From NCBI RefSeq assembly GCF_004684205.1, contig NZ_SRIO01000003.1, positions 1 to 64,000 of the forward strand: DNA of 64,000 nt, read 5' to 3'. This DNA comes from Candidatus Macondimonas diazotrophica (lineage in GTDB: Bacteria; Pseudomonadota; Gammaproteobacteria; UBA5335). A program made the translations under genes and the position numbers. This document shows positions 1 through 64,000 of the stretch, in pieces. Numbering within the stretch: position 1 is the first letter of the stretch; every line of letters starts with the position of its first letter. The notes below the pieces were generated by a model. It saw nothing but the letters and a program-made list of their open reading frames with translations, did no database searches and was not told the DNA's origin.

Positions 1-2
1 CC

Positions 3-581
3 ATTACCGACGTGCCTATGACGGTGATGGACGCGATCAACCTGGCCGGCGGTTTCGACAAGGATCGGGCCGATCAGCGCACGGCCTATCTGACGCGTAA
101 CGGCCAGAAGCAGGTCCTCGATATTCTGGCGCTCTATTCAAGCTCTCAGGGCAATCTCCTGTTGCAGGACGGGGACGTGTTGTATGTTCCGAACAACACG
201 CAGAATAAAGTCTTCATTCTGGGTGAGGTCGAGAAGCAGCGTGCGGTCATGATGGATCAAGGCCGGCTGACTTTGGCGGAGGCGCTGGCAGATGCCGAGG
301 GACTGGATCTCAGTACAGCCAACACTCATGGCGTCTATGTCATTCGCGCGGTTCCCACGATTGCGCCGGACGGAACGCCGGGGGCGGTTGAAGCCAACAT
401 CTATCAACTCGATCTCCATGATGCGAGTGCCTTGGTTCTGGCTGACGCATTCCAGATGCAGCCTCGCGATCTGGTGTATGTGTCGAGCTCTGGCTTGGTG
501 CGCTGGAATCGCGTCATCCAGCAGATCCTACCTACGATCACGACCTTGTTCCAAACCGATCGTCTGATCTTCAACCGATAA
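3..581 (+). CDS. polysaccharide export protein (Wza-like), 5'-truncated
   Basis: C-terminal part of an outer-membrane polysaccharide export lipoprotein. The reading frame is open to the left edge of the window, so the N-terminus and signal peptide lie outside. Two SLBB-type segments are visible: one ends in VPMTVMDAINLAGGF, and the second begins NKVFILGEVEKQ and runs through LTLAEALADAEGLDLSTAN. The protein ends with RWNRVIQQILPTITTLFQ, which matches the amphipathic C-terminal helix by which Wza-type proteins cross the outer membrane. The Wzc-type kinase gene follows after 8 bases, the usual export pair for capsule or exopolysaccharide. The family is clear; the exact polysaccharide is unknown. 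Confidence 0.88.
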   Translation: MTDVPMTVMDAINLAGGFDKDRADQRTAYLTRNGQKQVLDILALYSSSQGNLLLQDGDVLYVPNNTQNKVFILGEVEKQRAVMMDQGRLTLAEALADAEGLDLSTANTHGVYVIRAVPTIAPDGTPGAVEANIYQLDLHDASALVLADAFQMQPRDLVYVSSSGLVRWNRVIQQILPTITTLFQTDRLIFNR

Positions 582-589
582 GGACTTCC

Positions 590-2857
590 ATGGACGCGTC
601 CAATTCGCTGGTATCCGCCGATCGCGGCTCTGTTCCCCATGGGTTGGTGGAGGATAGAGAGGATGAAATCGATCTGCGCGAATTGCTTGCCATTCTCATG
701 GGCGGAAAGTGGACAATCGCAATCGTTGCCGCAGCGATCACGGGATTGGGTCTAGTCTATGCACTGACCAGTACACCGGCTTATCAAGCCAATGCGCTGG
801 TGCAGGTTGAAACGCGCGGTAGCAGCTTGTTGGATGAACTCGAGAATCTCTCGGCGCTGACGGGCCAGGAGTCTCCTGGACAGACTGAAATTCAGATTCT
901 GAAATCCCGCTATGTCTCGAGTCAGGTCGTCGATCAACTTGTCCTGGATATTGAAGCTGAACCACGTTATTTACCGCTGTTCGGGCGCGCGGTCGGGGCA
1001 CGCCCCGACGGCGCGCCGGGAGAGTTGGCCGATCCCTGGTTTGGTTTGGATCGATACGCCTGGGGCGGCGAAGTACTCACCGTCAAGCGCATGAAGGTGC
1101 CGCCAGAATGGGTGGGTAAGCCGCTGCGGCTGGTGGCTCTGGGCGGCGGGCGCTTCAAGCTCCATGACCCGGATGGCAATCCAGTGCTGAGCGGAGCGGC
1201 GGGCGAGTTAGCCGCCATGGGTAAGGAAGGGGATGGCAGCCCGATAGCAGAAATTTTCGTTCAAGAACTCCGTGCCCGGCCAGGTACCGAGTTTGTGGTC
1301 GTCCGCAAGAGCTACCTGCAGACGGTTGAGGATTTGCGGAATGCGCTCGCAATCAGCGAGCAAGGCAAAGGCACGGGCATCCTGCAGCTATCGTTGGAAG
1401 GGCGGCACCCGGCGGAAATCGCAGGCATTCTGAATGCAATTGCGCGAACCTATCTGCGTCAGAATGTGGAGCGGCGTTCGGCACAAGCAGAGGAAAGTCT
1501 GCGCTTTTTGGATGACCAGTTACCCAAATTGAAGGCTGAGTTGGAGGCGGCTGAAGAGGCATTCAATGCCTTTCGCAAAAAGAACGAAAGTCTGGATCTT
1601 TCGGTTGAAACAGAGGGCCTGCTCAAACGCATCGTTGATGTCGAAACTGAGATCTCCAATCTTCAGCTCAAGCGTACGCAGATGGGACAAAGCTTTGCCA
1701 GTCAACACCCGTCCATGATCGCGCTGAATAACCAGATCGGGGAATTGAGCTCGATCAAGCGCGACCTGGAATCAAGGGTCACTGATCTGCCGGATACGCA
1801 ACAAGAAATTCTGCGATTGCAACGCGAAGTAGAGGTTAAGAACTCTCTTTACACGGGGCTTTTGAACAAGGCGCAGGAGTTACGCATCATTCGCGCTGGC
1901 ACACTTGGAAACGTCCGCATCATCGATGAGGCTGTTGTCCCGGAAGAGCCCGTCAAGCCGCGCAAGAAACTGATTGTCCTGCTGAGCCTGCTGCTCGGCC
2001 TGTTTGCGGGAATCGTGGTGGTCTTTTTGCAGCGGAGCTTGCGACGCGGGATCGTCGACGGTCGACAGCTTGAAACCGAGCTCGGGTTGACCGTCTATGC
2101 GAGTGTGCCGTTTAGCAACAAGAACCGCCGCTTGCGGTATGAGGCTGCGCGCCAAGGCGCAACAAGACTGCCCGTTCTGGCGCGCGAGGCGCCGCAGGAC
2201 ATGGCTGTCGAAAGCCTTCGCAGTCTCGCCACAGCCCTGCATTTTGCGCTCATGGAGAAAAGCAGTAACGTCGTTGCGGTCACCAGTTCGGCCCCCGAGA
2301 GCGGGAAAACGTTTCTGTGCGCGAATTTAGCGCATCTGCTGGGCGAATCGGGCCAACGGGTACTTCTAATTGATGGCGACCTGCGACGCGGAAATCTCCA
2401 TCTGCTGGCCGGTAACGAACGCCAACCGGGCCTCTCGGAAGTCCTGACCCGGCGAGCGACGCTCGATGGCGCGGTCCGGCCATTGGTCGCGGGCAAGGTC
2501 GATTTGCTGACGACCGGCCAGCTGCCGCCGAACTCATCGGAACTCTTGATGAGCAAGGGATTCAGCGATCTCGTTCAGAGCGTCCGCCAATGGTACGACG
2601 TCGTGCTTATCGACACCCCGCCCGTGCTGGCGGTGTCGGATCCCGGTGTGATCGCGAGTCATGCGGGCGCAGTGTTCTTGGTGGTGCGCGCAATTCGGCA
2701 TACGGTTGATGAGGTGGAGGCTGCCATCAAACAGTTGCGTCACTATCAGGTCAGCGTGACTGGGGCGGTGTTCAATGCCTACGATCCCAAGGGGCAGAAC
2801 AGTCTGTACGCCTCACCGTACTACCGTTACTACGACTACGCGCACAAGTCAGACTAG
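590..2857 (+). CDS. Wzc-type polysaccharide copolymerase / BY-family tyrosine kinase
   Basis: Inner-membrane protein of 755 residues that controls chain length and export of exopolysaccharide together with the preceding exporter. Order of parts: N-terminal Wzz segment with a first membrane helix near residues 40-62, a long periplasmic coiled-coil region, a GNVR-like segment, a second membrane helix near 460-482, then a cytoplasmic kinase. The kinase shows Walker A (SSAPESGKTF, about 565-574), Walker A' (VLLIDGDLRRG, about 590) and Walker B (VVLIDTPPV, about 671). The C-terminus carries the autophosphorylated tyrosine cluster (YASPYYRYYDY). It ends the exopolysaccharide locus and overlaps the convergent rlmJ by 4 bases. 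Confidence 0.93.
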   Translation: MDASNSLVSADRGSVPHGLVEDREDEIDLRELLAILMGGKWTIAIVAAAITGLGLVYALTSTPAYQANALVQVETRGSSLLDELENLSALTGQESPGQTEIQILKSRYVSSQVVDQLVLDIEAEPRYLPLFGRAVGARPDGAPGELADPWFGLDRYAWGGEVLTVKRMKVPPEWVGKPLRLVALGGGRFKLHDPDGNPVLSGAAGELAAMGKEGDGSPIAEIFVQELRARPGTEFVVVRKSYLQTVEDLRNALAISEQGKGTGILQLSLEGRHPAEIAGILNAIARTYLRQNVERRSAQAEESLRFLDDQLPKLKAELEAAEEAFNAFRKKNESLDLSVETEGLLKRIVDVETEISNLQLKRTQMGQSFASQHPSMIALNNQIGELSSIKRDLESRVTDLPDTQQEILRLQREVEVKNSLYTGLLNKAQELRIIRAGTLGNVRIIDEAVVPEEPVKPRKKLIVLLSLLLGLFAGIVVVFLQRSLRRGIVDGRQLETELGLTVYASVPFSNKNRRLRYEAARQGATRLPVLAREAPQDMAVESLRSLATALHFALMEKSSNVVAVTSSAPESGKTFLCANLAHLLGESGQRVLLIDGDLRRGNLHLLAGNERQPGLSEVLTRRATLDGAVRPLVAGKVDLLTTGQLPPNSSELLMSKGFSDLVQSVRQWYDVVLIDTPPVLAVSDPGVIASHAGAVFLVVRAIRHTVDEVEAAIKQLRHYQVSVTGAVFNAYDPKGQNSLYASPYYRYYDYAHKSD

Positions 2858-3699
2858 GCGACTCCGTCCGGGTGGCGGAGATGCCAGTGCGCTTCGCCTG
2901 GAACGCCGAGCAAGCGGACCAGTTCGTCCAGCTCGCTGGCCAATGTTTCCCCCAAAGTCCAGGGGGGATTGACTACGAACATGCCGCTGCCGGTCATGCC
3001 CCATCCGTCCGGTTGAGGTCGTTTGACTTGGAGATGGATATGCAACCACGACAGCTGCAGTTGTTCTAAGGCAGCGGTTAGGATATTGGCGTTCTGCTTC
3101 GCCAATTTCGGGTACCACAGCGCGTAAATCCCCGTCGGGAAGCGATTCAGGCCCAGAATCAGCGCCTCTTTCACCCGGTGGTATTCTGCCGCGTTTTCAT
3201 AAGGCGGATCGATGATTACCAGCCCGCGTCGGGAAGGGGGCGGCAACAGTGCCTTGAGGCCGGAAAGTCCGTCATCAGACGATATCCGTACGCGCGGATC
3301 GTTTTGTATGAGCGGATGCGCCACCAATGCACGGTGATCGGTCGGGTGCCATTCAAACAGTCGAATTTCATCGTTCGGGCGACAAATCAGCTGCGCCCAA
3401 GCCGGAGATCCGGGGTAGATTCGCAAATGTCCACGGCCGTTGAGCCCGGCAACCCGTTCAGTCAGGCGAGCGAGGCTGGGAGCGCGTATCGAACCTGCCC
3501 ACAATCGCTGGATTCCACTGCGCCATTCGGCCTGTGGGTCGGTGGCATTCAGGATGTAATACCCAGCGCCCGCGTGGGTGTCGATGACCCGGAACGGTTT
3601 GTCTTTCTTGCCGAGATGCTCCAGGAGCAACATCAAGACCCAGTGTTTCAGTACGTCCGCATGGTTGCCGGCATGGAAATGGTGGCGGTAGCTGCGCAT
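2854..3699 (-). CDS. rlmJ: 23S rRNA (adenine2030-N6)-methyltransferase RlmJ
   Basis: Protein of 281 residues, full length for the RlmJ/YhiR family. The N-terminus MRSYRHHFHAGNHADVLKHW is the family signature; a SAM-binding stretch (FRVIDTHAGAGYY) follows, and the catalytic motif of N6-adenine methyltransferases is present as IIDPPYE. It methylates A2030 of 23S rRNA using S-adenosylmethionine. The start is an ATG 12 bases downstream of the perM-like gene, so the two are probably co-transcribed. Its stop overlaps the stop of the convergent wzc-like gene. Confidence 0.95.
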   Translation of the reverse strand: MRSYRHHFHAGNHADVLKHWVLMLLLEHLGKKDKPFRVIDTHAGAGYYILNATDPQAEWRSGIQRLWAGSIRAPSLARLTERVAGLNGRGHLRIYPGSPAWAQLICRPNDEIRLFEWHPTDHRALVAHPLIQNDPRVRISSDDGLSGLKALLPPPSRRGLVIIDPPYENAAEYHRVKEALILGLNRFPTGIYALWYPKLAKQNANILTAALEQLQLSWLHIHLQVKRPQPDGWGMTGSGMFVVNPPWTLGETLASELDELVRLLGVPGEAHWHLRHPDGVA

Positions 3700-3711
3700 C
3701 GAACGGCGGGC

Positions 3712-4857
3712 TTAATCCGGAGCGTTTGAGTGGGGGGATGACTTGCCGTACAGGTCGCTGCGTTTGTAGAACTCCTGCAGATGCCGGAAGAATACGGACA
3801 GAACCGCACCGACCGGCAAGGCCACCAGAACACCGACGAACCCAAATAGCTGGCCACCGGCGAGAACCAAAAAGATCACGATGACCGGATGCAAGCCAAT
3901 GCGATCGCCGACCAGCAACGGCGTAATCACCGAGCCTTCCAATGCCTGTCCGATGCCGACGACGACCAAGATGTAGGCATAGACCAGCGGTTCAGCGCCG
4001 GTGATCGCTGCGGTAATCATGGCCGAAAGCAGCGCCATGGCCACGCCGAGATAGGGCACGAAGCTCACGAGCCCCGCGAAGATCCCGATCAGCATCGCAA
4101 ACTCGACCCCGGCGATCCAAAAGCCGATTGCATAAATGCTGCCCAGCGCAATCATGACCAACAGTTGGCCACGCAGAAAAGCTGCCAGCACCTCGTCGGC
4201 CTCATGGGCCAGATCCGTGAACGCCGGGAGCAGAGGACGTGGCACCAGGTTGCCCACGCTTTCCAGCATTTCGTGCCAGTCCCGCATCATGTAGAAGGTA
4301 ACGATGGGCACCAGAAACAAGTTCGCCAATGTCGCCGCGAGCTTCATGCCCGAGCTGGTGACGTAGCTCACGACGTTTGTGGCGACACTACCGGCCTGTG
4401 GGAAGTTTTCCTGGAGTAGCTGGGTGACTCGCCCGGCGTCCAATCGCGTGACGTCCATCCCGATCCGTGCGGAGATCCACGGCAGAACATCTTGTTGCAG
4501 CCAGATATTGGCCTTGGGCAGCAATGTCTCCAGGCGGCTGATCTGGACCTGCAGGGATGGAATCAGCAGCAGGATTGCCAGTGCCAGAACCAGAATACTC
4601 AGGGCGAAGACCAGGCTCACCCCGAATGTCCGCGAAACACGCCACTGCTCAAGGCGATCGACAAAGGGATGAAGCAGATAAGCCAGGCCGAACGAAATCA
4701 AAAATGGCGTCAGTACCGGTCCAAGCAGATAGATCGCCGTCGCCATGACGCCGAAAAATACCGCCCAGTACCACCATGGAATTCTTCGCAGATAAAGATC
4801 GGAATCTTCCTGAGCGGTATTCAAGGCGATTGTCCCATCGGCCGTCGTTTCCCGCAT
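3712..4857 (-). CDS. AI-2E/PerM family membrane transporter
   Basis: Polytopic inner-membrane protein of about 381 residues in the PerM/YdgG (AI-2E transporter) family. Hydrophobic segments lie near the N-terminus (WYWAVFFGVMATAIYLLGP and the next one), and several fill the C-terminal half, including the family-typical SFVPYLGVAMALLSA. Substrates in this family vary (autoinducer-2 export, Na+/H+ exchange, putative permeases), so the substrate is not assigned. I prefer the ATG at 4857 (MRETTADG) to an in-frame TTG 21 bases upstream. It is divergent from recC and followed by rlmJ. Confidence 0.85.
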   Translation of the reverse strand: MRETTADGTIALNTAQEDSDLYLRRIPWWYWAVFFGVMATAIYLLGPVLTPFLISFGLAYLLHPFVDRLEQWRVSRTFGVSLVFALSILVLALAILLLIPSLQVQISRLETLLPKANIWLQQDVLPWISARIGMDVTRLDAGRVTQLLQENFPQAGSVATNVVSYVTSSGMKLAATLANLFLVPIVTFYMMRDWHEMLESVGNLVPRPLLPAFTDLAHEADEVLAAFLRGQLLVMIALGSIYAIGFWIAGVEFAMLIGIFAGLVSFVPYLGVAMALLSAMITAAITGAEPLVYAYILVVVGIGQALEGSVITPLLVGDRIGLHPVIVIFLVLAGGQLFGFVGVLVALPVGAVLSVFFRHLQEFYKRSDLYGKSSPHSNAPD

Positions 4858-4957
4858 TATCGCCAAGCCGCCGGCCAAACGCCAAGGGGCCGAAGGGGGG
4901 ACGCGATGCTATCGGGTCCGGTCGTCCTGTGCCATGTCATTCGCTAGAATCACGACC

Positions 4958-7900
4958 ATGCTGCATCTGCATTTTGGCAATCGCCTGGAAGATCTGCTCG
5001 ATGTCACGGCCGACGATCTGACGGAACGGCCGCGCGGGGTGTTCGCCGTACAAACCATAGTGGTACCCAGCCAGTCGATGGGGCAGTGGCTCCAGTTGGG
5101 ATTGGCGGATCGCCACGGCATCGCGGCCATGATGCAGACTCCTTTGCCCGGCAGCTTTCTGGCGGCTCTGTATCGGCGACTCCTGCCCGTGCCGGATCTG
5201 GATCCGGCATTCGAACGTGGCGCTCTGACCTTTCGGGTGTTCGAGATCTTGCAGGACGGGCGTGGTGTTGCGGCAAATCCGTCTTTGGCCCGGTACCTGA
5301 GCGCGGCCCCCGAACCGCTGGATCGGTTTCATCTGGCGAAACGGCTCGCCGCCTGCTATGACCAAGCGCTGATTTATCGCCCTGATCGGCTGCTGGCCTG
5401 GGAGGCGGGTGAAGAATCGGGCTGGCAGGCCGAGCTGTGGCGGGCGCTCGCAATCTCGAATGGCATGCATCGCGCTCGCGCCTTCCAGCGCCTCGACCAG
5501 GCCATTGCCGAGGCGCCCCGGGAATGTTTGCCTGATCATTTGATCCTGTTTGGTTTTCATACCCTGCCGCCGGTATGGTTGAGTCTGTTTGCCGGGCTGG
5601 CAGCGCGTATTCCGGTGCAATGGTTGGTGCCCACGCCCTGCCGCGAGTACTGGGCGGGATTGGATACCCCGGCTGCGTTGGCGCGGCGCGCAGCTCGGGG
5701 CCAATCGGTTGCCCTGCGCATGGTCGGCCATCCCTTGCTCGCCACCTTCGGTCGACAAGGCGCCGAGTTCATCGATCTGTTGAGCGAGCTTCCGGGGCAG
5801 GTCAGCGAGTATTTCGAGGATCCTGTCGTGCAGGGACGGACCGATCTGCTGGCTCGGATGCAGTCCGATCTGCTCAACCTTCGCGATCCGACTGAATCGT
5901 CGCCGCAGCCGGTCGAGCCCACGGACGACAGCATCCAAGTGCATTGCTGTGCGGGGCCCCTGCGTGAGGTGGAAGTCCTGCATGATCGCCTGCGCGATCT
6001 GCTGGACCGCCAGCCGGATTTGAACCCGTCGGACATCGTGGTGATGACGCCGGATATCGAGCGTTACGCACCCTATGTAGATGCCGTGTTCCGCAGTCGC
6101 AAGGGCGATCTGGCGATCCCCTACCGCGTTGCTGATCGCGGCCTGCTGCGCAGTGAACCGGTGGTTGCGGGATTCTTCGCGTGGCTCGCGCTGGCTGAGC
6201 GGCGCTTTACGGTCAATGCTGTATTCGATCTGCTCGAATGTCCCCCGGTCGCCCGCCGGTTGAGCATGAGCCTCGGCGATCGCGAGCTACTCCGGGAGTG
6301 GGCTCGCCGGGCGGCGATTCACTGGGGTTTGGACGGCTCAGACAAAGGTGACTTCGAGTTGCCGCCCGCGAATGCGCATACTTGGCGGCGTGGTCTGGAC
6401 CGCCTGATGCTGGGCACGGTGCTCCCCGAGGACGGCATGGCCATCCATGGCGATATGGCGCCCGTCGAGGCGGTCGACGGCGCATTCTGGCCGGTACTGG
6501 GACGTTTGGCGGAGTGGATCGACGCACTGCGGACCGATCACGACGGCTTGGCGGAGGCGCGTTCTGCGCAGGATTGGGCCGAGGTGCTGACCACGGTGCT
6601 GGAGCGCCTGTTCGAGGTTGAGGCAAACGAGGAATCGGCCTTGCAGCAGCTGCGCGGCGCGATCCGGCAGATTGGGGCCGATGCCGCGGCCGCAGCATGT
6701 ACCGCCCAGATCCCGCTCACCGTGTTCAGGGCGGCGCTGAGCGAGCGACTGTCCGCATCAGGCAACGCCAGCGGGTTTCTCGCGGGCGGTGTGCAATTCT
6801 GCGCCATGGTGCCCCTGCGCAGCTTGCCGTTTTCAGTGGTCTGCCTGTTGGGTCTTGACCACGATGCGCTGCCGCGCCGCGCGCAGCCCGAGGAGTTCGA
6901 TCCCTTTGCAAGCACGCGTCGACCCGGCGACCGTAACGCGCGCGAGGACGATGCGTATCTGTTTCTGGAGGCCATCATCAGTGCGCGCCGGGTGCTGTAT
7001 CTGAGCTACAACGGCCGCGATCCTCAGGATTACAGCGAACGGCCGCCCAGCGTTCTGCTCGAGCAGTTCGTGGACACCGTCACGGCCGGTTATTATCGCG
7101 AAGCGCCGGGGGATTGGCGCGAGCGGGCGGTGCTCGTGCATCCCCTCCAGGCCTTCAGTCGGCGCCAGTTTGAGCCGGATAGCCCCTGCTTCAGCTATCG
7201 GCGCGACCTTGCCGAAGCCTTGGCGGGGGCCTCGATGCCGCATCCGGTGATCGAGCGGATGGCCGACTTGTCCGATGCCTTCGATGGGGTGATCGATTTC
7301 GCCGAATTGCTGCACTTCTGGCGCCATCCCGTGCGGTATCTGTTACGCCAGCGCCTGGACATCGATCTTGGCCTTGCGCAGGACGTGCTGGCCGATCAGG
7401 AACCGTTCGAGCCGGATGGGCTCGAGCGCTGGCAAATCCGCACGCAGATTCTGGCGTGGTTGCGACAGGGGATGCCGCCCCGTGCCGTGCTGGCGCATCT
7501 CCAGGCGGCCGATCGGATCTCGGCCGGGCCATGGGGCACGCTCATCGCTGATCAGCATCGGGACGAGGTGCTTGCGATCCATCAGCGATTTGAGGCTTGC
7601 GGGGGGGCGCAACCACCCCGATCGATGAGCATCGATCTGCCGCTCGGCGATATGCGGTTGGTCGGACAGCTCAACGACCTGACCCCCGACGGACTGCTCC
7701 GGATCGAAAGCGGACCCTGGAAGCCCAGGCATACCGTCGAGGCCTGGCTGTCACATCTGGTGCTCAATCTGGTGGCACCCGAGGGCGTGCAACGACGCAC
7801 CATCGGGCTCGGGCAAGGCAGCGAGCTGGACTGCCTCCCGATCAGCGATGCCGCTGAAGCCTTGCAGCCCTGGCTCGCGCATTACCGCATGGGATTGACC

Positions 7901-8149
7901 CAGGCGCCGTTGCCGCTGTTGCCCGAGGTCCTGCTGGCCGCCAAGTCCTCCGATCCGTTCGAAAAGCGGCTTCAAACGCGTCAGAAAGCTTTTCGGGAAT
8001 GTGTCGTGCCGCCGCCGCAAACCGGGCGCCCGCCGGATGGCTATCTGGCCTGGCTGTATGGCGAAGCTCAACCGATCGACAGGTATTGGTGCACCGAGGC
8101 TGAGGTGCTGGTCGCGCCCATCCCGCAGGTCCGCAAGGTGCCCACATGA
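4958..8149 (+). CDS. recC: exodeoxyribonuclease V subunit RecC
   Basis: RecC subunit of the RecBCD helicase-nuclease, 1063 residues, which recognises Chi and holds the complex together. The N-terminus MLHLHFGNRLEDLLDVTADD matches the RecC opening (hydrophobic strand, then SNRL/GNRL). IVVPSQSMGQWLQLGLA and DIVVMTPDIERYAPYVDAVF are also typical. The Walker motifs of an active helicase are not evident, as expected for this inactivated helicase fold. I chose the ATG at 4958 over an upstream ATG at 4934 because it gives the family N-terminus. The stop overlaps the recB start (ATGA). Confidence 0.95.
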   Translation: MLHLHFGNRLEDLLDVTADDLTERPRGVFAVQTIVVPSQSMGQWLQLGLADRHGIAAMMQTPLPGSFLAALYRRLLPVPDLDPAFERGALTFRVFEILQDGRGVAANPSLARYLSAAPEPLDRFHLAKRLAACYDQALIYRPDRLLAWEAGEESGWQAELWRALAISNGMHRARAFQRLDQAIAEAPRECLPDHLILFGFHTLPPVWLSLFAGLAARIPVQWLVPTPCREYWAGLDTPAALARRAARGQSVALRMVGHPLLATFGRQGAEFIDLLSELPGQVSEYFEDPVVQGRTDLLARMQSDLLNLRDPTESSPQPVEPTDDSIQVHCCAGPLREVEVLHDRLRDLLDRQPDLNPSDIVVMTPDIERYAPYVDAVFRSRKGDLAIPYRVADRGLLRSEPVVAGFFAWLALAERRFTVNAVFDLLECPPVARRLSMSLGDRELLREWARRAAIHWGLDGSDKGDFELPPANAHTWRRGLDRLMLGTVLPEDGMAIHGDMAPVEAVDGAFWPVLGRLAEWIDALRTDHDGLAEARSAQDWAEVLTTVLERLFEVEANEESALQQLRGAIRQIGADAAAAACTAQIPLTVFRAALSERLSASGNASGFLAGGVQFCAMVPLRSLPFSVVCLLGLDHDALPRRAQPEEFDPFASTRRPGDRNAREDDAYLFLEAIISARRVLYLSYNGRDPQDYSERPPSVLLEQFVDTVTAGYYREAPGDWRERAVLVHPLQAFSRRQFEPDSPCFSYRRDLAEALAGASMPHPVIERMADLSDAFDGVIDFAELLHFWRHPVRYLLRQRLDIDLGLAQDVLADQEPFEPDGLERWQIRTQILAWLRQGMPPRAVLAHLQAADRISAGPWGTLIADQHRDEVLAIHQRFEACGGAQPPRSMSIDLPLGDMRLVGQLNDLTPDGLLRIESGPWKPRHTVEAWLSHLVLNLVAPEGVQRRTIGLGQGSELDCLPISDAAEALQPWLAHYRMGLTQAPLPLLPEVLLAAKSSDPFEKRLQTRQKAFRECVVPPPQTGRPPDGYLAWLYGEAQPIDRYWCTEAEVLVAPIPQVRKVPT

Positions 8150-11100
8150 CGGCCCGTCTGCCACAGCTTCTGGATGCCGCGACACTGCCGCTGTCTGGCC
8201 GGCATCTGGTCGAGGCCAGCGCAGGCACCGGCAAGACGCATACGCTGGCAGATCTGTATCTGCGCCTGGTCGTCGAAAGTGGCCATGAGGTTGATCGCAT
8301 TCTGGTGGTGACCTTCACCAAGGCGGCCACGGCCGAGCTCAAGACCCGTATCCGTCGCCGGTTGATCCAGGCCCGGGCCGCCTTGAACGGTGCCCGTCCG
8401 GCGCAGGATGCCGTTGATGTCGTGCTCGGCGAGCGTGTGATTGATGTGGCGCAGGCGGTGCGCCGGCTGGACGCAGCACTGATGGGTTTCGATCGTGCTG
8501 CCATCTTTACGCTGCATGGCTTTTGCCGGAGCGCGCTGCGCGATCATGCCTTCAGTGCGGGTTTGCCGATGCATCTGGAGATGGCGGAACAGTCCGACGA
8601 TCGGGCGACCGTGATTGCCGCCGACCTGTGGCGCCGCTTGGAGGGTACCATCGGTGATCCACGCCGCGCCTTTGGCCTGCGTCGGGCTGGGTTGTCCCCG
8701 GCGCAGCTGCTGGCAGACCTGAAGCTGCGCTTGAACCACCCTTTGGCGGTCGTCGAGGCCGAGCCCGTCGAGGCGTCGGCTGAATCGGCCGCCTGGCAGG
8801 CGCTGGAAAATGCTTGGCAGTGTTTTCGTAAACAGTGGAGCAGTCAAGGCGCCGAGTTCCGAAAACTGCTGGATGACAATCCGGCGCTGAATCGCAGGCG
8901 CTACACCGCCGACAGAATTGAACGGTGGTGCGGCGGATTCAGCCGGCTGAGCGCCAGCGACGAGCTGGATCTGGGCGTGCTGAGGACGCTCGAGGCTGGT
9001 GTGCGGGATGACTGGGCGGCATTGACACCCACGCGGCTTGCCGAAGGCGTCAAGAAGGATCAGAAGGCGCCCGTGCATCCGTTGTTCGAGACGCTGGGCG
9101 CATTGCTGGCATGCTGGACGCGTATGGAAACCGCCTGGGCAGGGAGCGCGCGTGCGTATCGCCGCGGCGCGCTGGACGAGGCGGCGACGCGGCTGAGCCA
9201 ACAGCGGCAGCGCCTGGGCGAGCTGAATTTTTCGGATCTCACCGTCGAACTGCGTGATGCGCTCAAAGGCAGTGGCGGCGCGCATCTGGCGAGCATCCTG
9301 CGGACACGATTTCCGGCCGCGTTGATCGACGAATTCCAGGACACTGATCCGGCTCAGTTTGATGTCTTTCGCGCGATCTATCCCGATCAGGGGGGCGAAG
9401 ACGGCACGTTCCTGATTCTGATCGGCGATCCCAAGCAGGCGATCTATGGTTTCCGGGGGGCCGATGTCTATGCCTATCTCGGCGCACGCGAGCATCTGGG
9501 TACGCCTTGGCGCCTGGGCCGGAACTGGCGCTCGGTTCCGGCTTTGGTCGAGGCCGTCAACGCGGTGTTTTCCCGCCGGGACGACGCGTTCCGATTGCCC
9601 GGCATCGTGTTTTATCCGGTGGAGCCGGCGCAGACCGACAGTGCGGGGTTGCGAGCGCCAGGTTCCGCGGCGGCGCTGCAGTGTCACCTGCTCCCGGCAT
9701 CGGAGCAGCCATTGAGCCAGGGCGATGCGGTTCGTCTGGCGGCGCAATGGACCGCAGCGGAAATCGCCCGCCTTTTGACTGCAGCCGCCCGCGGCGAGGC
9801 GCATTTGGGCGATCGCCCGCTGCAAAGTGGGGACATCGCCGTGCTGGTGCGTGCCCACGATCAAGGCCTGGCGGTCGCCGATGCGTTGCGTGAGCGGGGT
9901 GTGGGGTTCGTGCGGCGGGGTCAGGACAGCGTCTTTTCGACCGACGAAGCGCAGGATCTGGAACGTATTCTGCGGGCAGTTCTGCAGCCCACCCGCATGG
10001 CTTGGCTCAAGGGCGCCTTGGCGACCAATCTGCTGGGCGGCACCCTGGACGATGTCTTGGCGCTGGATCGCGATGAACAGAGGCTGGAGGAATTCCTGGA
10101 ACGCTTTCAAGGCCATCATTCAGTGTGGCAGCGCCAGGGTTTCATGCCCATGTGGCAATCGTTGATGGAAGCGCACGGTGTGGCGGCACGGCTGCTGGCC
10201 CGACCGGAGGGCGAGCGGCGCCTGACCAACGTGCAGCATTTGGCCGAATTACTCCATCATGCCGCGGTCAGCGAACATCTGGGGGCAGACGCCTTGTTCA
10301 ATCGTCTGGTGAGCTGGCGCCAGGAGCCGGGACGTCTCGGTGATACGGCCTTGTTGCGTCTGGAGAGCGAAGCGGATCTGGTCCGCATCGAAACCATTCA
10401 TGCCAGCAAGGGCCTGCAATATCCCGTCGTCTTCTGCCCGGCGTTGTGGAAATGCCGCAAGGCGGGACCCAATACCCATGGCCCGGCCGCCTTGTGCTAT
10501 CACGATCCCGTTCGGGGCGAGGCGCGCCTGGCCTTGAATCCGCAGGCGGATCCAGCGATCGGTGATCAGGCGGCTGCGGAATCGCTGGCCGAGGATCTGC
10601 GCCTGGCCTATGTCGCGCTCACCCGTGCCCAGGCGCGCTGCTATGTGGTCGATGGAGCGGTTCGCGAGCGCGAGCATTCGGCACTGGGTTGGCTGCTGCC
10701 GGAGGCCGAGCCCGCAGCCGTGTGGACGCAGTTGTCGGCCGAACGGCCGATCGCCTTCGGGTGGGCGGCCGCGATGCAGCCGGATGGCATGGCGGTGCCC
10801 GTGAGCGCTCGGACCGTGCCGCTGCGGGCCCGGGCGGTGCAACGCTCGGTTCCCGCGCCTCGGGTGCTGACGAGTTTTTCGGCGCTGTGGGGCGGCGACC
10901 CCGTCCAGGTGGTCGATCATGACGAGTTCAGAACCGGGCTGTCGAGCCTGCATGCACCACAGGAACCCAGTCCGCATGGCTTTCCGCGCGGCGCCATGGC
11001 CGGGCGCGCGCTGCATGCCATCCTGGAGCGATGGCAGTGGCACGAGGACGCGAACGGTTCGGCCTTGGCCTCGCTGACCGCCCAAGTGCTGGCCGAGGAA

Positions 11101-11694
11101 GGCCTGCCGGCCGAATGGGACACGGTGGTCGTGTCCTGGCTGCGTGCGCTGATGGTCACGCCGCTGATGGCCGATGGGATGCGACTCGGGGCGCTTGACC
11201 CTGCCCGGCAGGCGCGCGAAATGGCTTTTGCCTTTCCCGTGACGGGGATGCGGCAAAAACGAATCGATGCCCTCATTGCCGGCCTTGATCCCCACTGGGC
11301 CAAGCGACCTAACGCGGGTCAGGCGGCGCTGAGCGGGGCCTTGCGTGGGGTGATCGATCTGGTATTCGAGTATGAGGGGCGCTATTACCTGGTGGACTAC
11401 AAGAGCAACTGGCTCGGTCCGCGCGCGCAGGACTACACGGCCGAAGCGCTGGCAGCCGCGATGGCAGGCGGTGGCTATACGGCTCAAGCGCTGATTTACG
11501 CACTGGCGCTGCATCGCCACGTGCGCGCCTGCGTGCCTGCGTACGATCCGGCGCGCGATTTCGGGGGAGTGTTCTATCTGTTCTTGCGTGGCATGGCGCC
11601 CGATGCACCTGGACGCGGCGTGGTGCAGCTTCGACCCGATCCGGCGCTGCTGCGCCAGCTCGATGCGCTGATGGCTGGCGGGGGGGCGGCATGA
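8146..11694 (+). CDS. recB: exodeoxyribonuclease V subunit RecB
   Basis: RecB helicase-nuclease subunit, 1182 residues. Walker A is EASAGTGKTHTL (about residues 23-34) and the helicase motif II is IDEFQDTDPAQFD (about 393-405); a UvrD-type IGDPKQAIYGFRGAD follows. The C-terminal nuclease domain has GVIDLVFEYEG near 1068 and VDYKSN near 1085, which hold the metal-binding acids and the catalytic lysine, so both 3'-5' helicase and nuclease activities should be intact. The gene sits between recC and recD with 4-base overlaps on both sides, which suggests translational coupling. Confidence 0.96.
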   Translation: MTARLPQLLDAATLPLSGRHLVEASAGTGKTHTLADLYLRLVVESGHEVDRILVVTFTKAATAELKTRIRRRLIQARAALNGARPAQDAVDVVLGERVIDVAQAVRRLDAALMGFDRAAIFTLHGFCRSALRDHAFSAGLPMHLEMAEQSDDRATVIAADLWRRLEGTIGDPRRAFGLRRAGLSPAQLLADLKLRLNHPLAVVEAEPVEASAESAAWQALENAWQCFRKQWSSQGAEFRKLLDDNPALNRRRYTADRIERWCGGFSRLSASDELDLGVLRTLEAGVRDDWAALTPTRLAEGVKKDQKAPVHPLFETLGALLACWTRMETAWAGSARAYRRGALDEAATRLSQQRQRLGELNFSDLTVELRDALKGSGGAHLASILRTRFPAALIDEFQDTDPAQFDVFRAIYPDQGGEDGTFLILIGDPKQAIYGFRGADVYAYLGAREHLGTPWRLGRNWRSVPALVEAVNAVFSRRDDAFRLPGIVFYPVEPAQTDSAGLRAPGSAAALQCHLLPASEQPLSQGDAVRLAAQWTAAEIARLLTAAARGEAHLGDRPLQSGDIAVLVRAHDQGLAVADALRERGVGFVRRGQDSVFSTDEAQDLERILRAVLQPTRMAWLKGALATNLLGGTLDDVLALDRDEQRLEEFLERFQGHHSVWQRQGFMPMWQSLMEAHGVAARLLARPEGERRLTNVQHLAELLHHAAVSEHLGADALFNRLVSWRQEPGRLGDTALLRLESEADLVRIETIHASKGLQYPVVFCPALWKCRKAGPNTHGPAALCYHDPVRGEARLALNPQADPAIGDQAAAESLAEDLRLAYVALTRAQARCYVVDGAVREREHSALGWLLPEAEPAAVWTQLSAERPIAFGWAAAMQPDGMAVPVSARTVPLRARAVQRSVPAPRVLTSFSALWGGDPVQVVDHDEFRTGLSSLHAPQEPSPHGFPRGAMAGRALHAILERWQWHEDANGSALASLTAQVLAEEGLPAEWDTVVVSWLRALMVTPLMADGMRLGALDPARQAREMAFAFPVTGMRQKRIDALIAGLDPHWAKRPNAGQAALSGALRGVIDLVFEYEGRYYLVDYKSNWLGPRAQDYTAEALAAAMAGGGYTAQALIYALALHRHVRACVPAYDPARDFGGVFYLFLRGMAPDAPGRGVVQLRPDPALLRQLDALMAGGGAA

Positions 11695-13535
11695 CACCGG
11701 CCCAGGCTGCCTGGCTGCGCGCCCTGCGCAATCTCGGGCGCTTCGAGGAATTCGATCTGCAACTGGCCGGCATGTTCGCGAGGCAGGATCCTCAGTTGCC
11801 GGAATCGGCCATGTGGGTGATCGCTTGCTTGAGCCAGCAGATTCAGCGCGGTGCGGTGTGCCTGACGCTGGCCGGGCTGGCCGCCGAGACTCCGCCCGCA
11901 GTGAACCCATCGGTGCCATGGCCGGCCAATGCAGCCGACTGGGTCACGCTGCTGCGGCGCGTGCCGGCCGTGGGCGTCCCCGGTCAGATCCGTCCACTGG
12001 TATTGGACGGGTCGTCCGGACGGTTCTACAGCTATCGCCATTGGGATCTGGAGCAGCGGCTGGCGCGTGAGCTGCGTCAGCGCGCAGGGTGGGCACCGGT
12101 GGCAGAAGCAAGGGTCGTGCGCCGTGCGCTGAATGCACTGTTTCCTGCCGATGAACCGGCCGCATCGCTCCAGGGGCTCGCTGCAGCGCTCGCCGCGAGC
12201 GGGCGTATCACCGTCCTTACCGGCGGCCCGGGCACCGGAAAGACCACGACGCTGGCCAGGATGCTGGCGGTCTTGCTTCATGCGAGGCCGGCCTCCCGGG
12301 TGGCCCTGGTGGCACCCACCGGCAAAGCCGCGGCGCGGATGGAGGAGGCGCTGGGCGGCGCGCTGGCTCGCTTGCCGGCGCAATGGCGGGTGACCGTGCC
12401 TGCACAGGCCACGACCTTGCACCGGCTGCTCGGCCTGCGCCCCGGCGCCGCCCATTTGCCGCGATTTCATCCGGCGCATCCGTTGCCGGTCGACATCCTG
12501 GCGCTCGATGAAGCCTCGATGGTGGATCTGGCCCTGATGACACGGCTGGTCGAAGCGTTGCCCGACACCGCCCGGCTCATCCTGCTGGGCGATCCGGATC
12601 AGCTTGCTTCGGTCGAAGCCGGCGCTGTCCTGGGGGACCTGTGCGAATCGCCCCTCGGATTTTCACCTATGCAGGCTCGCCGTCTGGTCGAACTGACGGG
12701 CTGGTCGATGAGCCCGGCTACGGCGCGCGACGATCACCCCTTGCGGGATCATCGGGTCCATCTCACCCACAATCATCGCTTCGGGGACAGCCCTGGCCTT
12801 GCCCGTCTGGCGGCAGCGGTCAACGGTGGCGATGCGGCGGCCGTGCACTGTCTCCTCACCGGCGAGGGCGAGCCCGAAGTGTCCGGCAGCGCAGAACCCG
12901 GTTTGATGATGGAGCAGGTGCTGGCGGGTTATGCCCCCTATCTGGATGCCCTGACGGCGGGGACTGCGGCGGCCGAGGTGCTCGGGCGCTTCGAGCAATT
13001 TCGGGTGCTGTGTGCCCACCGGGCTGGACCTTTCGGTGTAGACGGGCTCAACGCGCGCATCGAAGCCGCATTGCGTCGCCGCGGATATCTCCTGGGTGAG
13101 GGATTGTGGACAGCGGGACGGCCGGTGCTCGTGACGCGCAATGATCCTGGTGCACGGCTGGCGAACGGAGATGTCGGGCTGATCCTGCCGGATCGCAGCG
13201 GGCGCTTGCAGGCGGTGTTCCGGCGCAGCGATGGCAGCGTGCACGCGATTTCTCCGGCGCGGTTGGGCGCCTGGGAAACGGCCTTTGCCATGACGGTGCA
13301 CAAGACGCAAGGCTCCGAGTTCGATACCGTGCTGCTGGTCTTGCCGTCGGAGGATTCACCATTGCTGACCCGCAATCTACTCTATACCGGTGTGACCCGG
13401 GCGCGGCGCCGTTTGCGCGTCGTCGGGCCGGTCGAAATCTGGGAATCCGCGCTGGCGCGTCGGCAACAGCGGGCTTCAGGCCTCGGTGATGCCCTGCGTC
13501 GGCCGCAGGCGATCGGCGATCATGAGTGTTATTGA
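11691..13535 (+). CDS. recD: exodeoxyribonuclease V subunit RecD
   Basis: RecD, the 5'-3' helicase subunit of RecBCD, 614 residues (near the E. coli length). Walker A GGPGTGKTTTLARML lies near 177-191, Walker B ILALDEASMVDLALM near 269, and the C-terminal SF1 motif MTVHKTQGSEFDTVLLVLP near 533. The start overlaps the recB stop (ATGA). The order recC-recB-recD without ptrA is common outside the enterobacteria. Confidence 0.95.
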   Translation: MTPAQAAWLRALRNLGRFEEFDLQLAGMFARQDPQLPESAMWVIACLSQQIQRGAVCLTLAGLAAETPPAVNPSVPWPANAADWVTLLRRVPAVGVPGQIRPLVLDGSSGRFYSYRHWDLEQRLARELRQRAGWAPVAEARVVRRALNALFPADEPAASLQGLAAALAASGRITVLTGGPGTGKTTTLARMLAVLLHARPASRVALVAPTGKAAARMEEALGGALARLPAQWRVTVPAQATTLHRLLGLRPGAAHLPRFHPAHPLPVDILALDEASMVDLALMTRLVEALPDTARLILLGDPDQLASVEAGAVLGDLCESPLGFSPMQARRLVELTGWSMSPATARDDHPLRDHRVHLTHNHRFGDSPGLARLAAAVNGGDAAAVHCLLTGEGEPEVSGSAEPGLMMEQVLAGYAPYLDALTAGTAAAEVLGRFEQFRVLCAHRAGPFGVDGLNARIEAALRRRGYLLGEGLWTAGRPVLVTRNDPGARLANGDVGLILPDRSGRLQAVFRRSDGSVHAISPARLGAWETAFAMTVHKTQGSEFDTVLLVLPSEDSPLLTRNLLYTGVTRARRRLRVVGPVEIWESALARRQQRASGLGDALRRPQAIGDHECY

Positions 13536-13631
13536 TGCCGCTGAGCGCCGATCGAGGCTCGATTGCGGTGTGGTGCCCGTGCGGCTCGCGGGTATCATGA
13601 AGCCGGATCGTTCTTTCATGAGACTCGCTCA

Positions 13632-14873
13632 TTGAACCGCTCCGCGCCGCAATGCGAATCCCCCCGACTGTTCCGCGCCACGGTGGTCAATCCCTTGGGA
13701 CCGGAAGATTGCCGGGTTCACGTCGACGGTGGCGTGCGTGTCCGTGCGGGCCGCATCGAGGCAGTGGGGCCGATCGAGCGGGTGGCGCAGGGGCTGGAAG
13801 CCGAGACACTGGATGGGGTGATCGTGCCGGGGTTTTTCGATGTGCACATCCACTGGGTTCAGCATCAGGTCCGGGGTGCGTTTCACGCCGATCTGCTCAC
13901 CTGGCTGACGCAGCATATCTGGCCTGCGGAGATGGCTTATGCCGACCCAACGCGTGCCCGATCCGATGCACAGACGTTTTTCGCCGATCTACTGCGCGCC
14001 GGAACCGTCGGCGGGATGGCCTATTCCAGTGTCCATCCTGAAGCGCTGGGTGCTGCGTTTGCTTGTGCCCGCGGACGCTGGCGCATTGGCAATGCGGTCA
14101 TGACCGAAGGTGCGCCGGCCGCACTCATCGGAGCGAAACCCATGGCGCTATCGGTGATCGCCGATCTGGCTGCGCGCTATGGCGCGGAGCGATTCGTCGT
14201 CACGCCACGCTTTGCGCTCAATTGCTCGCCGGACGTCTTGGCCGGTCTGGGCGCACTTGCTCGAGCAGGCGGGTACTGGATCCAGACCCATCTGGCCGAG
14301 TCGCCAGCGGAACTGGCCGCCGTGGCGCGGCGTTTTCCCGAGGCCCTTGACTACACTGACGTTTACGATCGGGCCGGACTGCTGGGTCCGCGTACCGTGC
14401 TGGGTCATTGCATCCACCTCGGTGCGCGGGAATGGGATTGCCTGGCGGCGCGCGGCTGCGGGATTGCCCACTGTCCGAGCAGCAACGAAGCGCTTGGCAG
14501 CGGGCGCATGGATCTGGCGGCCGTGCGCGCCCGCGGCATCCGCTACGCGCTCGCCTCGGATGTCGGTGCCGGACCGTCGGTGAGCCTGCTGCATGTGATG
14601 CAGTGCTTTCTGGTCCAGCACCGAGCCGCCGGTGAGCGCGTGAGCGCCATCGAGGCGCTGTATCGTGCCACCCTGGCGGGCGCCGAACTGCTCGGCTGGT
14701 CGGCCGAGAGCGGGAACCTTGCGCCCGGCAAGCGGGCTGATTTTGTGTTGCTGCCGAAGCTCGGCGGTGCGTTCGATGCCGAGGGCTGGTTGGAGCACGT
14801 GATGGCCGGGACCCCCGCTGAACTCGAGCGCCGGCCGTTGGCCACCTGGTTGGGCGGAAGCGCAACGGGTTAG
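13632..14873 (+). CDS. amidohydrolase, guanine-deaminase-like
   Basis: Metal-dependent amidohydrolase of about 413 residues. Metal-binding and catalytic motifs appear in order: HIH in FFDVHIHWVQHQ (about 71), QTHLAES (about 217), LGHCIHL (about 256) and ASDVGAGPS (about 307). The stretches TPRFALNCS and IAHCPSSN are characteristic of guanine deaminases, which convert guanine to xanthine and ammonia; a related purine or s-triazine substrate remains possible. The frame is open upstream to 13563 with no ATG. I chose the TTG at 13632 just ahead of the conserved N-terminus; the start is uncertain. It follows recD by about 100 bases and seems unrelated to it in function. Confidence 0.82.
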   Translation: MNRSAPQCESPRLFRATVVNPLGPEDCRVHVDGGVRVRAGRIEAVGPIERVAQGLEAETLDGVIVPGFFDVHIHWVQHQVRGAFHADLLTWLTQHIWPAEMAYADPTRARSDAQTFFADLLRAGTVGGMAYSSVHPEALGAAFACARGRWRIGNAVMTEGAPAALIGAKPMALSVIADLAARYGAERFVVTPRFALNCSPDVLAGLGALARAGGYWIQTHLAESPAELAAVARRFPEALDYTDVYDRAGLLGPRTVLGHCIHLGAREWDCLAARGCGIAHCPSSNEALGSGRMDLAAVRARGIRYALASDVGAGPSVSLLHVMQCFLVQHRAAGERVSAIEALYRATLAGAELLGWSAESGNLAPGKRADFVLLPKLGGAFDAEGWLEHVMAGTPAELERRPLATWLGGSATG

Positions 14874-14924
14874 GCGATGACCTGGGGAGACAGTGCCCTT
14901 GGCGGGAGGAGAACGGGGCGCGCT

Positions 14925-14957
14925 CACGGGGCGGATACGCTTCGCCGTCGCCCCGTG
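14925..14957. repeat. perfect 9-bp GC-rich inverted repeat
   Basis: CACGGGGCG at 14925-14933 and CGCCCCGTG at 14949-14957 can form a 9-bp stem with a 15-base loop, about 50 bases after the amidohydrolase stop. No T-run follows on either strand, so it is not a standard intrinsic terminator; it may stabilise the mRNA 3' end. The rest of the 14874-15109 gap shows no gene. A smaller dyad (ACGGTC and GACCGT around 14968-14987) lies just downstream. Confidence 0.45.
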
Positions 14958-15109
14958 TCGGTTGGTCACGGTCTAGTAGACGACCGTCTTGATCGGTTCT
15001 GATCCTGAAACACGGGGTTGTGGCGTATTGGCAGCATTGCGCCATGGATTGAACAGGTTCTCACCACACCGACGTTTGGAAACAACGGGATTTTATCGCG
15101 GCAGGCCGT

Positions 15110-16654
15110 ATGCTTTTTAACTCTTATGTGTTTCTTTTCCTGTTTCTTCCTGCGACTTTGGCTGGCTTTCAGCTTCTCTCGCTACGCAATCGACGGGAGT
15201 TGGCCTTTCTCTGGTTGGTCGTCGCGTCTCTTTTTTTCTATGGCTGGTGGAATCCCGCCTACGTGTGGCTGATTCTCGGGTCCATGGGGATCAACTACAC
15301 CATCGGACGGCGACTGGCTATTCAGGCCGTTTCGGGCGCTCCGCCATCCCGGCTGTTGCTGACTTCTGGAATTACCTTCAACTTGGTCCTTCTCGCTTAT
15401 TACAAGTATGCGAATTTCTTTCTCGATAACATCAATCATGTCGTGGGATCGGATATTCAGGTCGGTGCCATTGTCCTCCCCCTTGCGATATCATTTTTTA
15501 CCTTTCAGCAGATCGCCTATCTGGTCGACGCGTACCGAGGTGAAACAGCTGAGTACAGCCCGCTGCATTACGCGCTGTTCATCACATTCTTCCCTCAACT
15601 GATTGCCGGGCCGATCGTTCATCACAAGGAAATGATGCCGCAGTTCGGGGCGACGCTCGGAACCACGTCACAGTGGTCCAATATCGCCGAGGGATTGACC
15701 ATCGTGGCCATCGGGCTGTTCAAGAAAGTCGTTCTGGCCGATTCGATCGCCGTGCATGCGACCCCCGTGTTCGAGGCCGCTGCGCAAGGGGAATCGCTGG
15801 GATTCTTTGCTGCCTGGAGCGGCGCACTTGCCTATACCTTCCAGCTCTACTTCGACTTTTCGGGCTACGCCGATATGGCCATCGGTGCGGCCCTCATGTT
15901 TGGGGTGCGTTTGCCCCTGAATTTCGACTCGCCCTACAAGTCCGTCAACATTATCGACTTCTGGCGACGCTGGCACATGACCTTGTCGCGGTTTCTCCGG
16001 GATTATCTCTACATTGCGCTCGGCGGAAACCGCAAGGGGCGCTCACGTCGATATGTGAACCTGATGGCCACGATGGTACTCGGCGGCTTGTGGCATGGTG
16101 CCGGCTGGACTTTTCTGATCTGGGGTGGGCTGCACGGACTCTATCTGGTCTGCAACCACTTCTGGCGCCACCTGCGGTCCACTCTGCTGGGGCACGATCT
16201 GAAACAATCGACCTGGATTGGGCGAGGTGCGGCCTGGTTCGTGACCTTCATTGCCGTCGTCGTGGCGTGGGTGTTCTTTCGGGCAGCGTCACTTTCGGCC
16301 GCGATCGAAATGCTGAAGGCGATGTTCGGATTCAACGGCATCGGGCTGGCACCAGTGTATGAAACCTTTTTCCGCCATCTCAAGGGCGGGGATGTGGCGG
16401 GGATGAAGCGTGATCTCATCGCGGCCTATTTCAATGATTTGATGCCAACGAACCTGGTATTGATCCTGATCTTGGCGGTGATTGCCTTCGCGTTTCCGAG
16501 TACCCAGGAGTATATGCGCTATCGTCGTCAGCCGCCGGCTGGCTGGATCGCTTGGCGGCCCAATGGGAGGCATGCCCTCCTGGCATCGGTATTCTTCATG
16601 ATGTCGGTTGCCAGCATGAACAAGGTTTCGGAGTTTCTGTATTTTCAGTTCTGA
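15110..16654 (+). CDS. MBOAT family O-acyltransferase (AlgI-like)
   Basis: Polytopic membrane-bound O-acyltransferase of 514 residues, similar in kind to AlgI/DltB proteins that pass acyl (usually acetyl) groups across the inner membrane to a periplasmic partner. Hydrophobic segments begin at the N-terminus (SYVFLFLFLPATLAGFQLLS). The conserved signature DFWRRWHMTLSRFLRDYLY is near residue 282, and the catalytic histidine motif GGLWHGAGW near 324. The start ATG gives the usual MBOAT N-terminus. The next gene begins 3 bases after its stop and encodes an SGNH-like protein, the expected partner. Base composition is visibly richer in A+T than in the flanking recBCD and trp genes. Confidence 0.9.
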   Translation: MLFNSYVFLFLFLPATLAGFQLLSLRNRRELAFLWLVVASLFFYGWWNPAYVWLILGSMGINYTIGRRLAIQAVSGAPPSRLLLTSGITFNLVLLAYYKYANFFLDNINHVVGSDIQVGAIVLPLAISFFTFQQIAYLVDAYRGETAEYSPLHYALFITFFPQLIAGPIVHHKEMMPQFGATLGTTSQWSNIAEGLTIVAIGLFKKVVLADSIAVHATPVFEAAAQGESLGFFAAWSGALAYTFQLYFDFSGYADMAIGAALMFGVRLPLNFDSPYKSVNIIDFWRRWHMTLSRFLRDYLYIALGGNRKGRSRRYVNLMATMVLGGLWHGAGWTFLIWGGLHGLYLVCNHFWRHLRSTLLGHDLKQSTWIGRGAAWFVTFIAVVVAWVFFRAASLSAAIEMLKAMFGFNGIGLAPVYETFFRHLKGGDVAGMKRDLIAAYFNDLMPTNLVLILILAVIAFAFPSTQEYMRYRRQPPAGWIAWRPNGRHALLASVFFMMSVASMNKVSEFLYFQF

Positions 16655-16657
16655 GCA

Positions 16658-17854
16658 ATGAAAAGATACATTGGCCTCTTCTTTCTGTTTTCGCTCGGTC
16701 TCTCGATCCTTGTCGGAGCCTTCAATTTCATCGTCAATCCCTACCTCTATTTCAGTCCGAGCATCGATCTTCCCGGGTTCAACGATCGAAAGTATTTCGC
16801 TGGAATCGATGGCTTCCGAATCTGGAAGTCGCAACGAATCTCGGACGACCAGTATGATGCGGCGCTGATTGGATCCTCGCGGGTGATGGTTGGTCTGGAT
16901 CCGGGTGATGCGGCCGGGCTGAAGGCGTTCAATCTTGGTCTGCCAATGACCAATATGTTCGAACTTGACCTCGTTTCGTCCTATGTAGCGCGTCAAGCTC
17001 ACCTCAAGGAAGTGATCATCGGACTTGATTTCCTGCTGTTCTCAGATCGGCGATCGGTTCACCCCGCCTATTATCGGTCCCATTTCAACGGTGACCGATC
17101 GTTCCGCGATCAGCTGACGGATGTGCTGTCCTTGCGGTCGACCTTGACGAGTCTCGCAACGGTTGGCGCCAATCTCGCATCGTTGGATCTACCTCGCATG
17201 CAATCAAGCGGTTTTCTGCCACGAACGACTTCTACGGTCCCGGTTCGGGAGCGATTCGATCGCGTCCTGACACAGAATTTTCTGATCAATCCGGAAACCT
17301 ATGCGGATTACCACTACAGCCGCGATCGCGTGGATCATTTTCGAGCGATGCTGGAACGGTTCGTGGCTTCGGGCAAGCGGGTCCGGGTGTTCATTTCCCC
17401 GGTTCATGCGCGGCAATTGCTGGTCGTTCAGGAGTTGGGTCTCTGGAATACCTATAAGCAATGGCTGTCTGATGTGACCGAGGTGGTCTCTGATGTCAGC
17501 CATGCCTCTGGGCAGTGCATTCCGCTCATCGATTTCAGCGGATTCAATCACTACACCCAGGAGCCGATTCCACACGGCGACACCTCCGAAATGGACTGGT
17601 ATTTCGAGTCTTCACACTACCGGCATGAGTTGGGACAAAAACTGTTGCGTGAGCTATTGGCCACCCATTGTGAAGCCGCTTCCACCGGGCTGGGTACCCG
17701 CCTGAATCCGGCAGCGCTTGATCAGCGACTGGTACAGTTGGACGATGGTCTGAGGCGCTATCGGCGAACCCAGCCGGACGAAGTGCAGGCGGTGAAGCGA
17801 TTGCTTGCAAAAACGGCGATTTACAGAACGCAGCGCACGGCGGTGGGCCGATAA
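16658..17854 (+). CDS. SGNH-hydrolase-like partner of MBOAT acyltransferase
   Basis: Protein of 398 residues with one N-terminal membrane anchor or signal segment (GLFFLFSLGLSILVGAFNFI), the rest probably periplasmic. ALIGSSRVMVGLDP near residue 70 resembles the nucleophile block of SGNH/DltD/AlgX-type proteins (GSSR). Near 317 the sequence ESSHYRHELGQKLL fits the block carrying the catalytic histidine. It lies 3 bases after the MBOAT gene, so the two probably form a two-protein O-acylation module. The family assignment comes from this pattern and the context, not from a search. No gene for the acceptor polymer is adjacent. Confidence 0.68.
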   Translation: MKRYIGLFFLFSLGLSILVGAFNFIVNPYLYFSPSIDLPGFNDRKYFAGIDGFRIWKSQRISDDQYDAALIGSSRVMVGLDPGDAAGLKAFNLGLPMTNMFELDLVSSYVARQAHLKEVIIGLDFLLFSDRRSVHPAYYRSHFNGDRSFRDQLTDVLSLRSTLTSLATVGANLASLDLPRMQSSGFLPRTTSTVPVRERFDRVLTQNFLINPETYADYHYSRDRVDHFRAMLERFVASGKRVRVFISPVHARQLLVVQELGLWNTYKQWLSDVTEVVSDVSHASGQCIPLIDFSGFNHYTQEPIPHGDTSEMDWYFESSHYRHELGQKLLRELLATHCEAASTGLGTRLNPAALDQRLVQLDDGLRRYRRTQPDEVQAVKRLLAKTAIYRTQRTAVGR

Positions 17855-17905
17855 GCGCCGCATGGGGTTCGTTCGGGGCGGCCTCGGGTGAGATGCATAC
17901 GCGGT

Positions 17906-17938
17906 GCGGCGCCGGTCGGATATCCAACCCGGCGCCGC
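17906..17938. repeat. perfect 10-bp hairpin between convergent genes
   Basis: GCGGCGCCGG (17906-17915) and CCGGCGCCGC (17929-17938) form a perfect 10-bp stem with a 13-base loop. It lies between the stop of the SGNH-like gene (17854, +) and the stop of trpE (17972, -), where a bidirectional terminator would be expected. There is no T-run on either strand, so it may work as a 3'-end barrier or together with Rho. Confidence 0.5.
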
Positions 17939-17971
17939 AGCTGACCCGAAGGATCGGTGGCACCGATCGTT

Positions 17972-19459
17972 TCAGCCGGTGCGGGGATCGACCATGGCAA
18001 CCGCTCGGAACAGGGCACGACGTTTATTGAGCGTTTCTTCCCATTCGGCGGCCGGATCGGAATCGGCAACAATGCCGCCTCCGGCCTGGAGGTGGAGCTG
18101 GCCATCCTTGATCACCGCGGTGCGGATGGCGATTGCCGTGTCCATATTGCCGTTCCAGCCGATGTAGCCGACTGCGCCACCGTAGATGCCCCGCTTCACC
18201 GGTTCAAGCTCGTCGATGATTTCCATGGCGCGCACCTTGGGTGCTCCGCTCAGCGTGCCGGCCGGAAAGGTGGCGCGCAGCGCGTCGATCGGTCCCAGGC
18301 CAGGCAACAGTCGGCCTTGCACATTCGAGACGATGTGCATGACCTGTGAGTAGCGCTCGATAACCATCTGCTCGGTGACCGTGACGCTGCCGATATCGCA
18401 CACTCGGCCGATGTCATTGCGGCCCAAGTCGATCAGCATCAGATGTTCGGCGATTTCCTTGGGATCGCTCAGCAGTTCGTGTTCCAGCGCTTGATCTTCC
18501 CGGAGATCCTGGCCCCGCGGCCGTGTGCCGGCGATGGGGCGAACCGTGAGGATGCCATCTTCGAGACGGGCAAGGACCTCGGGTGACGCGCCTACGACCT
18601 GAAAGTCACCGAGATCGAGATGAAAGAGATATGGTGATGGATTCAGGCAGCGCAGCGCGCGATACAGGTCCAGGGCGTTTTCCCGGTAGTTGACCGACAT
18701 GCGCTGGGAGGGGACGACCTGCATCACGTCGCCCTCCAGGATGTAGGTCTGGATGCGCCGTACGGCCGCTTCATAGCCTTCCCGGCTGAAACTGGCGCGG
18801 AAAACTTCATGCCCGCTCTGGCCAGCCGCCGCTGTATTGAGATGTCGGGTCTCCGGGAGGGGATCGGATAGATGCGCGATCAGTTCATCGAGGCGTGCCT
18901 CGGCCCGCTGCATGTCCGCCGTGTTCTTGGGATCAGCGAGCACGATGAGGGTGAGCTCGCCGCTGAGATTGTCGAGGACCAGAACCTCCTCGGAGAGCAT
19001 GAGCAGGATGTCCGGCGTACCCAGCGGGTCGGGTTTGGGCATTCGCTGCCCGAGGCGGGGTTCGATATAGCGGACCGTCTCATAGCCGAAATAGCCGACC
19101 AGTCCGCCTGTGAAACGCGGGAGACCCGGCACCGCTGCCACCCGGTAGCGCTGCTGGAAGTCCTCGATCCAGGCCAACGGATCTTGGCAATTCGGGTGTG
19201 ACTCAATCACCTGGCCAGCGGATTCCAGTTGCAGGTGATGGCCTCGGACGCGGATGACGCTGCGGGCAGGGAGCCCGATAAACGAGTAGCGCCCCCAGCG
19301 TTCGCCACCTTGGACGGATTCAAGTAGATAGCTGTACGGGCCCCGCGCCAGCTTGAGGTAAAGCGAAAGCGGTGTGTCGAGGTCGGCGAGGATACGGCGT
19401 GAGACCGGCACGCGATCCAGGCGGGCGCCGGCCTGCGGAAAATTGTCAGCATCGATCAT
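17972..19459 (-). CDS. trpE: anthranilate synthase component I TrpE
   Basis: TrpE, 495 residues; converts chorismate to anthranilate with ammonia from TrpG (not in this window), the first step of tryptophan synthesis. The N-terminal LLES motif (residues 45-48), part of the tryptophan feedback site in this family, is present, so the enzyme should be feedback-inhibited. The chorismate-binding domain carries [26 protein letters not shown] and the C-terminal [19 protein letters not shown] block. It follows gph on the minus strand after a 128-base gap that holds its own promoter-like -10 and a tandem repeat. The order rpe-gph-trpE is typical of pseudomonads and relatives. Confidence 0.96.
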
Positions 19460-19510
19460 GAAAACCCCGGCTGGGATGGGAAAACGGAACCACCGAAAAC
19501 ACTCTGTCTA

Positions 19511-19544
19511 TGGCTGTTACGCCATTGATTGGCTGCTCCGCCAT
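19511..19544 (-). repeat. tandem 15-base imperfect repeat in trpE leader
   Basis: On the minus strand, ATGGCGGAGCAGCCA (19544-19530) and ATGGCGTAACAGCCA (19525-19511) are separated by four bases and differ at two positions. Each copy can form a small TGGC/GCCA hairpin. They lie between the putative -10 (19559-19564) and the trpE start (19459), so they would be in the 5' leader. They could bind a regulator as DNA or RNA. No regulator is known for this pattern; the function is inferred only from position. Confidence 0.4.
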
Positions 19545-19558
19545 CGGGTGCGGTGCGT

Positions 19559-19564
19559 ATTATA
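19559..19564 (-). promoter_or_regulatory. putative trpE promoter -10 (TATAAT)
   Basis: A perfect TATAAT on the minus strand, about 100 bases upstream of the trpE start and just downstream of gph. No good -35 hexamer stands 16-18 bases upstream (GGGTAA/TGGGTA), so the promoter may need an activator. It would let trpE be transcribed apart from rpe-gph. Confidence 0.45.
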
Positions 19565-19587
19565 CGGTTCCCTCAGAGGCTTACCCA

Positions 19588-20268
19588 TCATGTGTATCCG
19601 GCGTCGAGGTAGTGCACCAAGTCAGCCATGCCGTCGATGACCGCGATGGCGCCCGCCTGCTTTAGGTCAACGCCTCGGTTATAGCCGTAACTCACGCCGA
19701 TCACAACACATCCGGCTGCCTGGGCGGCACGCACGTCGTTGAGTGAATCACCCACCATGACCGTATCGCTCGTTCGCAGCTCCAGCTGAGCCATGCCATG
19801 GCGCACCGGAGCGGGGTCCGGTTTGCGCTGCGCCAGTGTATCGCCACCGACCAGGACGCCGAAATGCTGCTGGATCCCCAGTCTTTCGAGGAGCGGGGCA
19901 ATGAAGCGGCTTGGCTTGTTGGTGACGACCCCCAGCCGATAGCCTTCGCTGTGGAGGGTCTGGAGCGTTTCCGCGACATCGGGGTAAAGCCGGCTGTGCT
20001 CACACAGGCGGGTAGCGTAGGCGGCCATGAATGGCTCCCAGGCCTGGTCGATCTCGACGGTCACCGGATCGGCGTTGAAATCGCGTTTCAATGCGCGTGC
20101 GAGCAGGACGCGGGCACCGTCGCCGACGTAGTCACGGATTTCCGCTTCATTCAGGGGGGCACGGTGCCGTTGAGCCAGGACGTCATTCACGGCTGCGCAA
20201 AGATCGGGAACACTGTCGACGAGGGTGCCGTCCAGATCGAACAGGATCCCGCGCCGGTGCTCGCTCAT
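19588..20268 (-). CDS. gph: phosphoglycolate phosphatase Gph
   Basis: HAD-superfamily hydrolase of 226 residues. HAD motif [11 protein letters not shown] has the nucleophile D11 and D13; VVTNKPS is motif II, and [10 protein letters not shown] plus [17 protein letters not shown] are motifs III and IV. It removes phosphate from 2-phosphoglycolate, formed during repair of oxidised DNA ends or by Rubisco oxygenation. The start overlaps the rpe stop by 4 bases (ATGA), which fits the rpe-gph pair. Confidence 0.93.
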
Positions 20269-20945
20269 TCCGGGGCTGCCTCCCGTAGACGAGCCCGCAT
20301 GGCTCGAATCACCTCGCCATAGTCCGGTGCGCCGAAGATCGCCGAACCCGCGACGAACGTATCCGCACCCGCTCGGGCGATCTCAGCGATATTGTCGATC
20401 TTTACCCCGCCATCCACTTCCAGCCGGATAGCGTGCCCGGAATCCTCGATCCGCCGGCGTACTGCAGCGATCTTGTCCAGGGCACTCGGGATGAATCCCT
20501 GCCCGCCGAAGCCCGGGTTCACGGACATGATCAGAATCAGGTCCAACCGATCCATCACATGATCCAGGTAATGCAGAGGGGTCGCCGGGTTGAGAACGAG
20601 GCCCGCCCGGCAGCCCTGATCCCGGATCAGTTGCAGGCTGCGGTCGATATGTTCACTGGCTTCCGGGTGGAAACTGATCACGCTGGCCCCGGCGGCAGCG
20701 AAGTCGCCGATCAGACGGTCCACCGGCTTGACCATGAGATGCACGTCGATCGGCGCACTTACACCGTGGCGCCGCAGCGCTTCACAGACCAAGGGGCCCA
20801 CGGTGAGGTTGGGGACGTAGTGGTTGTCCATCACATCGAAATGAACCCAGTCAGCGCCGGCGCTCAGTACAGCGTCGACCTCGGCGCCGAGACGAGCAAA
20901 GTCGGCGGACAGGATGGAAGGGGCGAGGATGAAGTCGCGGCTCAA
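20265..20945 (-). CDS. rpe: ribulose-phosphate 3-epimerase Rpe
   Basis: TIM-barrel epimerase of 226 residues that interconverts ribulose 5-phosphate and xylulose 5-phosphate (pentose phosphate pathway, or Calvin cycle if present). The family signatures [17 protein letters not shown] and [14 protein letters not shown] are intact, as is the C-terminal [12 protein letters not shown]. It is followed by gph with a 4-base overlap and lies 37 bases downstream of mscL on the same strand. Confidence 0.96.
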
Positions 20946-20982
20946 ATCGGGCTCCGTCGGATATCGGGCGGGAAAGAGGGGG

Positions 20983-21381
20983 TTATTGCTTTTTCAGCAG
21001 GTCGCGGATTTCGGCCAGCAGTTTTTCCTGCGGCGATGGTCCTGCCGGCGTTGGTTCGGGCTTTTTGGCCAGCCGCTCGTTCAGCCGGCCGATGGGCAGT
21101 ACGACGGCGTAGTACACCACGGCTGCGGTGATCACGAAGGTGATCAGGGCGGTGATGAAGTTGCCGTAGTTGATGGCGATTTCCGCGTTCGTATCCGGCG
21201 AGGATACCAGGACGATCTTGCCGCCGAATTCGACGCCGCCGGTTGCCAGGCGGATCAGGGGGTTGATGAACGACTCCGTGAATTTTACGACCAGATTGCT
21301 GAATGCGGCGCCGATCACGACACCGACGGCAAGGTCGACCACATTGCCGCGCATGATGAATTGCCGGAAGCTGCTCGCCAT
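20983..21381 (-). CDS. mscL: large-conductance mechanosensitive channel MscL
   Basis: Inner-membrane channel of 132 residues that opens on osmotic downshock. The N-terminal amphipathic helix and first membrane helix ([20 protein letters not shown]) are typical, the second helix is near [20 protein letters not shown], and the charged C-terminal bundle ends EIRDLLKKQ. The length matches the family. It lies between a cytochrome c gene and rpe on the same strand. Confidence 0.96.
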
Positions 21382-21484
21382 CGCTGATTGCTCCTCACGC
21401 TGGTGGGTTAGCGTCTAAAACAGATGCGGATCGCCTCCCGGCGTTCGGGATCGGGACCATCCCTGGTCCTTTGGGGTAATGAAA

Positions 21485-21805
21485 TTACTTCAGGCTGGCG
21501 AAGTACGCGGCCAGATCCGCCATCTCCTGCTCGGACAGCTTGTCGGCGTTGGGTTTCATCACACCCGCCATGGGCGTCTTGCGCTCGCCATTCTTGAATT
21601 CCTTGAGCTGCGATTCGATGAGCGCGGCATCTTTGCCGGCCAGCGGCGGGAAAGTGCCCATACCTTTGTAATCCTGGCCGTGGCAACTGAAGCAGACGTG
21701 CTGCTGAGCCAGCTTCTTGCCATTATCAACGTTTCCGGCCGCCATGACGCTGCCGGTGGCGGCCAGGGCCAGGACACCGGCGGCCAGTTTGGTGCGAATG
21801 TGCAT
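21485..21805 (-). CDS. small c-type cytochrome (class I)
   Basis: Periplasmic monohaem cytochrome c of 106 residues as translated. A signal peptide (KLAAGVLALAATGSVMAAG) precedes the haem site CFSCH (C38, C41, H42). A methionine in TPMAGVMKPNADKLSEQEM is the likely sixth ligand, and DLAAYFASLK is the usual C-terminal helix. I chose the ATG at 21805 (MHIRTK), which is preceded by AAGGAAAC on the minus strand. An in-frame upstream start at 21847 would precede the signal peptide and looks unlikely. Its redox partner is not visible here. Confidence 0.9.
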   Translation of the reverse strand: MHIRTKLAAGVLALAATGSVMAAGNVDNGKKLAQQHVCFSCHGQDYKGMGTFPPLAGKDAALIESQLKEFKNGERKTPMAGVMKPNADKLSEQEMADLAAYFASLK

Positions 21806-21996
21806 CGTCGTTTCCTTGTACCTTTCAAGGGGAAATCGTGCGCTCATTCTACCCCACAGTGTCGCCGGGCGTAGCGATGAGCGTCATGACCTGCGCATCA
21901 TGGCGCGCCTGAACCGCATCGCGAGCCCCCGAACGATAGGCGATGGTTTTCCCAGCAGCTATGATGCGTGTTTGTTCCACCACTGGGACCGATGCC

Positions 21997-22896
21997 ATGC
22001 CGAATGCCCCTGCAACCCTTTTTCAGAGCGACCTCAAGAGCCTTCCGCTCATCTATCGGGGCAAGGTTCGCGATGTGTATTCAATCGATGAGGACCTGCT
22101 GCTCATCGTGACCACCGACCGGCTGTCCGCCTTCGATGTCGTCCTGCCCGATCCGATTCCCGGCAAGGGCCGGATTTTGACGACGGTGTCCAACTTCTGG
22201 TTTGCCCAGATGGCCGACCTCATCCCTAATCATCTGGTGAATCGGCCGCTGGAAATGGTCCTGCCCGATCCGGCCGAGCGCGCTCAGGTGAGCGGTCGGG
22301 CGATCGTGGCGCGACGGCTGCGCGCCCTGCCGGTCGAGGCCATCGCGCGCGGCTATCTGATCGGCTCAGGCTGGAAGGATTATCAGCGCACGGGGGCGGT
22401 CTGCGGGATCGCCCTGCCGGCTGGCTTGAATCAGGCCTGCGAACTGCCCGAGCCCCTGTTTACGCCTTCGACCAAGGCAGCGGTGGGCGCGCATGACGAA
22501 AACATTCCCTACGCCGAAGCCGAGCGCATTCTCGGCGCCGAGCTGGCCGACCGAATCCGAATCGTCACGCTCGCCATCTACCAGCGTGCGGCAGCCTACG
22601 CCAAGGCACGCGGCATCATCATTGCCGACACCAAATTCGAGTTCGGCCTCGATGCCGATGGGCAACTGGTGTTGATCGATGAATTGCTGACACCCGATTC
22701 GTCGCGGTTCTGGCCTGCCGACCAATACCGCACCGGCATCAGTCCACCGAGTTTCGACAAGCAGTTCGTCCGGGATTACCTGGAAACCCTGGACTGGGAC
22801 AAGACGGCGCCGGGGCCACGGTTGCCCGAAGCGGTCATCCGGCAGACGGCTGAAAAGTATCTCGAGGCCGAGCGGCGGCTGATGGCTACGCGCTGA
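21997..22896 (+). CDS. purC: SAICAR synthase PurC
   Basis: Phosphoribosylaminoimidazole-succinocarboxamide synthase, 299 residues, the longer form common in many proteobacteria. It joins aspartate to CAIR using ATP in purine synthesis. Signatures: [43 protein letters not shown] and [16 protein letters not shown] chose the ATG at 21997 because the conserved domain begins soon after; an upstream in-frame ATG at 21943 adds an unlikely leader. It is divergent from the cytochrome c gene. Confidence 0.95.
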
Positions 22897-22960
22897 ACGA
22901 AGCGCGGGGGCGTTGTCGGCGCGCTGTCTTTGCACGCCGGACTCCCGTTGAAAGAACGGA

Positions 22961-23330
22961 TCACGTCGTGAGGTGGGAGGCGGTCCGTGATCGGGACAGC
23001 GTCGTATCGGGTTGGTGCCGGCCGGAAGCTGACATGCCGTGACCTGAACAGCCGCCGCTCACCGTGGCATGCGCCATGATGGGCAGATGCAACGGCCCCG
23101 GGCCCGGCAGCTGATTCACCGCCGACATCCGGTTTTGATGGATGGGCCCGACGACCGGTACGCCGCTCATCATGACCATCATATTGGCCATCATCGTCAT
23201 CACGGGATCCATGACGCCGGCTCCGTTGACGGCCAACTCGGCCTCGGGTCAGGGGTTGGTTGGCGAAGCATGGTGGGCGGCGTAGGCGATCACCAGACCG
23301 CCGATCAAGGCGCGGATCAGCGGTGTACAT
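22961..23330 (-). pseudogene. damaged small Met-rich secreted-protein-like gene
   Basis: The gap 22897-23452 has no intact recognisable gene, but the minus strand looks coding in pieces. A strong ribosome-binding site (AGGAG at 23342-23338) lies 7 bases before an ATG at 23330. After a one-base frame change the next codons read LIRALIGGLVIAYAAHHASP, like a signal peptide, and end at a TGA. The same frame then continues through VMDPVMTMMANMMVMMSG to a stop at 22961 (a 91-codon segment if a TTG start at 23236 is used). I read this as a small exported Met-rich protein broken by a frameshift and a stop, or as two unrelated fragments. Function unknown. Confidence 0.3.
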
Positions 23331-23452
23331 GGCGAGTCTCCTCTTGGGTGCGATGTCGATGGGACCCGGTCGAACCGGCCCAAGCAGGGAGAATTCTATC
23401 GGCGAGCGTGGCCGCTTGGGCCGCCGCGACGATCGGTCGCCGGCGGCGGGGA

Positions 23453-24343
23453 TCAGGATGGATGCGACCCTTCCAACGGTGTACGGAGCATTTCGCAGAA
23501 GGCCGCCATCGCGCGCGAGGGTGTGCGGTCGCGATGGCGCACCAGACCGAGCTGACGGCGCAACGCAAGTTCCGGGACCTCCACACCGACCAGATCCGGT
23601 CCGGCAAGCGTGACGGGGAGCATGCTCCAGCCTAGCCCGACCGCCACCATCATGCGGATGGTTTCCATATAGTTGGTCTGCAGCCGCGTTTTGAGTTCGA
23701 GATGATGGGGGGCGAACGCCTGCCTGATCAGGGTGTGCGTATAGGTGCCGGCCTCGGGCAGGATGGCCGGATACCGGGCGAGATCCGCAGGGCTCGGGGC
23801 GGTCAGGCGGGCGAGGGGGTGATCCGGCGCAGCCATCACCATCAGGGGATCGTCCCAGAGGACTTCGGTCTCGATGTGGGCGGCAGGCGTGAGCGGCAGC
23901 GTTACCACGGCCAGTTCGAGCAAGCCCTCGGCCACGGCCCCGCAGGCCTGTTCGGAATCGACGAAACGAATGTTCAGTTCGACGGCCGGGAATCCGCGCG
24001 CGAACCGGCGCAGGAAAGGCGGCAGTCGGCGCAGGCCGATGTGATGGCTGGTGCCGACTTCGAGCGGTCCGGATACCGGGCCGGATAGATCGGCCACTAC
24101 CCGACGACAGGCGTCGACGCCTTTGAGGATGTCGCGCGCGCGCGGCAAGAGGGCGCGCCCGGCTTCAGTGAGAACGATCCCGCGTCCGATCCGATCGAAC
24201 ACCGGCGCGCCGAGGTCAGTCTCAAGTGCCGCGATACGTTTGCTCACTGCCGGCTGGGTCAGGTGAAGCCGGTCTGCGGCGCGAGAAAACGAACCTTCGG
24301 TAGCGACAGTGACAAAGGCTGCCAAAAGGCTCAGGTCCATCAT
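23453..24343 (-). CDS. LysR-family transcriptional regulator
   Basis: LysR-type regulator of about 296 residues. The N-terminal winged helix-turn-helix is MDLSLLAAFVTVATEGSFS followed by RAADRLHLTQPAVSKRIAAL; the C-terminal co-inducer domain starts near residue 90. The second of two adjacent ATGs is better placed after an AGGA. It is divergent from leuC with 95 bases between the starts, so it probably controls leuCDB and itself. The inducer is not evident; a leucine-pathway intermediate is plausible from context only. Confidence 0.92.
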   Translation of the reverse strand: MMDLSLLAAFVTVATEGSFSRAADRLHLTQPAVSKRIAALETDLGAPVFDRIGRGIVLTEAGRALLPRARDILKGVDACRRVVADLSGPVSGPLEVGTSHHIGLRRLPPFLRRFARGFPAVELNIRFVDSEQACGAVAEGLLELAVVTLPLTPAAHIETEVLWDDPLMVMAAPDHPLARLTAPSPADLARYPAILPEAGTYTHTLIRQAFAPHHLELKTRLQTNYMETIRMMVAVGLGWSMLPVTLAGPDLVGVEVPELALRRQLGLVRHRDRTPSRAMAAFCEMLRTPLEGSHPS

Positions 24344-24372
24344 GAAATCCTGGAATGAAACCGATAAAAAAT

Positions 24373-24387
24373 ATGAATTTGAATCAT
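24373..24387. promoter_or_regulatory. candidate LysR binding site (T-N11-A dyad)
   Basis: ATGAATTTGAATCAT in the A+T-rich part of the regulator/leuC gap contains the LysR-type T-N11-A pattern (T24374 to A24386) with partial dyad symmetry (ATGA/TCAT). It overlaps the -35 region of the proposed leuC promoter, as is usual for such sites. Confidence 0.4.
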
Positions 24388-24408
24388 AGCAAACGACGCG
24401 GCTAACAT
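24379..24408 (+). promoter_or_regulatory. putative leuC promoter
   Basis: TTGAAT (24379-24384) and TAACAT (24403-24408), spaced 18 bases, each match four of six consensus positions. The transcript would start near 24415 and leave a short leader with GGAGG about 10 bases before the leuC ATG at 24439. The weak match fits a promoter needing the divergent LysR protein. Confidence 0.35.
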
Positions 24409-24438
24409 GGCCCTAGCAATTCATCGGAGGCTGCGCAC

Positions 24439-25845
24439 ATGGCAGGCAAAACGCTTTACCAAAAGATCTGGGACGCCCATGTGGTGGATGTGGACGAGAG
24501 CGGTACGGCGCTGCTCTACATCGACCGCCAACTGGTGCATGAGGTCACCTCACCGCAGGCCTTCGACGGGCTGCGGCTTGCCGGTCGCAAACCATGGCGC
24601 GTGGGCGCGAATCTGGCGGTGCCGGATCACAATGTCCCGACACGCGGCCGCGCCGGCGGCATCGCCGATCCCATCTCCCGCGCCCAGGTCGAGGCGCTGG
24701 ACCGCAATTGCCAGGAGTTCGGCATTTCCGAACTCACCATGATGGATCACCGCCAGGGTATCGTGCATGTCATCGGGCCGGAGCAGGGCTTCACGCTGCC
24801 GGGCACGACCATCGTCTGCGGCGACTCGCATACCGCCACCCACGGCGCTTTCGGGGCGCTCGCCTTCGGTATCGGCACCAGCGAAGTCGAGCATGTGCTC
24901 GCGACCCAGACGCTGCTGCAGAAGCCCTCGCGCACCATGCTGATCCGCGTCGACGGCGCTGTGGCTCCTGGCGTCACGGCCAAGGACATCGTGCTGGCCA
25001 TCATCGGCAGGATCGGCACCGCCGGCGGTACGGGGTACACCATCGAATTCGGTGGCGATGCCATTCGCGCGCTGTCGATGGAAGGACGCATGACTGTTTG
25101 CAACATGGCCATCGAAGCGGGCGCTCGCGCCGGTCTGATTGCCGCCGATGAGAAAACCATCGCCTACGTCAAGGACCGCCCGCAGTCGCCCAAGGGCGCA
25201 CTGTGGGATCAGGCCGTCGCGGCCTGGCAGGATCTGCACTCCGACGCCGATGCCGAGTTCGACACGGTCGTGCGGCTGGACGCCGCCGCCATCGAGCCTC
25301 AGGTCACCTGGGGGACCTCGCCCGAGATGGTCGTTCCCGTCGGCAGCACCGTACCTGATCCCGACCAGGAAGCGAATGCCGTCAAGGCCGAAGGCATGCG
25401 CCGCGCGCTGGCCTATATGGGGCTCGAGGCGGGTAAGCCCATCGCGTCGATCGAGCTGGACAAAGTCTTCATCGGTTCCTGCACCAACTCGCGCATTGAG
25501 GATTTGCGCGCCGCGGCCGCGGTGGTGAAAGGGCGCCGGGTCTCCAGCCGCCTGAAGCTGGCGCTGGTGGTGCCCGGATCGGGTCTGGTCAAGGCGCAGG
25601 CGGAAGCCGAAGGGCTCGACCGCATCTTTACCGAAGCGGGCTTCGAGTGGCGTGAACCGGGCTGCTCTATGTGTCTGGCGATGAACGCCGACCGGCTGGA
25701 ACCCGGCGAACGCTGCGCGTCGACCAGCAACCGCAACTTCGAGGGCCGGCAGGGGCAGGGCGGGCGCACGCACCTGGTCAGCCCGGCCATGGCCGCCGCG
25801 GCCGCGATCGCCGGCCACTTTGTCGATATCCGCCGCTTCGGCTGA
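24439..25845 (+). CDS. leuC: 3-isopropylmalate dehydratase large subunit LeuC
   Basis: LeuC, 468 residues, which with LeuD isomerises 2- to 3-isopropylmalate in leucine synthesis. The [4Fe-4S] cluster cysteines are visible in [13 protein letters not shown] (about C347) and [10 protein letters not shown] (about C407 and C410), and the aconitase motif [13 protein letters not shown] is intact. GGAGG lies at the right distance before the ATG. It begins the operon leuC-leuD-leuB, probably followed by asd, under the divergent LysR regulator. Confidence 0.97.
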
Positions 25846-25857
25846 GGGAGTTTGAAC

Positions 25858-26499
25858 ATGCAGGCATTCACCACCCTGAACGGCTTGGTGGCCCCGCTCG
25901 ACCGGGCCAACGTCGATACCGACGCGATCATCCCCAAGCAGTTCCTGAAGTCCATCCACCGCACCGGTTTCGGGCCCAATCTGTTCGACGACTGGCGGTA
26001 CCTGGATCAAGGCGGGCTTGATGTCGACAACGCCACGCGCCGCATCAATCCTGACTTCATTCTGAACCAGCCCCGCTACCAGGGCGCCGAGGTTCTTTTG
26101 GCGCGCGAGAATTTCGGTTGCGGTTCCTCGCGCGAGCATGCCGTCTGGGCGCTCGCCAATGCCGGATTCCGCGTCGTGCTGGCACCCAGCTTCGCCGACA
26201 TTTTCTTCAATAATTGCTTCAAGAACGGCGTGTTGCCCATCGTGCTGCCTGAGGCGGTCATGGATCGGCTGTTCCAGGAGGCGAAGTCCACGCCCGGCTA
26301 TCGCGTGCGCGTGGATCTCGAGGCGCAAACCATCACGACGCCGGCCGGAGAGGCGATCACCTTCACTGTCGATGCCTTCCGGCGTCACTGCCTGCTCAAC
26401 GGGCTCGATGATATCGGTCTGACGCTGCAGCGCGCCGATCGCATTCGCGCCTACGAGGCCCGGCGCCGCACCGAGGCGCCCTGGCTCTTTGCCGACTGA
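25858..26499 (+). CDS. leuD: 3-isopropylmalate dehydratase small subunit LeuD
   Basis: LeuD, 213 residues, the swivelling domain subunit of isopropylmalate isomerase. The motif [17 protein letters not shown] and the cluster-proximal [14 protein letters not shown] are conserved. The ATG at 25858 gives [16 protein letters not shown], the usual N-terminus; an ATG 6 bases upstream is also in frame. It follows leuC by 12 bases. Confidence 0.96.
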
Positions 26500-26517
26500 C
26501 ACGAGGATTTTTGATTC

Positions 26518-27591
26518 ATGAGCAAACGCATTCTGGTGTTGCCGGGTGATGGAATCGGCCCGGAAATTGTCGCCGAGGCGCTGAAAGTTCTGGACGCGCT
26601 GCGGCGTGACCACGGGCTGGCAGTCAGCTGGGAGGAAGGGCTCTTGGGCGGTTGCGCGGTGGACGCGACCGGCGAGCCTTATCCGGCCGCGACGCGAGCG
26701 CGCGCCCGCGCCGCCGATGCCGTGCTGTTGGGTGCGGTGGGCGGCCCGCGTTACGATGCGTTGCCGCGTCATCAGCGGCCCGAGCGCGGGCTGCTGGCGA
26801 TCCGCAAGGATCTGAATCTTTTTGCGAATCTGCGTCCCGCCGTGGTGTTTCCACAGCTCGCCGGTGCGTCCAGCCTCAAGCCCGAGATCGTGGCCGGGCT
26901 GGATATCCTGATCGTACGTGAACTCACCGGCGATGTGTATTTCGGCGAGCCGCGCGGGATCGAAACGCGGGAGGGCGAGCGCGTTGGCATCAATACCATG
27001 ATCTACAGTGAGTCGGAGATCCGTCGCATCGCCCATGTGGCGTTCCAGGCGGCGCAGCGGCGCGATGGCCGGCTGTGTTCGATCGACAAGATGAACGTGC
27101 TCGAAAGCACCCAGCTCTGGCGCGACGTCGTCACGGAGGTGGCCGCCGAATATCCGGACGTGACTCTGAGTCATATGCTGGTCGACAATGCGGCCATGCA
27201 ATTGGTGCGCAATCCGAAGCAGTTCGATGTGATGGTCACCGGTAATCTGTTCGGCGACATTCTGTCCGACGAGGCGTCCATGCTGACTGGTTCCATCGGC
27301 ATGCTGCCTTCAGCGTCCCTGAATGCCGATGGTAGGGGCCTTTATGAGCCGATCCACGGCTCGGCGCCGGATATCGCCGGACGCGGCGTGGCCAACCCGT
27401 TGGCAACGATCCTGTCCGTGGGCATGATGTTGCGCTATAGCCTGGGCGCACCCGATCTGGCTGATCGGGTGGAACGCGCTGTGGCGCGCGTCTTGGATCA
27501 GGAGCTGCGCACGGCGGACATCGCCCAGGCAGGCGAGGCTACGGTCGGCACGGTCGCCATGGGCGACGCGGTGGTGGCAGCCTTGGGCTGA
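26518..27591 (+). CDS. leuB: 3-isopropylmalate dehydrogenase LeuB
   Basis: LeuB, 357 residues; NAD-dependent oxidation and decarboxylation of 3-isopropylmalate to 2-ketoisocaproate. The N-terminal [33 protein letters not shown], the substrate-binding [16 protein letters not shown] and [14 protein letters not shown] are all intact, followed by the adenine-binding [15 protein letters not shown]. It follows leuD by 18 bases. Confidence 0.97.
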
Positions 27592-27643
27592 CCGCGAATC
27601 GCGTACGGGATATCAAACGGAACGATTGAGGAGATCGAGAACG

Positions 27644-28762
27644 ATGCGGGTGGGATTCGTCGGCTGGCGTGGCATGGTCGGTTCGGTGCTCATGGCGCGC
27701 ATGCGCACCGAAGGGGATTTCGAGCGAATTGCCGAGCCGGTATTTTTCTCGACTTCCCAGGCAGGTGGCGCGGCGCCGGAGATCGGGCATCCGCTGCCGC
27801 CCCTGCGCGATGCCTATGATCTCGGTGCTCTGGGGGAGATGGATGTGATCGTCACCTGCCAAGGGGGGGATTACACCAAGGCGGTGCACGGCGATCTGCG
27901 CGCGGCAGGCTGGCGTGGCTACTGGATCGATGCGGCCTCCACGATGCGCATGGCGGATCAGGCCGTCATCGTGCTCGATCCGGTCAACCGGCCGGTGATC
28001 GACGCAGCATTGTCCAGCGGCGTCAAGGACTACGTCGGGGGCAATTGCACGGTGAGCCTGATGCTGATGGCATTGGGCGGTCTGTTTGCCGCCGACGCGG
28101 TGGAGTGGGTCAGCTCCATGACCTATCAGGCCGCCTCCGGCGCGGGTGCTCAGAACATGCGCGAACTACTGACGCAGATGGGGCGCCTGCACAGTGCGGT
28201 CGCGAATGAACTGGCCGATCCGGCCTCCGGCATTCTCGAAATCGACCGGAAGGTCAGCCAGGCTCTACGCGACGGCGATTTTCCAGCCCGCCAGTTCGGA
28301 GTTCCGCTGGCCGGCAGTCTGATCCCCTGGATCGATGTGGGGCTGGAAAACGGTCAAAGCCGCGAAGAATGGAAAGGCCAGGCTGAAACCAACAAGATTC
28401 TCGGCTGCAGCGACCGGCCGGTTCCCATCGATGGCTTGTGCGTGCGGATCGGGGCCATGCGTTGCCACAGTCAGGCGCTGACCATCAAGTTGCGCCAGAA
28501 CCTTCCGCTGGCGGAGATCGAAGCCATGATTGCGGGAGCCAACGACTGGGTGCGCCTGGTGCCGAATGAGCGTGAGCGCACGATGCGGGAACTCACCCCG
28601 GCGGCGGTCACCGGACAACTTGAAGTGCCGGTGGGCCGGTTGCGGAAACTCAACCTGGGCCCCGAGTATCTGGCTGCGTTCACGGTTGGGGATCAGCTCC
28701 TATGGGGCGCGGCCGAGCCGTTGCGGCGCATGTTGGGCATCGTGCTCGATCGGGCCGCGTGA
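27644..28762 (+). CDS. asd: aspartate-semialdehyde dehydrogenase Asd
   Basis: Asd, 372 residues; NADPH-dependent reduction of aspartyl phosphate to the semialdehyde, the branch point to lysine/diaminopimelate, threonine and methionine. The N-terminal nucleotide-binding motif is [14 protein letters not shown], and the catalytic cysteine lies in [12 protein letters not shown] (about C135). [14 protein letters not shown] is also typical of the gram-negative branch. I chose the ATG at 27644 rather than one 18 bases upstream, as it begins the conserved strand. The leuB-asd-fimV-truA order is common in gammaproteobacteria. Confidence 0.96.
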
Positions 28763-28871
28763 GACGGCGCTTTTCTCAAACGGGCGCGGCTTCATGTTTT
28801 TCATGGCTCGCCGATATGTCGTTTCGGAAGGGCTGCTGGACGCGCCGTTCATTTGGCATCGCAGTGCGCGA

Positions 28872-28877
28872 TATAGT
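28872..28877 (+). promoter_or_regulatory. putative fimV promoter -10 (TATAGT)
   Basis: TATAGT, five of six matches, lies about 72 bases before the chosen fimV start in the asd-fimV gap. A TTCATT stands 18 bases upstream as a weak -35. Confidence 0.33.
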
Positions 28878-28948
28878 GAAGCGTGCAGGCCGGCTGAGTA
28901 CGGCCAAGGATGGCTACGGTTAAGAACCGCATCGAGGGGAACATTCGC

Positions 28949-31450
28949 GTGCAGATCGGGAAGACAACACGTGCCGTATCAGCGGCTTTGATTCTTTTGG
29001 CGCCAGCCCTGGCGCATGCCTTGAGTACCGGGGCAATCGAGGGGCGCTCCTATCTCAATCAACCCCTGGAGGCGCGAATTCCCCTGACTTCGGCGACGGC
29101 GGGTGAGTTGCACTCATTACGGGTCGATCTGGCCCCGAGTGATGTTTACCAGCGTGCCGGTATCGACTTGGGGGCCGAGCAGGCCAGTCTGCAGTTCCGT
29201 GTGGTGCGTGATGCTGCGACGCCCTACATTTTGGTGACCAGCCGCGACAGCATCCGCGATCCTTTCCTCACATTCCTGGTGGAACTCAGTTGGGGAGAGG
29301 GGCGGCTGGTGCGTGAGTTCACGCTGCTGCTTGATCCGCCGACCTTGATGGCGCCTGCCGAGATTCCGGAGACGCGTCAGCCGGTTGTGCGAGAGCAGCC
29401 GGCCGCAGCGCTGCCGGAGATCACCGAGCCGGAGCCGGTTCAGCCGCCTGAAAAGCCACAGGCCACACAACGTCAGCGTCCACCGCAGCCGACTGATTCG
29501 GAGGTTGGGCAGTCGGCACGCGATTCTGAACCGGATCGGTTGAAGGTTCGCCGCGGCGATACACTTTGGGCGATTGCGGGACGCCATCGCGCGGATGCAT
29601 CGGTCAGCATGAATCAGATGATGCTGGCAATCTATCAGCGCAATCCGGAAGCATTCAACGGTAATATCAATCGACTCAAGGCCGGCGCCATCTTGCGCAT
29701 GCCGGATGTCGATGAGATTCGCGCCATCTCCCGGGCAGCCGCGCTTGCCGAAGTGCGCCGGCAAAATGAGGAATGGCGAGCCGGTCGCGGTACCCGCCTC
29801 GCCAAGGCGACCCCTGCGCCGGCACCCACAGCGCCCGAGCCTGCCGCGCCGGCCGAAGTGGCGCCCAAGGCGCCATCGGTGCCAACACGTCCACGGCTCG
29901 AACTGGTCGCGCCCGATGAAAACGATTCCGCGCTGGTGCCGCCGCAAGCGGCGCCGATGATCGACGAGAGCGGCAGCGTAACAGCGGAGGGGAGTGCATC
30001 CTCTGCCGGAAGCGACGGCTCACAGACCGGCTCGGATGAGAAGAGCGCGGGTCTGGTTCAGATGGACAGCCCAACCGCGCTGGCCCTGCAAAAGCCATTG
30101 GATCCCGTCGGCGGAAGCGACGATACGCCGATGGATGGCCCCGATGCACTACAGCCGCTGCCGCCGCAGATGAATGCGCCGGCAGAGGTTCCGCAAGCAG
30201 AAGCTGCCGTCACGCCAGAGCCAACGGACGACCGTTCGCCCTGGTCGCTCATTCTTGCGGGTTTGGCTGCGATGGCCCTTGCCGCTGCGGGTTGGATACT
30301 CTGGCGTCGCCGATCTGAAGAGACCGATGCACAGGAGATCGACTTTGTCCTCAATAACGGTGAGTCGGATCCTGACCAATCGATGGATGTCGCGCCGCAT
30401 GGCCCATCCCGCAAGGAACCGGTACTCGCAATGGGCGGGGACGGGGAGTCCCCATCTACGGAGATAGCCGATCCACTCGAGGATACGCAGTCCGGCCCCG
30501 CGCCGCTTTCGCCAGAGTCTCCATTGGGCGTGGATCAGGAAGATCCTTTGGCCGAGGCCGATTTCAATCTGACCTATGGTTTGTACGACGAGGCGCTGGC
30601 TGTGGTGGAACAGGCGCTGGCCCGTCAGCCGGATCGCCGGGATCTGAAACTCAAGCGGCTCGAAGTCCTGTTTGCGGCTTCGGATAAGGAGGCCTTTCTT
30701 CACCATGCGCAGGCGCTCGCTGCCGAGCCGCATGGCCAGGCCGATTCAGCCTGGGAACGTTGTGCGATCATGGGGCAGCAGATGCTGCCGGACGAACCCT
30801 TGTTCCAGGTTTCCGCACCGGCTCTTGGCGGCGATGACTTTCTAGATTTGAATCTGGACCATTCGGCTGCCGGCTCGTCGGATTTCCGTGCGGGTGGATC
30901 CGGCGCGGATGATGCGAGCCTGGCACTCGACGCCGAAATGCAAACGGAGGTGCTCGGTCATCCCCGTGGGAGTGCGGCCGGTGAGGATGATTTGTCGTTC
31001 GATTTGACCGACGCGGAAGCCGACGCTGGCACGGGCGGCGCGCCTGAGAATACCGTGGAGAAGCATCTGGACATGGCCCGGGTTTATCTCGGGATGGAAG
31101 AATATGGCGCGGCGCGGCGCGAGCTTGATCAAGCCTTGCTCGAGGGCACGATCGAGCAACAGGCCGAGGCGCGTGAATTGATGGTACAGGTCGAGAATCG
31201 GGTCGGTGTGTCTCCGGATGAGACCGACCAGGCTTTCGTGGTGGATGTGCCGGAAACGGGAACACTCGACATCGAGGATTTCGGAACTCGCGATGATTAT
31301 GGAACGCGGCTGGATCTTGCGCGGCAGTACTTGGAACTCGATGACGCCGATGGCGCGCGGGTCCTGATCGACGAAGTGATCAAGGGGGGAACCCCCGATC
31401 AGCGCCGGGAAGCGGAAACACTGATGGCGCAGCTACCGCCGCGTTTTTGA
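28949..31450 (+). CDS. fimV: FimV-family motility/cell-pole hub protein
   Basis: FimV-like inner-membrane protein of about 833 residues; in pseudomonads FimV organises the cell pole, type IV pili and cAMP signalling. Order: signal peptide (AALILLAPALAHA), the conserved periplasmic domain starting GAIEGRSYLNQPLEARIPL, a LysM domain near 198-250 (LKVRRGDTLWAIAGRH), a Pro/Ala-rich stretch, one membrane helix near 431-452 (LILAGLAAMALAAAGWIL), an acidic cytoplasmic region with a TPR-like segment near 533, and the conserved C-terminal FimV domain (LDLARQYLELDDADGARVL). I chose the GTG at 28949, after GAGGGGAA, because it begins just before the signal peptide; an ATG at 28910 is an alternative. Confidence 0.92.
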   Translation: MQIGKTTRAVSAALILLAPALAHALSTGAIEGRSYLNQPLEARIPLTSATAGELHSLRVDLAPSDVYQRAGIDLGAEQASLQFRVVRDAATPYILVTSRDSIRDPFLTFLVELSWGEGRLVREFTLLLDPPTLMAPAEIPETRQPVVREQPAAALPEITEPEPVQPPEKPQATQRQRPPQPTDSEVGQSARDSEPDRLKVRRGDTLWAIAGRHRADASVSMNQMMLAIYQRNPEAFNGNINRLKAGAILRMPDVDEIRAISRAAALAEVRRQNEEWRAGRGTRLAKATPAPAPTAPEPAAPAEVAPKAPSVPTRPRLELVAPDENDSALVPPQAAPMIDESGSVTAEGSASSAGSDGSQTGSDEKSAGLVQMDSPTALALQKPLDPVGGSDDTPMDGPDALQPLPPQMNAPAEVPQAEAAVTPEPTDDRSPWSLILAGLAAMALAAAGWILWRRRSEETDAQEIDFVLNNGESDPDQSMDVAPHGPSRKEPVLAMGGDGESPSTEIADPLEDTQSGPAPLSPESPLGVDQEDPLAEADFNLTYGLYDEALAVVEQALARQPDRRDLKLKRLEVLFAASDKEAFLHHAQALAAEPHGQADSAWERCAIMGQQMLPDEPLFQVSAPALGGDDFLDLNLDHSAAGSSDFRAGGSGADDASLALDAEMQTEVLGHPRGSAAGEDDLSFDLTDAEADAGTGGAPENTVEKHLDMARVYLGMEEYGAARRELDQALLEGTIEQQAEARELMVQVENRVGVSPDETDQAFVVDVPETGTLDIEDFGTRDDYGTRLDLARQYLELDDADGARVLIDEVIKGGTPDQRREAETLMAQLPPRF

Positions 31451-31471
31451 AGTCGAGTGGCGAGGTGCGAT

Positions 31472-31508
31472 CCAGGCGGGGGGCTCATCGGGCCCCCTGG
31501 CTGTTTTT
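31472..31508 (+). terminator. intrinsic terminator after fimV
   Basis: A stem with CCAG and a G-run (31472-31483) on the left and CCCCCTGG (31493-31500) on the right, with a small bulge and a loop of about ten bases. CTGTTTTT follows directly. It lies 22 bases after the fimV stop and before truA, and is the clearest intrinsic terminator in the window. Confidence 0.72.
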
Positions 31509-31556
31509 GACGTCGGGCTGCATACGCATGGATGAAGGAAGGGTTGCAGACAGGGC

Positions 31557-32381
31557 ATGCGAATCGTATTGGGGGTCGAGTACGATGGGGCGTCTTTCCA
31601 GGGCTGGCAGGCGCAGCGGCACACGACTCGCACCGTACAGTCGACGCTGGAGCGTGCGCTGGGCCGGGTGGCTGCGGCCCCGGTCGAGGTGACGGCGGCC
31701 GGGCGCACCGATGCCGGCGTCCACGCTCAAGGACAGGTGGTTCATTTCGACAGTCCTGTGGATCGCCCGGAGGCCGCCTGGGTGTTGGGTGGCAATCGGT
31801 ATCTTCCCTCAACGATCGCCGTGAAATGGGCGCGCCCCGTTTCCGATCGTTTTCATGCGCGGTTCAGCGCCCAGTGGCGGCGCTATCGCTATCTGATCCA
31901 CGATGAGCGCGCACGCAGCGCGCTGACGGCCGGCCGCGTAACGTGGTTCCACTATCCGCTGGATGTGGCAAGAATGGCGGCGGCGGGCCAAACGCTGGTC
32001 GGAGAGCATGATTTCTCCTCGTTTCGCGGCCAGGAATGCCAAGCCAGATCGCCGATCCGCACGGTGCACTCGCTGAACGTGCAGCGGGAAGGCGCGCTCA
32101 TCGTCCTGGAGATCCAGGCAAACGCATTTTTGCATCACATGGTGCGCAACATCGCTGGTGTCCTGATGGCGATCGGCAAAGGGGACCGACCCGTATCCTG
32201 GGCGGGCGATGTATTGGCTCAGCGCAACCGGATGCTGGGTGGTGTGACCGCGGCTCCGGACGGACTTTATCTGACCGCCGTGGGTTATCCGCGCGAATTT
32301 GGGTTGCCTGAACCCGTTCCGGACTTGTGTGCGGGCTTCCCCGATCGCTGGGACCCGACGGCTGAGTTTACAGCAGGGTAG
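31557..32381 (+). CDS. truA: tRNA pseudouridine(38-40) synthase TruA
   Basis: TruA, 274 residues; makes pseudouridine at positions 38-40 of tRNA anticodon arms. The N-terminal LGVEYDGASFQGWQAQ and the catalytic aspartate motif AAGRTDAGVHAQGQVVHF (about D53) are intact, as are FSSFRGQECQA and FLHHMVRNIAGVLMAIG. It lies behind the fimV terminator, so it needs its own promoter. Its usual downstream neighbour trpF is absent; yceD follows instead. Confidence 0.96.
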   Translation: MRIVLGVEYDGASFQGWQAQRHTTRTVQSTLERALGRVAAAPVEVTAAGRTDAGVHAQGQVVHFDSPVDRPEAAWVLGGNRYLPSTIAVKWARPVSDRFHARFSAQWRRYRYLIHDERARSALTAGRVTWFHYPLDVARMAAAGQTLVGEHDFSSFRGQECQARSPIRTVHSLNVQREGALIVLEIQANAFLHHMVRNIAGVLMAIGKGDRPVSWAGDVLAQRNRMLGGVTAAPDGLYLTAVGYPREFGLPEPVPDLCAGFPDRWDPTAEFTAG

Positions 32382-32396
32382 GAAAGTCGCTATTAT
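32367..32396 (+). promoter_or_regulatory. putative sigma-70 promoter for yceD-rpmF
   Basis: TTTACA (32367-32372) and TATTAT (32391-32396), 18 bases apart, each match five of six consensus positions. This is one of the best sigma-70 matches in the window. It overlaps the end of truA, and the expected start site falls within a few bases of the yceD ATG (32406). Confidence 0.55.
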
Positions 32397-32405
32397 CGCG
32401 CGCTT

Positions 32406-32891
32406 ATGTCTGATCCATTGCCTGAGTTCATTGAAGTCGATCGGTTCGCTGCCAAGGGCGGACATCTGGAGGGCGGCTATGCCGTCGCCGGGCTGAAACG
32501 ACTTGAGCAGATGGTGGCGGAACCGGCGGGCGACATCCGATTCGCATTGAACTTTCGACGCGATGATGAAGGGCGCTCGCGCATTTCAGGCGAGATCCAA
32601 GGGGAGGTCGTTCTCACCTGTCAGCGTTGCTTGCGACGCTATCGACAGGCCTTGGCCGGCACCGTCGATCTGACTGCGCTGGCCGATGAGCGTCGCTTGA
32701 CTGACATCCCGGGCGATTCCGAGCCGCTGTTGACCGATGGTCAGCCCGTTCGGCTTGCCGACCTGGTCGAGGATGAGGCCATTCTCGCCTTGCCGATCGT
32801 GGCCTTGCATCCGCAGTGTTCGCCCCCCGAGCATGATCGGTCTGGCGGCAGTGAGGAAAGCCCGTTCGCGGTGTTGAAGCGGAATCGATGA
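32406..32891 (+). CDS. yceD: YceD family (DUF177) protein linked to L32 and rRNA
   Basis: YceD/DUF177 protein of 161 residues, found upstream of rpmF in most bacteria and tied to 23S rRNA accumulation in plants and bacteria. VVLTCQRCLRRYRQAL has the conserved CxxC, and VEDEAILALPIVALHPQC matches the family C-terminal block. The ATG at 32406 has no visible Shine-Dalgarno sequence and lies 10 bases after a good -10 element, so the mRNA may be almost leaderless. Confidence 0.9.
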   Translation: MSDPLPEFIEVDRFAAKGGHLEGGYAVAGLKRLEQMVAEPAGDIRFALNFRRDDEGRSRISGEIQGEVVLTCQRCLRRYRQALAGTVDLTALADERRLTDIPGDSEPLLTDGQPVRLADLVEDEAILALPIVALHPQCSPPEHDRSGGSEESPFAVLKRNR

Positions 32892-32908
32892 ACTGAACCT
32901 ATGGGGTA

Positions 32909-32925
32909 GGGCCGACCGACGGCCC
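32909..32925. repeat. short hairpin in yceD-rpmF gap
   Basis: GGGCCG (32909-32914) and CGGCCC (32920-32925) form a 6-bp stem with a 5-base loop in the 65-base gap between yceD and rpmF. No T-run follows. It may be an mRNA processing or protection element; weak evidence. Confidence 0.3.
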
Positions 32926-32956
32926 GTACCGTGAAATCATTCGGAGTTCAATAATC

Positions 32957-33139
32957 ATGGCAGTACAACAGAATCGCAAAACCCGTTCCAAGCGCGGTAT
33001 GCGTCGCGCTCATGACGGTTTGACCAATCCCTTTGTGTCCGTCGACGCGGTCACCGGCGAGACGCACCGCCGCCATCATCTGACCCCTACGGGCTATTAT
33101 CGTGGACGCAAGATCCTCGGCAGCGCCACCGAGGAGTGA
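32957..33139 (+). CDS. rpmF: 50S ribosomal protein L32
   Basis: Ribosomal protein L32, 60 residues, begins [20 protein letters not shown]. It is the cysteine-free form usual in gammaproteobacteria, without a zinc ribbon. GGAG precedes the ATG at a normal distance. The yceD-rpmF-plsX-fabH order is conserved and links ribosome assembly to fatty acid and phospholipid synthesis. Confidence 0.97.
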
Positions 33140-33261
33140 TTGCGGCGGATAAAGCCGGCACAGGCTGTGGCGGCTGGGTCACGCTGAGGCGCAGGCGTCT
33201 CTCGTGAACATGGATCGATGGGTGGTTTCCAGGCCGTCACGGCTGGGGTTGGCGCAGCGGG

Positions 33262-34302
33262 ATGGATAAAAAGGTTTGCATGTCGCTGGATGCCATGGGC
33301 GGGGATTTCGGTCCCAGCGTGGTCGTGCCGGCCGCTGTGTCGGCCTTGTCCGAGTACACTCAGCTGCATTTGATCCTGGTCGGCCAGCCGGAAGTCCTCA
33401 AACAGGAACTTTCGCGGCAGCGCGCGCCGTTTCCCGAGCGCATATCGATCCATCCGGCGACTGAAGTGGTCGGAATGGATGAATCCCCCTCCAAGGCGCT
33501 CCGCAACAAAAAAGACTCATCCATGCGGATTGCGCTGGATCTCGTTAAGCGGGGTCAATGCGACGTCATGGTGAGTGCGGGCAATACGGGTGCTCTTATG
33601 GCGACGGCCCGCTTTGTGCTCAAGATGCTGCCTGGGGTTGACCGTCCCGCCATCATCTCGGCACTGCCGACGATGCGAGGGCACACCTACGTTCTCGATC
33701 TCGGCGCCAATTCCGATTGCACCGCCGAACAGCTCTATCAGTTTGCCGTGATGGGATCGGTCATGGTTCACGCCGTGGATCATATTCCGCGCCCAAGGGT
33801 CGGGCTGCTGAATATCGGTGTGGAAGAAATCAAGGGTGTGGAAAGCGTCAAGCATGCGGCGAGGCTGCTGCAGGCCGATGACGCCATCAACTATTGTGGT
33901 TTCGTCGAAGGTAACGATATCTACAGCGGCAAGGTCGACTTGGTGGTCTGTGATGGATTTGTGGGCAATGTCGCACTCAAGACCAGTGAGGGCCTCGCGC
34001 ACATGCTCAGTGAGTTCATTCGCCAGGAATACGGTCGCAACCCGTTCACGAAGTTGGCAGGCCTGATTTCCCTGCCGGTACTGAAAGCAATCAAGCGGCG
34101 CATGGACCCGCGCCTCTACAATGGCGCCAGTCTGCTCGGACTGCAAGGCATCGTCATCAAGAGTCATGGTGGAGCTGACGAGTTGGCCTTCGCCAATGCC
34201 ATCCGCTTGGGCGTCAATGCGGCGCAAATGTCGGTTCCCGATCGCATCGCGCATCTGGTGGGGTCTGCCCTGCAGGGCCAGGCTCATGGAGGAGAACAGT
34301 GA
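33262..34302 (+). CDS. plsX: phosphate acyltransferase PlsX
   Basis: PlsX, 346 residues; transfers acyl groups from acyl-ACP to phosphate for phospholipid synthesis. The N-terminal SLDAMGGDFGPSVVVPA, VSAGNTGALMATARFVL and LGLQGIVIKSHGGADELAF are family signatures. The stop overlaps the fabH GTG start by 4 bases, so translation is probably coupled. A 122-base gap separates it from rpmF and shows no clear terminator. Confidence 0.96.
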   Translation: MDKKVCMSLDAMGGDFGPSVVVPAAVSALSEYTQLHLILVGQPEVLKQELSRQRAPFPERISIHPATEVVGMDESPSKALRNKKDSSMRIALDLVKRGQCDVMVSAGNTGALMATARFVLKMLPGVDRPAIISALPTMRGHTYVLDLGANSDCTAEQLYQFAVMGSVMVHAVDHIPRPRVGLLNIGVEEIKGVESVKHAARLLQADDAINYCGFVEGNDIYSGKVDLVVCDGFVGNVALKTSEGLAHMLSEFIRQEYGRNPFTKLAGLISLPVLKAIKRRMDPRLYNGASLLGLQGIVIKSHGGADELAFANAIRLGVNAAQMSVPDRIAHLVGSALQGQAHGGEQ

Positions 34303-35267
34303 CGCCGGTTTATTCACGCATCGTCGCCACGGGAAGCTACTTGCCCCGGAAGATACTGACCAATGCGGATCTGGAAGCCCGTATCGACACCAGTGACAGC
34401 TGGATTCGGGAGCGGACGGGCATCGTGCAGCGGCACATCAGTGCGCCCGATGAAACGGTCAGCATGATGTCCGAGCAAGCGGCGCGCAATGCCCTGGCCA
34501 TGGCCGGTTTGGCGCCGGAGGATTTGGACCTTATCGTCATGGGAACGACGACGCCCGATCAGATCTTTCCCAATAGCGCGACCATGCTGCAGGAGCGGCT
34601 CGGCATCGCACGGATTGGCGCGTTCACGCTGGAAGCTGCTTGCAGCGGATTCATTTACGCGCTGAACGTTGCCGACAAGTTCATCCGTACCGGCGATGCA
34701 CGCCGTGTGCTGGTGGTGGGTGCCGAGATGATGTCCCAGCTCGTGGACTGGAGCGATCGCACGACGTGCGTGTTGTTCGGCGATGGTGCAGGTGCCGTGA
34801 TTCTGGAGGCGGCTGCCGAACCGGGCATCATCGGCAGCCTGATCCATGCCGATGGCCGGTATCGCGATCTACTCGAGTTCCCCGGGGGCGTGGGGCGCGA
34901 TTTCCGCAATCTCGAGAACGTCTATTTGCAGATGCGTGGCAGCGAAGTGTTCAAGGTCGCCGTGGCAACCCTCGGGCAGAGTGTTGAGGAATGCTTGGCA
35001 CGCTTCGGCCATGACAAGTCGGAGTTGGACTGGCTGATTCCCCATCAGGCGAATGTCCGCATCATCCAGGCGACGGCGCGCCGGTTGGGGATGCCGATGG
35101 ATCAAGTGGTCGTGACGGTCGATCACCATGGCAATACGTCGACCGCTTCCATTCCCTTGGCGCTGGATGCCGCCGTTCGCGACGGCCGGATTCAGCGCGG
35201 CCAGTTGCTGCTGCTCGAAGCGTTCGGTGGTGGTTTCACATGGGGTTCCGCGTTGGTTCGTTTCTGA
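34299..35267 (+). CDS. fabH: beta-ketoacyl-ACP synthase III FabH
   Basis: FabH, 322 residues; starts fatty acid chains by condensing acetyl-CoA with malonyl-ACP. The catalytic triad is visible: Cys in LEAACSGFIYAL (about 114), His in IPHQANVRII (about 248) and Asn in HHGNTSTASIPLAL (about 278). The start is GTG, overlapping plsX. The usual followers fabD, fabG and acpP are not next; clpS comes after 242 bases. Confidence 0.96.
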   Translation: MTPVYSRIVATGSYLPRKILTNADLEARIDTSDSWIRERTGIVQRHISAPDETVSMMSEQAARNALAMAGLAPEDLDLIVMGTTTPDQIFPNSATMLQERLGIARIGAFTLEAACSGFIYALNVADKFIRTGDARRVLVVGAEMMSQLVDWSDRTTCVLFGDGAGAVILEAAAEPGIIGSLIHADGRYRDLLEFPGGVGRDFRNLENVYLQMRGSEVFKVAVATLGQSVEECLARFGHDKSELDWLIPHQANVRIIQATARRLGMPMDQVVVTVDHHGNTSTASIPLALDAAVRDGRIQRGQLLLLEAFGGGFTWGSALVRF

Positions 35268-35437
35268 CCCGGCGAAGGTCACGATTCTCACCGATCCTGT
35301 CCTTTCCGGTGTTTTCTGGCCTGTTCAACCGGTGACCCAGGTCTTCAGGGGCGAGCCGTCATCTCGTTTCGCTGTCGCGTAAGCGTGTCCCGCGCTCTTT
35401 TCAATCCTGTCCTACGCGCCCACAATAGAACCCGAGG

Positions 35438-35468
35438 CCTTGCGCTGCCAAAGACTGGCATTGCAAGG
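35438..35468. repeat. strong interrupted hairpin between fabH and clpS
   Basis: CCTTGC (35438-35443) and TGCCA (35446-35450) pair with TGGCA (35456-35460) and GCAAGG (35463-35468). The 11 base pairs are broken only by a 2x2 internal mismatch, and the loop is 5 bases. No T-run follows, so it is not a standard terminator. As DNA, TGCCA-N5-TGGCA could be an operator for a dimeric regulator about 50 bases before clpS. The rest of the 35268-35509 gap has no gene. Confidence 0.5.
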
Positions 35469-35509
35469 CGTGGATCGCGCGTTGCGTTGTTGGGAGTGGG
35501 TTTGCGGGT

Positions 35510-35833
35510 ATGATGGAGTCGGGTCAGCCGGGCGGTCACGACGGTGAGGCCGTTGTCGAGAATGCCAAGCCGAAGCTCAAGCCGCCGCCCCATTTCAAGG
35601 TGGTCATGCTCAATGACGACTTCACACCGATGGAGTTCGTGGTGCACGTGCTGGAGCGATTTTTTGGCATGGATCGCACCCAGGCCACCCATGTGATGCT
35701 TCAGGTCCACACTCGAGGCAAGGCGGTCTGCGGCATTTATCCGGCCCAGATTGCCGAAACGAAAGTTACGCAAGTCAATGATTACGCGCGCAAGCATCAG
35801 CATCCACTGTTGTCTTCCCTAGAGGAAGCCTGA
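35510..35833 (+). CDS. clpS: ATP-dependent Clp protease adaptor ClpS
   Basis: ClpS, 107 residues; delivers N-degron substrates (Leu, Phe, Tyr, Trp at the N-terminus) to ClpAP. The core is conserved: FKVVMLNDDFTPMEFVVHVL includes the NDD and TPMEFV substrate-pocket residues, and VHTRGKAVCGIYPAQIAETK follows. Two ATGs (35510 and 35513) are possible starts, and the Shine-Dalgarno match is weak. clpA follows after 90 bases. Confidence 0.95.
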   Translation: MMESGQPGGHDGEAVVENAKPKLKPPPHFKVVMLNDDFTPMEFVVHVLERFFGMDRTQATHVMLQVHTRGKAVCGIYPAQIAETKVTQVNDYARKHQHPLLSSLEEA

Positions 35834-35923
35834 GTTTTTCGATGAATCCGTCCGGGGTAGGCCCCTGGCCGTGGCAATGGATCGTCTCGACCGGTTGTCT
35901 GTCCCTGCTGTGGAGCGTTCGCC

Positions 35924-38191
35924 ATGTTGAGCAAAGAGCTGGAATTCGCCATCAATGCCGCTTTCACCGGCGCTCGCGCCAAGCGGCATGAATTCATCAC
36001 GGTAGAGCATTTGTTGTTGGCTCTGCTGGACAATGCGCTGGTGGCGGATGCGCTGCGCTCGTGCGGCGCAGATCTCGCGCAGTTGGGGCGGGAGTTGCGC
36101 GAGTACATCGACAGCCATACCCCGGTCGTGGATGACCCTGAGCAGCACGATGTCCAGCCCACCCTCGGCTTTCAGCGGGTGTTGCAACGGGCCTTTTTCC
36201 ACGTGCAATCAGCCGGCAAGAAGGAGGTGACTGCACTCAACGTGCTGGTGGCCATCTTCAGCGAACAGGAAGCCCAGGCGGTGTTTCTGCTCAACAAGCA
36301 GTCGGTGACCCGCCTCGATGTCGTCAATTACATTTCCCACGGCATTCGCAAGGTGCATGATCACGAAGAGGAAGATGACGCCTCGGCCGCAGCGGAGTCG
36401 AACGAGAACAACGGCGATCAGGATGAAAATGCCAGCCCACTGGACCTGTATGCCGCCAACCTCAATGCGCGGGCTCGCAAAGGGCGTATCGACCCGCTGA
36501 TCGGACGCGATTCCGAAGTTGAGCGCGTGGTTCAGATCCTGTGCCGGCGTCGCAAGAACAATCCGTTGCTGGTGGGCGAGGCCGGCGTGGGCAAGACCGC
36601 CATCGCAGAAGGCCTGGCCTGGCTGATCACTCAGGGCCGTGTGCCCGAAATCCTCCAGGATGCGACCATCTATGCGTTGGATCTGGGTGCCCTTGTGGCC
36701 GGAACGAAATATCGTGGCGACTTCGAGAAGCGCCTCAAAGGCGTATTGGCACAGTTGCGCAAGCAAAAGGGCGCCGTGCTCTTCATCGACGAGATTCACA
36801 CCCTCATCGGCGCGGGTTCGGCGTCCGGCGGGGTGATGGATGCGTCCAATCTGCTCAAGCCGATGCTGGCGTCGGGAGATCTCAAATGCATCGGCTCGAC
36901 GACGTATCAGGAGTATCGCGGCATCTTCGAGAAAGATCGCGCCTTGGCGCGGCGCTTTCAGAAAATCGATGTTCCGGAACCCACAGTCGACGAGACCTAT
37001 CAGATTCTGAAAGGCTTGCAACGGCATTTCGAGCAATTCCACAAGGTGCGCTATACCCAGCCCGCGCTGCGCGCGGCGGCGGAGTTGTCGGCCCGCTACA
37101 TCACCGACCGTCACCTGCCCGACAAGGCCATCGATATCGTGGATGAAGTCGGGGCAAGTCTGCAGCTGTTGCCCGAGGCGCGACGGCGCAAAACCGTGAC
37201 GGCAGGGGATGTCGAAGCCATCGTGGCGAAAGTCGCGCGCATTCCGCCCAAGCAGGTGTCCCGGTCCGACCGGGAGACCATGCGCAATCTCGAGCGGGAC
37301 CTGAAGCTCGTGATCTACGGTCAGGATGCCGCCATCCTAACCTTGGCCAATGCCATCAAGACCAATCGCTCCGGCTTGGGAAATCCGGACCGGCCGATCG
37401 GCAGTTTCCTGTTTGCCGGACCCACCGGTGTCGGCAAGACCGAGGTCACACGGCAATTGGCGAACGTGCTGGGAATCGAGTTGATCCGCTTCGACATGTC
37501 CGAATATATGGAGCGCCATACCGTGTCCCGTCTGATCGGTGCACCTCCTGGCTATGTCGGCTTTGATCAGGGCGGGCTGTTGACCGATGCCATCCTCAAA
37601 ACCCCGCATGCGGTGGTGCTGCTGGATGAGATCGAAAAGGCCCATCCGGACGTATTCAACCTGCTGTTGCAGGTCATGGATCATGGGACGCTGACTGATA
37701 ACAACGGTCGCAAGGTGGATTTTCGCAACGTGATCGTCGTGATGACCACCAATGCCGGTGCCGAGGCAATGCAGCGTCCGTCGATGGGTTTCACTCTTCA
37801 GAATCACCAGACCGACGTCATGGAGACGATCAAGCGCGCTTTCTCGCCGGAGTTCCGCAATCGCCTCGACGCTATCGTACAGTTCAAGCCCCTCGATGCA
37901 GCGACGATTCTGCACGTGGTGGACAAATTCCTGACCCAGCTGGAAGTTCAACTGGAAACCAAGCGGGTAGCACTGACGGTGAGTGATGAGGCGCGGGCTT
38001 GGCTGGCCGAGCGAGGCTATGACCCGCAGATGGGTGCACGGCCCATGGGCCGCGTGATCCAGGAACAGATCAAGCGTCCACTGGCGGACGAGATCCTGTT
38101 CGGGCGCTTGACCGAGGGTGGGCGAGTCCGGGTCGAGGTGCAGGATGAGCGGTTGACGCTCGAGGTTGATTCGCGCGTTGCGGCTGTCTAG
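35924..38191 (+). CDS. clpA: ClpAP unfoldase subunit ClpA
   Basis: ClpA, 755 residues, the AAA+ unfoldase that works with ClpP and ClpS. Order: N-terminal ClpS-binding domain ([20 protein letters not shown]), an acidic linker near 148-170, the D1 module with Walker [14 protein letters not shown] (about 217), and the D2 module with Walker [12 protein letters not shown] (about 498) and [15 protein letters not shown]. The length matches ClpA rather than ClpB. The stop overlaps the convergent infA stop by 4 bases. Confidence 0.96.
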
Positions 38192-38406
38192 CGGCCCCGG
38201 AAAACGATGCGGCCCTTGGTGAGGTCGTAAGGCGTCAGCTGGACCGTGACGGTGTCGCCGGTCAGGATGCGGATGTAGTGCTTGCGCATCTTGCCGGAAA
38301 TATGGGCCGTGACGACGTGCCCGTTGTCGAGCTGAACCCGGAAGGTGGTATTGGGTAAGGTATCAATGACCTTGCCCTGCATTTCGATCATATCTTCTTT
38401 CGACAT
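38188..38406 (-). CDS. infA: translation initiation factor IF-1
   Basis: IF-1, 72 residues, a single OB-fold protein that binds the 30S A site during initiation. It begins [20 protein letters not shown] and ends [12 protein letters not shown], both typical. It is downstream of aat on the minus strand (52-base gap) and convergent with clpA. This clustering of infA with aat and clpA is conserved in many gammaproteobacteria. Confidence 0.97.
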
Positions 38407-38458
38407 GGCAACCTGGGTCGATTAGAGGGCGAACTGCCCCGGAAGGGCTGGGATTGTG

Positions 38459-39220
38459 CTACAAGCGGCACCGTTGTTCAATGTCTCTGGCCGCGACAAG
38501 TCCCCCGCCAGGAGTGCTGAGATCGGGATCCAGTGGCGCCAGCGGAAGGGGCGGGTCGTCGGTCACGGCACGCGAAAGTTCCTGAAGGAATCGCGGACGC
38601 GGCCACAACTGCGCACCCATTCGCAGCAAGTGTGGCGAGGCGACCTGCGCGTCGATCAAACGGTAATCCCGCCGGGCCAGCTGACAGCCGAGGATGACCA
38701 GCAGGATCTTGGATGCATCCGGTACCCGGCTGAACATCGATTCGCCGAAAAAAACACGGCCCAGGGCGATGCCGTAGAGTCCCCCGACGAGATGATCGCC
38801 ATCCCAGAGTTCAATGGAATGGGCCAGACCCTGGGAATGATGCAGCCGGCTGTAGGCCGCGTGCATCTCCGGAAGCAGCCAGGTGCCGGATTCGGTGCCG
38901 CGTGGTTCGGCGCATGCGTGGACCACCGGGTCGAATGCTTCGTCGATGCTGGCGCGGTAGCGGGCTTGTCGCATGCGCCGTTCAAGGCGACGGGAACGAT
39001 GGATGGCAGCCGGCAGCAGGACGGTGCGGGGATCGGGCGACCACCACAGGATGGGGTCACCCTCGTTGTACCAAGGGAAGATACCGCGCTGGTAGGCGGC
39101 GACCAGCCTTTCTGCGGACAGATCACCGCCGAACGCGAGCAACCCGTCTGGATGGCGCAGGGCGCGTGCGGGGTCGGGGAAATGATCGGGTGGATCATCG
39201 GGCTGCAGCATGGGGATCAT
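38459..39220 (-). CDS. aat: leucyl/phenylalanyl-tRNA-protein transferase Aat
   Basis: Aat, 253 residues; adds Leu or Phe from aminoacyl-tRNA to proteins with N-terminal Arg or Lys, creating ClpS-recognised N-degrons. LLAFGGDLSAERLVAAYQRG and IFPWYNEGDPILWWSPDPR are the family signatures. The start is the ATG at 39220 (MIPMLQPDDPP), which overlaps the stop of the upstream FemAB-like gene (ATGA). The longer open frame upstream is a shadow of that gene. It acts with the nearby clpS and clpA. Confidence 0.95.
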   Translation of the reverse strand: MIPMLQPDDPPDHFPDPARALRHPDGLLAFGGDLSAERLVAAYQRGIFPWYNEGDPILWWSPDPRTVLLPAAIHRSRRLERRMRQARYRASIDEAFDPVVHACAEPRGTESGTWLLPEMHAAYSRLHHSQGLAHSIELWDGDHLVGGLYGIALGRVFFGESMFSRVPDASKILLVILGCQLARRDYRLIDAQVASPHLLRMGAQLWPRPRFLQELSRAVTDDPPLPLAPLDPDLSTPGGGLVAARDIEQRCRL

Positions 39221-40362
39221 GCTGAATTGGTCTTGAACGGGCTGTGCGCGTCCATGCGCGCCGCATAGCGATCGACCCAGTTGCTTTCCTGGGTCAGGAA
39301 ATCGGCGATGGCCTGGCGCAGTGCCGGATGGGCGATGGCGTGTAGCGAGTAGGTCAGACTGGGTAAGAAGCCGCGTGCCAGCTTGTGCTCGCCTTGGGTG
39401 CCCGGATCGTAGTCGGTGAGGCCATGCCGAATGCAGTAGTCGATGCCGCAGTGGTAGCACAATTCGAAATGCAGGCTGTCCCAGTTGCCACGCGTGCCCC
39501 AATAGCGTCCGTAGAGGGTGTGGGCATCCCGGAAAGCGAGGGCGGCGCCGACCAGCGTCTGGTCATCGAAGGCGACAAAGAGCAGCATCTGTTCCCCGAG
39601 TGCCGGGCTGATGCGTTCAAAGAACGCCTGGCTGAGATAGGGGTGATGGCCATGACGATAGAACGTGTCGGCCAGCAAGGGATACACCGCCTGCCAGCGG
39701 TCTGGCGTCATGTCACCGCCCAGCCAGGTTTCCAGCCTCAGTCCGGCGTCGCGGACGCGGCGTCGTTCGCGGCGGATTTTCTTGCGCTTGTCGGCGCTGA
39801 ACATCGAGAGATGGTCATCAAAGTCGGCAAAGCCCTGATTGTGCCAGCGAAACTGACAGGCCTTGCGTAACAGCAGGCCGGTTTCCCGGGACCAATGGTC
39901 GGCCTGCGTTTTGTCCGGAAACAGGCAATGGAAAGAGGACAGGTCGGCGCGTTCCATGCTGGCGAGCGCTGTCTGAACAAGCAGACGATGCGCGTCCTCC
40001 GGATGCCCCGTGGTGGGCAGTGCGCGCGGCCCAGCCACCGGCGTGAACGGAATTGCGGCAACCAGTTTCGGGTAGTAGGCAAGGCCCAGCCTGTCGTAGG
40101 CATCGGCCCACGAAAAGTCGAAAACGAATTCGCCCAGTGAGTGGGCTTTCTGGTAGAGCGGCAGGGCAGCGCACAATTGGCCGTTGTCGTAAGCTGCCAA
40201 ATGGCAGGGCTGCCAGCCTGTCCCGTTTCCGACACAACCGGTCTGTTCCAAGGCGCTGAGATACTCATGGCGCAGGAAAGGATAGCCGCTGGCATCCAAC
40301 GCATTCCACTGCGCGGCGTCGATTTCGTCGAGTCGGGCATGAACACGGACGTGCAGGGACAT
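39217..40362 (-). CDS. FemAB-like / GNAT-fold transferase (COG3146 type)
   Basis: Protein of 381 residues beginning MSLHVRVHARLDEIDAAQWN. It resembles the FemAB-like group annotated as peptidoglycan biosynthesis/recognition or GNAT N-acetyltransferases (Pfam FemAB_like), seen in FVFDFSWADAYDRLGLAYYP, FLRHEYLSALEQTGCVG, RKKIRRERRRV and YDPGTQGEHKLARGF. Members lack an established substrate. The open frame extends far upstream, but the ATG at 40362 gives the family N-terminus and leaves an 84-base divergent gap to ald. Its stop overlaps the aat start by 4 bases. Related genomes often carry bpt, another aminoacyl-tRNA-protein transferase, at this place; the two are not shown to be equivalent. 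Confidence 0.8.
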   Translation of the reverse strand: MSLHVRVHARLDEIDAAQWNALDASGYPFLRHEYLSALEQTGCVGNGTGWQPCHLAAYDNGQLCAALPLYQKAHSLGEFVFDFSWADAYDRLGLAYYPKLVAAIPFTPVAGPRALPTTGHPEDAHRLLVQTALASMERADLSSFHCLFPDKTQADHWSRETGLLLRKACQFRWHNQGFADFDDHLSMFSADKRKKIRRERRRVRDAGLRLETWLGGDMTPDRWQAVYPLLADTFYRHGHHPYLSQAFFERISPALGEQMLLFVAFDDQTLVGAALAFRDAHTLYGRYWGTRGNWDSLHFELCYHCGIDYCIRHGLTDYDPGTQGEHKLARGFLPSLTYSLHAIAHPALRQAIADFLTQESNWVDRYAARMDAHSPFKTNSA

Positions 40363-40446
40363 GGACAGACTCTTGCATGGTCCCGGGATGATTTTCATTG
40401 TACCCCGGTCTGGATCGAAAGCGGGGCCGTTCCAGGAGTTCCAAGC

Positions 40447-41520
40447 ATGCACATCGCCATTCCCAAGGAAACCAAACCCTATGAAGGCCGGGTTGCTCTG
40501 CTGCCGGATGCCTGCGACAGCCTGATCCGTAGGGGGCATGTTGTGACTGTGCAGTCGCAGGCCGGGGAGGCCAGCGGCTACTCCGATGCGCACTATCAAC
40601 GAATCGGTGTCGAAGTTGCCGCGGATGCGGCGGCGACCTACGCCGCCGGCGAACTGATCGTGAAGGTCAAGGAACCTTTGCCGGCGGAATGGGCACTGTT
40701 GCGTGACGATCACCGCTTGTTTTCCTTTTTGCACCTGGCTGCCGCGCCGGATCTGGTCGATGCCCTGTGCCGCCGCGGACTGACGGCATGGGCATTCGAG
40801 ACCGTGAAGGCTGGCGAGCAGTTTCCGCTGCTTGCACCGATGAGTCGCATTGCCGGTGTGCTGGCCATTCATCAAGGCGCGCGCTGGTTGCAGGGCGTGA
40901 GCGGCGGGCGCGGCGTGCTGCTGGGGCGCATGCCGGGTGTGCCACGGGCCCGTGTGGTCGTGGTCGGTTGCGGACAGGCGGGTCTGTCGGCGATCGGGAC
41001 AGCGGCCGCTCTCGGCGCATCGGTCGAGGCGTTTGATCTGCAGCAGTCCGCCTTGGACGCCGCAGCGACCCTGGGCGCCAATGTGACCACACTCTATCCA
41101 CACGGCGATGCGCTGGCCGATGCAGTCGCTGCGGCCGATCTGGTCGTCGGTGCCGTGCTGGTGCCGGGACGGCGGGCGCCCGCGGTGATCACCGAGGCCA
41201 TGGTTCAGCGCATGCGGCCGGGAACCGTGATCGTCGACATCTCCATTGATCAGGGGGGGTGCGTGGAAACCATGGAGCCCCGTGGGTATGATGATCCAGC
41301 TTACCTGCGTCACGGCGTCTGGCACCTCGGTGTGGCCAATCTGCCAGGCGCGGTGCCACGGACCGCCTCTCAGGCCTTGTCTGCAGCGCTGCTGCCTTAT
41401 GTGGCGATGCTGGCAAGTTCGCCGCTGGGCGATGAGCCGGCCGAGTTGGCTTCCGCCTTGAGCATCCGAGGCGGCAAGCTGGTGGATGAACGGGTGCGGG
41501 CCGAGCGCGAGCTGGCCTGA
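40447..41520 (+). CDS. ald: alanine dehydrogenase
   Basis: NAD-dependent alanine dehydrogenase family, 357 residues; interconverts L-alanine and pyruvate plus ammonia. Substrate residues are seen in [24 protein letters not shown] and [10 protein letters not shown]; the Rossmann motif is [15 protein letters not shown] (about 170); and [16 protein letters not shown] carries the family aspartate. The ATG at 40447 follows CAGGAG. A transhydrogenase alpha subunit is less likely given the length, the lack of a beta-subunit gene and the IDQGG motif. ftsK follows closely. Confidence 0.88.
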
Positions 41521-41537
41521 ATGTCGAGAGGATCGCT

Positions 41538-43838
41538 TTGTCGCCAAGCCCTGTTTCCGGTTCATCGTCCGCTTCCCGTGCTGGGGCAGCAGGGCGGGGC
41601 CTGCGCGAAGCCTTGTTGCTGCTGGCCATTACGGGTGCCGGCTTTCTGCTGATTGCGTTGTTGAGCTTTCATCCCAGCGATCCGACCTGGAGTCAGATCG
41701 GGGATTCGGGTCCGGTGGACAATCGGGGTGGGGTGCTCGGCGCCTGGTTGGCCGATGCCCTGTTGACGGCCTTCGGTTATCTCGCCTACGGCTTGAGTGT
41801 TGCCTTGGCATACGCCGGTTGGCGATTCTACAAGGTACGCGCGGCGGGGCCGATTCCGCCGGCGGAGCGGCGCTGGCGTCTGGGCGGCGCGGTGCTGGCG
41901 TTTCTCTCGGCCAGCGGCTTGGCTGCCCTGCATGTGCGCGAAGACCTGCTGCCGCTGCCGCAGGGCTCCGGCGGATGGATCGGCGATCGGATTGCCGAGG
42001 CAGCGCTGGCGGCCTTCAATCCCTTCGGCTCCACCCTGATTCTGATTCCGCTGATGCTCGTCGGCATCACGTTGGCCACGCATCTGTCCTGGATCACCTT
42101 GGCCGAAGGCACTGGCCGACTCGTGCTGAAGGGACTGGAAGCGCTGCGGCGAGTGGCGGCGCGGATACGGACGCGCCGCGCGCATCATCCTGGGGTTGAC
42201 GGTGTCCGCGCCGAACCCGTATCTCGCCTGCGGCGGCCGGCCAAGGCATCGGCTGAAGCACTGCGTATCGATCCGCCGCCGCGGCCGGTCAAACGCAGCG
42301 AGCGGGCCGAGCGAGAACGCCAGGTGCCGATTTTCCATGATCCGTCCGATGCCGCGTTGCCGCCGCTCGCCCTGCTCGACCCGGCGCGCGCGATCGAGGC
42401 TGCCTACACGCCGGAGGCCCTGGAGGGGCTCTCCCGGCTGGTGGAGATTAAGCTCGCCGATTTCGGAGTGACCGTCAAAGTGGTGGCCGTGCATCCCGGT
42501 CCGGTGATTACGCGCTTCGAGCTGCAGCCGGCGCCAGGGGTCAAGGTGAGCCAGATTTCGGGTTTGTCCAAGGATCTGGCGCGCGCCCTGTCGGCCGTCA
42601 GCGTTCGGGTGGTCGAGGTGATCCCGGGCAAGTCGGTGGTCGGGCTTGAGATTCCCAATCCGCAGCGCGAACTGGTCTGCCTGAGCGAGATTCTACATTC
42701 CCAGGCCTACGATGATTCCGCCTCACCACTCACGCTGGCGCTGGGTAAGGATATCGGCGGACAACCGGTGGTCGCCGATCTGGGGCGCATGCCACACCTG
42801 CTGGTTGCGGGAACGACCGGATCGGGCAAGTCGGTGGCCATCAACGCCATGCTGCTCAGCCTGCTCTACAAGGCCCGGCCGGAGCAGGTGAGATTGATTC
42901 TGGTCGACCCCAAGATGCTGGAGCTTTCGGTCTACGAAGGCATTCCGCATTTGCTCGCGCCGGTTGTCACCGACATGCGGGATACCGCCAATGCCCTGCG
43001 CTGGTGCGTGGCCGAAATGGATCGGCGTTATCGGCTCATGGCTGCCCTGGGAGTCCGCAACATCGCCGGGCTCAATCGGCGTGTGGCCGAATCGGCACAG
43101 GCCGGCACACCTCTGAGCGATCCCTTGCGTCCGCTGGACGAGGATGGCCAGCCGACGGAACTGGCCAGCTTGCCCTATCTGGTCGTGGTCATTGATGAAC
43201 TGGCCGATCTGATGATGGTGGCCGGCAAGAAAGTCGAAGAGCTGATTGCCCGTCTCGCCCAGAAGGCACGAGCGGCCGGCATTCACCTGATCCTGGCGAC
43301 CCAGCGCCCGTCGGTGGATGTGATCACCGGGCTCATCAAGGCCAATATTCCAACGCGGATTGCCTTTCAGGTGTCCAGCAAGATCGACTCGCGGACCATT
43401 CTCGACCAGATGGGTGCCGAGACGCTGCTCGGCCATGGCGACATGCTCTATCTTCCCCCGGGCAGCGGCTTCCCACAGCGCGTGCACGGGGCATTCGCCT
43501 CGGACGCCGAAGTCCATCGCGTGGTAGATCATCTCAAGAAGCTGGGAACGCCGACCTACCTCGATGAAATTCTTCAGGGTCCGGAAGACGAGGGGAGCGG
43601 CTTTGCCGACACCGAGGGCAGCAGCGATGCCGAGCAGGACCCGCTGTACGATGAAGCATTGAGGCTGGTGACCGAATCGCGCAAGGCCTCGGTTTCCGGT
43701 GTGCAGCGCCGGCTGCGGATCGGCTACAACCGGGCGGCGCGTCTGGTCGAGGCCATGGAGCAGGCCGGCGTGGTCGGTGCCTTGCAGCCGAACGGCTCGC
43801 GCGAAGTGCTGGCGCCACCGCCGGCAGGTCAGGATTGA
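41538..43838 (+). CDS. ftsK: DNA translocase FtsK
   Basis: FtsK, 766 residues; moves chromosome ends to the septum and activates XerCD at dif. The N-terminal part has several hydrophobic segments (about residues 20-180). A short linker follows, much shorter than in E. coli. The motor has Walker [14 protein letters not shown] near 424-436 and Walker [16 protein letters not shown]. The C-terminal gamma winged helix ([20 protein letters not shown]) reads KOPS. The start is TTG at 41538 after GAGAGGA; no in-frame ATG fits better. Confidence 0.95.
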
Positions 43839-43872
43839 ATCATCCCCAATTCAAATAACATCGGAGACAGTG

Positions 43873-44496
43873 ATGCAGACAGGGATACGCCTGATTGCGG
43901 CGTGGATCGTGTGGCTGGCAGGCGCCGGCCTGGCCTGGGCCGGCGGCCTGCAGGAACTTGAAGCATTCAACGCTAAGGTGAAAACCTTCGAAGCCCGGTT
44001 CGTCCAGGTGGCGATCGACGATCCGGCGCGGGCGAGCGATCGGCAGAGCGGGCAACTGTGGATCGCGCGCCCCGGCCGATTCCGCTGGGAGTATGCGGGC
44101 GGGTTGGATCAGGTCATCCTGAGCGATGGCAAGACGCTTCAACTCTATGATCGTCCGCTGGCGCAGGTGACCCGTCGGCCGCTGGATCAGGCGCTGGCGG
44201 CGACGCCGGCTGTGCTGTTGAGCGGCCGCGGGGATTTGTCCGCCCAATTCGATTTGGCCGAAGAGCCGTCACGCGAAGACCTGAGCTGGGTGACGCTCAC
44301 GCCCCGCAGCCCCGATACCGATTTTCGCGTGATCCGCCTGGGTTTGCGCGGCGGCGTGATCCAGCGTATGGAGCTTGAAGATCACTTCGATCAGCAGACC
44401 CGGATCGATTTTTCACAGATCCGGGTCAACAAACCGATCGATGAGGGCGTTTTTCGCCTCAAGCTGCCCGCCGGCGTCGAGGTCATCGAGGAATGA
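43873..44496 (+). CDS. lolA: outer-membrane lipoprotein carrier protein LolA
   Basis: LolA, 207 residues; shuttles lipoproteins from LolCDE to LolB across the periplasm. A signal peptide (LIAAWIVWLAGAGLAWAG) precedes the mature protein, and LWIARPGRFRWEYAGG is the conserved LolA motif. The ATG at 43873 is preceded by GGAGACAG. It follows ftsK by 34 bases, and its stop overlaps the next start by 4 bases. Confidence 0.94.
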   Translation: MQTGIRLIAAWIVWLAGAGLAWAGGLQELEAFNAKVKTFEARFVQVAIDDPARASDRQSGQLWIARPGRFRWEYAGGLDQVILSDGKTLQLYDRPLAQVTRRPLDQALAATPAVLLSGRGDLSAQFDLAEEPSREDLSWVTLTPRSPDTDFRVIRLGLRGGVIQRMELEDHFDQQTRIDFSQIRVNKPIDEGVFRLKLPAGVEVIEE

Positions 44497-44876
44497 GCCT
44501 GTTTCGCATGCCTGTCGTCGGATTCGCTTTGGGGATTCTCGGACTCATGGCGGTGGCTTGGGTCAGCCTGATCCCACTGGATCCGGGATCGTTGTCGAGC
44601 CGTCATGACAAGCTGGCGCATCTGTCGGTCTACAGCGTCGTCGGTGCCTGGTTCGGAATTTTCGTGCGACTGCGCTGGTGGCCGCTGCTCTGGCTGGCGC
44701 TGGGACTGTTCGGCATCGGGATCGAACTGGCTCAGCAGCGCACCGGGTATCGCAGCTTCGACCGTTGGGACATTCTGACCAACTGGGCCGGGATCAGTCT
44801 CGGATTGGCTTTGCTGGCCGCGCCGCTGCGCTATTGGTTGGTCCCGGAAGGCCGGGCCGACTCGGTCCTGCGGTAA
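44493..44876 (+). CDS. VanZ-like small membrane protein
   Basis: Membrane protein of 127 residues with about four hydrophobic segments. The pattern DKLAHLSVYSVVGAWFGI, then IELAQQRTGYRSFDRWDILTN, is the VanZ-like domain signature (conserved DK...H, and E..Q then R..D..D..NT/NW). The biochemical role of chromosomal VanZ-like proteins is not known. It overlaps lolA by 4 bases and rarA by 1 base, so it is part of the same operon. Confidence 0.85.
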   Translation: MSLFRMPVVGFALGILGLMAVAWVSLIPLDPGSLSSRHDKLAHLSVYSVVGAWFGIFVRLRWWPLLWLALGLFGIGIELAQQRTGYRSFDRWDILTNWAGISLGLALLAAPLRYWLVPEGRADSVLR

Positions 44877-46234
44877 TGATCAACGACGGCCAGCCCGATC
44901 TATTCCCGCGATCCGGGGGTTCGGCGCCGCTGGCCGATCGGCTGCGGCCCCGGCATCTGGATGAAGTCGCGGGCCAGGCGCACCTGCTGGGCTCCGGTCA
45001 GCCGCTGCGGGCCATCCTCGAGGGTGGCCGGCTGCATTCCATGATTCTGTGGGGCCCGCCGGGAACGGGCAAGACGACCCTGGCCCGGCTCATGGCGCAG
45101 CAGGCGGATCTGCACTTTCTCAGCCTCTCCGCTGTACAGGCGGGGATCCGCGAAGTCCGCGAGGCGGTGGACGCCGCCCGCCGGGAGCGCAGCGCGAGCG
45201 GCCGGGGCACCGTACTCTTTCTCGACGAAGTGCACCGCTTCAACAAGGCGCAGCAGGACGCCTTCCTGCCCCACATCGAGGACGGCACGCTGGTCTTCAT
45301 CGGCGCGACCACCGAGAACCCCTCCTTCGAGCTCAATCGGGCCTTGCTCTCGCGTGCGCGGGTCTATGTGCTGCACGCCCTGGACGAGGCCGATCTCGCC
45401 CGCATACTCGAGCGGGCCCTCACCGACGCCGACCGGGGGTTGGGCGGATTGCATCTGGCGGTTTCTGCGCCGGCGCGGGCGCTGTTGATCGGTGCCGCGG
45501 ATGGTGATGCGAGGCGGCTACTGGGCCTGCTGGAACTCGGCGCCGAGCTGGTGGGTACGGGCGGTCAGATCGATGCGGCAACCGTCGAACGGCTGCTCAC
45601 CGGCAGCGGCGCGCGCCAGTTCGACAAGGGTGGCGATCTCTTTTTCGACCAGATCTCCGCGCTGCACAAGGCCGTGCGTGGCTCATCACCCGACGGCGCG
45701 CTCTACTGGCTGGCGCGTATGCTCGACGGGGGCACGGATCCGCTCTACATCGCCCGGCGTCTGGTGCGCATGGCCAGCGAGGACATCGGCAACGCCGATC
45801 CACGGGCGCTGCAACTGGCCTTGGATGCTTGGGAGACACAGGAACGGCTCGGTTCGCCCGAAGGGCATCTGGCGCTGGCCCAGGCGGCAACCTATCTGGC
45901 CTGTGCGTCCAAGAGCAACGCGGTCTACCGGGCCTTCGACGCTGCGCGCGCCGATGTGGCCCAGCATGGGTCGCTGCCGGTCCCCCTCCATCTGCGCAAT
46001 GCCCCAACGGGGCTCATGAAGCAGCTGGGTCACGGACGCGCCTATCGCTACGCGCATGACGAACCCGATGCCTATGCCGCCGGCGAACACTACTTTCCGG
46101 AACGGATGGCGCCCACCCGTTACTATTACCCCGTCCCGCGCGGTCTGGAACTGCGGATCGGCGAACGTCTGGCGCTGCTGCGCGAGCGCGATCGCGCTGC
46201 CCGGGGCGAGCCGCCGTCGGACACTCCTTCATGA
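44876..46234 (+). CDS. rarA: replication-associated recombination protein RarA
   Basis: RarA/MgsA, 452 residues, an AAA+ clamp-loader-like ATPase that acts at stalled forks. [20 protein letters not shown] opens the protein; Walker A is [13 protein letters not shown] (about 60-72), Walker [17 protein letters not shown], and sensor 1 [13 protein letters not shown]. The ATG at 44876 overlaps the VanZ-like stop. The open frame extends further upstream, but only as a shadow of that gene. The stop overlaps crcB. Confidence 0.95.
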
Positions 46235-46617
46235 ACGCGTGGCTGATTGCCGTGGCAGTTGGCGTCGGTGGCGGTGCCGGCGCCATGTGCCGTTATGGTC
46301 TGGTCATGCTGGCCAGCCGGCTGATCGGCGGTTTCCCGTTCGGCACGCTGGCGGTCAACGTGCTGGGCGCTTTTGGCATCGGGGTCGGATTTCTGTATTG
46401 TCAGCGCCGCCCGGAATCGGCGGTGGCGGTGCGCGCTTTCGCCATGACGGGCTTTCTGGGCGGGTTTACCACGTTCTCTGCCTTTTCCCTTGAGACTTTG
46501 CAGCTCTGGAGCCAAGGGGCGCATGGCAAGGCACTGGCGAATATACTGGGCAACGTGACCCTGAGTCTGGCGGGTGTTGCGTTGGGCATGGTTGCGGCTC
46601 GCCGCCTGTTGGGTTGA
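46231..46617 (+). CDS. crcB: fluoride exporter CrcB/Fluc
   Basis: Fluc/CrcB fluoride channel, 128 residues with four membrane helices; two antiparallel subunits form the pore. Conserved features: GGGAGAMCRYGLV, FGTLAVNVLGAFGIG (the Asn and helix-break region) and GFLGGFTTFSAFSLE (the Thr-Thr-Phe Na+ and Phe-box region). It overlaps rarA by 4 bases and precedes serS. No fluoride-riboswitch-like structure is seen; it reads as an internal operon gene. Confidence 0.95.
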   Translation: MNAWLIAVAVGVGGGAGAMCRYGLVMLASRLIGGFPFGTLAVNVLGAFGIGVGFLYCQRRPESAVAVRAFAMTGFLGGFTTFSAFSLETLQLWSQGAHGKALANILGNVTLSLAGVALGMVAARRLLG

Positions 46618-46633
46618 CGTTTACCACGCTTGA

Positions 46634-47923
<1,290 letters not shown>

Positions 47924-47932
47924 CGGCGCGTC

Positions 47933-49534
47933 TCATCCTGAACGCGGGCTCGGGTTGTGGTAGTCGGCAGGACGCACGCCGTGCTTGCGCAGTTTGGCGC
48001 GCAGCGTGCTGGCATTGACGCGCAGCAGGCGCGCCGCGCCGTGCGGCCCGTCGATGCGCCCCCCGGTGAGCTGCAGGGCGCGGACAAGATGCTCAGCGAT
48101 GATGGCATCGAGGGGCGCCACGGTATTCCGGTCCACCGTCGTCCGCTCCGCAGACTTTGACGCGGCAGGCGCCGGTCGCCCCGGTGAGCGAGCAATTCCG
48201 GCCCCAAGCGCTGTTTCCAGATCCAGTCGTTCGCCGCCGCCCAAGATGACGGCGCGTTCCAGCACGGCGCCAAGTTCGCGCACATTGCCCGGCCAGCGAT
48301 AGGCGAGCAACGCGTCGAGATCCTGCGGCGTGAGTTCGGGCGTCGGCACGCCGAGGCGACTGGCAGCGCGGTGCACGAAATGCGCGGCGAGCAGCGGAAT
48401 GTCCTCGGGCCGCTCGCGCAGCGGCGGCAAAATCACGGGAAACACGGCCAGCCGATACCACAGGTCCTCGCGAAAGACGCCGTCCTGCACCAGCCCTGGC
48501 AGATCGCGGTGCGTGGCCGCGATGACGCGCACGTCCACCGGAATCTCGCGTTCGCTGCCGACGCGCTGGACAATACCGTCCTGCAATACGCGCAGCAGAC
48601 GGATCTGGACCGCCGGAGTGAGCTCGCCGATCTCGTCCAGGAACAGCGTGCCGCCGTCGGCCCGCTCGAACCAGCCGCGCCGGGTGGCCAGCGCGCCCGT
48701 GAAACTGCCTTTTTCGTGACCGAACAGCTCCGAATCGATCAGCTCCGGCGGCACCGCGCCGCAATTGACCCGTACGAACGGACCCTTGGCACGGGTCGAG
48801 CGTTCATGGATGGCGCGCGCGACGATTTCCTTGCCGGCGCCGGTTTCGCCCAGAATCAGGACCGTCGCGTGGGTGGGCGCCACCTGTGCGACCCGCGCCA
48901 TCACGCCGCGCAGGCCGCAGTCGGCGCCGACGATGGTTTCGCTCAGGCTGCTGCGCCCCAGACGCGACAATAGCATCTGACGATCAGCTTCGGCGGCGGC
49001 CTTGAGACGCTCCAGCTCGCGCAGGCGGCGGTCGTTGGCTACAGCCGCCGCCAGCGGATCGAGCACACTGCGCAGACGCGCTTGGCCTGCGTCCCCGATG
49101 GGCGCGAAATCACCACGTTCGACGAACACCAGGCCAATCAAGTCATTCTCGAACCAGAGCGGGGCAACCATCGCGCCCCGCGCGTCGCGTAGTCCCGGTA
49201 TCTGCTGGAACGCTGTGTTCCAGCCCGCATCCGTGTCGGCGAATGTGATCTCGCGCCGCTGGGCCCATTGCGCGATCCGCCGCGTCTGGTCCAGGTCCTG
49301 AACGACTGCCTGGAGCGGCGACCGCGCGGCGCCATCGGGCCAAGCAAGGAGCGGGGTGAATCCTTCGGGGGCACCGCCCAATTCGTCGATCTGCAGGCGA
49401 CGCAGCGGCATGACTTCGTGCATCGCGTCGATGAAGACGGGGATCGAGTCGGTGACACGCTGGTGGCGGCCGACCTCGATCCAGAGTTGGAGCAGCAGGT
49501 TCGAGGCCGGTTCCGCCATATTTGGTGCGTTCAT
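47933..49534 (-). CDS. sigma-54-dependent activator (GAF-AAA+-HTH)
   Basis: Bacterial enhancer-binding protein of 533 residues. An N-terminal GAF-like sensor (about 20-170) is followed by an AAA+ domain: Walker A GETGAGKE (229-236), sigma-54 loop GSFTGA (276-281), Walker B GGTLFLDEIG (294-303) and arginine-finger region FREDLWYRL (354-362). A C-terminal Fis-type helix-turn-helix is near 488-520. The loop has Ser where most have Ala (GAFTGA). The layout resembles NorR, but the sensor domain differs and the ligand is unknown. It is divergent from the sulfate transporter operon, whose upstream region holds a -24/-12 promoter. Confidence 0.92.
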   Translation of the reverse strand: MNAPNMAEPASNLLLQLWIEVGRHQRVTDSIPVFIDAMHEVMPLRRLQIDELGGAPEGFTPLLAWPDGAARSPLQAVVQDLDQTRRIAQWAQRREITFADTDAGWNTAFQQIPGLRDARGAMVAPLWFENDLIGLVFVERGDFAPIGDAGQARLRSVLDPLAAAVANDRRLRELERLKAAAEADRQMLLSRLGRSSLSETIVGADCGLRGVMARVAQVAPTHATVLILGETGAGKEIVARAIHERSTRAKGPFVRVNCGAVPPELIDSELFGHEKGSFTGALATRRGWFERADGGTLFLDEIGELTPAVQIRLLRVLQDGIVQRVGSEREIPVDVRVIAATHRDLPGLVQDGVFREDLWYRLAVFPVILPPLRERPEDIPLLAAHFVHRAASRLGVPTPELTPQDLDALLAYRWPGNVRELGAVLERAVILGGGERLDLETALGAGIARSPGRPAPAASKSAERTTVDRNTVAPLDAIIAEHLVRALQLTGGRIDGPHGAARLLRVNASTLRAKLRKHGVRPADYHNPSPRSG

Positions 49535-49572
49535 GTGTCAAATGTAGCAGAGGATTCGAGCATCTGTGTTAT

Positions 49573-49583
49573 TTGATGATCAA
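49573..49583. promoter_or_regulatory. candidate enhancer (UAS) palindrome
   Basis: TTGATGATCAA is a perfect 11-base palindrome in the gap between the activator and sbp, about 77 bases upstream of the -12 GC. TCAAAT (49538-49543) and ATTTGA (49571-49576) form a second, wider inverted repeat. Either could be the binding site of the divergent activator, which may also control itself from here. Confidence 0.4.
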
Positions 49584-49646
49584 GGATTGGGCTGCCGTTG
49601 CCGTTTCCCCTAATTCCAGCAATGCGTTGCCGCGCTGTTCGGGTCT

Positions 49647-49661
49647 TGGCACTTTTTGTGC
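49647..49661 (+). promoter_or_regulatory. sigma-54 (-24/-12) promoter of sbp-cysTWA
   Basis: TGGCACTTTTTGTGC has the essential GG (49648-49649) and GC (49660-49661) with exactly ten bases between. The TGGCAC half is a perfect match to the RpoN consensus; the -12 half reads GTGC instead of TTGC. Transcription would begin near 49673, 30 bases before the sbp start. The divergent gene encodes a sigma-54 activator, which strongly supports the call. Confidence 0.68.
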
Positions 49662-49702
49662 GATATGCCGTCAGCCTATCAATCGTCACCGGGGGAATAC
49701 GC

Positions 49703-50755
49703 GTGCGCTTGTTTCATGCTTTGATCGGGGCGGCTGCCGCGTCGGCCATCCACTTCTGGATGGTTCGTGTCGTGGCGTCGGGTCTGCTGCTGGGGGGCGC
49801 TGCAATGGCATCGGCCGCCGACACGACCTTGCTCAACGTCTCCTACGATCCCACGCGGGAGTTTTACCAGGATTACAACGCGGCCTTCGCGAAATACTGG
49901 AAGGCAAAGACCGGTGATCAGGTCACCGTCAGACAGTCCCACGGCGGTTCGGGAAAGCAGGCCCGGGCGGTGATCGACGGCCTGCAGGCCGATGTCGTCA
50001 CGCTGGCGCTCGCCGCCGATATCGACGCCATTGCCGCGCAGGGCAAGCTGTTGCCGGCCGATTGGAAAAGCCGCTTCGCGCACAACAGTGCGCCCTACAT
50101 CTCGACCATCGTGTTCCTGGTGCGCAAAGGCAATCCCAAGGGCATTCGCGACTGGAACGATCTGGTCAAACCCGGCGTTGCCGTGATCACGCCCAATCCT
50201 AAGACCTCGGGCGGCGCGCGCTGGAATTACCTTGCCGCCTACGCCTATGCGCTCAAGAAAAACGCTAACGACGATAGCAAAGCGCGTGCCTTCGTCGGCG
50301 CGCTGTACAAGAATGCGCCCGTGCTCGACACCGGAGCGCGCGGTGCAACCACCACGTTTGCCCAACGCGGCATTGGTGATGTGCTGATCACCTGGGAGAA
50401 CGAGGCTTACCTCGCGCTGGACGAGTTCGGCGGCAACCGCTTCGAGATCGTCACGCCATCGCTGTCGATTCGCGCCGAACCGCCGGTTGCGGTGGTCGAT
50501 CGCGTCGCTGACCGCCGCGGTACCCGGGCTGTAGCCGAGGCCTATCTGCAATACCTGTACAGCGACGAAGGTCAGCAGCTCGCCGGCAAGCACCACTACC
50601 GGCCCACCAAGCCCGCGATTGCTGCCAAGTACGCGGCGACGTTTCCGGCCGTCGAGCTGGTTGGCATTGACACCTTCGGTGGGTGGAAACAAGTGCAGGC
50701 GACGCATTTCGCCGAAGGCGCTGTATTCGACCAGATCTACGGGGTGGGCAAGTGA
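49703..50755 (+). CDS. sbp: sulfate ABC transporter substrate-binding protein
   Basis: Periplasmic sulfate-binding protein of about 350 residues with a signal peptide ([14 protein letters not shown]). Mature sequence [40 protein letters not shown] and [15 protein letters not shown] are signatures of the Sbp/CysP family. The GTG at 49703 follows GGGGGAA; a second possible start is the ATG at 49760. The stop overlaps the cysT GTG. It is first in sbp-cysT-cysW-cysA. Thiosulfate may also be carried; molybdate is less likely given the family motifs. Confidence 0.93.
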
Positions 50756-51615
50756 GCCAGGCTGTCGCGGTACCGGCGCGGCGGCGGGGTAAAAGCCGGG
50801 CGGCCCTGCCTGGCTTTGGCCTGACGCTCGGGTTCACGATTTTCTACCTGAGCCTGTTCGTCCTGATTCCCCTGGTTGGCATCTTTGCCAAGTCGGCGGG
50901 ACTGGGTTGGGACGGCTTCTGGGCGGTGATCGGGTCGCCACGAGTGCGGGCGGCGCTTGAGCTCAGTTTCGGCGCTGCATTCGCAGGCGCAGGCATCAAC
51001 GCCGTCTTCGGGCCGCTGGTCGCCTGGGTGTTTGTGCGCTATGAATTTCCCGGCAAGCGCTTGCTCGACGCCATCATCGACCTGCCCTTTGCTCTGCCGA
51101 CGGCGGTGGCCGGCATCGCGTTGACCGCGCTCTACGCCGGCAACGGCTGGATCGGCAGCTTTCTCGAGCCCCTTGGCGTCAAGGTCGCCTACACGCCGCT
51201 CGGCATCGTCGTCGCCTGCGCCTTCATCGGACTGCCTTTTGTGGTGCGCACGCTGCAACCCGTGCTCGAGGACGCGGAAAAAGAGCTGGAGGAAGCCGCT
51301 GCGTCACTCGGCGCCAACCGCTGGCAGACCATCACCCGGGTGATCCTGCCCAGCGTGCTGCCGGCGCTGCTGACGGGGTTTGCGCTCGCCTTCGCCCGCG
51401 CGGTCGGGGAATACGGCTCGGTCATCTTCATCGCCGGCAACCTGCCCATGGTGAGCGAGATCGCGCCGCTGCTCATCATCATCAAGCTCGAGGAATTCGA
51501 CTACGCCGGTGCCACCGCAGTGGCGGCCGCCATGTTGACGCTGTCCTTTGCCGTGCTGCTCGCGGTGAATGTGCTGCAGGCCTGGGCACGGCGGCGTCAG
51601 GGTGGCCGGCCATGA
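50752..51615 (+). CDS. cysT: sulfate ABC transporter permease CysT
   Basis: Inner-membrane permease of 287 residues with about six helices. [20 protein letters not shown] is the usual N-terminus, and [20 protein letters not shown] is the EAA loop that contacts CysA. The start is GTG at 50752 overlapping the sbp stop (GTGA). The cysW start overlaps its stop. Confidence 0.95.
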
Positions 51616-52487
51616 GCGCCGCCCCATCGTCTTTGGCTCTGCCGCGCCACAACGCCGCCGTCACCGAGGCGCCCTGGCTGCGCCGGCTGCTGATCGCCAT
51701 CGCGCTCGTCTTTCTCTCGAGCTTCCTGCTGCTGCCGCTGCTGCTGGTCTTCACCGAGGCGCTGCGCAACGGCGTGGGCGCCTACGTCGGGGCGCTGCGC
51801 GATCCCGAGACGCTGTCCGCGATGCGGTTGACGGTGATTGCTGCTGCCATCGCGGTGCCGCTGAATCTGGTGTTCGGCGTCGCGGCGGCCTGGGCGATTG
51901 CCAAGTTCGAGTTTCGCGGCAAGGCACTCTTGATCTCGCTGATCGACCTGCCGTTCTCGGTGTCCCCGGTGATCGCGGGCCTCATCTATGTGCTGATGTT
52001 CGGCGCCCAGGGTTGGGCCGGGCCCTGGCTCATCGCGCACGGCGTCGAGATCATCTTCGCGGTGCCGGGCATCGTGCTGGCGACGATCTTCGTCACCTTT
52101 CCCTTCGTCGCGCGTGAACTGATCCCGCTGATGCAGGAGCAGGGCAGCGAGCAGGAACAGGCGGCGATCACGCTGGGCGCCAGCGGCTGGCAGGCGTTCT
52201 GGTATGTCACGTTGCCCAATATCCGCTGGGGTCTGCTCTACGGCGTGCTTCTTTGCAACGCGCGCGCCATGGGCGAGTTCGGCGCCGTGAGTGTGGTGTC
52301 GGGTCACATCCGCGGTCTCACCAACACGCTGCCACTGCATGTCGAGATTCTCTATAACGAATACCAGTTCGCCGCTGCGTTCGCAGTCGCATCCTTGCTC
52401 GCCGGCCTCGCGCTGGTGACCTTGGGGGTGAAGACCTGGCTGGAATGGCGCCACAGCGACGCGCTATCGGCGACGAGGAGACATTGA
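51612..52487 (+). CDS. cysW: sulfate ABC transporter permease CysW
   Basis: Second permease, 291 residues with about six helices. [20 protein letters not shown] is a CysW hallmark, and [20 protein letters not shown] is the EAA loop. It overlaps cysT by 4 bases and cysA by 1 base (TGATG). Confidence 0.95.
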
Positions 52488-53617
52488 TGGATATCCATGT
52501 TCGCAAGCTGCACAAGCATTTCGGCCACTTTGCGGCGCTCGCCGGCGTCGATCTCGACATCGCCACGGGCGAACTGATCGCACTGCTCGGACCCTCCGGG
52601 TCGGGCAAGACGACCTTGTTGCGCGTGATCGCCGGGCTCGAGTTCCCGGATCACGGTCAGGTCCTGTTCGGGGAAGAGGACATGGCGTACCGGCCGGTGC
52701 GCGAGCGTCGTATCGGCTTCGTATTCCAGCACTACGCCCTCTTCAAGCACATGAGCGTGCTCGACAACGTGGCTTTCGGCCTGCGCGTGAAGCCACGCCG
52801 TGAGCGGCCGGGAGAGGCACTGATCCAGGCCCGCGCCCGCGAACTGCTCGAGCTGGTCCAGCTCGACGGGCTGGAAAAGCGCTTTCCCGCACAGCTTTCC
52901 GGCGGCCAGCGTCAGCGGGTGGCTCTGGCGCGAGCGCTGGCCATCGAGCCGCGCGTGCTGCTGCTGGACGAGCCCTTCGGCGCGCTGGACGCGCGGGTGC
53001 GCAAGGATCTGCGTCAATGGTTGCGCGAGTTGCATCGAAAAACCGGTTACACCACGATCTTCGTCACCCACGACCAAGAAGAGGCGCTGGAGCTGGCCGA
53101 CCGGGTGGTGGTGATGAATAAGGGATCCATCGAACAGGTCGGTTCGGTGGATCAGGTCTACGAACGCCCGGCGAGCCCCTTCGTGTTCGATTTTCTCGGC
53201 GGCACCAACGTTATTGCCGCCACCGTGCAGGGACGCGCGGTGCGCATCGGAGAAACCGACATCGCCATGTTGCACGACAGCCTGCACCCGAACGGTCCGG
53301 CGGATGTCTATGTGCGTCCGGGTGATCTGCGCGTGAGCGATGCCGACGCATCCGGTCTCGAAGTGACCGTCGCTGCCGTCCAACGCACGGGGCCCATCGT
53401 GCGCGCGGTCGTCGAACATCCCGCCAGCGGTCAGCGGCTGCAGGTGGAACTGCCGCATCTGCATCATGACGTCGCGGCGTTCGCGCCGGGCGTAGCGCTG
53501 CGCCTGCGTCTCGCGCAGTTCAGCGTCTACCCGCATGCCGAGCGCCCCGAGTCGCCGAACGGCGTCGCCGCACCGGTGCTGATCGGTCGCGAACGCGTCC
53601 GCACCGAAGCCCATTGA
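52487..53617 (+). CDS. cysA: sulfate ABC transporter ATPase CysA
   Basis: ATPase subunit of 376 residues. Walker [16 protein letters not shown]-loop [14 protein letters not shown], signature [16 protein letters not shown], Walker [14 protein letters not shown] and H-loop [14 protein letters not shown] are all intact, followed by a C-terminal regulatory TOBE-type domain. The ATG at 52487 overlaps the cysW stop; the longer open frame is a shadow. It ends the operon and is convergent (24 bases) with the radical SAM gene. Confidence 0.96.
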
Positions 53618-53641
53618 AACAAGGGCACTTGGAGGACGGCG

Positions 53642-54748
53642 TCACGGCGCGCTGAACAGATCCAGCTGACCCGCGAGGTGGGGTGGGCGAAAGCGCGTGG
53701 TGTCGAGCGGTGGTAGCGGCGCATCCATCCCGAGACGGCGGGCGGCGATCCTGAAACGCTGGGCGAGGAGGTCGGCGAAGGCGCCCGTGCCCCGGCGGCG
53801 CACGCCGAACTCGGCACGGTAGACCGCGCCGCCGTGCATCTGTTGCAACAGGCTCAGGACGTGTTCAGCGCGGCCCGGGACATGGGTTTGCAGCCAGGCC
53901 GTGAACACCTCCGTCAGCTCATGCGGCAGGCGCAGCAGGCCATAGTGGCCACTGACGGCACCCGCCTCGCGGGCCGCGTCGAGGATGCGCTCCAGTTCGT
54001 GGTCGGTCAGCGCCGGGATCACGGGCGAGATGGACACCGTGACCGGAATACCGGCCTCGCGCAGGGTCTGGATCGTGCGTAAGCGCCGCTTCGGCCCCGC
54101 GGCGCGCGGCTCCAGCCGCCGCGAGAGGTCTTCATCCAGTGTGGTGAGCGTGATGCCGACCTGGACCAGCTCCTCTGCGGCGAGCGGCGCCAGGAGATCC
54201 AGATCGCGCTCGATGAGCGTCGCCTTGGTGATGAGCATGAACGGATGGCGCGTCTCGGCCAGTACCTCGATCAGTCGCCGCGTGAGCTGCAGTCGCCGCT
54301 CGACCGGCTGATAGGCGTCGGTGTTCACGCCAAAAGCGATGGGCGCCACCCGGTAGCCGGGCCGAGCCAGCTCGCGCCGCAGCTGCTCGGGCGCATTGGG
54401 CTTGTGGAAAAGCCGGGTTTCGAAATCGAGCCCCGGCGAGAGACCGAGGAAGGCATGACTGGGCCGGGCGTAGCAATAGACGCAACCGTGCTCGCAGCCA
54501 CGGTAGGGGTTGATGGAACGATCGAAGGGCAGATCGGGTGAGCGGTTGAAGGTCAGGACCGTACGACTGTGGTCCACCGCCAGCACGGTTTGCGGCGATT
54601 CGGTCTCGACGAATTCGGACTCGCGTTCGGCGCTTTGGGCCTCGAAGCGGCCCTTGGGGTTGTGCACGGCGCCGCGGCCCTTGATCGCCGTCAACGGGCG
54701 GGGCATCGCAAGGGTGTCGTCGTTCCGCTCATCGTCAGGGCTCGTCAT
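53642..54748 (-). CDS. PA0069-type radical SAM protein (SplB-like)
   Basis: Radical SAM protein of 368 residues. The cluster motif CEHGCVYCYARPSH gives C85, C89 and C92 (CxxxCxxC, the Elp3/SplB-like form), preceded by SINPYRG. Related to spore photoproduct lyase by sequence, but the role of this non-sporulating group (PA0069 type) is unknown; nucleic acid repair is a common guess. It is the first minus-strand gene of a region rich in DNA-repair genes. Confidence 0.88.
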   Translation of the reverse strand: MTSPDDERNDDTLAMPRPLTAIKGRGAVHNPKGRFEAQSAERESEFVETESPQTVLAVDHSRTVLTFNRSPDLPFDRSINPYRGCEHGCVYCYARPSHAFLGLSPGLDFETRLFHKPNAPEQLRRELARPGYRVAPIAFGVNTDAYQPVERRLQLTRRLIEVLAETRHPFMLITKATLIERDLDLLAPLAAEELVQVGITLTTLDEDLSRRLEPRAAGPKRRLRTIQTLREAGIPVTVSISPVIPALTDHELERILDAAREAGAVSGHYGLLRLPHELTEVFTAWLQTHVPGRAEHVLSLLQQMHGGAVYRAEFGVRRRGTGAFADLLAQRFRIAARRLGMDAPLPPLDTTRFRPPHLAGQLDLFSAP

Positions 54749-54800
54749 CTAAGTACGCCATAAGGCCAAAGCGGCCGTTTTGCAGACTGAGGCGGTCAGT

Positions 54801-55028
54801 CTACGCCGACGGCTCGTCAGCCAGGAGGTCCGTCCCAGGCACATCGGTTGCGCCCAGCGCCGCGAGCAGGGATTCAGCGCGTGATCGATCACGCCGCCGT
54901 CGCAGGCTTCCCGCTTCGCTTCGCGGGAATGCCGCCGTTGGCATCCCGCAGCGCCAGGTATTGATCCAGCGCCGCCAGATGTTCCGGGCTGTACGGGATT
55001 GCCGTTCTGATCCACTTGGGCGGTCCGT
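54801..55028 (-). pseudogene. possible remnant of a small protein gene
   Basis: The 281-base gap 54749-55029 has no intact gene, but the minus strand has two coding-like stretches in different frames. One reads GPPKWIRTAIPYSPEHLAAL then DQYLALRDANGG and stops at 54889; it has no start codon because a TAG precedes it. The other reads AESLLAALGATDVPGTDLLA and ends at 54801. Codons favour G/C in third position as in the neighbours. This fits a small gene broken by frameshifts. Function unknown. Confidence 0.25.
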
Positions 55029-55029
55029 A

Positions 55030-55680
55030 CTATGGTCCGGAAGTCTGGCTGGCGTCGCAGCCAGCACGCAGGCAACAGGCGGTGCACTGCGGCCGCACGC
55101 GGCAGGCGGTCTTGGCGTGGCGGACGAGGAGGGCGTGCAGTTCGTTGTAGTCACGCACGGGATCGTCGGTGTGGAGCCGAGATTCGACAAGCCGGCGCAG
55201 GGACTCGTAGGGCTCCTTGCCGGTGATGAGGCCGTAGCGGGAGAGGATGCGCCGGGTGTAGGCGTCGATGACGAACACCGGCCGGCCGAGGGCGTAGAGC
55301 AGGATGCTGTCGGCAGTTTCGGGCCCGACGCCGTGGACGGCGAGTAACTCGGCGCGCAGGACATCCGTCGGGCGATCGATCAGACCGGCAAGATCCCCGC
55401 GGGCGATGAGCCAGGCGCACAGTGTCTGCAGCCGCCGCGTCTTGACGCGCGGATAGCCTGCGGGGCGGATGAGCTCGGCCAGTGTCTCGATGGGGAGATC
55501 CCGCAGCGGCGCCGGGCGGAGCAGTTCGGCCGCGCGCAGCCGTTCGATCACGCGCTCGACCTGGATCCAGGTGGTGTTCTGGGTGAGTACGGCGCCAACC
55601 ATGACCTCGAATGGCGTCTCGGCCGGCCACCAGTCCTGCGCGCCGTAGGCCGCGAGGAGCCGCGCATAGAGATCATTCAT
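55030..55680 (-). CDS. endonuclease III-like DNA glycosylase (MagIII type)
   Basis: HhH-GPD glycosylase of 216 residues with a [4Fe-4S] motif C193-x5-C199-x2-C202-x5-C208. The helix-hairpin-helix [20 protein letters not shown] ends with the catalytic aspartate D139 ([12 protein letters not shown]). At the place of the endonuclease III catalytic lysine there is Glu (E121, GPETAD). A non-lysine residue there suggests a monofunctional glycosylase such as the 3-methyladenine enzyme MagIII rather than a bifunctional Nth. The ATG at 55680 overlaps the rluB stop by 4 bases. Confidence 0.83.
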
Positions 55681-56573
55681 CGGCGCGATGCGGGTCCTCG
55701 GCGCGGCGCGAACGCGGTGCGCGATGGCTTGCCGGCGCCGGGCCGGCCGGGCCGTGTACGCGCAGGCTCCGGCGGCGCTACGGGCAGGTCGATGCCGGCG
55801 GCGTGATACAGCGGCGCGAACTGGGCCGCGGGGAGTTCCACGCTCTGGCCGCGCCGCAAGCCGGGCGGCAGCGCGATGGGGCCATAACCCACGCGAATCA
55901 GCCGGCTCACTGTGATGCCCTGGGACTCCCACAGTCGCCGCACTTCGCGGTTACGCCCCTCGGCCAGCGTTACGCGATACCAGTGATTGGCACCATCGCC
56001 GCCCTCTTCGACGAGGCTGGTGAAAGCGGCCGGTCCGTCTTCCAGTTGGACGCCCTGCTGCAGGCGTGTGAGCACCGCGTCGCTGACCTCCCCGAGCACG
56101 CGCACGGCGTAGCTGCGCTGGATCTGCTGGCTCGGATGCATGAGGCGATTGGCCAGTGCGCCATCGGTGGTGAACAGCAGCAGGCCGCTGGTGTTCACAT
56201 CAAGCCGGCCGACGGCGATCCAGCGCGCGCCCTTCAGACGCGGGAGGCCCTGGAACACGGTGGGGCGTCCTTCCGGATCATGGCGCGTGGTGACCTCGCC
56301 TTCGGGCTTGTGGTAGATGAGCACGCGCGGCGCCGCCGGCGCTTTCAATGCGATGGGCCGCCCATCGAGCGTGACCTGCTCGCGGCCGGTGAGCCGCTGC
56401 CCGAGCGTGGCCGGGATCCCGTTGACGCGGATGCGGCCTTCGCTGATCCAGGTTTCAATGGCGCGGCGCGAACCCAGGCCCGCCCCGGCCAGCCATTTTT
56501 GGATGCGTTCGGGCGCAAGGGCCACGGGCAGGGATTCAGCGGTTCGGGTCCGCCGTGGGCGGTAGGGTCTCAT
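55677..56573 (-). CDS. rluB: 23S rRNA pseudouridine(2605) synthase RluB
   Basis: RluB-type pseudouridine synthase, 298 residues. An S4 domain ([20 protein letters not shown], about 22-60) precedes the catalytic motif [12 protein letters not shown] with D125. [17 protein letters not shown] is the RsuA/RluB-family C-terminal motif. A basic Arg/Pro-rich tail ends the protein. It overlaps scpB by 38 bases and the glycosylase gene by 4. The scpA-scpB-rluB order is conserved widely. Confidence 0.94.
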
Positions 56574-57153
56574 GGGTCGTCTCCGTAGAAGAGGATGCAG
56601 CGGCCGGATCGATTTCGGCTGCTGCGGGCAGTGGCGGCAATTCAGCCAGCTCGCGCAGGTTCAGATCGGCCAGAAAGGTGGGCGTGGTGCCATAAAGCGC
56701 CGGCCGACCCGGCCGTTCGAGGCGGCCCACCTCGTGGACCCAGCCCCGCTCGATGAGGGTGCGCAGGACGTTCGTGCTGACGGCGACGCCGCGTACGGCC
56801 TCGATTTCCCCGCGCGTGATGGGCTGACGATAGGCGATCAGGGCCAGGGTTTCCATCACGGCGCGGGAGTAGCGCGCAGGTCGTTCGGGCTGAAGGCGCT
56901 GCACATGGAGCGCATAGGCCGCGCGCACCTGCAAGCGCCAGCCGCCTGCCACGTGGACCAGCTCCAGGGCGCTGCCCTCGTAGCGCTGCGCCAGCCAGTC
57001 CAGGGCGGCTTCGAGTTCGGCCGTGCTCAGGGGCTCCGGCGCGAACACGGCCCTTAGCCGGCTGGCGGAAACCGGCTCACCGGCCGCGGCCAGCGCGGCT
57101 TCTAGGATGCGGGCCTGCTCGGCACGGGTGGTGTCGTCGCGCATCGTCGTCAT
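56536..57153 (-). CDS. scpB: condensin subunit ScpB
   Basis: ScpB, 205 residues, the winged-helix subunit of the SMC-ScpAB condensin. [20 protein letters not shown] and [20 protein letters not shown] then [12 protein letters not shown] are family signatures. The start overlaps the scpA stop (ATGA). The C-terminus is low complexity ([10 protein letters not shown]) and overlaps rluB. Confidence 0.94.
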
Positions 57154-57998
57154 GAGGGGGCGGGATCGCCGGTCATCGACAACAGCAAGGCGGTGCCGGG
57201 ATCGTCCTGCCGGATCTGTACATGGCCTTCACGCACCAGTTCCAGCACGGCCATGAAGGTGACCACCACGCCCAGTCGGCCTTCCTCGGGCGCGCACAAG
57301 GCAGGCAGCGGGAGCGATGCGCTCGCGGTTCCCAGTCGCACCAGGATCGCCGACATGCGTGCGCGGATGGACAGCGTCTCGCCCTGGATGGTGTGGTGGG
57401 TAAAGAGCGCGTTGCGCGCCATCAGGGCCGCAAAAGCCAGGGCGAGGTCCCGCGCGACCACCGGCGGCGCCGGGCGCACCACGGGACCCGCCGGCACGGC
57501 AGCGGCAACCGGGTAGAGATCTCGCTCCAGCCGCGGCAGCGCATCGAGGTGATCGGCTGCGCTGCGGATGCGCGCGTACTCCTGCAGCCGGCGCACCAGT
57601 TCGGCGCGCGGGTCTTCGGGCTCCTCGTCGCTCGCGGCGGCCGGCCGGGGCAGGAGCAGGCGCGATTTGATCTCCGCCAGCCATGCGGCCATGAGCAGGT
57701 ACTCCGCCGCCAGCTCCAGGCGCAGCGACTGCAAGAGGCCGATGTAGGCCATGTACTGGCGGGTGATTTCGGCTACCGGGATGTCGAGGATGTCGAGGTT
57801 CTGGCGCCGGATGAGATAGAGCAGGAGATCCAGCGGTCCCTCGAAGCTCTCCAGCACCACCTCCAGCGCGTCGGGCGGGATGTACAGATCGCGCGGCAGC
57901 CGCTCGAGCGGCGCGCCGCGGACCCGGATGCGCGCCTCGATCGCATCGGCCGGGAGGCGCGCCGGGTTCGTGACAGGTGGGCCCGCAGCACCACTCAA
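57150..57998 (-). CDS. scpA: condensin subunit ScpA
   Basis: ScpA, 282 residues, the kleisin that links the two SMC heads. LESFEGPLDLLLYLIRRQNL then DILDIPVAEITRQYM is the kleisin N-terminal signature, and the C-terminal winged helix ends the protein. The start is TTG at 57998, overlapping the trpS stop (TTGA); a later start is possible because about 40 residues precede the conserved region. Confidence 0.93.
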   Translation of the reverse strand: MSGAAGPPVTNPARLPADAIEARIRVRGAPLERLPRDLYIPPDALEVVLESFEGPLDLLLYLIRRQNLDILDIPVAEITRQYMAYIGLLQSLRLELAAEYLLMAAWLAEIKSRLLLPRPAAASDEEPEDPRAELVRRLQEYARIRSAADHLDALPRLERDLYPVAAAVPAGPVVRPAPPVVARDLALAFAALMARNALFTHHTIQGETLSIRARMSAILVRLGTASASLPLPALCAPEEGRLGVVVTFMAVLELVREGHVQIRQDDPGTALLLSMTGDPAPS

Positions 57999-59218
57999 CG
58001 GCTGCGCAGCCCCATGACCCGACGCACCTCGTGCATCGTTTCGCCGGCCAGCGCGCGGGCCTTGTCGCTACCCGCGGCGAGGATGGCCTCGACCTGACCC
58101 CGGTCGGCGCTCAGTTCCCGCGCCCGCGCCTGAATGGGCTCGAGTTCGGCAGTGACGGCTTCCATGAGCGGCTTCTTGCATTCCACGCAGCCGATGCCGG
58201 CGCTGCGGCAGCCCTCCTGCACCCAGGCTTGCGTCTCGGCGTCGGAATACACTTGGTGCAGTGCCCAGACCGGACACCGGGTCGGTTCGCCCGGATCGGT
58301 GCGGCGCACACGGGCGGGGTCGGTCGGCATGGTGCGCAGCTTCTGCGCCACCTGATCCAGGGGCTCGCGCAGGGCGATGGTGTTGCCGTAGGACTTGGAC
58401 ATCTTCTGCCCGTCCATGCCGGGCAGGCGGGCAGAGCGGGTGAGCAGGGCCGCGGGTTCGGTGAGGATCTGGCGTGCGCCGCCTTCGAGGTGCGCGCGCA
58501 GCCGGTCGCGATCGGGCGTGGACAGGCCGGGGTATTCATCGATCCATCGGCGCGCTGTGGCCAGCGCTTCGGCGTCGCCCTGTTCCTGGTGACACTGGCG
58601 CAGCCGGTGATAGTCTGCTCCGGCTTGCGGGTCCAGGTTCTTCAGGATGGCACTCACACGCTCGGCGAGATCGGGTTCGCGGCCGAACAGATGATTGAAG
58701 CGGCGCGCGATCTCGCGGGTCAGCTCGACGTGCGCCACTTGATCCTCACCCACCGGCACGCGGCTGCCGTGGTAGATGAGGATGTCGGCGCCCTGCAGCA
58801 CGGGATAGCCCAGGAAGCCATACGTCGCCAGATCGCGTTCCTTCAGCTTCTCCTGCTGGTCCTTGTAGGTGGGTACACGCTCCAGCCAGCCCAGCGGCGT
58901 GATCATGGAAAGCAACAGATGTAGCTCGGCGTGCTCGGGCACGTGGGACTGCACGAAAATCGTGGCCTGCTCAGGATCGATGCCGACCGCCAGCCAGTCG
59001 ATGACCATCTCGAGGGTCAGCTCGCCGGTCTGGCCCGGGTTTTCGTAGTGCGTGGTCAGGGCGTGCCAGTCGGCCGCAAAAAACAGGCAGTCCGTCTCCT
59101 GCTGCAGGGCCAGCCAGTTTTTCAGCACACCGTGGTAGTGGCCCAGATGCAGGGCGCCGGAGGGGCGCATGCCGGAGACCACACGGCCGGTCGGGGGAAG
59201 CGGATCGTTCACAAGCAC
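57995..59218 (-). CDS. trpS: tryptophanyl-tRNA synthetase
   Basis: TrpRS, 407 residues, class I. The HIGH-like motif is SGALHLGHYHG (about 20-30) and the KMSKS motif is intact in MDGQKMSKSYGNTIAL. It is longer than the E. coli form, with an insert before KMSKS, as in many environmental proteobacteria. The start is GTG; a second GTG 6 bases on (59212) is better placed after GGAG. It is first gene of trpS-scpA-scpB-rluB-glycosylase, all overlapping. Confidence 0.96.
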   Translation of the reverse strand: MLVNDPLPPTGRVVSGMRPSGALHLGHYHGVLKNWLALQQETDCLFFAADWHALTTHYENPGQTGELTLEMVIDWLAVGIDPEQATIFVQSHVPEHAELHLLLSMITPLGWLERVPTYKDQQEKLKERDLATYGFLGYPVLQGADILIYHGSRVPVGEDQVAHVELTREIARRFNHLFGREPDLAERVSAILKNLDPQAGADYHRLRQCHQEQGDAEALATARRWIDEYPGLSTPDRDRLRAHLEGGARQILTEPAALLTRSARLPGMDGQKMSKSYGNTIALREPLDQVAQKLRTMPTDPARVRRTDPGEPTRCPVWALHQVYSDAETQAWVQEGCRSAGIGCVECKKPLMEAVTAELEPIQARARELSADRGQVEAILAAGSDKARALAGETMHEVRRVMGLRSR

Positions 59219-59253
59219 TCCATGCGGTTGGCAAACCCAGGATCAAAGTGGCG

Positions 59254-59259
59254 ATTATA
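59254..59259 (-). promoter_or_regulatory. putative trpS operon promoter -10 (TATAAT)
   Basis: A perfect TATAAT on the minus strand about 36 bases before the trpS start. The -35 at 17 bases (CCGACG) matches three positions. It would drive trpS-scpAB-rluB. Confidence 0.5.
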
Positions 59260-59313
59260 CCTGTCGCGGTGGCGGGCGTCGGAGGGCAACGTGCCAGCTG
59301 GTGGAGGGCGTTT

Positions 59314-59332
59314 CCCGCATCGCTGATGCGGG
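59314..59332. repeat. perfect 8-bp hairpin between dnaE2 and trpS
   Basis: CCCGCATC (59314-59321) and GATGCGGG (59325-59332) form a perfect 8-bp stem with a 3-base loop, about 40 bases beyond the dnaE2 stop on the minus strand. There is no T-run on that strand. It probably marks the 3' end of the imuB-dnaE2 transcript. Confidence 0.5.
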
Positions 59333-59369
59333 CGAGTCAGGGGATCGGGATAGGGTCTCGGCACCGGTA

Positions 59370-62300
59370 TCAATGGAATTCCCGCGCCCGATGGGTGAGC
59401 CCCCCCAGCCAGGCGCTGAAATCCTGGAGGTGGCTCGCTACGAGGTGCAGTACGCCGTCCTGTTGCTGCACCGTGCCGGTGGCCAGCAGCAGGGTGGATC
59501 GCAGCAGGGTGGATCGCTGCCGTTCGGCAAGCTGGCGCCAGACGATGAGGTTGAGCTGGCCGGTTTCGTCTTCCAGGGTCACGAAGGTGACACCCTTGGC
59601 TGTTCCGGGTTGTTGGCGACAGATCACCAGGCCGGCCACGCGGAGCGTGTTCCCCGCCGGGACGTCCCAGGCCTCCGCGAGCGGGCACGCGCCTGCGCGT
59701 TCCAGTCGTGCTCGCAGCAGGGCGATGGGGTGCCGGCGCAGGCTCAGCCCGCTGGCGGCATGGTCCGCCACGATCGATTCGCCTTCGCTGGGCGTGCGTA
59801 GCAGCGGCTCGGCTTCCGCGATACGGAGATCCTCGAACAGGGGTGTTGCAGCCTCGATGCCGTTCGTCTGCCAGTAGGCCTCATGGCGATGGCCCGTCAG
59901 GCCCCGCAGGGCATCGGCGGCGGCGAGCGATTCGAGATCGCGCCGGGACAAGCGCGCCCGACGTGCCAGATCGTTCAGGTCGCGATACGGGCGGACGCGG
60001 CGCGCGTGGATCAGGCGGTCGGCGGCTTCGCGGGGCAGGCCCTTCACCAGACGCAGCCCTAGGCGCAGCGCCCGCTCCGGTCCCTCGACGGTGGCGTCCC
60101 ATTGACTGATGTCGGCATCGATGGGACGGATCGTTACGCCATGCTGGCGGGCATCGCGCACCAGCTGTGCCGGTGCGTAGAAGCCCATCGGCTGGGCGTT
60201 GAGCAGCCCGGCGCAAAAAGCCGCGGGATGATGGCGTTTGAGCCAGGCCGACACATAGGCCAACAAGGCAAAACTGGCCGAATGGCTCTCCGGAAATCCG
60301 TATTCACCGAAGCCCCGGATCTGCTGGATGATCTGGCGGGCGAACGTCTCGCGGTAACCACGCAGGGTCATGCCGTTCAACAGGCGCTGCTCGAACTGTT
60401 CCAGACGGCCCTTGGCGTGCCAGGCGCCCATGGCGCGGCGCAGCTGGTCTGCCTCGCCGGCACTGAAACCTGCCGCCACCATGGCCAGCTGCATGACCTG
60501 TTCCTGGAAAATGGGCACGCCCAGCGTGCGATCGAGCACTTTGCGAACGGCAGCGCTGGGATAGGACACCGGCTCGCGGCCGGCCCGGCGTGCCAGATAG
60601 GGATGGACCATCTGCCCCTGGATCGGCCCGGGACGCACGATCGCGATCTGGACGACCAGATCGTAGTAATTGCGGGGCTTAAGGCGTGGCAGCATGCTCA
60701 TCTGGGCCCGCGATTCGACCTGGAACACGCCCACGCTGTCACCGGCCGAGAGCATATCGTAAACCGCCGGGTCCTCGGCGGGCACATCGACCAGCGCGAT
60801 CGGGCGAGGGCTGTAGGCCGAGACATAGGCCAGGGTCTTGCGGATCGCGGTCAGCATGCCCAGGGCCAGGACATCGACCTTCAGTAGGCCCAGGGATTCC
60901 AGGTCGTCCTTGTCCCACTGGATCACGGTGCGCCCGGCCATGGCGGCGTTCTCGACCGGCACCAGTCGCGACAATTGCTCAGCCGCGATGACGAAGCCGC
61001 CGACGTGTTGCGAAAGGTGTCGCGGAAAGCCGACCAGGGTATTGACGAGCGCCGAGAGCTGACGCAGCACCCGGCCGCCAGGATCATAGCCGTTCGCCCG
61101 CAACTGCGCGGGATTGAGCCGATAGCCGTCCAGCCGGTCTACCGTGCGCGTCAGCCGTTCGACCTCGGGCAGGTCCATGCCCAAGGCCTTGCCGACATCG
61201 CGGATGGCGCTGCGGGTTTGATAGGTGATCACGCTTGCCGCCAGCGCTGCCCGATGGCGACCGTATTTGGCATAGATGTACTGGATGATTTCCTCGCGCC
61301 GTTCGTGTTCGAAGTCGACATCGATGTCCGGTGGTTCGTTGCGCTCGCGGGAAATGAACCGGCCGAACAGCAGATCCATGCGGTTGGGGTCGACTTCGGT
61401 GATGCCCAGGCAATAGCACACGGCCGAATTGGCGGCAGAACCCCGTCCCTGGCACAGAATGCCGAGACTTCGGGCATGGCGAACGAGGTCCTGCACGGTC
61501 AGGAAAAACGGCTCGTAGCGCATCTCGGCGATCAAAGCCAGTTCCTGGTCCACCAGTGCCTGAATCTTGGCGGGCACCCCCGCCGGCCACCGCTGGTGCG
61601 CGCCGGATTCGGTCAATTCGCGTAGCCAGGACGTGGGGGTCTGCCCTGCGGGCACCAGCTCGGCCGGGTATTCGTACTGCAGCTCGTCCAGGGAGAACCG
61701 GCAACGTTCGGCAATCCTCACCGATTCTTCCAGCCATGCAGCGGGGTAGAGCGTCGCCAACCGCTGCTCGGAGCGCAGATGGCGTTCGGCATTGGGCTGC
61801 AGCCGGGTGCCGAGCATCTGCAGCGGGATCTTGAGGCGGATGGCGGTCAGCACGTCCTGCAGGGGCTTGCGAGAGCGGCGATGCATGTGCACGTCGTTGC
61901 AGGCGACGATCGGCAGGCCCAGGGTTTCACCCAGATGCCGCAGGGCGCACAGACGCTCCCGGTCGCGGCCCTCCATGAAGCGGCTCGCGCCGATCCACAG
62001 CCGCTGCGCGAACAGTGTCTGCAGGAAGCGACCGTCGGACGCAGGGCAGGACTCGCCGGGCAGCCAGATGCACAGGCATTCGGCCAAGGCCGCGTTGGCC
62101 AGATCTGTCCGATCGAGCCGGTAGTCGCCTTTGCCGGCCTGTTGTCGTGCTCGGGTGATCAAGCCGCACAGGCCGGCGTAAGCCGCGCGATCTGGGCAGA
62201 GCAGCACCAGCTTCAAACCGTCGGCCAAGGTGAATTCACTGCCGATAATGAGGTGAAGGGGATGGTCCCGGGTGGCCCGGTGTGCACGCACGACCCCCGC

Positions 62301-62441
62301 CACCGAGCATTCATCAGTCAGTGCCAGCGCGCGATAGCCCAGTTGGGCGGCTCGTGCCACCAGTTCCTCGGGGTGCGAGGCGCCCCGCAGAAACGTGAAA
62401 CTGGAAACACAATGCAGTTCGGCAAAGCGTGCGTGTGACAT
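59370..62441 (-). CDS. dnaE2: error-prone DNA polymerase DnaE2 (ImuC)
   Basis: DnaE2/ImuC, 1023 residues, the alternative C-family polymerase of the SOS mutasome. An N-terminal PHP domain (FAELHCVSSFTFLRGASHPE) precedes the polymerase, whose catalytic acids lie in PDIDVDFEHERREEI (about 370). An OB-fold near the C-terminus (NLIVWRQLAERQR) holds a tandem RSTLL duplication. I chose the ATG at 62441 (MSHARFAELHC). imuB lies 54 bases upstream on the same strand, so translesion synthesis with ImuB is the likely role. Confidence 0.95.
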   Translation of the reverse strand: MSHARFAELHCVSSFTFLRGASHPEELVARAAQLGYRALALTDECSVAGVVRAHRATRDHPLHLIIGSEFTLADGLKLVLLCPDRAAYAGLCGLITRARQQAGKGDYRLDRTDLANAALAECLCIWLPGESCPASDGRFLQTLFAQRLWIGASRFMEGRDRERLCALRHLGETLGLPIVACNDVHMHRRSRKPLQDVLTAIRLKIPLQMLGTRLQPNAERHLRSEQRLATLYPAAWLEESVRIAERCRFSLDELQYEYPAELVPAGQTPTSWLRELTESGAHQRWPAGVPAKIQALVDQELALIAEMRYEPFFLTVQDLVRHARSLGILCQGRGSAANSAVCYCLGITEVDPNRMDLLFGRFISRERNEPPDIDVDFEHERREEIIQYIYAKYGRHRAALAASVITYQTRSAIRDVGKALGMDLPEVERLTRTVDRLDGYRLNPAQLRANGYDPGGRVLRQLSALVNTLVGFPRHLSQHVGGFVIAAEQLSRLVPVENAAMAGRTVIQWDKDDLESLGLLKVDVLALGMLTAIRKTLAYVSAYSPRPIALVDVPAEDPAVYDMLSAGDSVGVFQVESRAQMSMLPRLKPRNYYDLVVQIAIVRPGPIQGQMVHPYLARRAGREPVSYPSAAVRKVLDRTLGVPIFQEQVMQLAMVAAGFSAGEADQLRRAMGAWHAKGRLEQFEQRLLNGMTLRGYRETFARQIIQQIRGFGEYGFPESHSASFALLAYVSAWLKRHHPAAFCAGLLNAQPMGFYAPAQLVRDARQHGVTIRPIDADISQWDATVEGPERALRLGLRLVKGLPREAADRLIHARRVRPYRDLNDLARRARLSRRDLESLAAADALRGLTGHRHEAYWQTNGIEAATPLFEDLRIAEAEPLLRTPSEGESIVADHAASGLSLRRHPIALLRARLERAGACPLAEAWDVPAGNTLRVAGLVICRQQPGTAKGVTFVTLEDETGQLNLIVWRQLAERQRSTLLRSTLLLATGTVQQQDGVLHLVASHLQDFSAWLGGLTHRAREFH
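59486..59515. repeat. 15-base perfect tandem duplication inside dnaE2
   Basis: GCAGCAGGGTGGATC occurs twice in direct succession (59486-59500 and 59501-59515). It keeps the frame and gives RSTLLRSTLL in DnaE2 near residues 975-985. It looks like a recent slippage duplication. Confidence 0.9.
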
Positions 62442-62495
62442 GCCCCCGTCATCCCTCCAGCGCATCCAGCTGGATCAACAGGCCGGCCCCGGTCA

Positions 62496-63968
62496 TCAGC
62501 CGAATACGCCGTGCACCGACCAGTGACCCCGGCGCAAATCGCGGAAGACCCACAGCAGGCGACCCTCGTGATCCAGTGCCTGGTAATAGTCGCGGCAGAC
62601 TGCTTGCGGATCCCACCAACCGCTCTCGATGCGTTCGGCCGCGGCGATCACGCGCCAGTGCACGGCCGATGTCGGCACAGGTTCGGGCAACAGCCACAGG
62701 GGGCGCGGCGCGGCGGGTAGTGGATTGTGCCCGGGGTTGGCATGGGCCTGGCCGGCCTGTTCCGGGCGGTGATCATCGCCGAGCGAGAGGAAATTCAGGG
62801 CGTGCGCACCCAGCTGATTGCGCACTTCGTCGAGCAATTGCGACCAGCTGCGTTCATGTTCGGCATGCGTCTGGAAAAGATCCGGGGCAATAGGGTGATG
62901 CGGGTGCAGATCGAAACTGGCCAGTTCCAGGGCCACCACAGGGGCGGGCAAAGGATTGCGGGCCAGCTTTTCGTTCAGCAGTTGCGTGCTGTAGCGGCTG
63001 TCCTGGGTGGGTTCGGAGAGCTGCAGGGTCACCGCCGAAACCCGCTGGCGGGGGTGGAACAGCCGGAGGCGTATGCGAGTCGTCGCGGCGGCTCGCTGGG
63101 TCAGAAAACGACCCAACTCGCCCATCAGGGACGCCAGGATCGGCGTCAACCCGTCAAGCCCATCGGTTTCCAGGCCCAGTTCGACGCGGCGCCGAAACCG
63201 GGGTGGCTGTTGGTAGCGGCTCAACAGGGCGGGTGAGGCGCCAAGGGCCTCATCCAGTACATTCACCAGCGGACGGCCATGGCGGCGCGCCAGCCCATCC
63301 CGAGGCAATCGCCAGAGATCCCGTAACGTCCGGACACCGAGCGGAGACAATCGCTGCAGGGTTTTGGGCGCGACTGGCAAGGCGGACAGCGGGAGCGAGC
63401 CAAGCGCCGAACGCAAGGCTGTGGGTTCCAGGACAGTGGTTTCCTGTCCCGATCGCGCCAGCATCCAGGCCGCCAAGGGCGCTGGTGCAAGGGCGATGCG
63501 GCCGTGAACGCCCAGCTGGGCGAGCCTCTGGCGCATCTGTGAGATCAGGGATTCCGATCCGCCGAACAGACGCAGGCTACCACCCACCTCCAGCAGCACG
63601 GCATCCGGCCGATCGAGGCTGACCCAATCGCTGAAGCGCAGGCAATGCCGTGCCACTCGTCGCCGCCAGCGCATCTCGGCCCGGTGATCCCGGGCCTGTA
63701 CCTGCAGTGAGGGGCAGAGGGCACAGGCGGCGGGCAGAGACATCCCGGGGAGAACGCCGTGACCTGCCGCATCATGGTTTGCGGCATGAACGACGGATTG
63801 GCCGCCCTGCGTGTGGATCACGGCGCCGGCGATTCCCGGTGGCCATGACAGGCCCTGCAGCGCCAGTTCGGGGAGGTGGATGCACAGCCACAGCTCCTGC
63901 CGGGCGAGCGGCGCGGCGGGCGGTATGTCGGGGTCGGAGAACGGGGCAGCAAGGGCGATGTTCGACAT
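62496..63968 (-). CDS. imuB: ImuB, inactive Y-family polymerase of the SOS mutasome
   Basis: ImuB, 490 residues, a Y-family-like protein. The catalytic acids of active Y-family polymerases are missing: the first motif reads LWLCIHLPELAL instead of the DxD form, and the SxDE place reads VLLEVGGSLRLFGG. This is the defining state of ImuB, which acts as a clamp-binding hub for DnaE2. It lies just upstream of dnaE2. imuA is expected beyond the right edge: stop codons at 63976-63982 on the minus strand lie just before the imuB start, where the imuA end would be. Confidence 0.9.
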   Translation of the reverse strand: MSNIALAAPFSDPDIPPAAPLARQELWLCIHLPELALQGLSWPPGIAGAVIHTQGGQSVVHAANHDAAGHGVLPGMSLPAACALCPSLQVQARDHRAEMRWRRRVARHCLRFSDWVSLDRPDAVLLEVGGSLRLFGGSESLISQMRQRLAQLGVHGRIALAPAPLAAWMLARSGQETTVLEPTALRSALGSLPLSALPVAPKTLQRLSPLGVRTLRDLWRLPRDGLARRHGRPLVNVLDEALGASPALLSRYQQPPRFRRRVELGLETDGLDGLTPILASLMGELGRFLTQRAAATTRIRLRLFHPRQRVSAVTLQLSEPTQDSRYSTQLLNEKLARNPLPAPVVALELASFDLHPHHPIAPDLFQTHAEHERSWSQLLDEVRNQLGAHALNFLSLGDDHRPEQAGQAHANPGHNPLPAAPRPLWLLPEPVPTSAVHWRVIAAAERIESGWWDPQAVCRDYYQALDHEGRLLWVFRDLRRGHWSVHGVFG

Positions 63969-64000
63969 CGGTCATCTACTCAGGATCGTGCCGGGGCATC

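Follow-up and report, generated by a model that had tools for sequence, protein, structure and literature searches.

In the systems closest to the gene described here, LFTR (the product of aat) and ATE1 have a GNAT-type fold (PMC10115844). In the enzyme group of FemX and DhpH-C, the active residues are Lys305 in FemX and Lys329, with Asn325 and Phe328, in DhpH-C, and a tRNA-binding basic helix sits on the second GNAT domain (review PMC12945691). ClpS, the adaptor of the N-degron pathway, is found in cyanobacteria and plastids (PMC7966870).

The FemAB_like family (PF04339/COG3146) is present in more than half of the alpha- and gammaproteobacterial genomes that we sampled, and related proteins occur in plants and a cyanobacterium; no known activity was found for it. 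A pterin-enzyme prediction for COG3146 led to a Xanthomonas protein that failed the complementation assay (PMC3223725); apart from this failed prediction, our literature search returned no report on the activity of COG3146/PF04339 or on its link with aat. At2g23390, the Arabidopsis member, has been detected in a chloroplast proteome (PMC3531887), and silencing of the cotton homologue leads to sterility with altered lipid and jasmonate genes (PMC4488762). The portions of these two articles that were available contain no biochemistry of the plant members.

Here, we analysed a member of this family, referred to as fem, in a stretch of 64,000 nucleotides of Candidatus Macondimonas diazotrophica (the window), where a first-pass annotation had noticed it next to the N-degron genes clpS, clpA and aat.

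Results

Organization of the fem-aat locus

In the window, fem, aat and infA follow one another on the minus strand, convergent with clpS-clpA on the plus strand. The features of the locus are:

35510..35833, plus strand: clpS, N-degron adaptor (searches with the window protein recover clpS in related loci)
35924..38191, plus strand: clpA, unfoldase (sequence and related loci)
38188..38406, minus strand: infA, translation initiation factor IF-1, adjoining aat with no bpt between (sequence and related loci)
38459..39220, minus strand: aat, leucyl/phenylalanyl-tRNA-protein transferase (PF03588, TIGR00667)
39217..39220, minus strand: ATGA, in which the stop of fem and the start of aat overlap (sequence; conserved in related loci)
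39217..40362, minus strand: fem, FemAB_like (PF04339/COG3146) protein of 381 aa with a tandem GNAT fold (profile match, predicted model)
39382..39396, minus strand: codons of the motif Q323-G-E-H326-K327, with the candidate catalytic lysine K327 (alignment and review)
39748..39795, minus strand: codons of the basic helix 190-205, ahead of GNAT domain 2 (model and alignment)
40447..41520, plus strand: alanine dehydrogenase-like gene, divergent from fem (named from its own sequence)
41538..43838, plus strand: ftsK, part of a wider syntenic block (sequence and related loci)

The TGA stop codon of fem overlaps the ATG of aat as ATGA, exactly as the first-pass annotation had described for a FemAB-like gene. 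The identity of aat is supported by PF03588 (E 9e-68) and by the equivalog model TIGR00667 (E 1.5e-60). Profile searches of the window genome, whose assembly is 96% complete, found a single copy each of fem and aat and nothing that matches bpt/ATE_C (PF04377) or the true FemAB model PF02388. Lying tail to tail, clpA and infA share 4 bases at their 3' ends (38188-38191). An alternative fem start may lie at an in-frame ATG at 40396-40398, 12 codons upstream and preceded by GGGG.

Linkage of fem to aat and clpS-clpA

The same 185 gammaproteobacterial genomes were searched for fem, aat and bpt with the respective Pfam models. Both fem and aat are on the same contig in 78 genomes, and in 72 of these fem lies upstream of aat on the same strand, at a distance of at most 3 kb. 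The known pair aat-bpt is on the same contig in 81 genomes and within 3 kb in 77. With aat starts picked by a simple rule, the junction in the 54 related loci that carry both genes is an overlap or a zero gap in 28 cases, with an exact −3 overlap in 21, and the gap does not exceed 30 nt in 39. The overlap of fem and aat is not due to chance, since zero gap or overlap recurs in 28 of the 54 loci.

In alphaproteobacteria, where aat has mostly moved away from fem, fem and clpA-clpS still face each other tail to tail: of the 40 same-contig pairs, 37 are convergent and no more than 15 kb apart, and 34 are no more than 8 kb apart. The link of fem to N-degron genes is therefore old, being seen in two classes, and the attachment of the family to aat and clpS on which the first-pass annotation had relied is borne out.

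Co-occurrence with aat and bpt

In the gammaproteobacterial survey fem was found in 108 genomes, aat in 137 and bpt in 104. Among the fem-bearing genomes, 103 have aat, 84 have bpt and 83 carry all three genes, which are close together on one strand, in the order fem-aat-bpt, in 41 genomes. In the 115 alphaproteobacterial genomes surveyed, fem is present in 63, and 58 of these also have bpt. The two genes are positively associated, both in aat-bearing gammaproteobacteria of at least 2 Mb (p 0.001) and in alphaproteobacteria of at least 2 Mb (p 0.0017), these values carrying no correction for phylogeny.

Mutual exclusion of fem and bpt, as anticipated in the first-pass annotation, is contradicted by these counts. 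The annotation had also placed bpt often at the position of fem in related genomes; bpt does neighbour aat, but its slot is downstream, between aat and infA, while that of fem is upstream of aat. As fem coexists with bpt (84/108 and 58/63) and occupies another slot, we rejected it as a substitute for bpt. In the window genome the slot between aat and infA is empty, and bpt is missing both there and in the sole other sampled genome of the same taxonomic family.

The co-occurrence of fem with clpS was withdrawn as a functional signal because both genes are nearly universal in alphaproteobacteria of at least 2 Mb; it is mostly an effect of genome size. E. coli, a control in the profile searches, has Aat and ClpS and no fem. 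Two reduced gammaproteobacterial genomes, of 1.19 and 0.9 Mb, keep fem, clpS, clpA and infA, and neither aat nor bpt was found in them by profile search.

Wider neighbourhood of fem

The gammaproteobacterial block around fem also includes infA, trxB and ftsK, and in 20 loci fem is flanked by aat on one side and by trxB/ftsK on the other. Among the broken blocks, 7 keep fem beside trxB/ftsK and 2 keep it beside aat only, although 4 of the 7 were chosen because aat is not near, which leaves 3 to 2 without this bias. In 20 of 23 alphaproteobacterial loci, the gene immediately upstream of fem and co-directional with it belongs to the RidA family, and some loci have GDPD and HIT genes nearby; the order in Sinorhizobium is RidA-GDPD-fem-HIT, facing clpA-clpS. 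Given the extent of the block, the RidA neighbour and the effect of genome size, position alone is no proof of a role in the N-degron pathway.

The fem genes of methanotrophs, Nitrosospira, Halomonas and Massilia are apart from aat, and no consistent conserved partner of such free-standing copies was found in the neighbourhoods of related loci. In about 10 loci, free-standing fem has a gene for a small methyltransferase (DUF938-like by eye) as a neighbour, ubiA is near it in some other lineages, including one of the two reduced gammaproteobacterial genomes, and a PII gene is beside it in some lineages. The Pseudomonas aeruginosa plasmid pHOU1-1 (NZ_CP042268.1) carries fem within a long run of housekeeping-like genes.

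Family assignment of the fem product

The fem product matches PF04339 over its full length (E 1.2e-137, 459 bits against a curated cut-off of 27, model positions 2-368 of 369) and also matches PF13480, Acetyltransf_6 (E 1.2e-13). The window gene belongs to a widespread orphan family, of which it is an unremarkable member at the usual gammaproteobacterial position. At E values up to 1, the window protein has no match to PF02388 or to the FemX model NF047883, nor to the Pfam models of Aat (PF03588) and Bpt/ATE_C (PF04377). Weak but recurrent matches to NF047883 (13 of 66, best E 2.8e-5) and to TIGR03019 (40 of 66, best E 3.5e-9) are seen among its relatives. A paralogy with Aat was rejected, the two proteins having no detectable sequence similarity (hhalign probability 0.5%), and so was a function as a defence gene, there being no PADLOC match.

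Predicted fold and conserved residues

The AlphaFold2 model of Fem, built with 66 aligned sequences, has a pLDDT of 94.7 and a pTM of 0.92, and the protein is predicted to be a double GNAT fold of the FemABX type. The structures ranked highest by Foldseek and VIA-align all belong to enzymes that depend on aminoacyl-tRNA: FemX (Z 20.9, 296 residues aligned, 14% identity), the streptothricin-type peptide synthases Sba18/Sbb17 (PDB 9wqw-9wqy; Z about 20, 3.3-3.5 Å, about 270 residues), FemA (Z 19.3) and MprF/A-PGS (Z 17-19). CoA-dependent tandem GNATs (Z 15.7) and N-myristoyltransferases (Z about 14) rank lower. LFTR and ATE1 structures are absent from the best 50 matches listed per fold search, which is no argument against a shared fold.

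The CoA P-loop, sought as Q/R-x-x-G-x-G/A in the loops that lead into helices 83-91 and 297-312, is missing from both GNAT domains in all 66 sequences; an RxxGxA occurs by accident inside the preceding strand in 13 of them. The first-pass annotation had left room for conserved acetyl-CoA-binding residues, and these are not observed. In the same alignment K327 is invariant, as is the motif Q323-G-[E]-H326-K327 except for the glutamate, which is found in 62 of 66 sequences. The spacing of QGEHK is that of the active N-x-x-F-K of DhpH-C, and this match, together with the invariance, makes K327 a candidate counterpart of Lys305 of FemX. Helix 190-205 contains 7 to 10 basic residues out of 16 among family members. 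GNAT-fold proteins of other function can likewise show basic helices and loss of the P-loop, and PF13480 proteins may commonly have a similar basic helix.

The absence of the P-loop, together with best structural matches that are tRNA-dependent, supports a tRNA-dependent transferase on the grounds of fold and residues, and aminoacyl-tRNA appears the most likely donor. Against such a donor stand the window protein's lack of a FemX/FemAB model match and the annotation of plant relatives as acyl-CoA N-acyltransferases. The proposal of the first-pass annotation, a tRNA-dependent transferase in an N-degron cluster, thus gains from the fold, the residues and the linkage in two classes, and loses its part as a stand-in for bpt.

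Discussion

We give an even chance to the explanation that Fem is a double-GNAT transferase that would use aminoacyl-tRNA, not acyl-CoA, as its candidate donor and act as a companion of Aat, Bpt and ClpS-ClpA. The CCA end of the aminoacyl-tRNA would be held by GNAT domain 2 and its basic helix, and K327, doing the work of Lys305 of FemX, would move the amino acid onto the amine of an acceptor sitting in the cleft between the two GNAT domains. The N-terminus of a protein that feeds ClpS is one candidate for this acceptor. In the window genome Fem is probably co-translated with Aat. Its association with Aat, Bpt and ClpS-ClpA is of long standing, and it does not stand in for Bpt. The confidence that we attach to this explanation overlaps with that of the first two alternatives below, because an N-degron writer would be a special case of it and a housekeeping role leaves the donor open.

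Fem could instead be a housekeeping transferase acting on an unrelated acceptor, such as a small molecule, a lipid or another metabolite, which would owe its position near aat and clpA to the inherited synteny of a block of growth genes. We regard this as a strong contender that falls a little short of an even chance. The common block with infA, trxB and ftsK and the free-standing copies in many gammaproteobacteria would be expected of such an enzyme, as would the co-directional RidA neighbour (20/23 alphaproteobacterial loci), sometimes accompanied by GDPD and HIT, and a co-occurrence that partly tracks genome size; the lipid and jasmonate changes reported on silencing of the plant homologue (PMC4488762) point the same way. 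It explains less well why fem is linked to N-degron genes in two classes, in different arrangements, and why the overlap with the aat start is well conserved.

A narrower version of the tRNA-dependent explanation, which we find doubtful, makes PF04339/COG3146 a third aminoacyl-tRNA-dependent N-degron writer, upstream of ClpS-ClpA with Aat and Bpt and perhaps retained by descent in cyanobacteria and plastids. Fem would add a destabilising residue (e.g. Leu or Phe) to N-termini that Aat and Bpt refuse, and thereby make them ClpS substrates. An N-degron function of fem is possible, with gene linkage as its whole basis: the operon-like overlap with aat, the convergence with clpA-clpS in alphaproteobacteria and the retention of fem with clpS-clpA in the two reduced genomes without aat and bpt are all consistent with it, and the fold is of a tRNA-dependent type. 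However, the linkage reaches infA, trxB and ftsK as well, many lineages have fem distant from both aat and clpS, E. coli manages without it, Fem and Aat have no sequence similarity, and the two reduced genomes may retain fem for another reason.

It is improbable that Fem is an acyltransferase that depends on CoA, such as one whose capping of N-termini would keep proteins out of the N-degron pathway. The GNAT-type fold, with its PF13480 match, would suit such an enzyme, and the plant members are annotated as acyl-CoA N-acyltransferases, by homology only; however, the P-loop motif is missing from both domains in 66 of 66 sequences, and CoA enzymes stand below tRNA enzymes in the structural ranking.

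The peptidoglycan of proteobacteria is cross-linked directly and has no amino-acid bridges. An enzyme that modifies peptidoglycan, as the Pfam text on PF04339 and the FemABX fold would have it, is thus highly implausible, the more so as the window genome has no true FemAB (PF02388), no cell-wall synthesis genes were noticed among the conserved fem neighbourhoods and a homologue exists in plants (PMC3223725).

If Fem, as a tRNA-dependent transferase, does write N-degrons, many bacteria would have more unstable N-termini than the E. coli rule provides for, and the link to ClpS would offer a first testable assay for the family, its plant member included.

Compared with the PF04339/COG3146 family, the window protein shows the full-length match, all the invariant motifs and the gammaproteobacterial order fem-aat, and differs in that bpt, usual beside aat in other lineages, is missing from its genome. 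With FemX of Weissella viridescens it shares two GNAT domains, and its candidate lysine may sit at the place of Lys305; in contrast, it has no FemX/FemAB model match, the motif around the lysine is another one, and no peptidoglycan bridge is expected as acceptor. Sba18/Sbb17 are close in structure (Z about 20) and give the best weak profile match of Fem domain 2, but these are enzymes of antibiotic biosynthesis with 14-15% identity to Fem. Finally, Fem has two GNAT domains and no profile similarity to Aat (LFTR) or Bpt, yet it has in common with them a GNAT-type fold, and aat adjoins and overlaps its gene.
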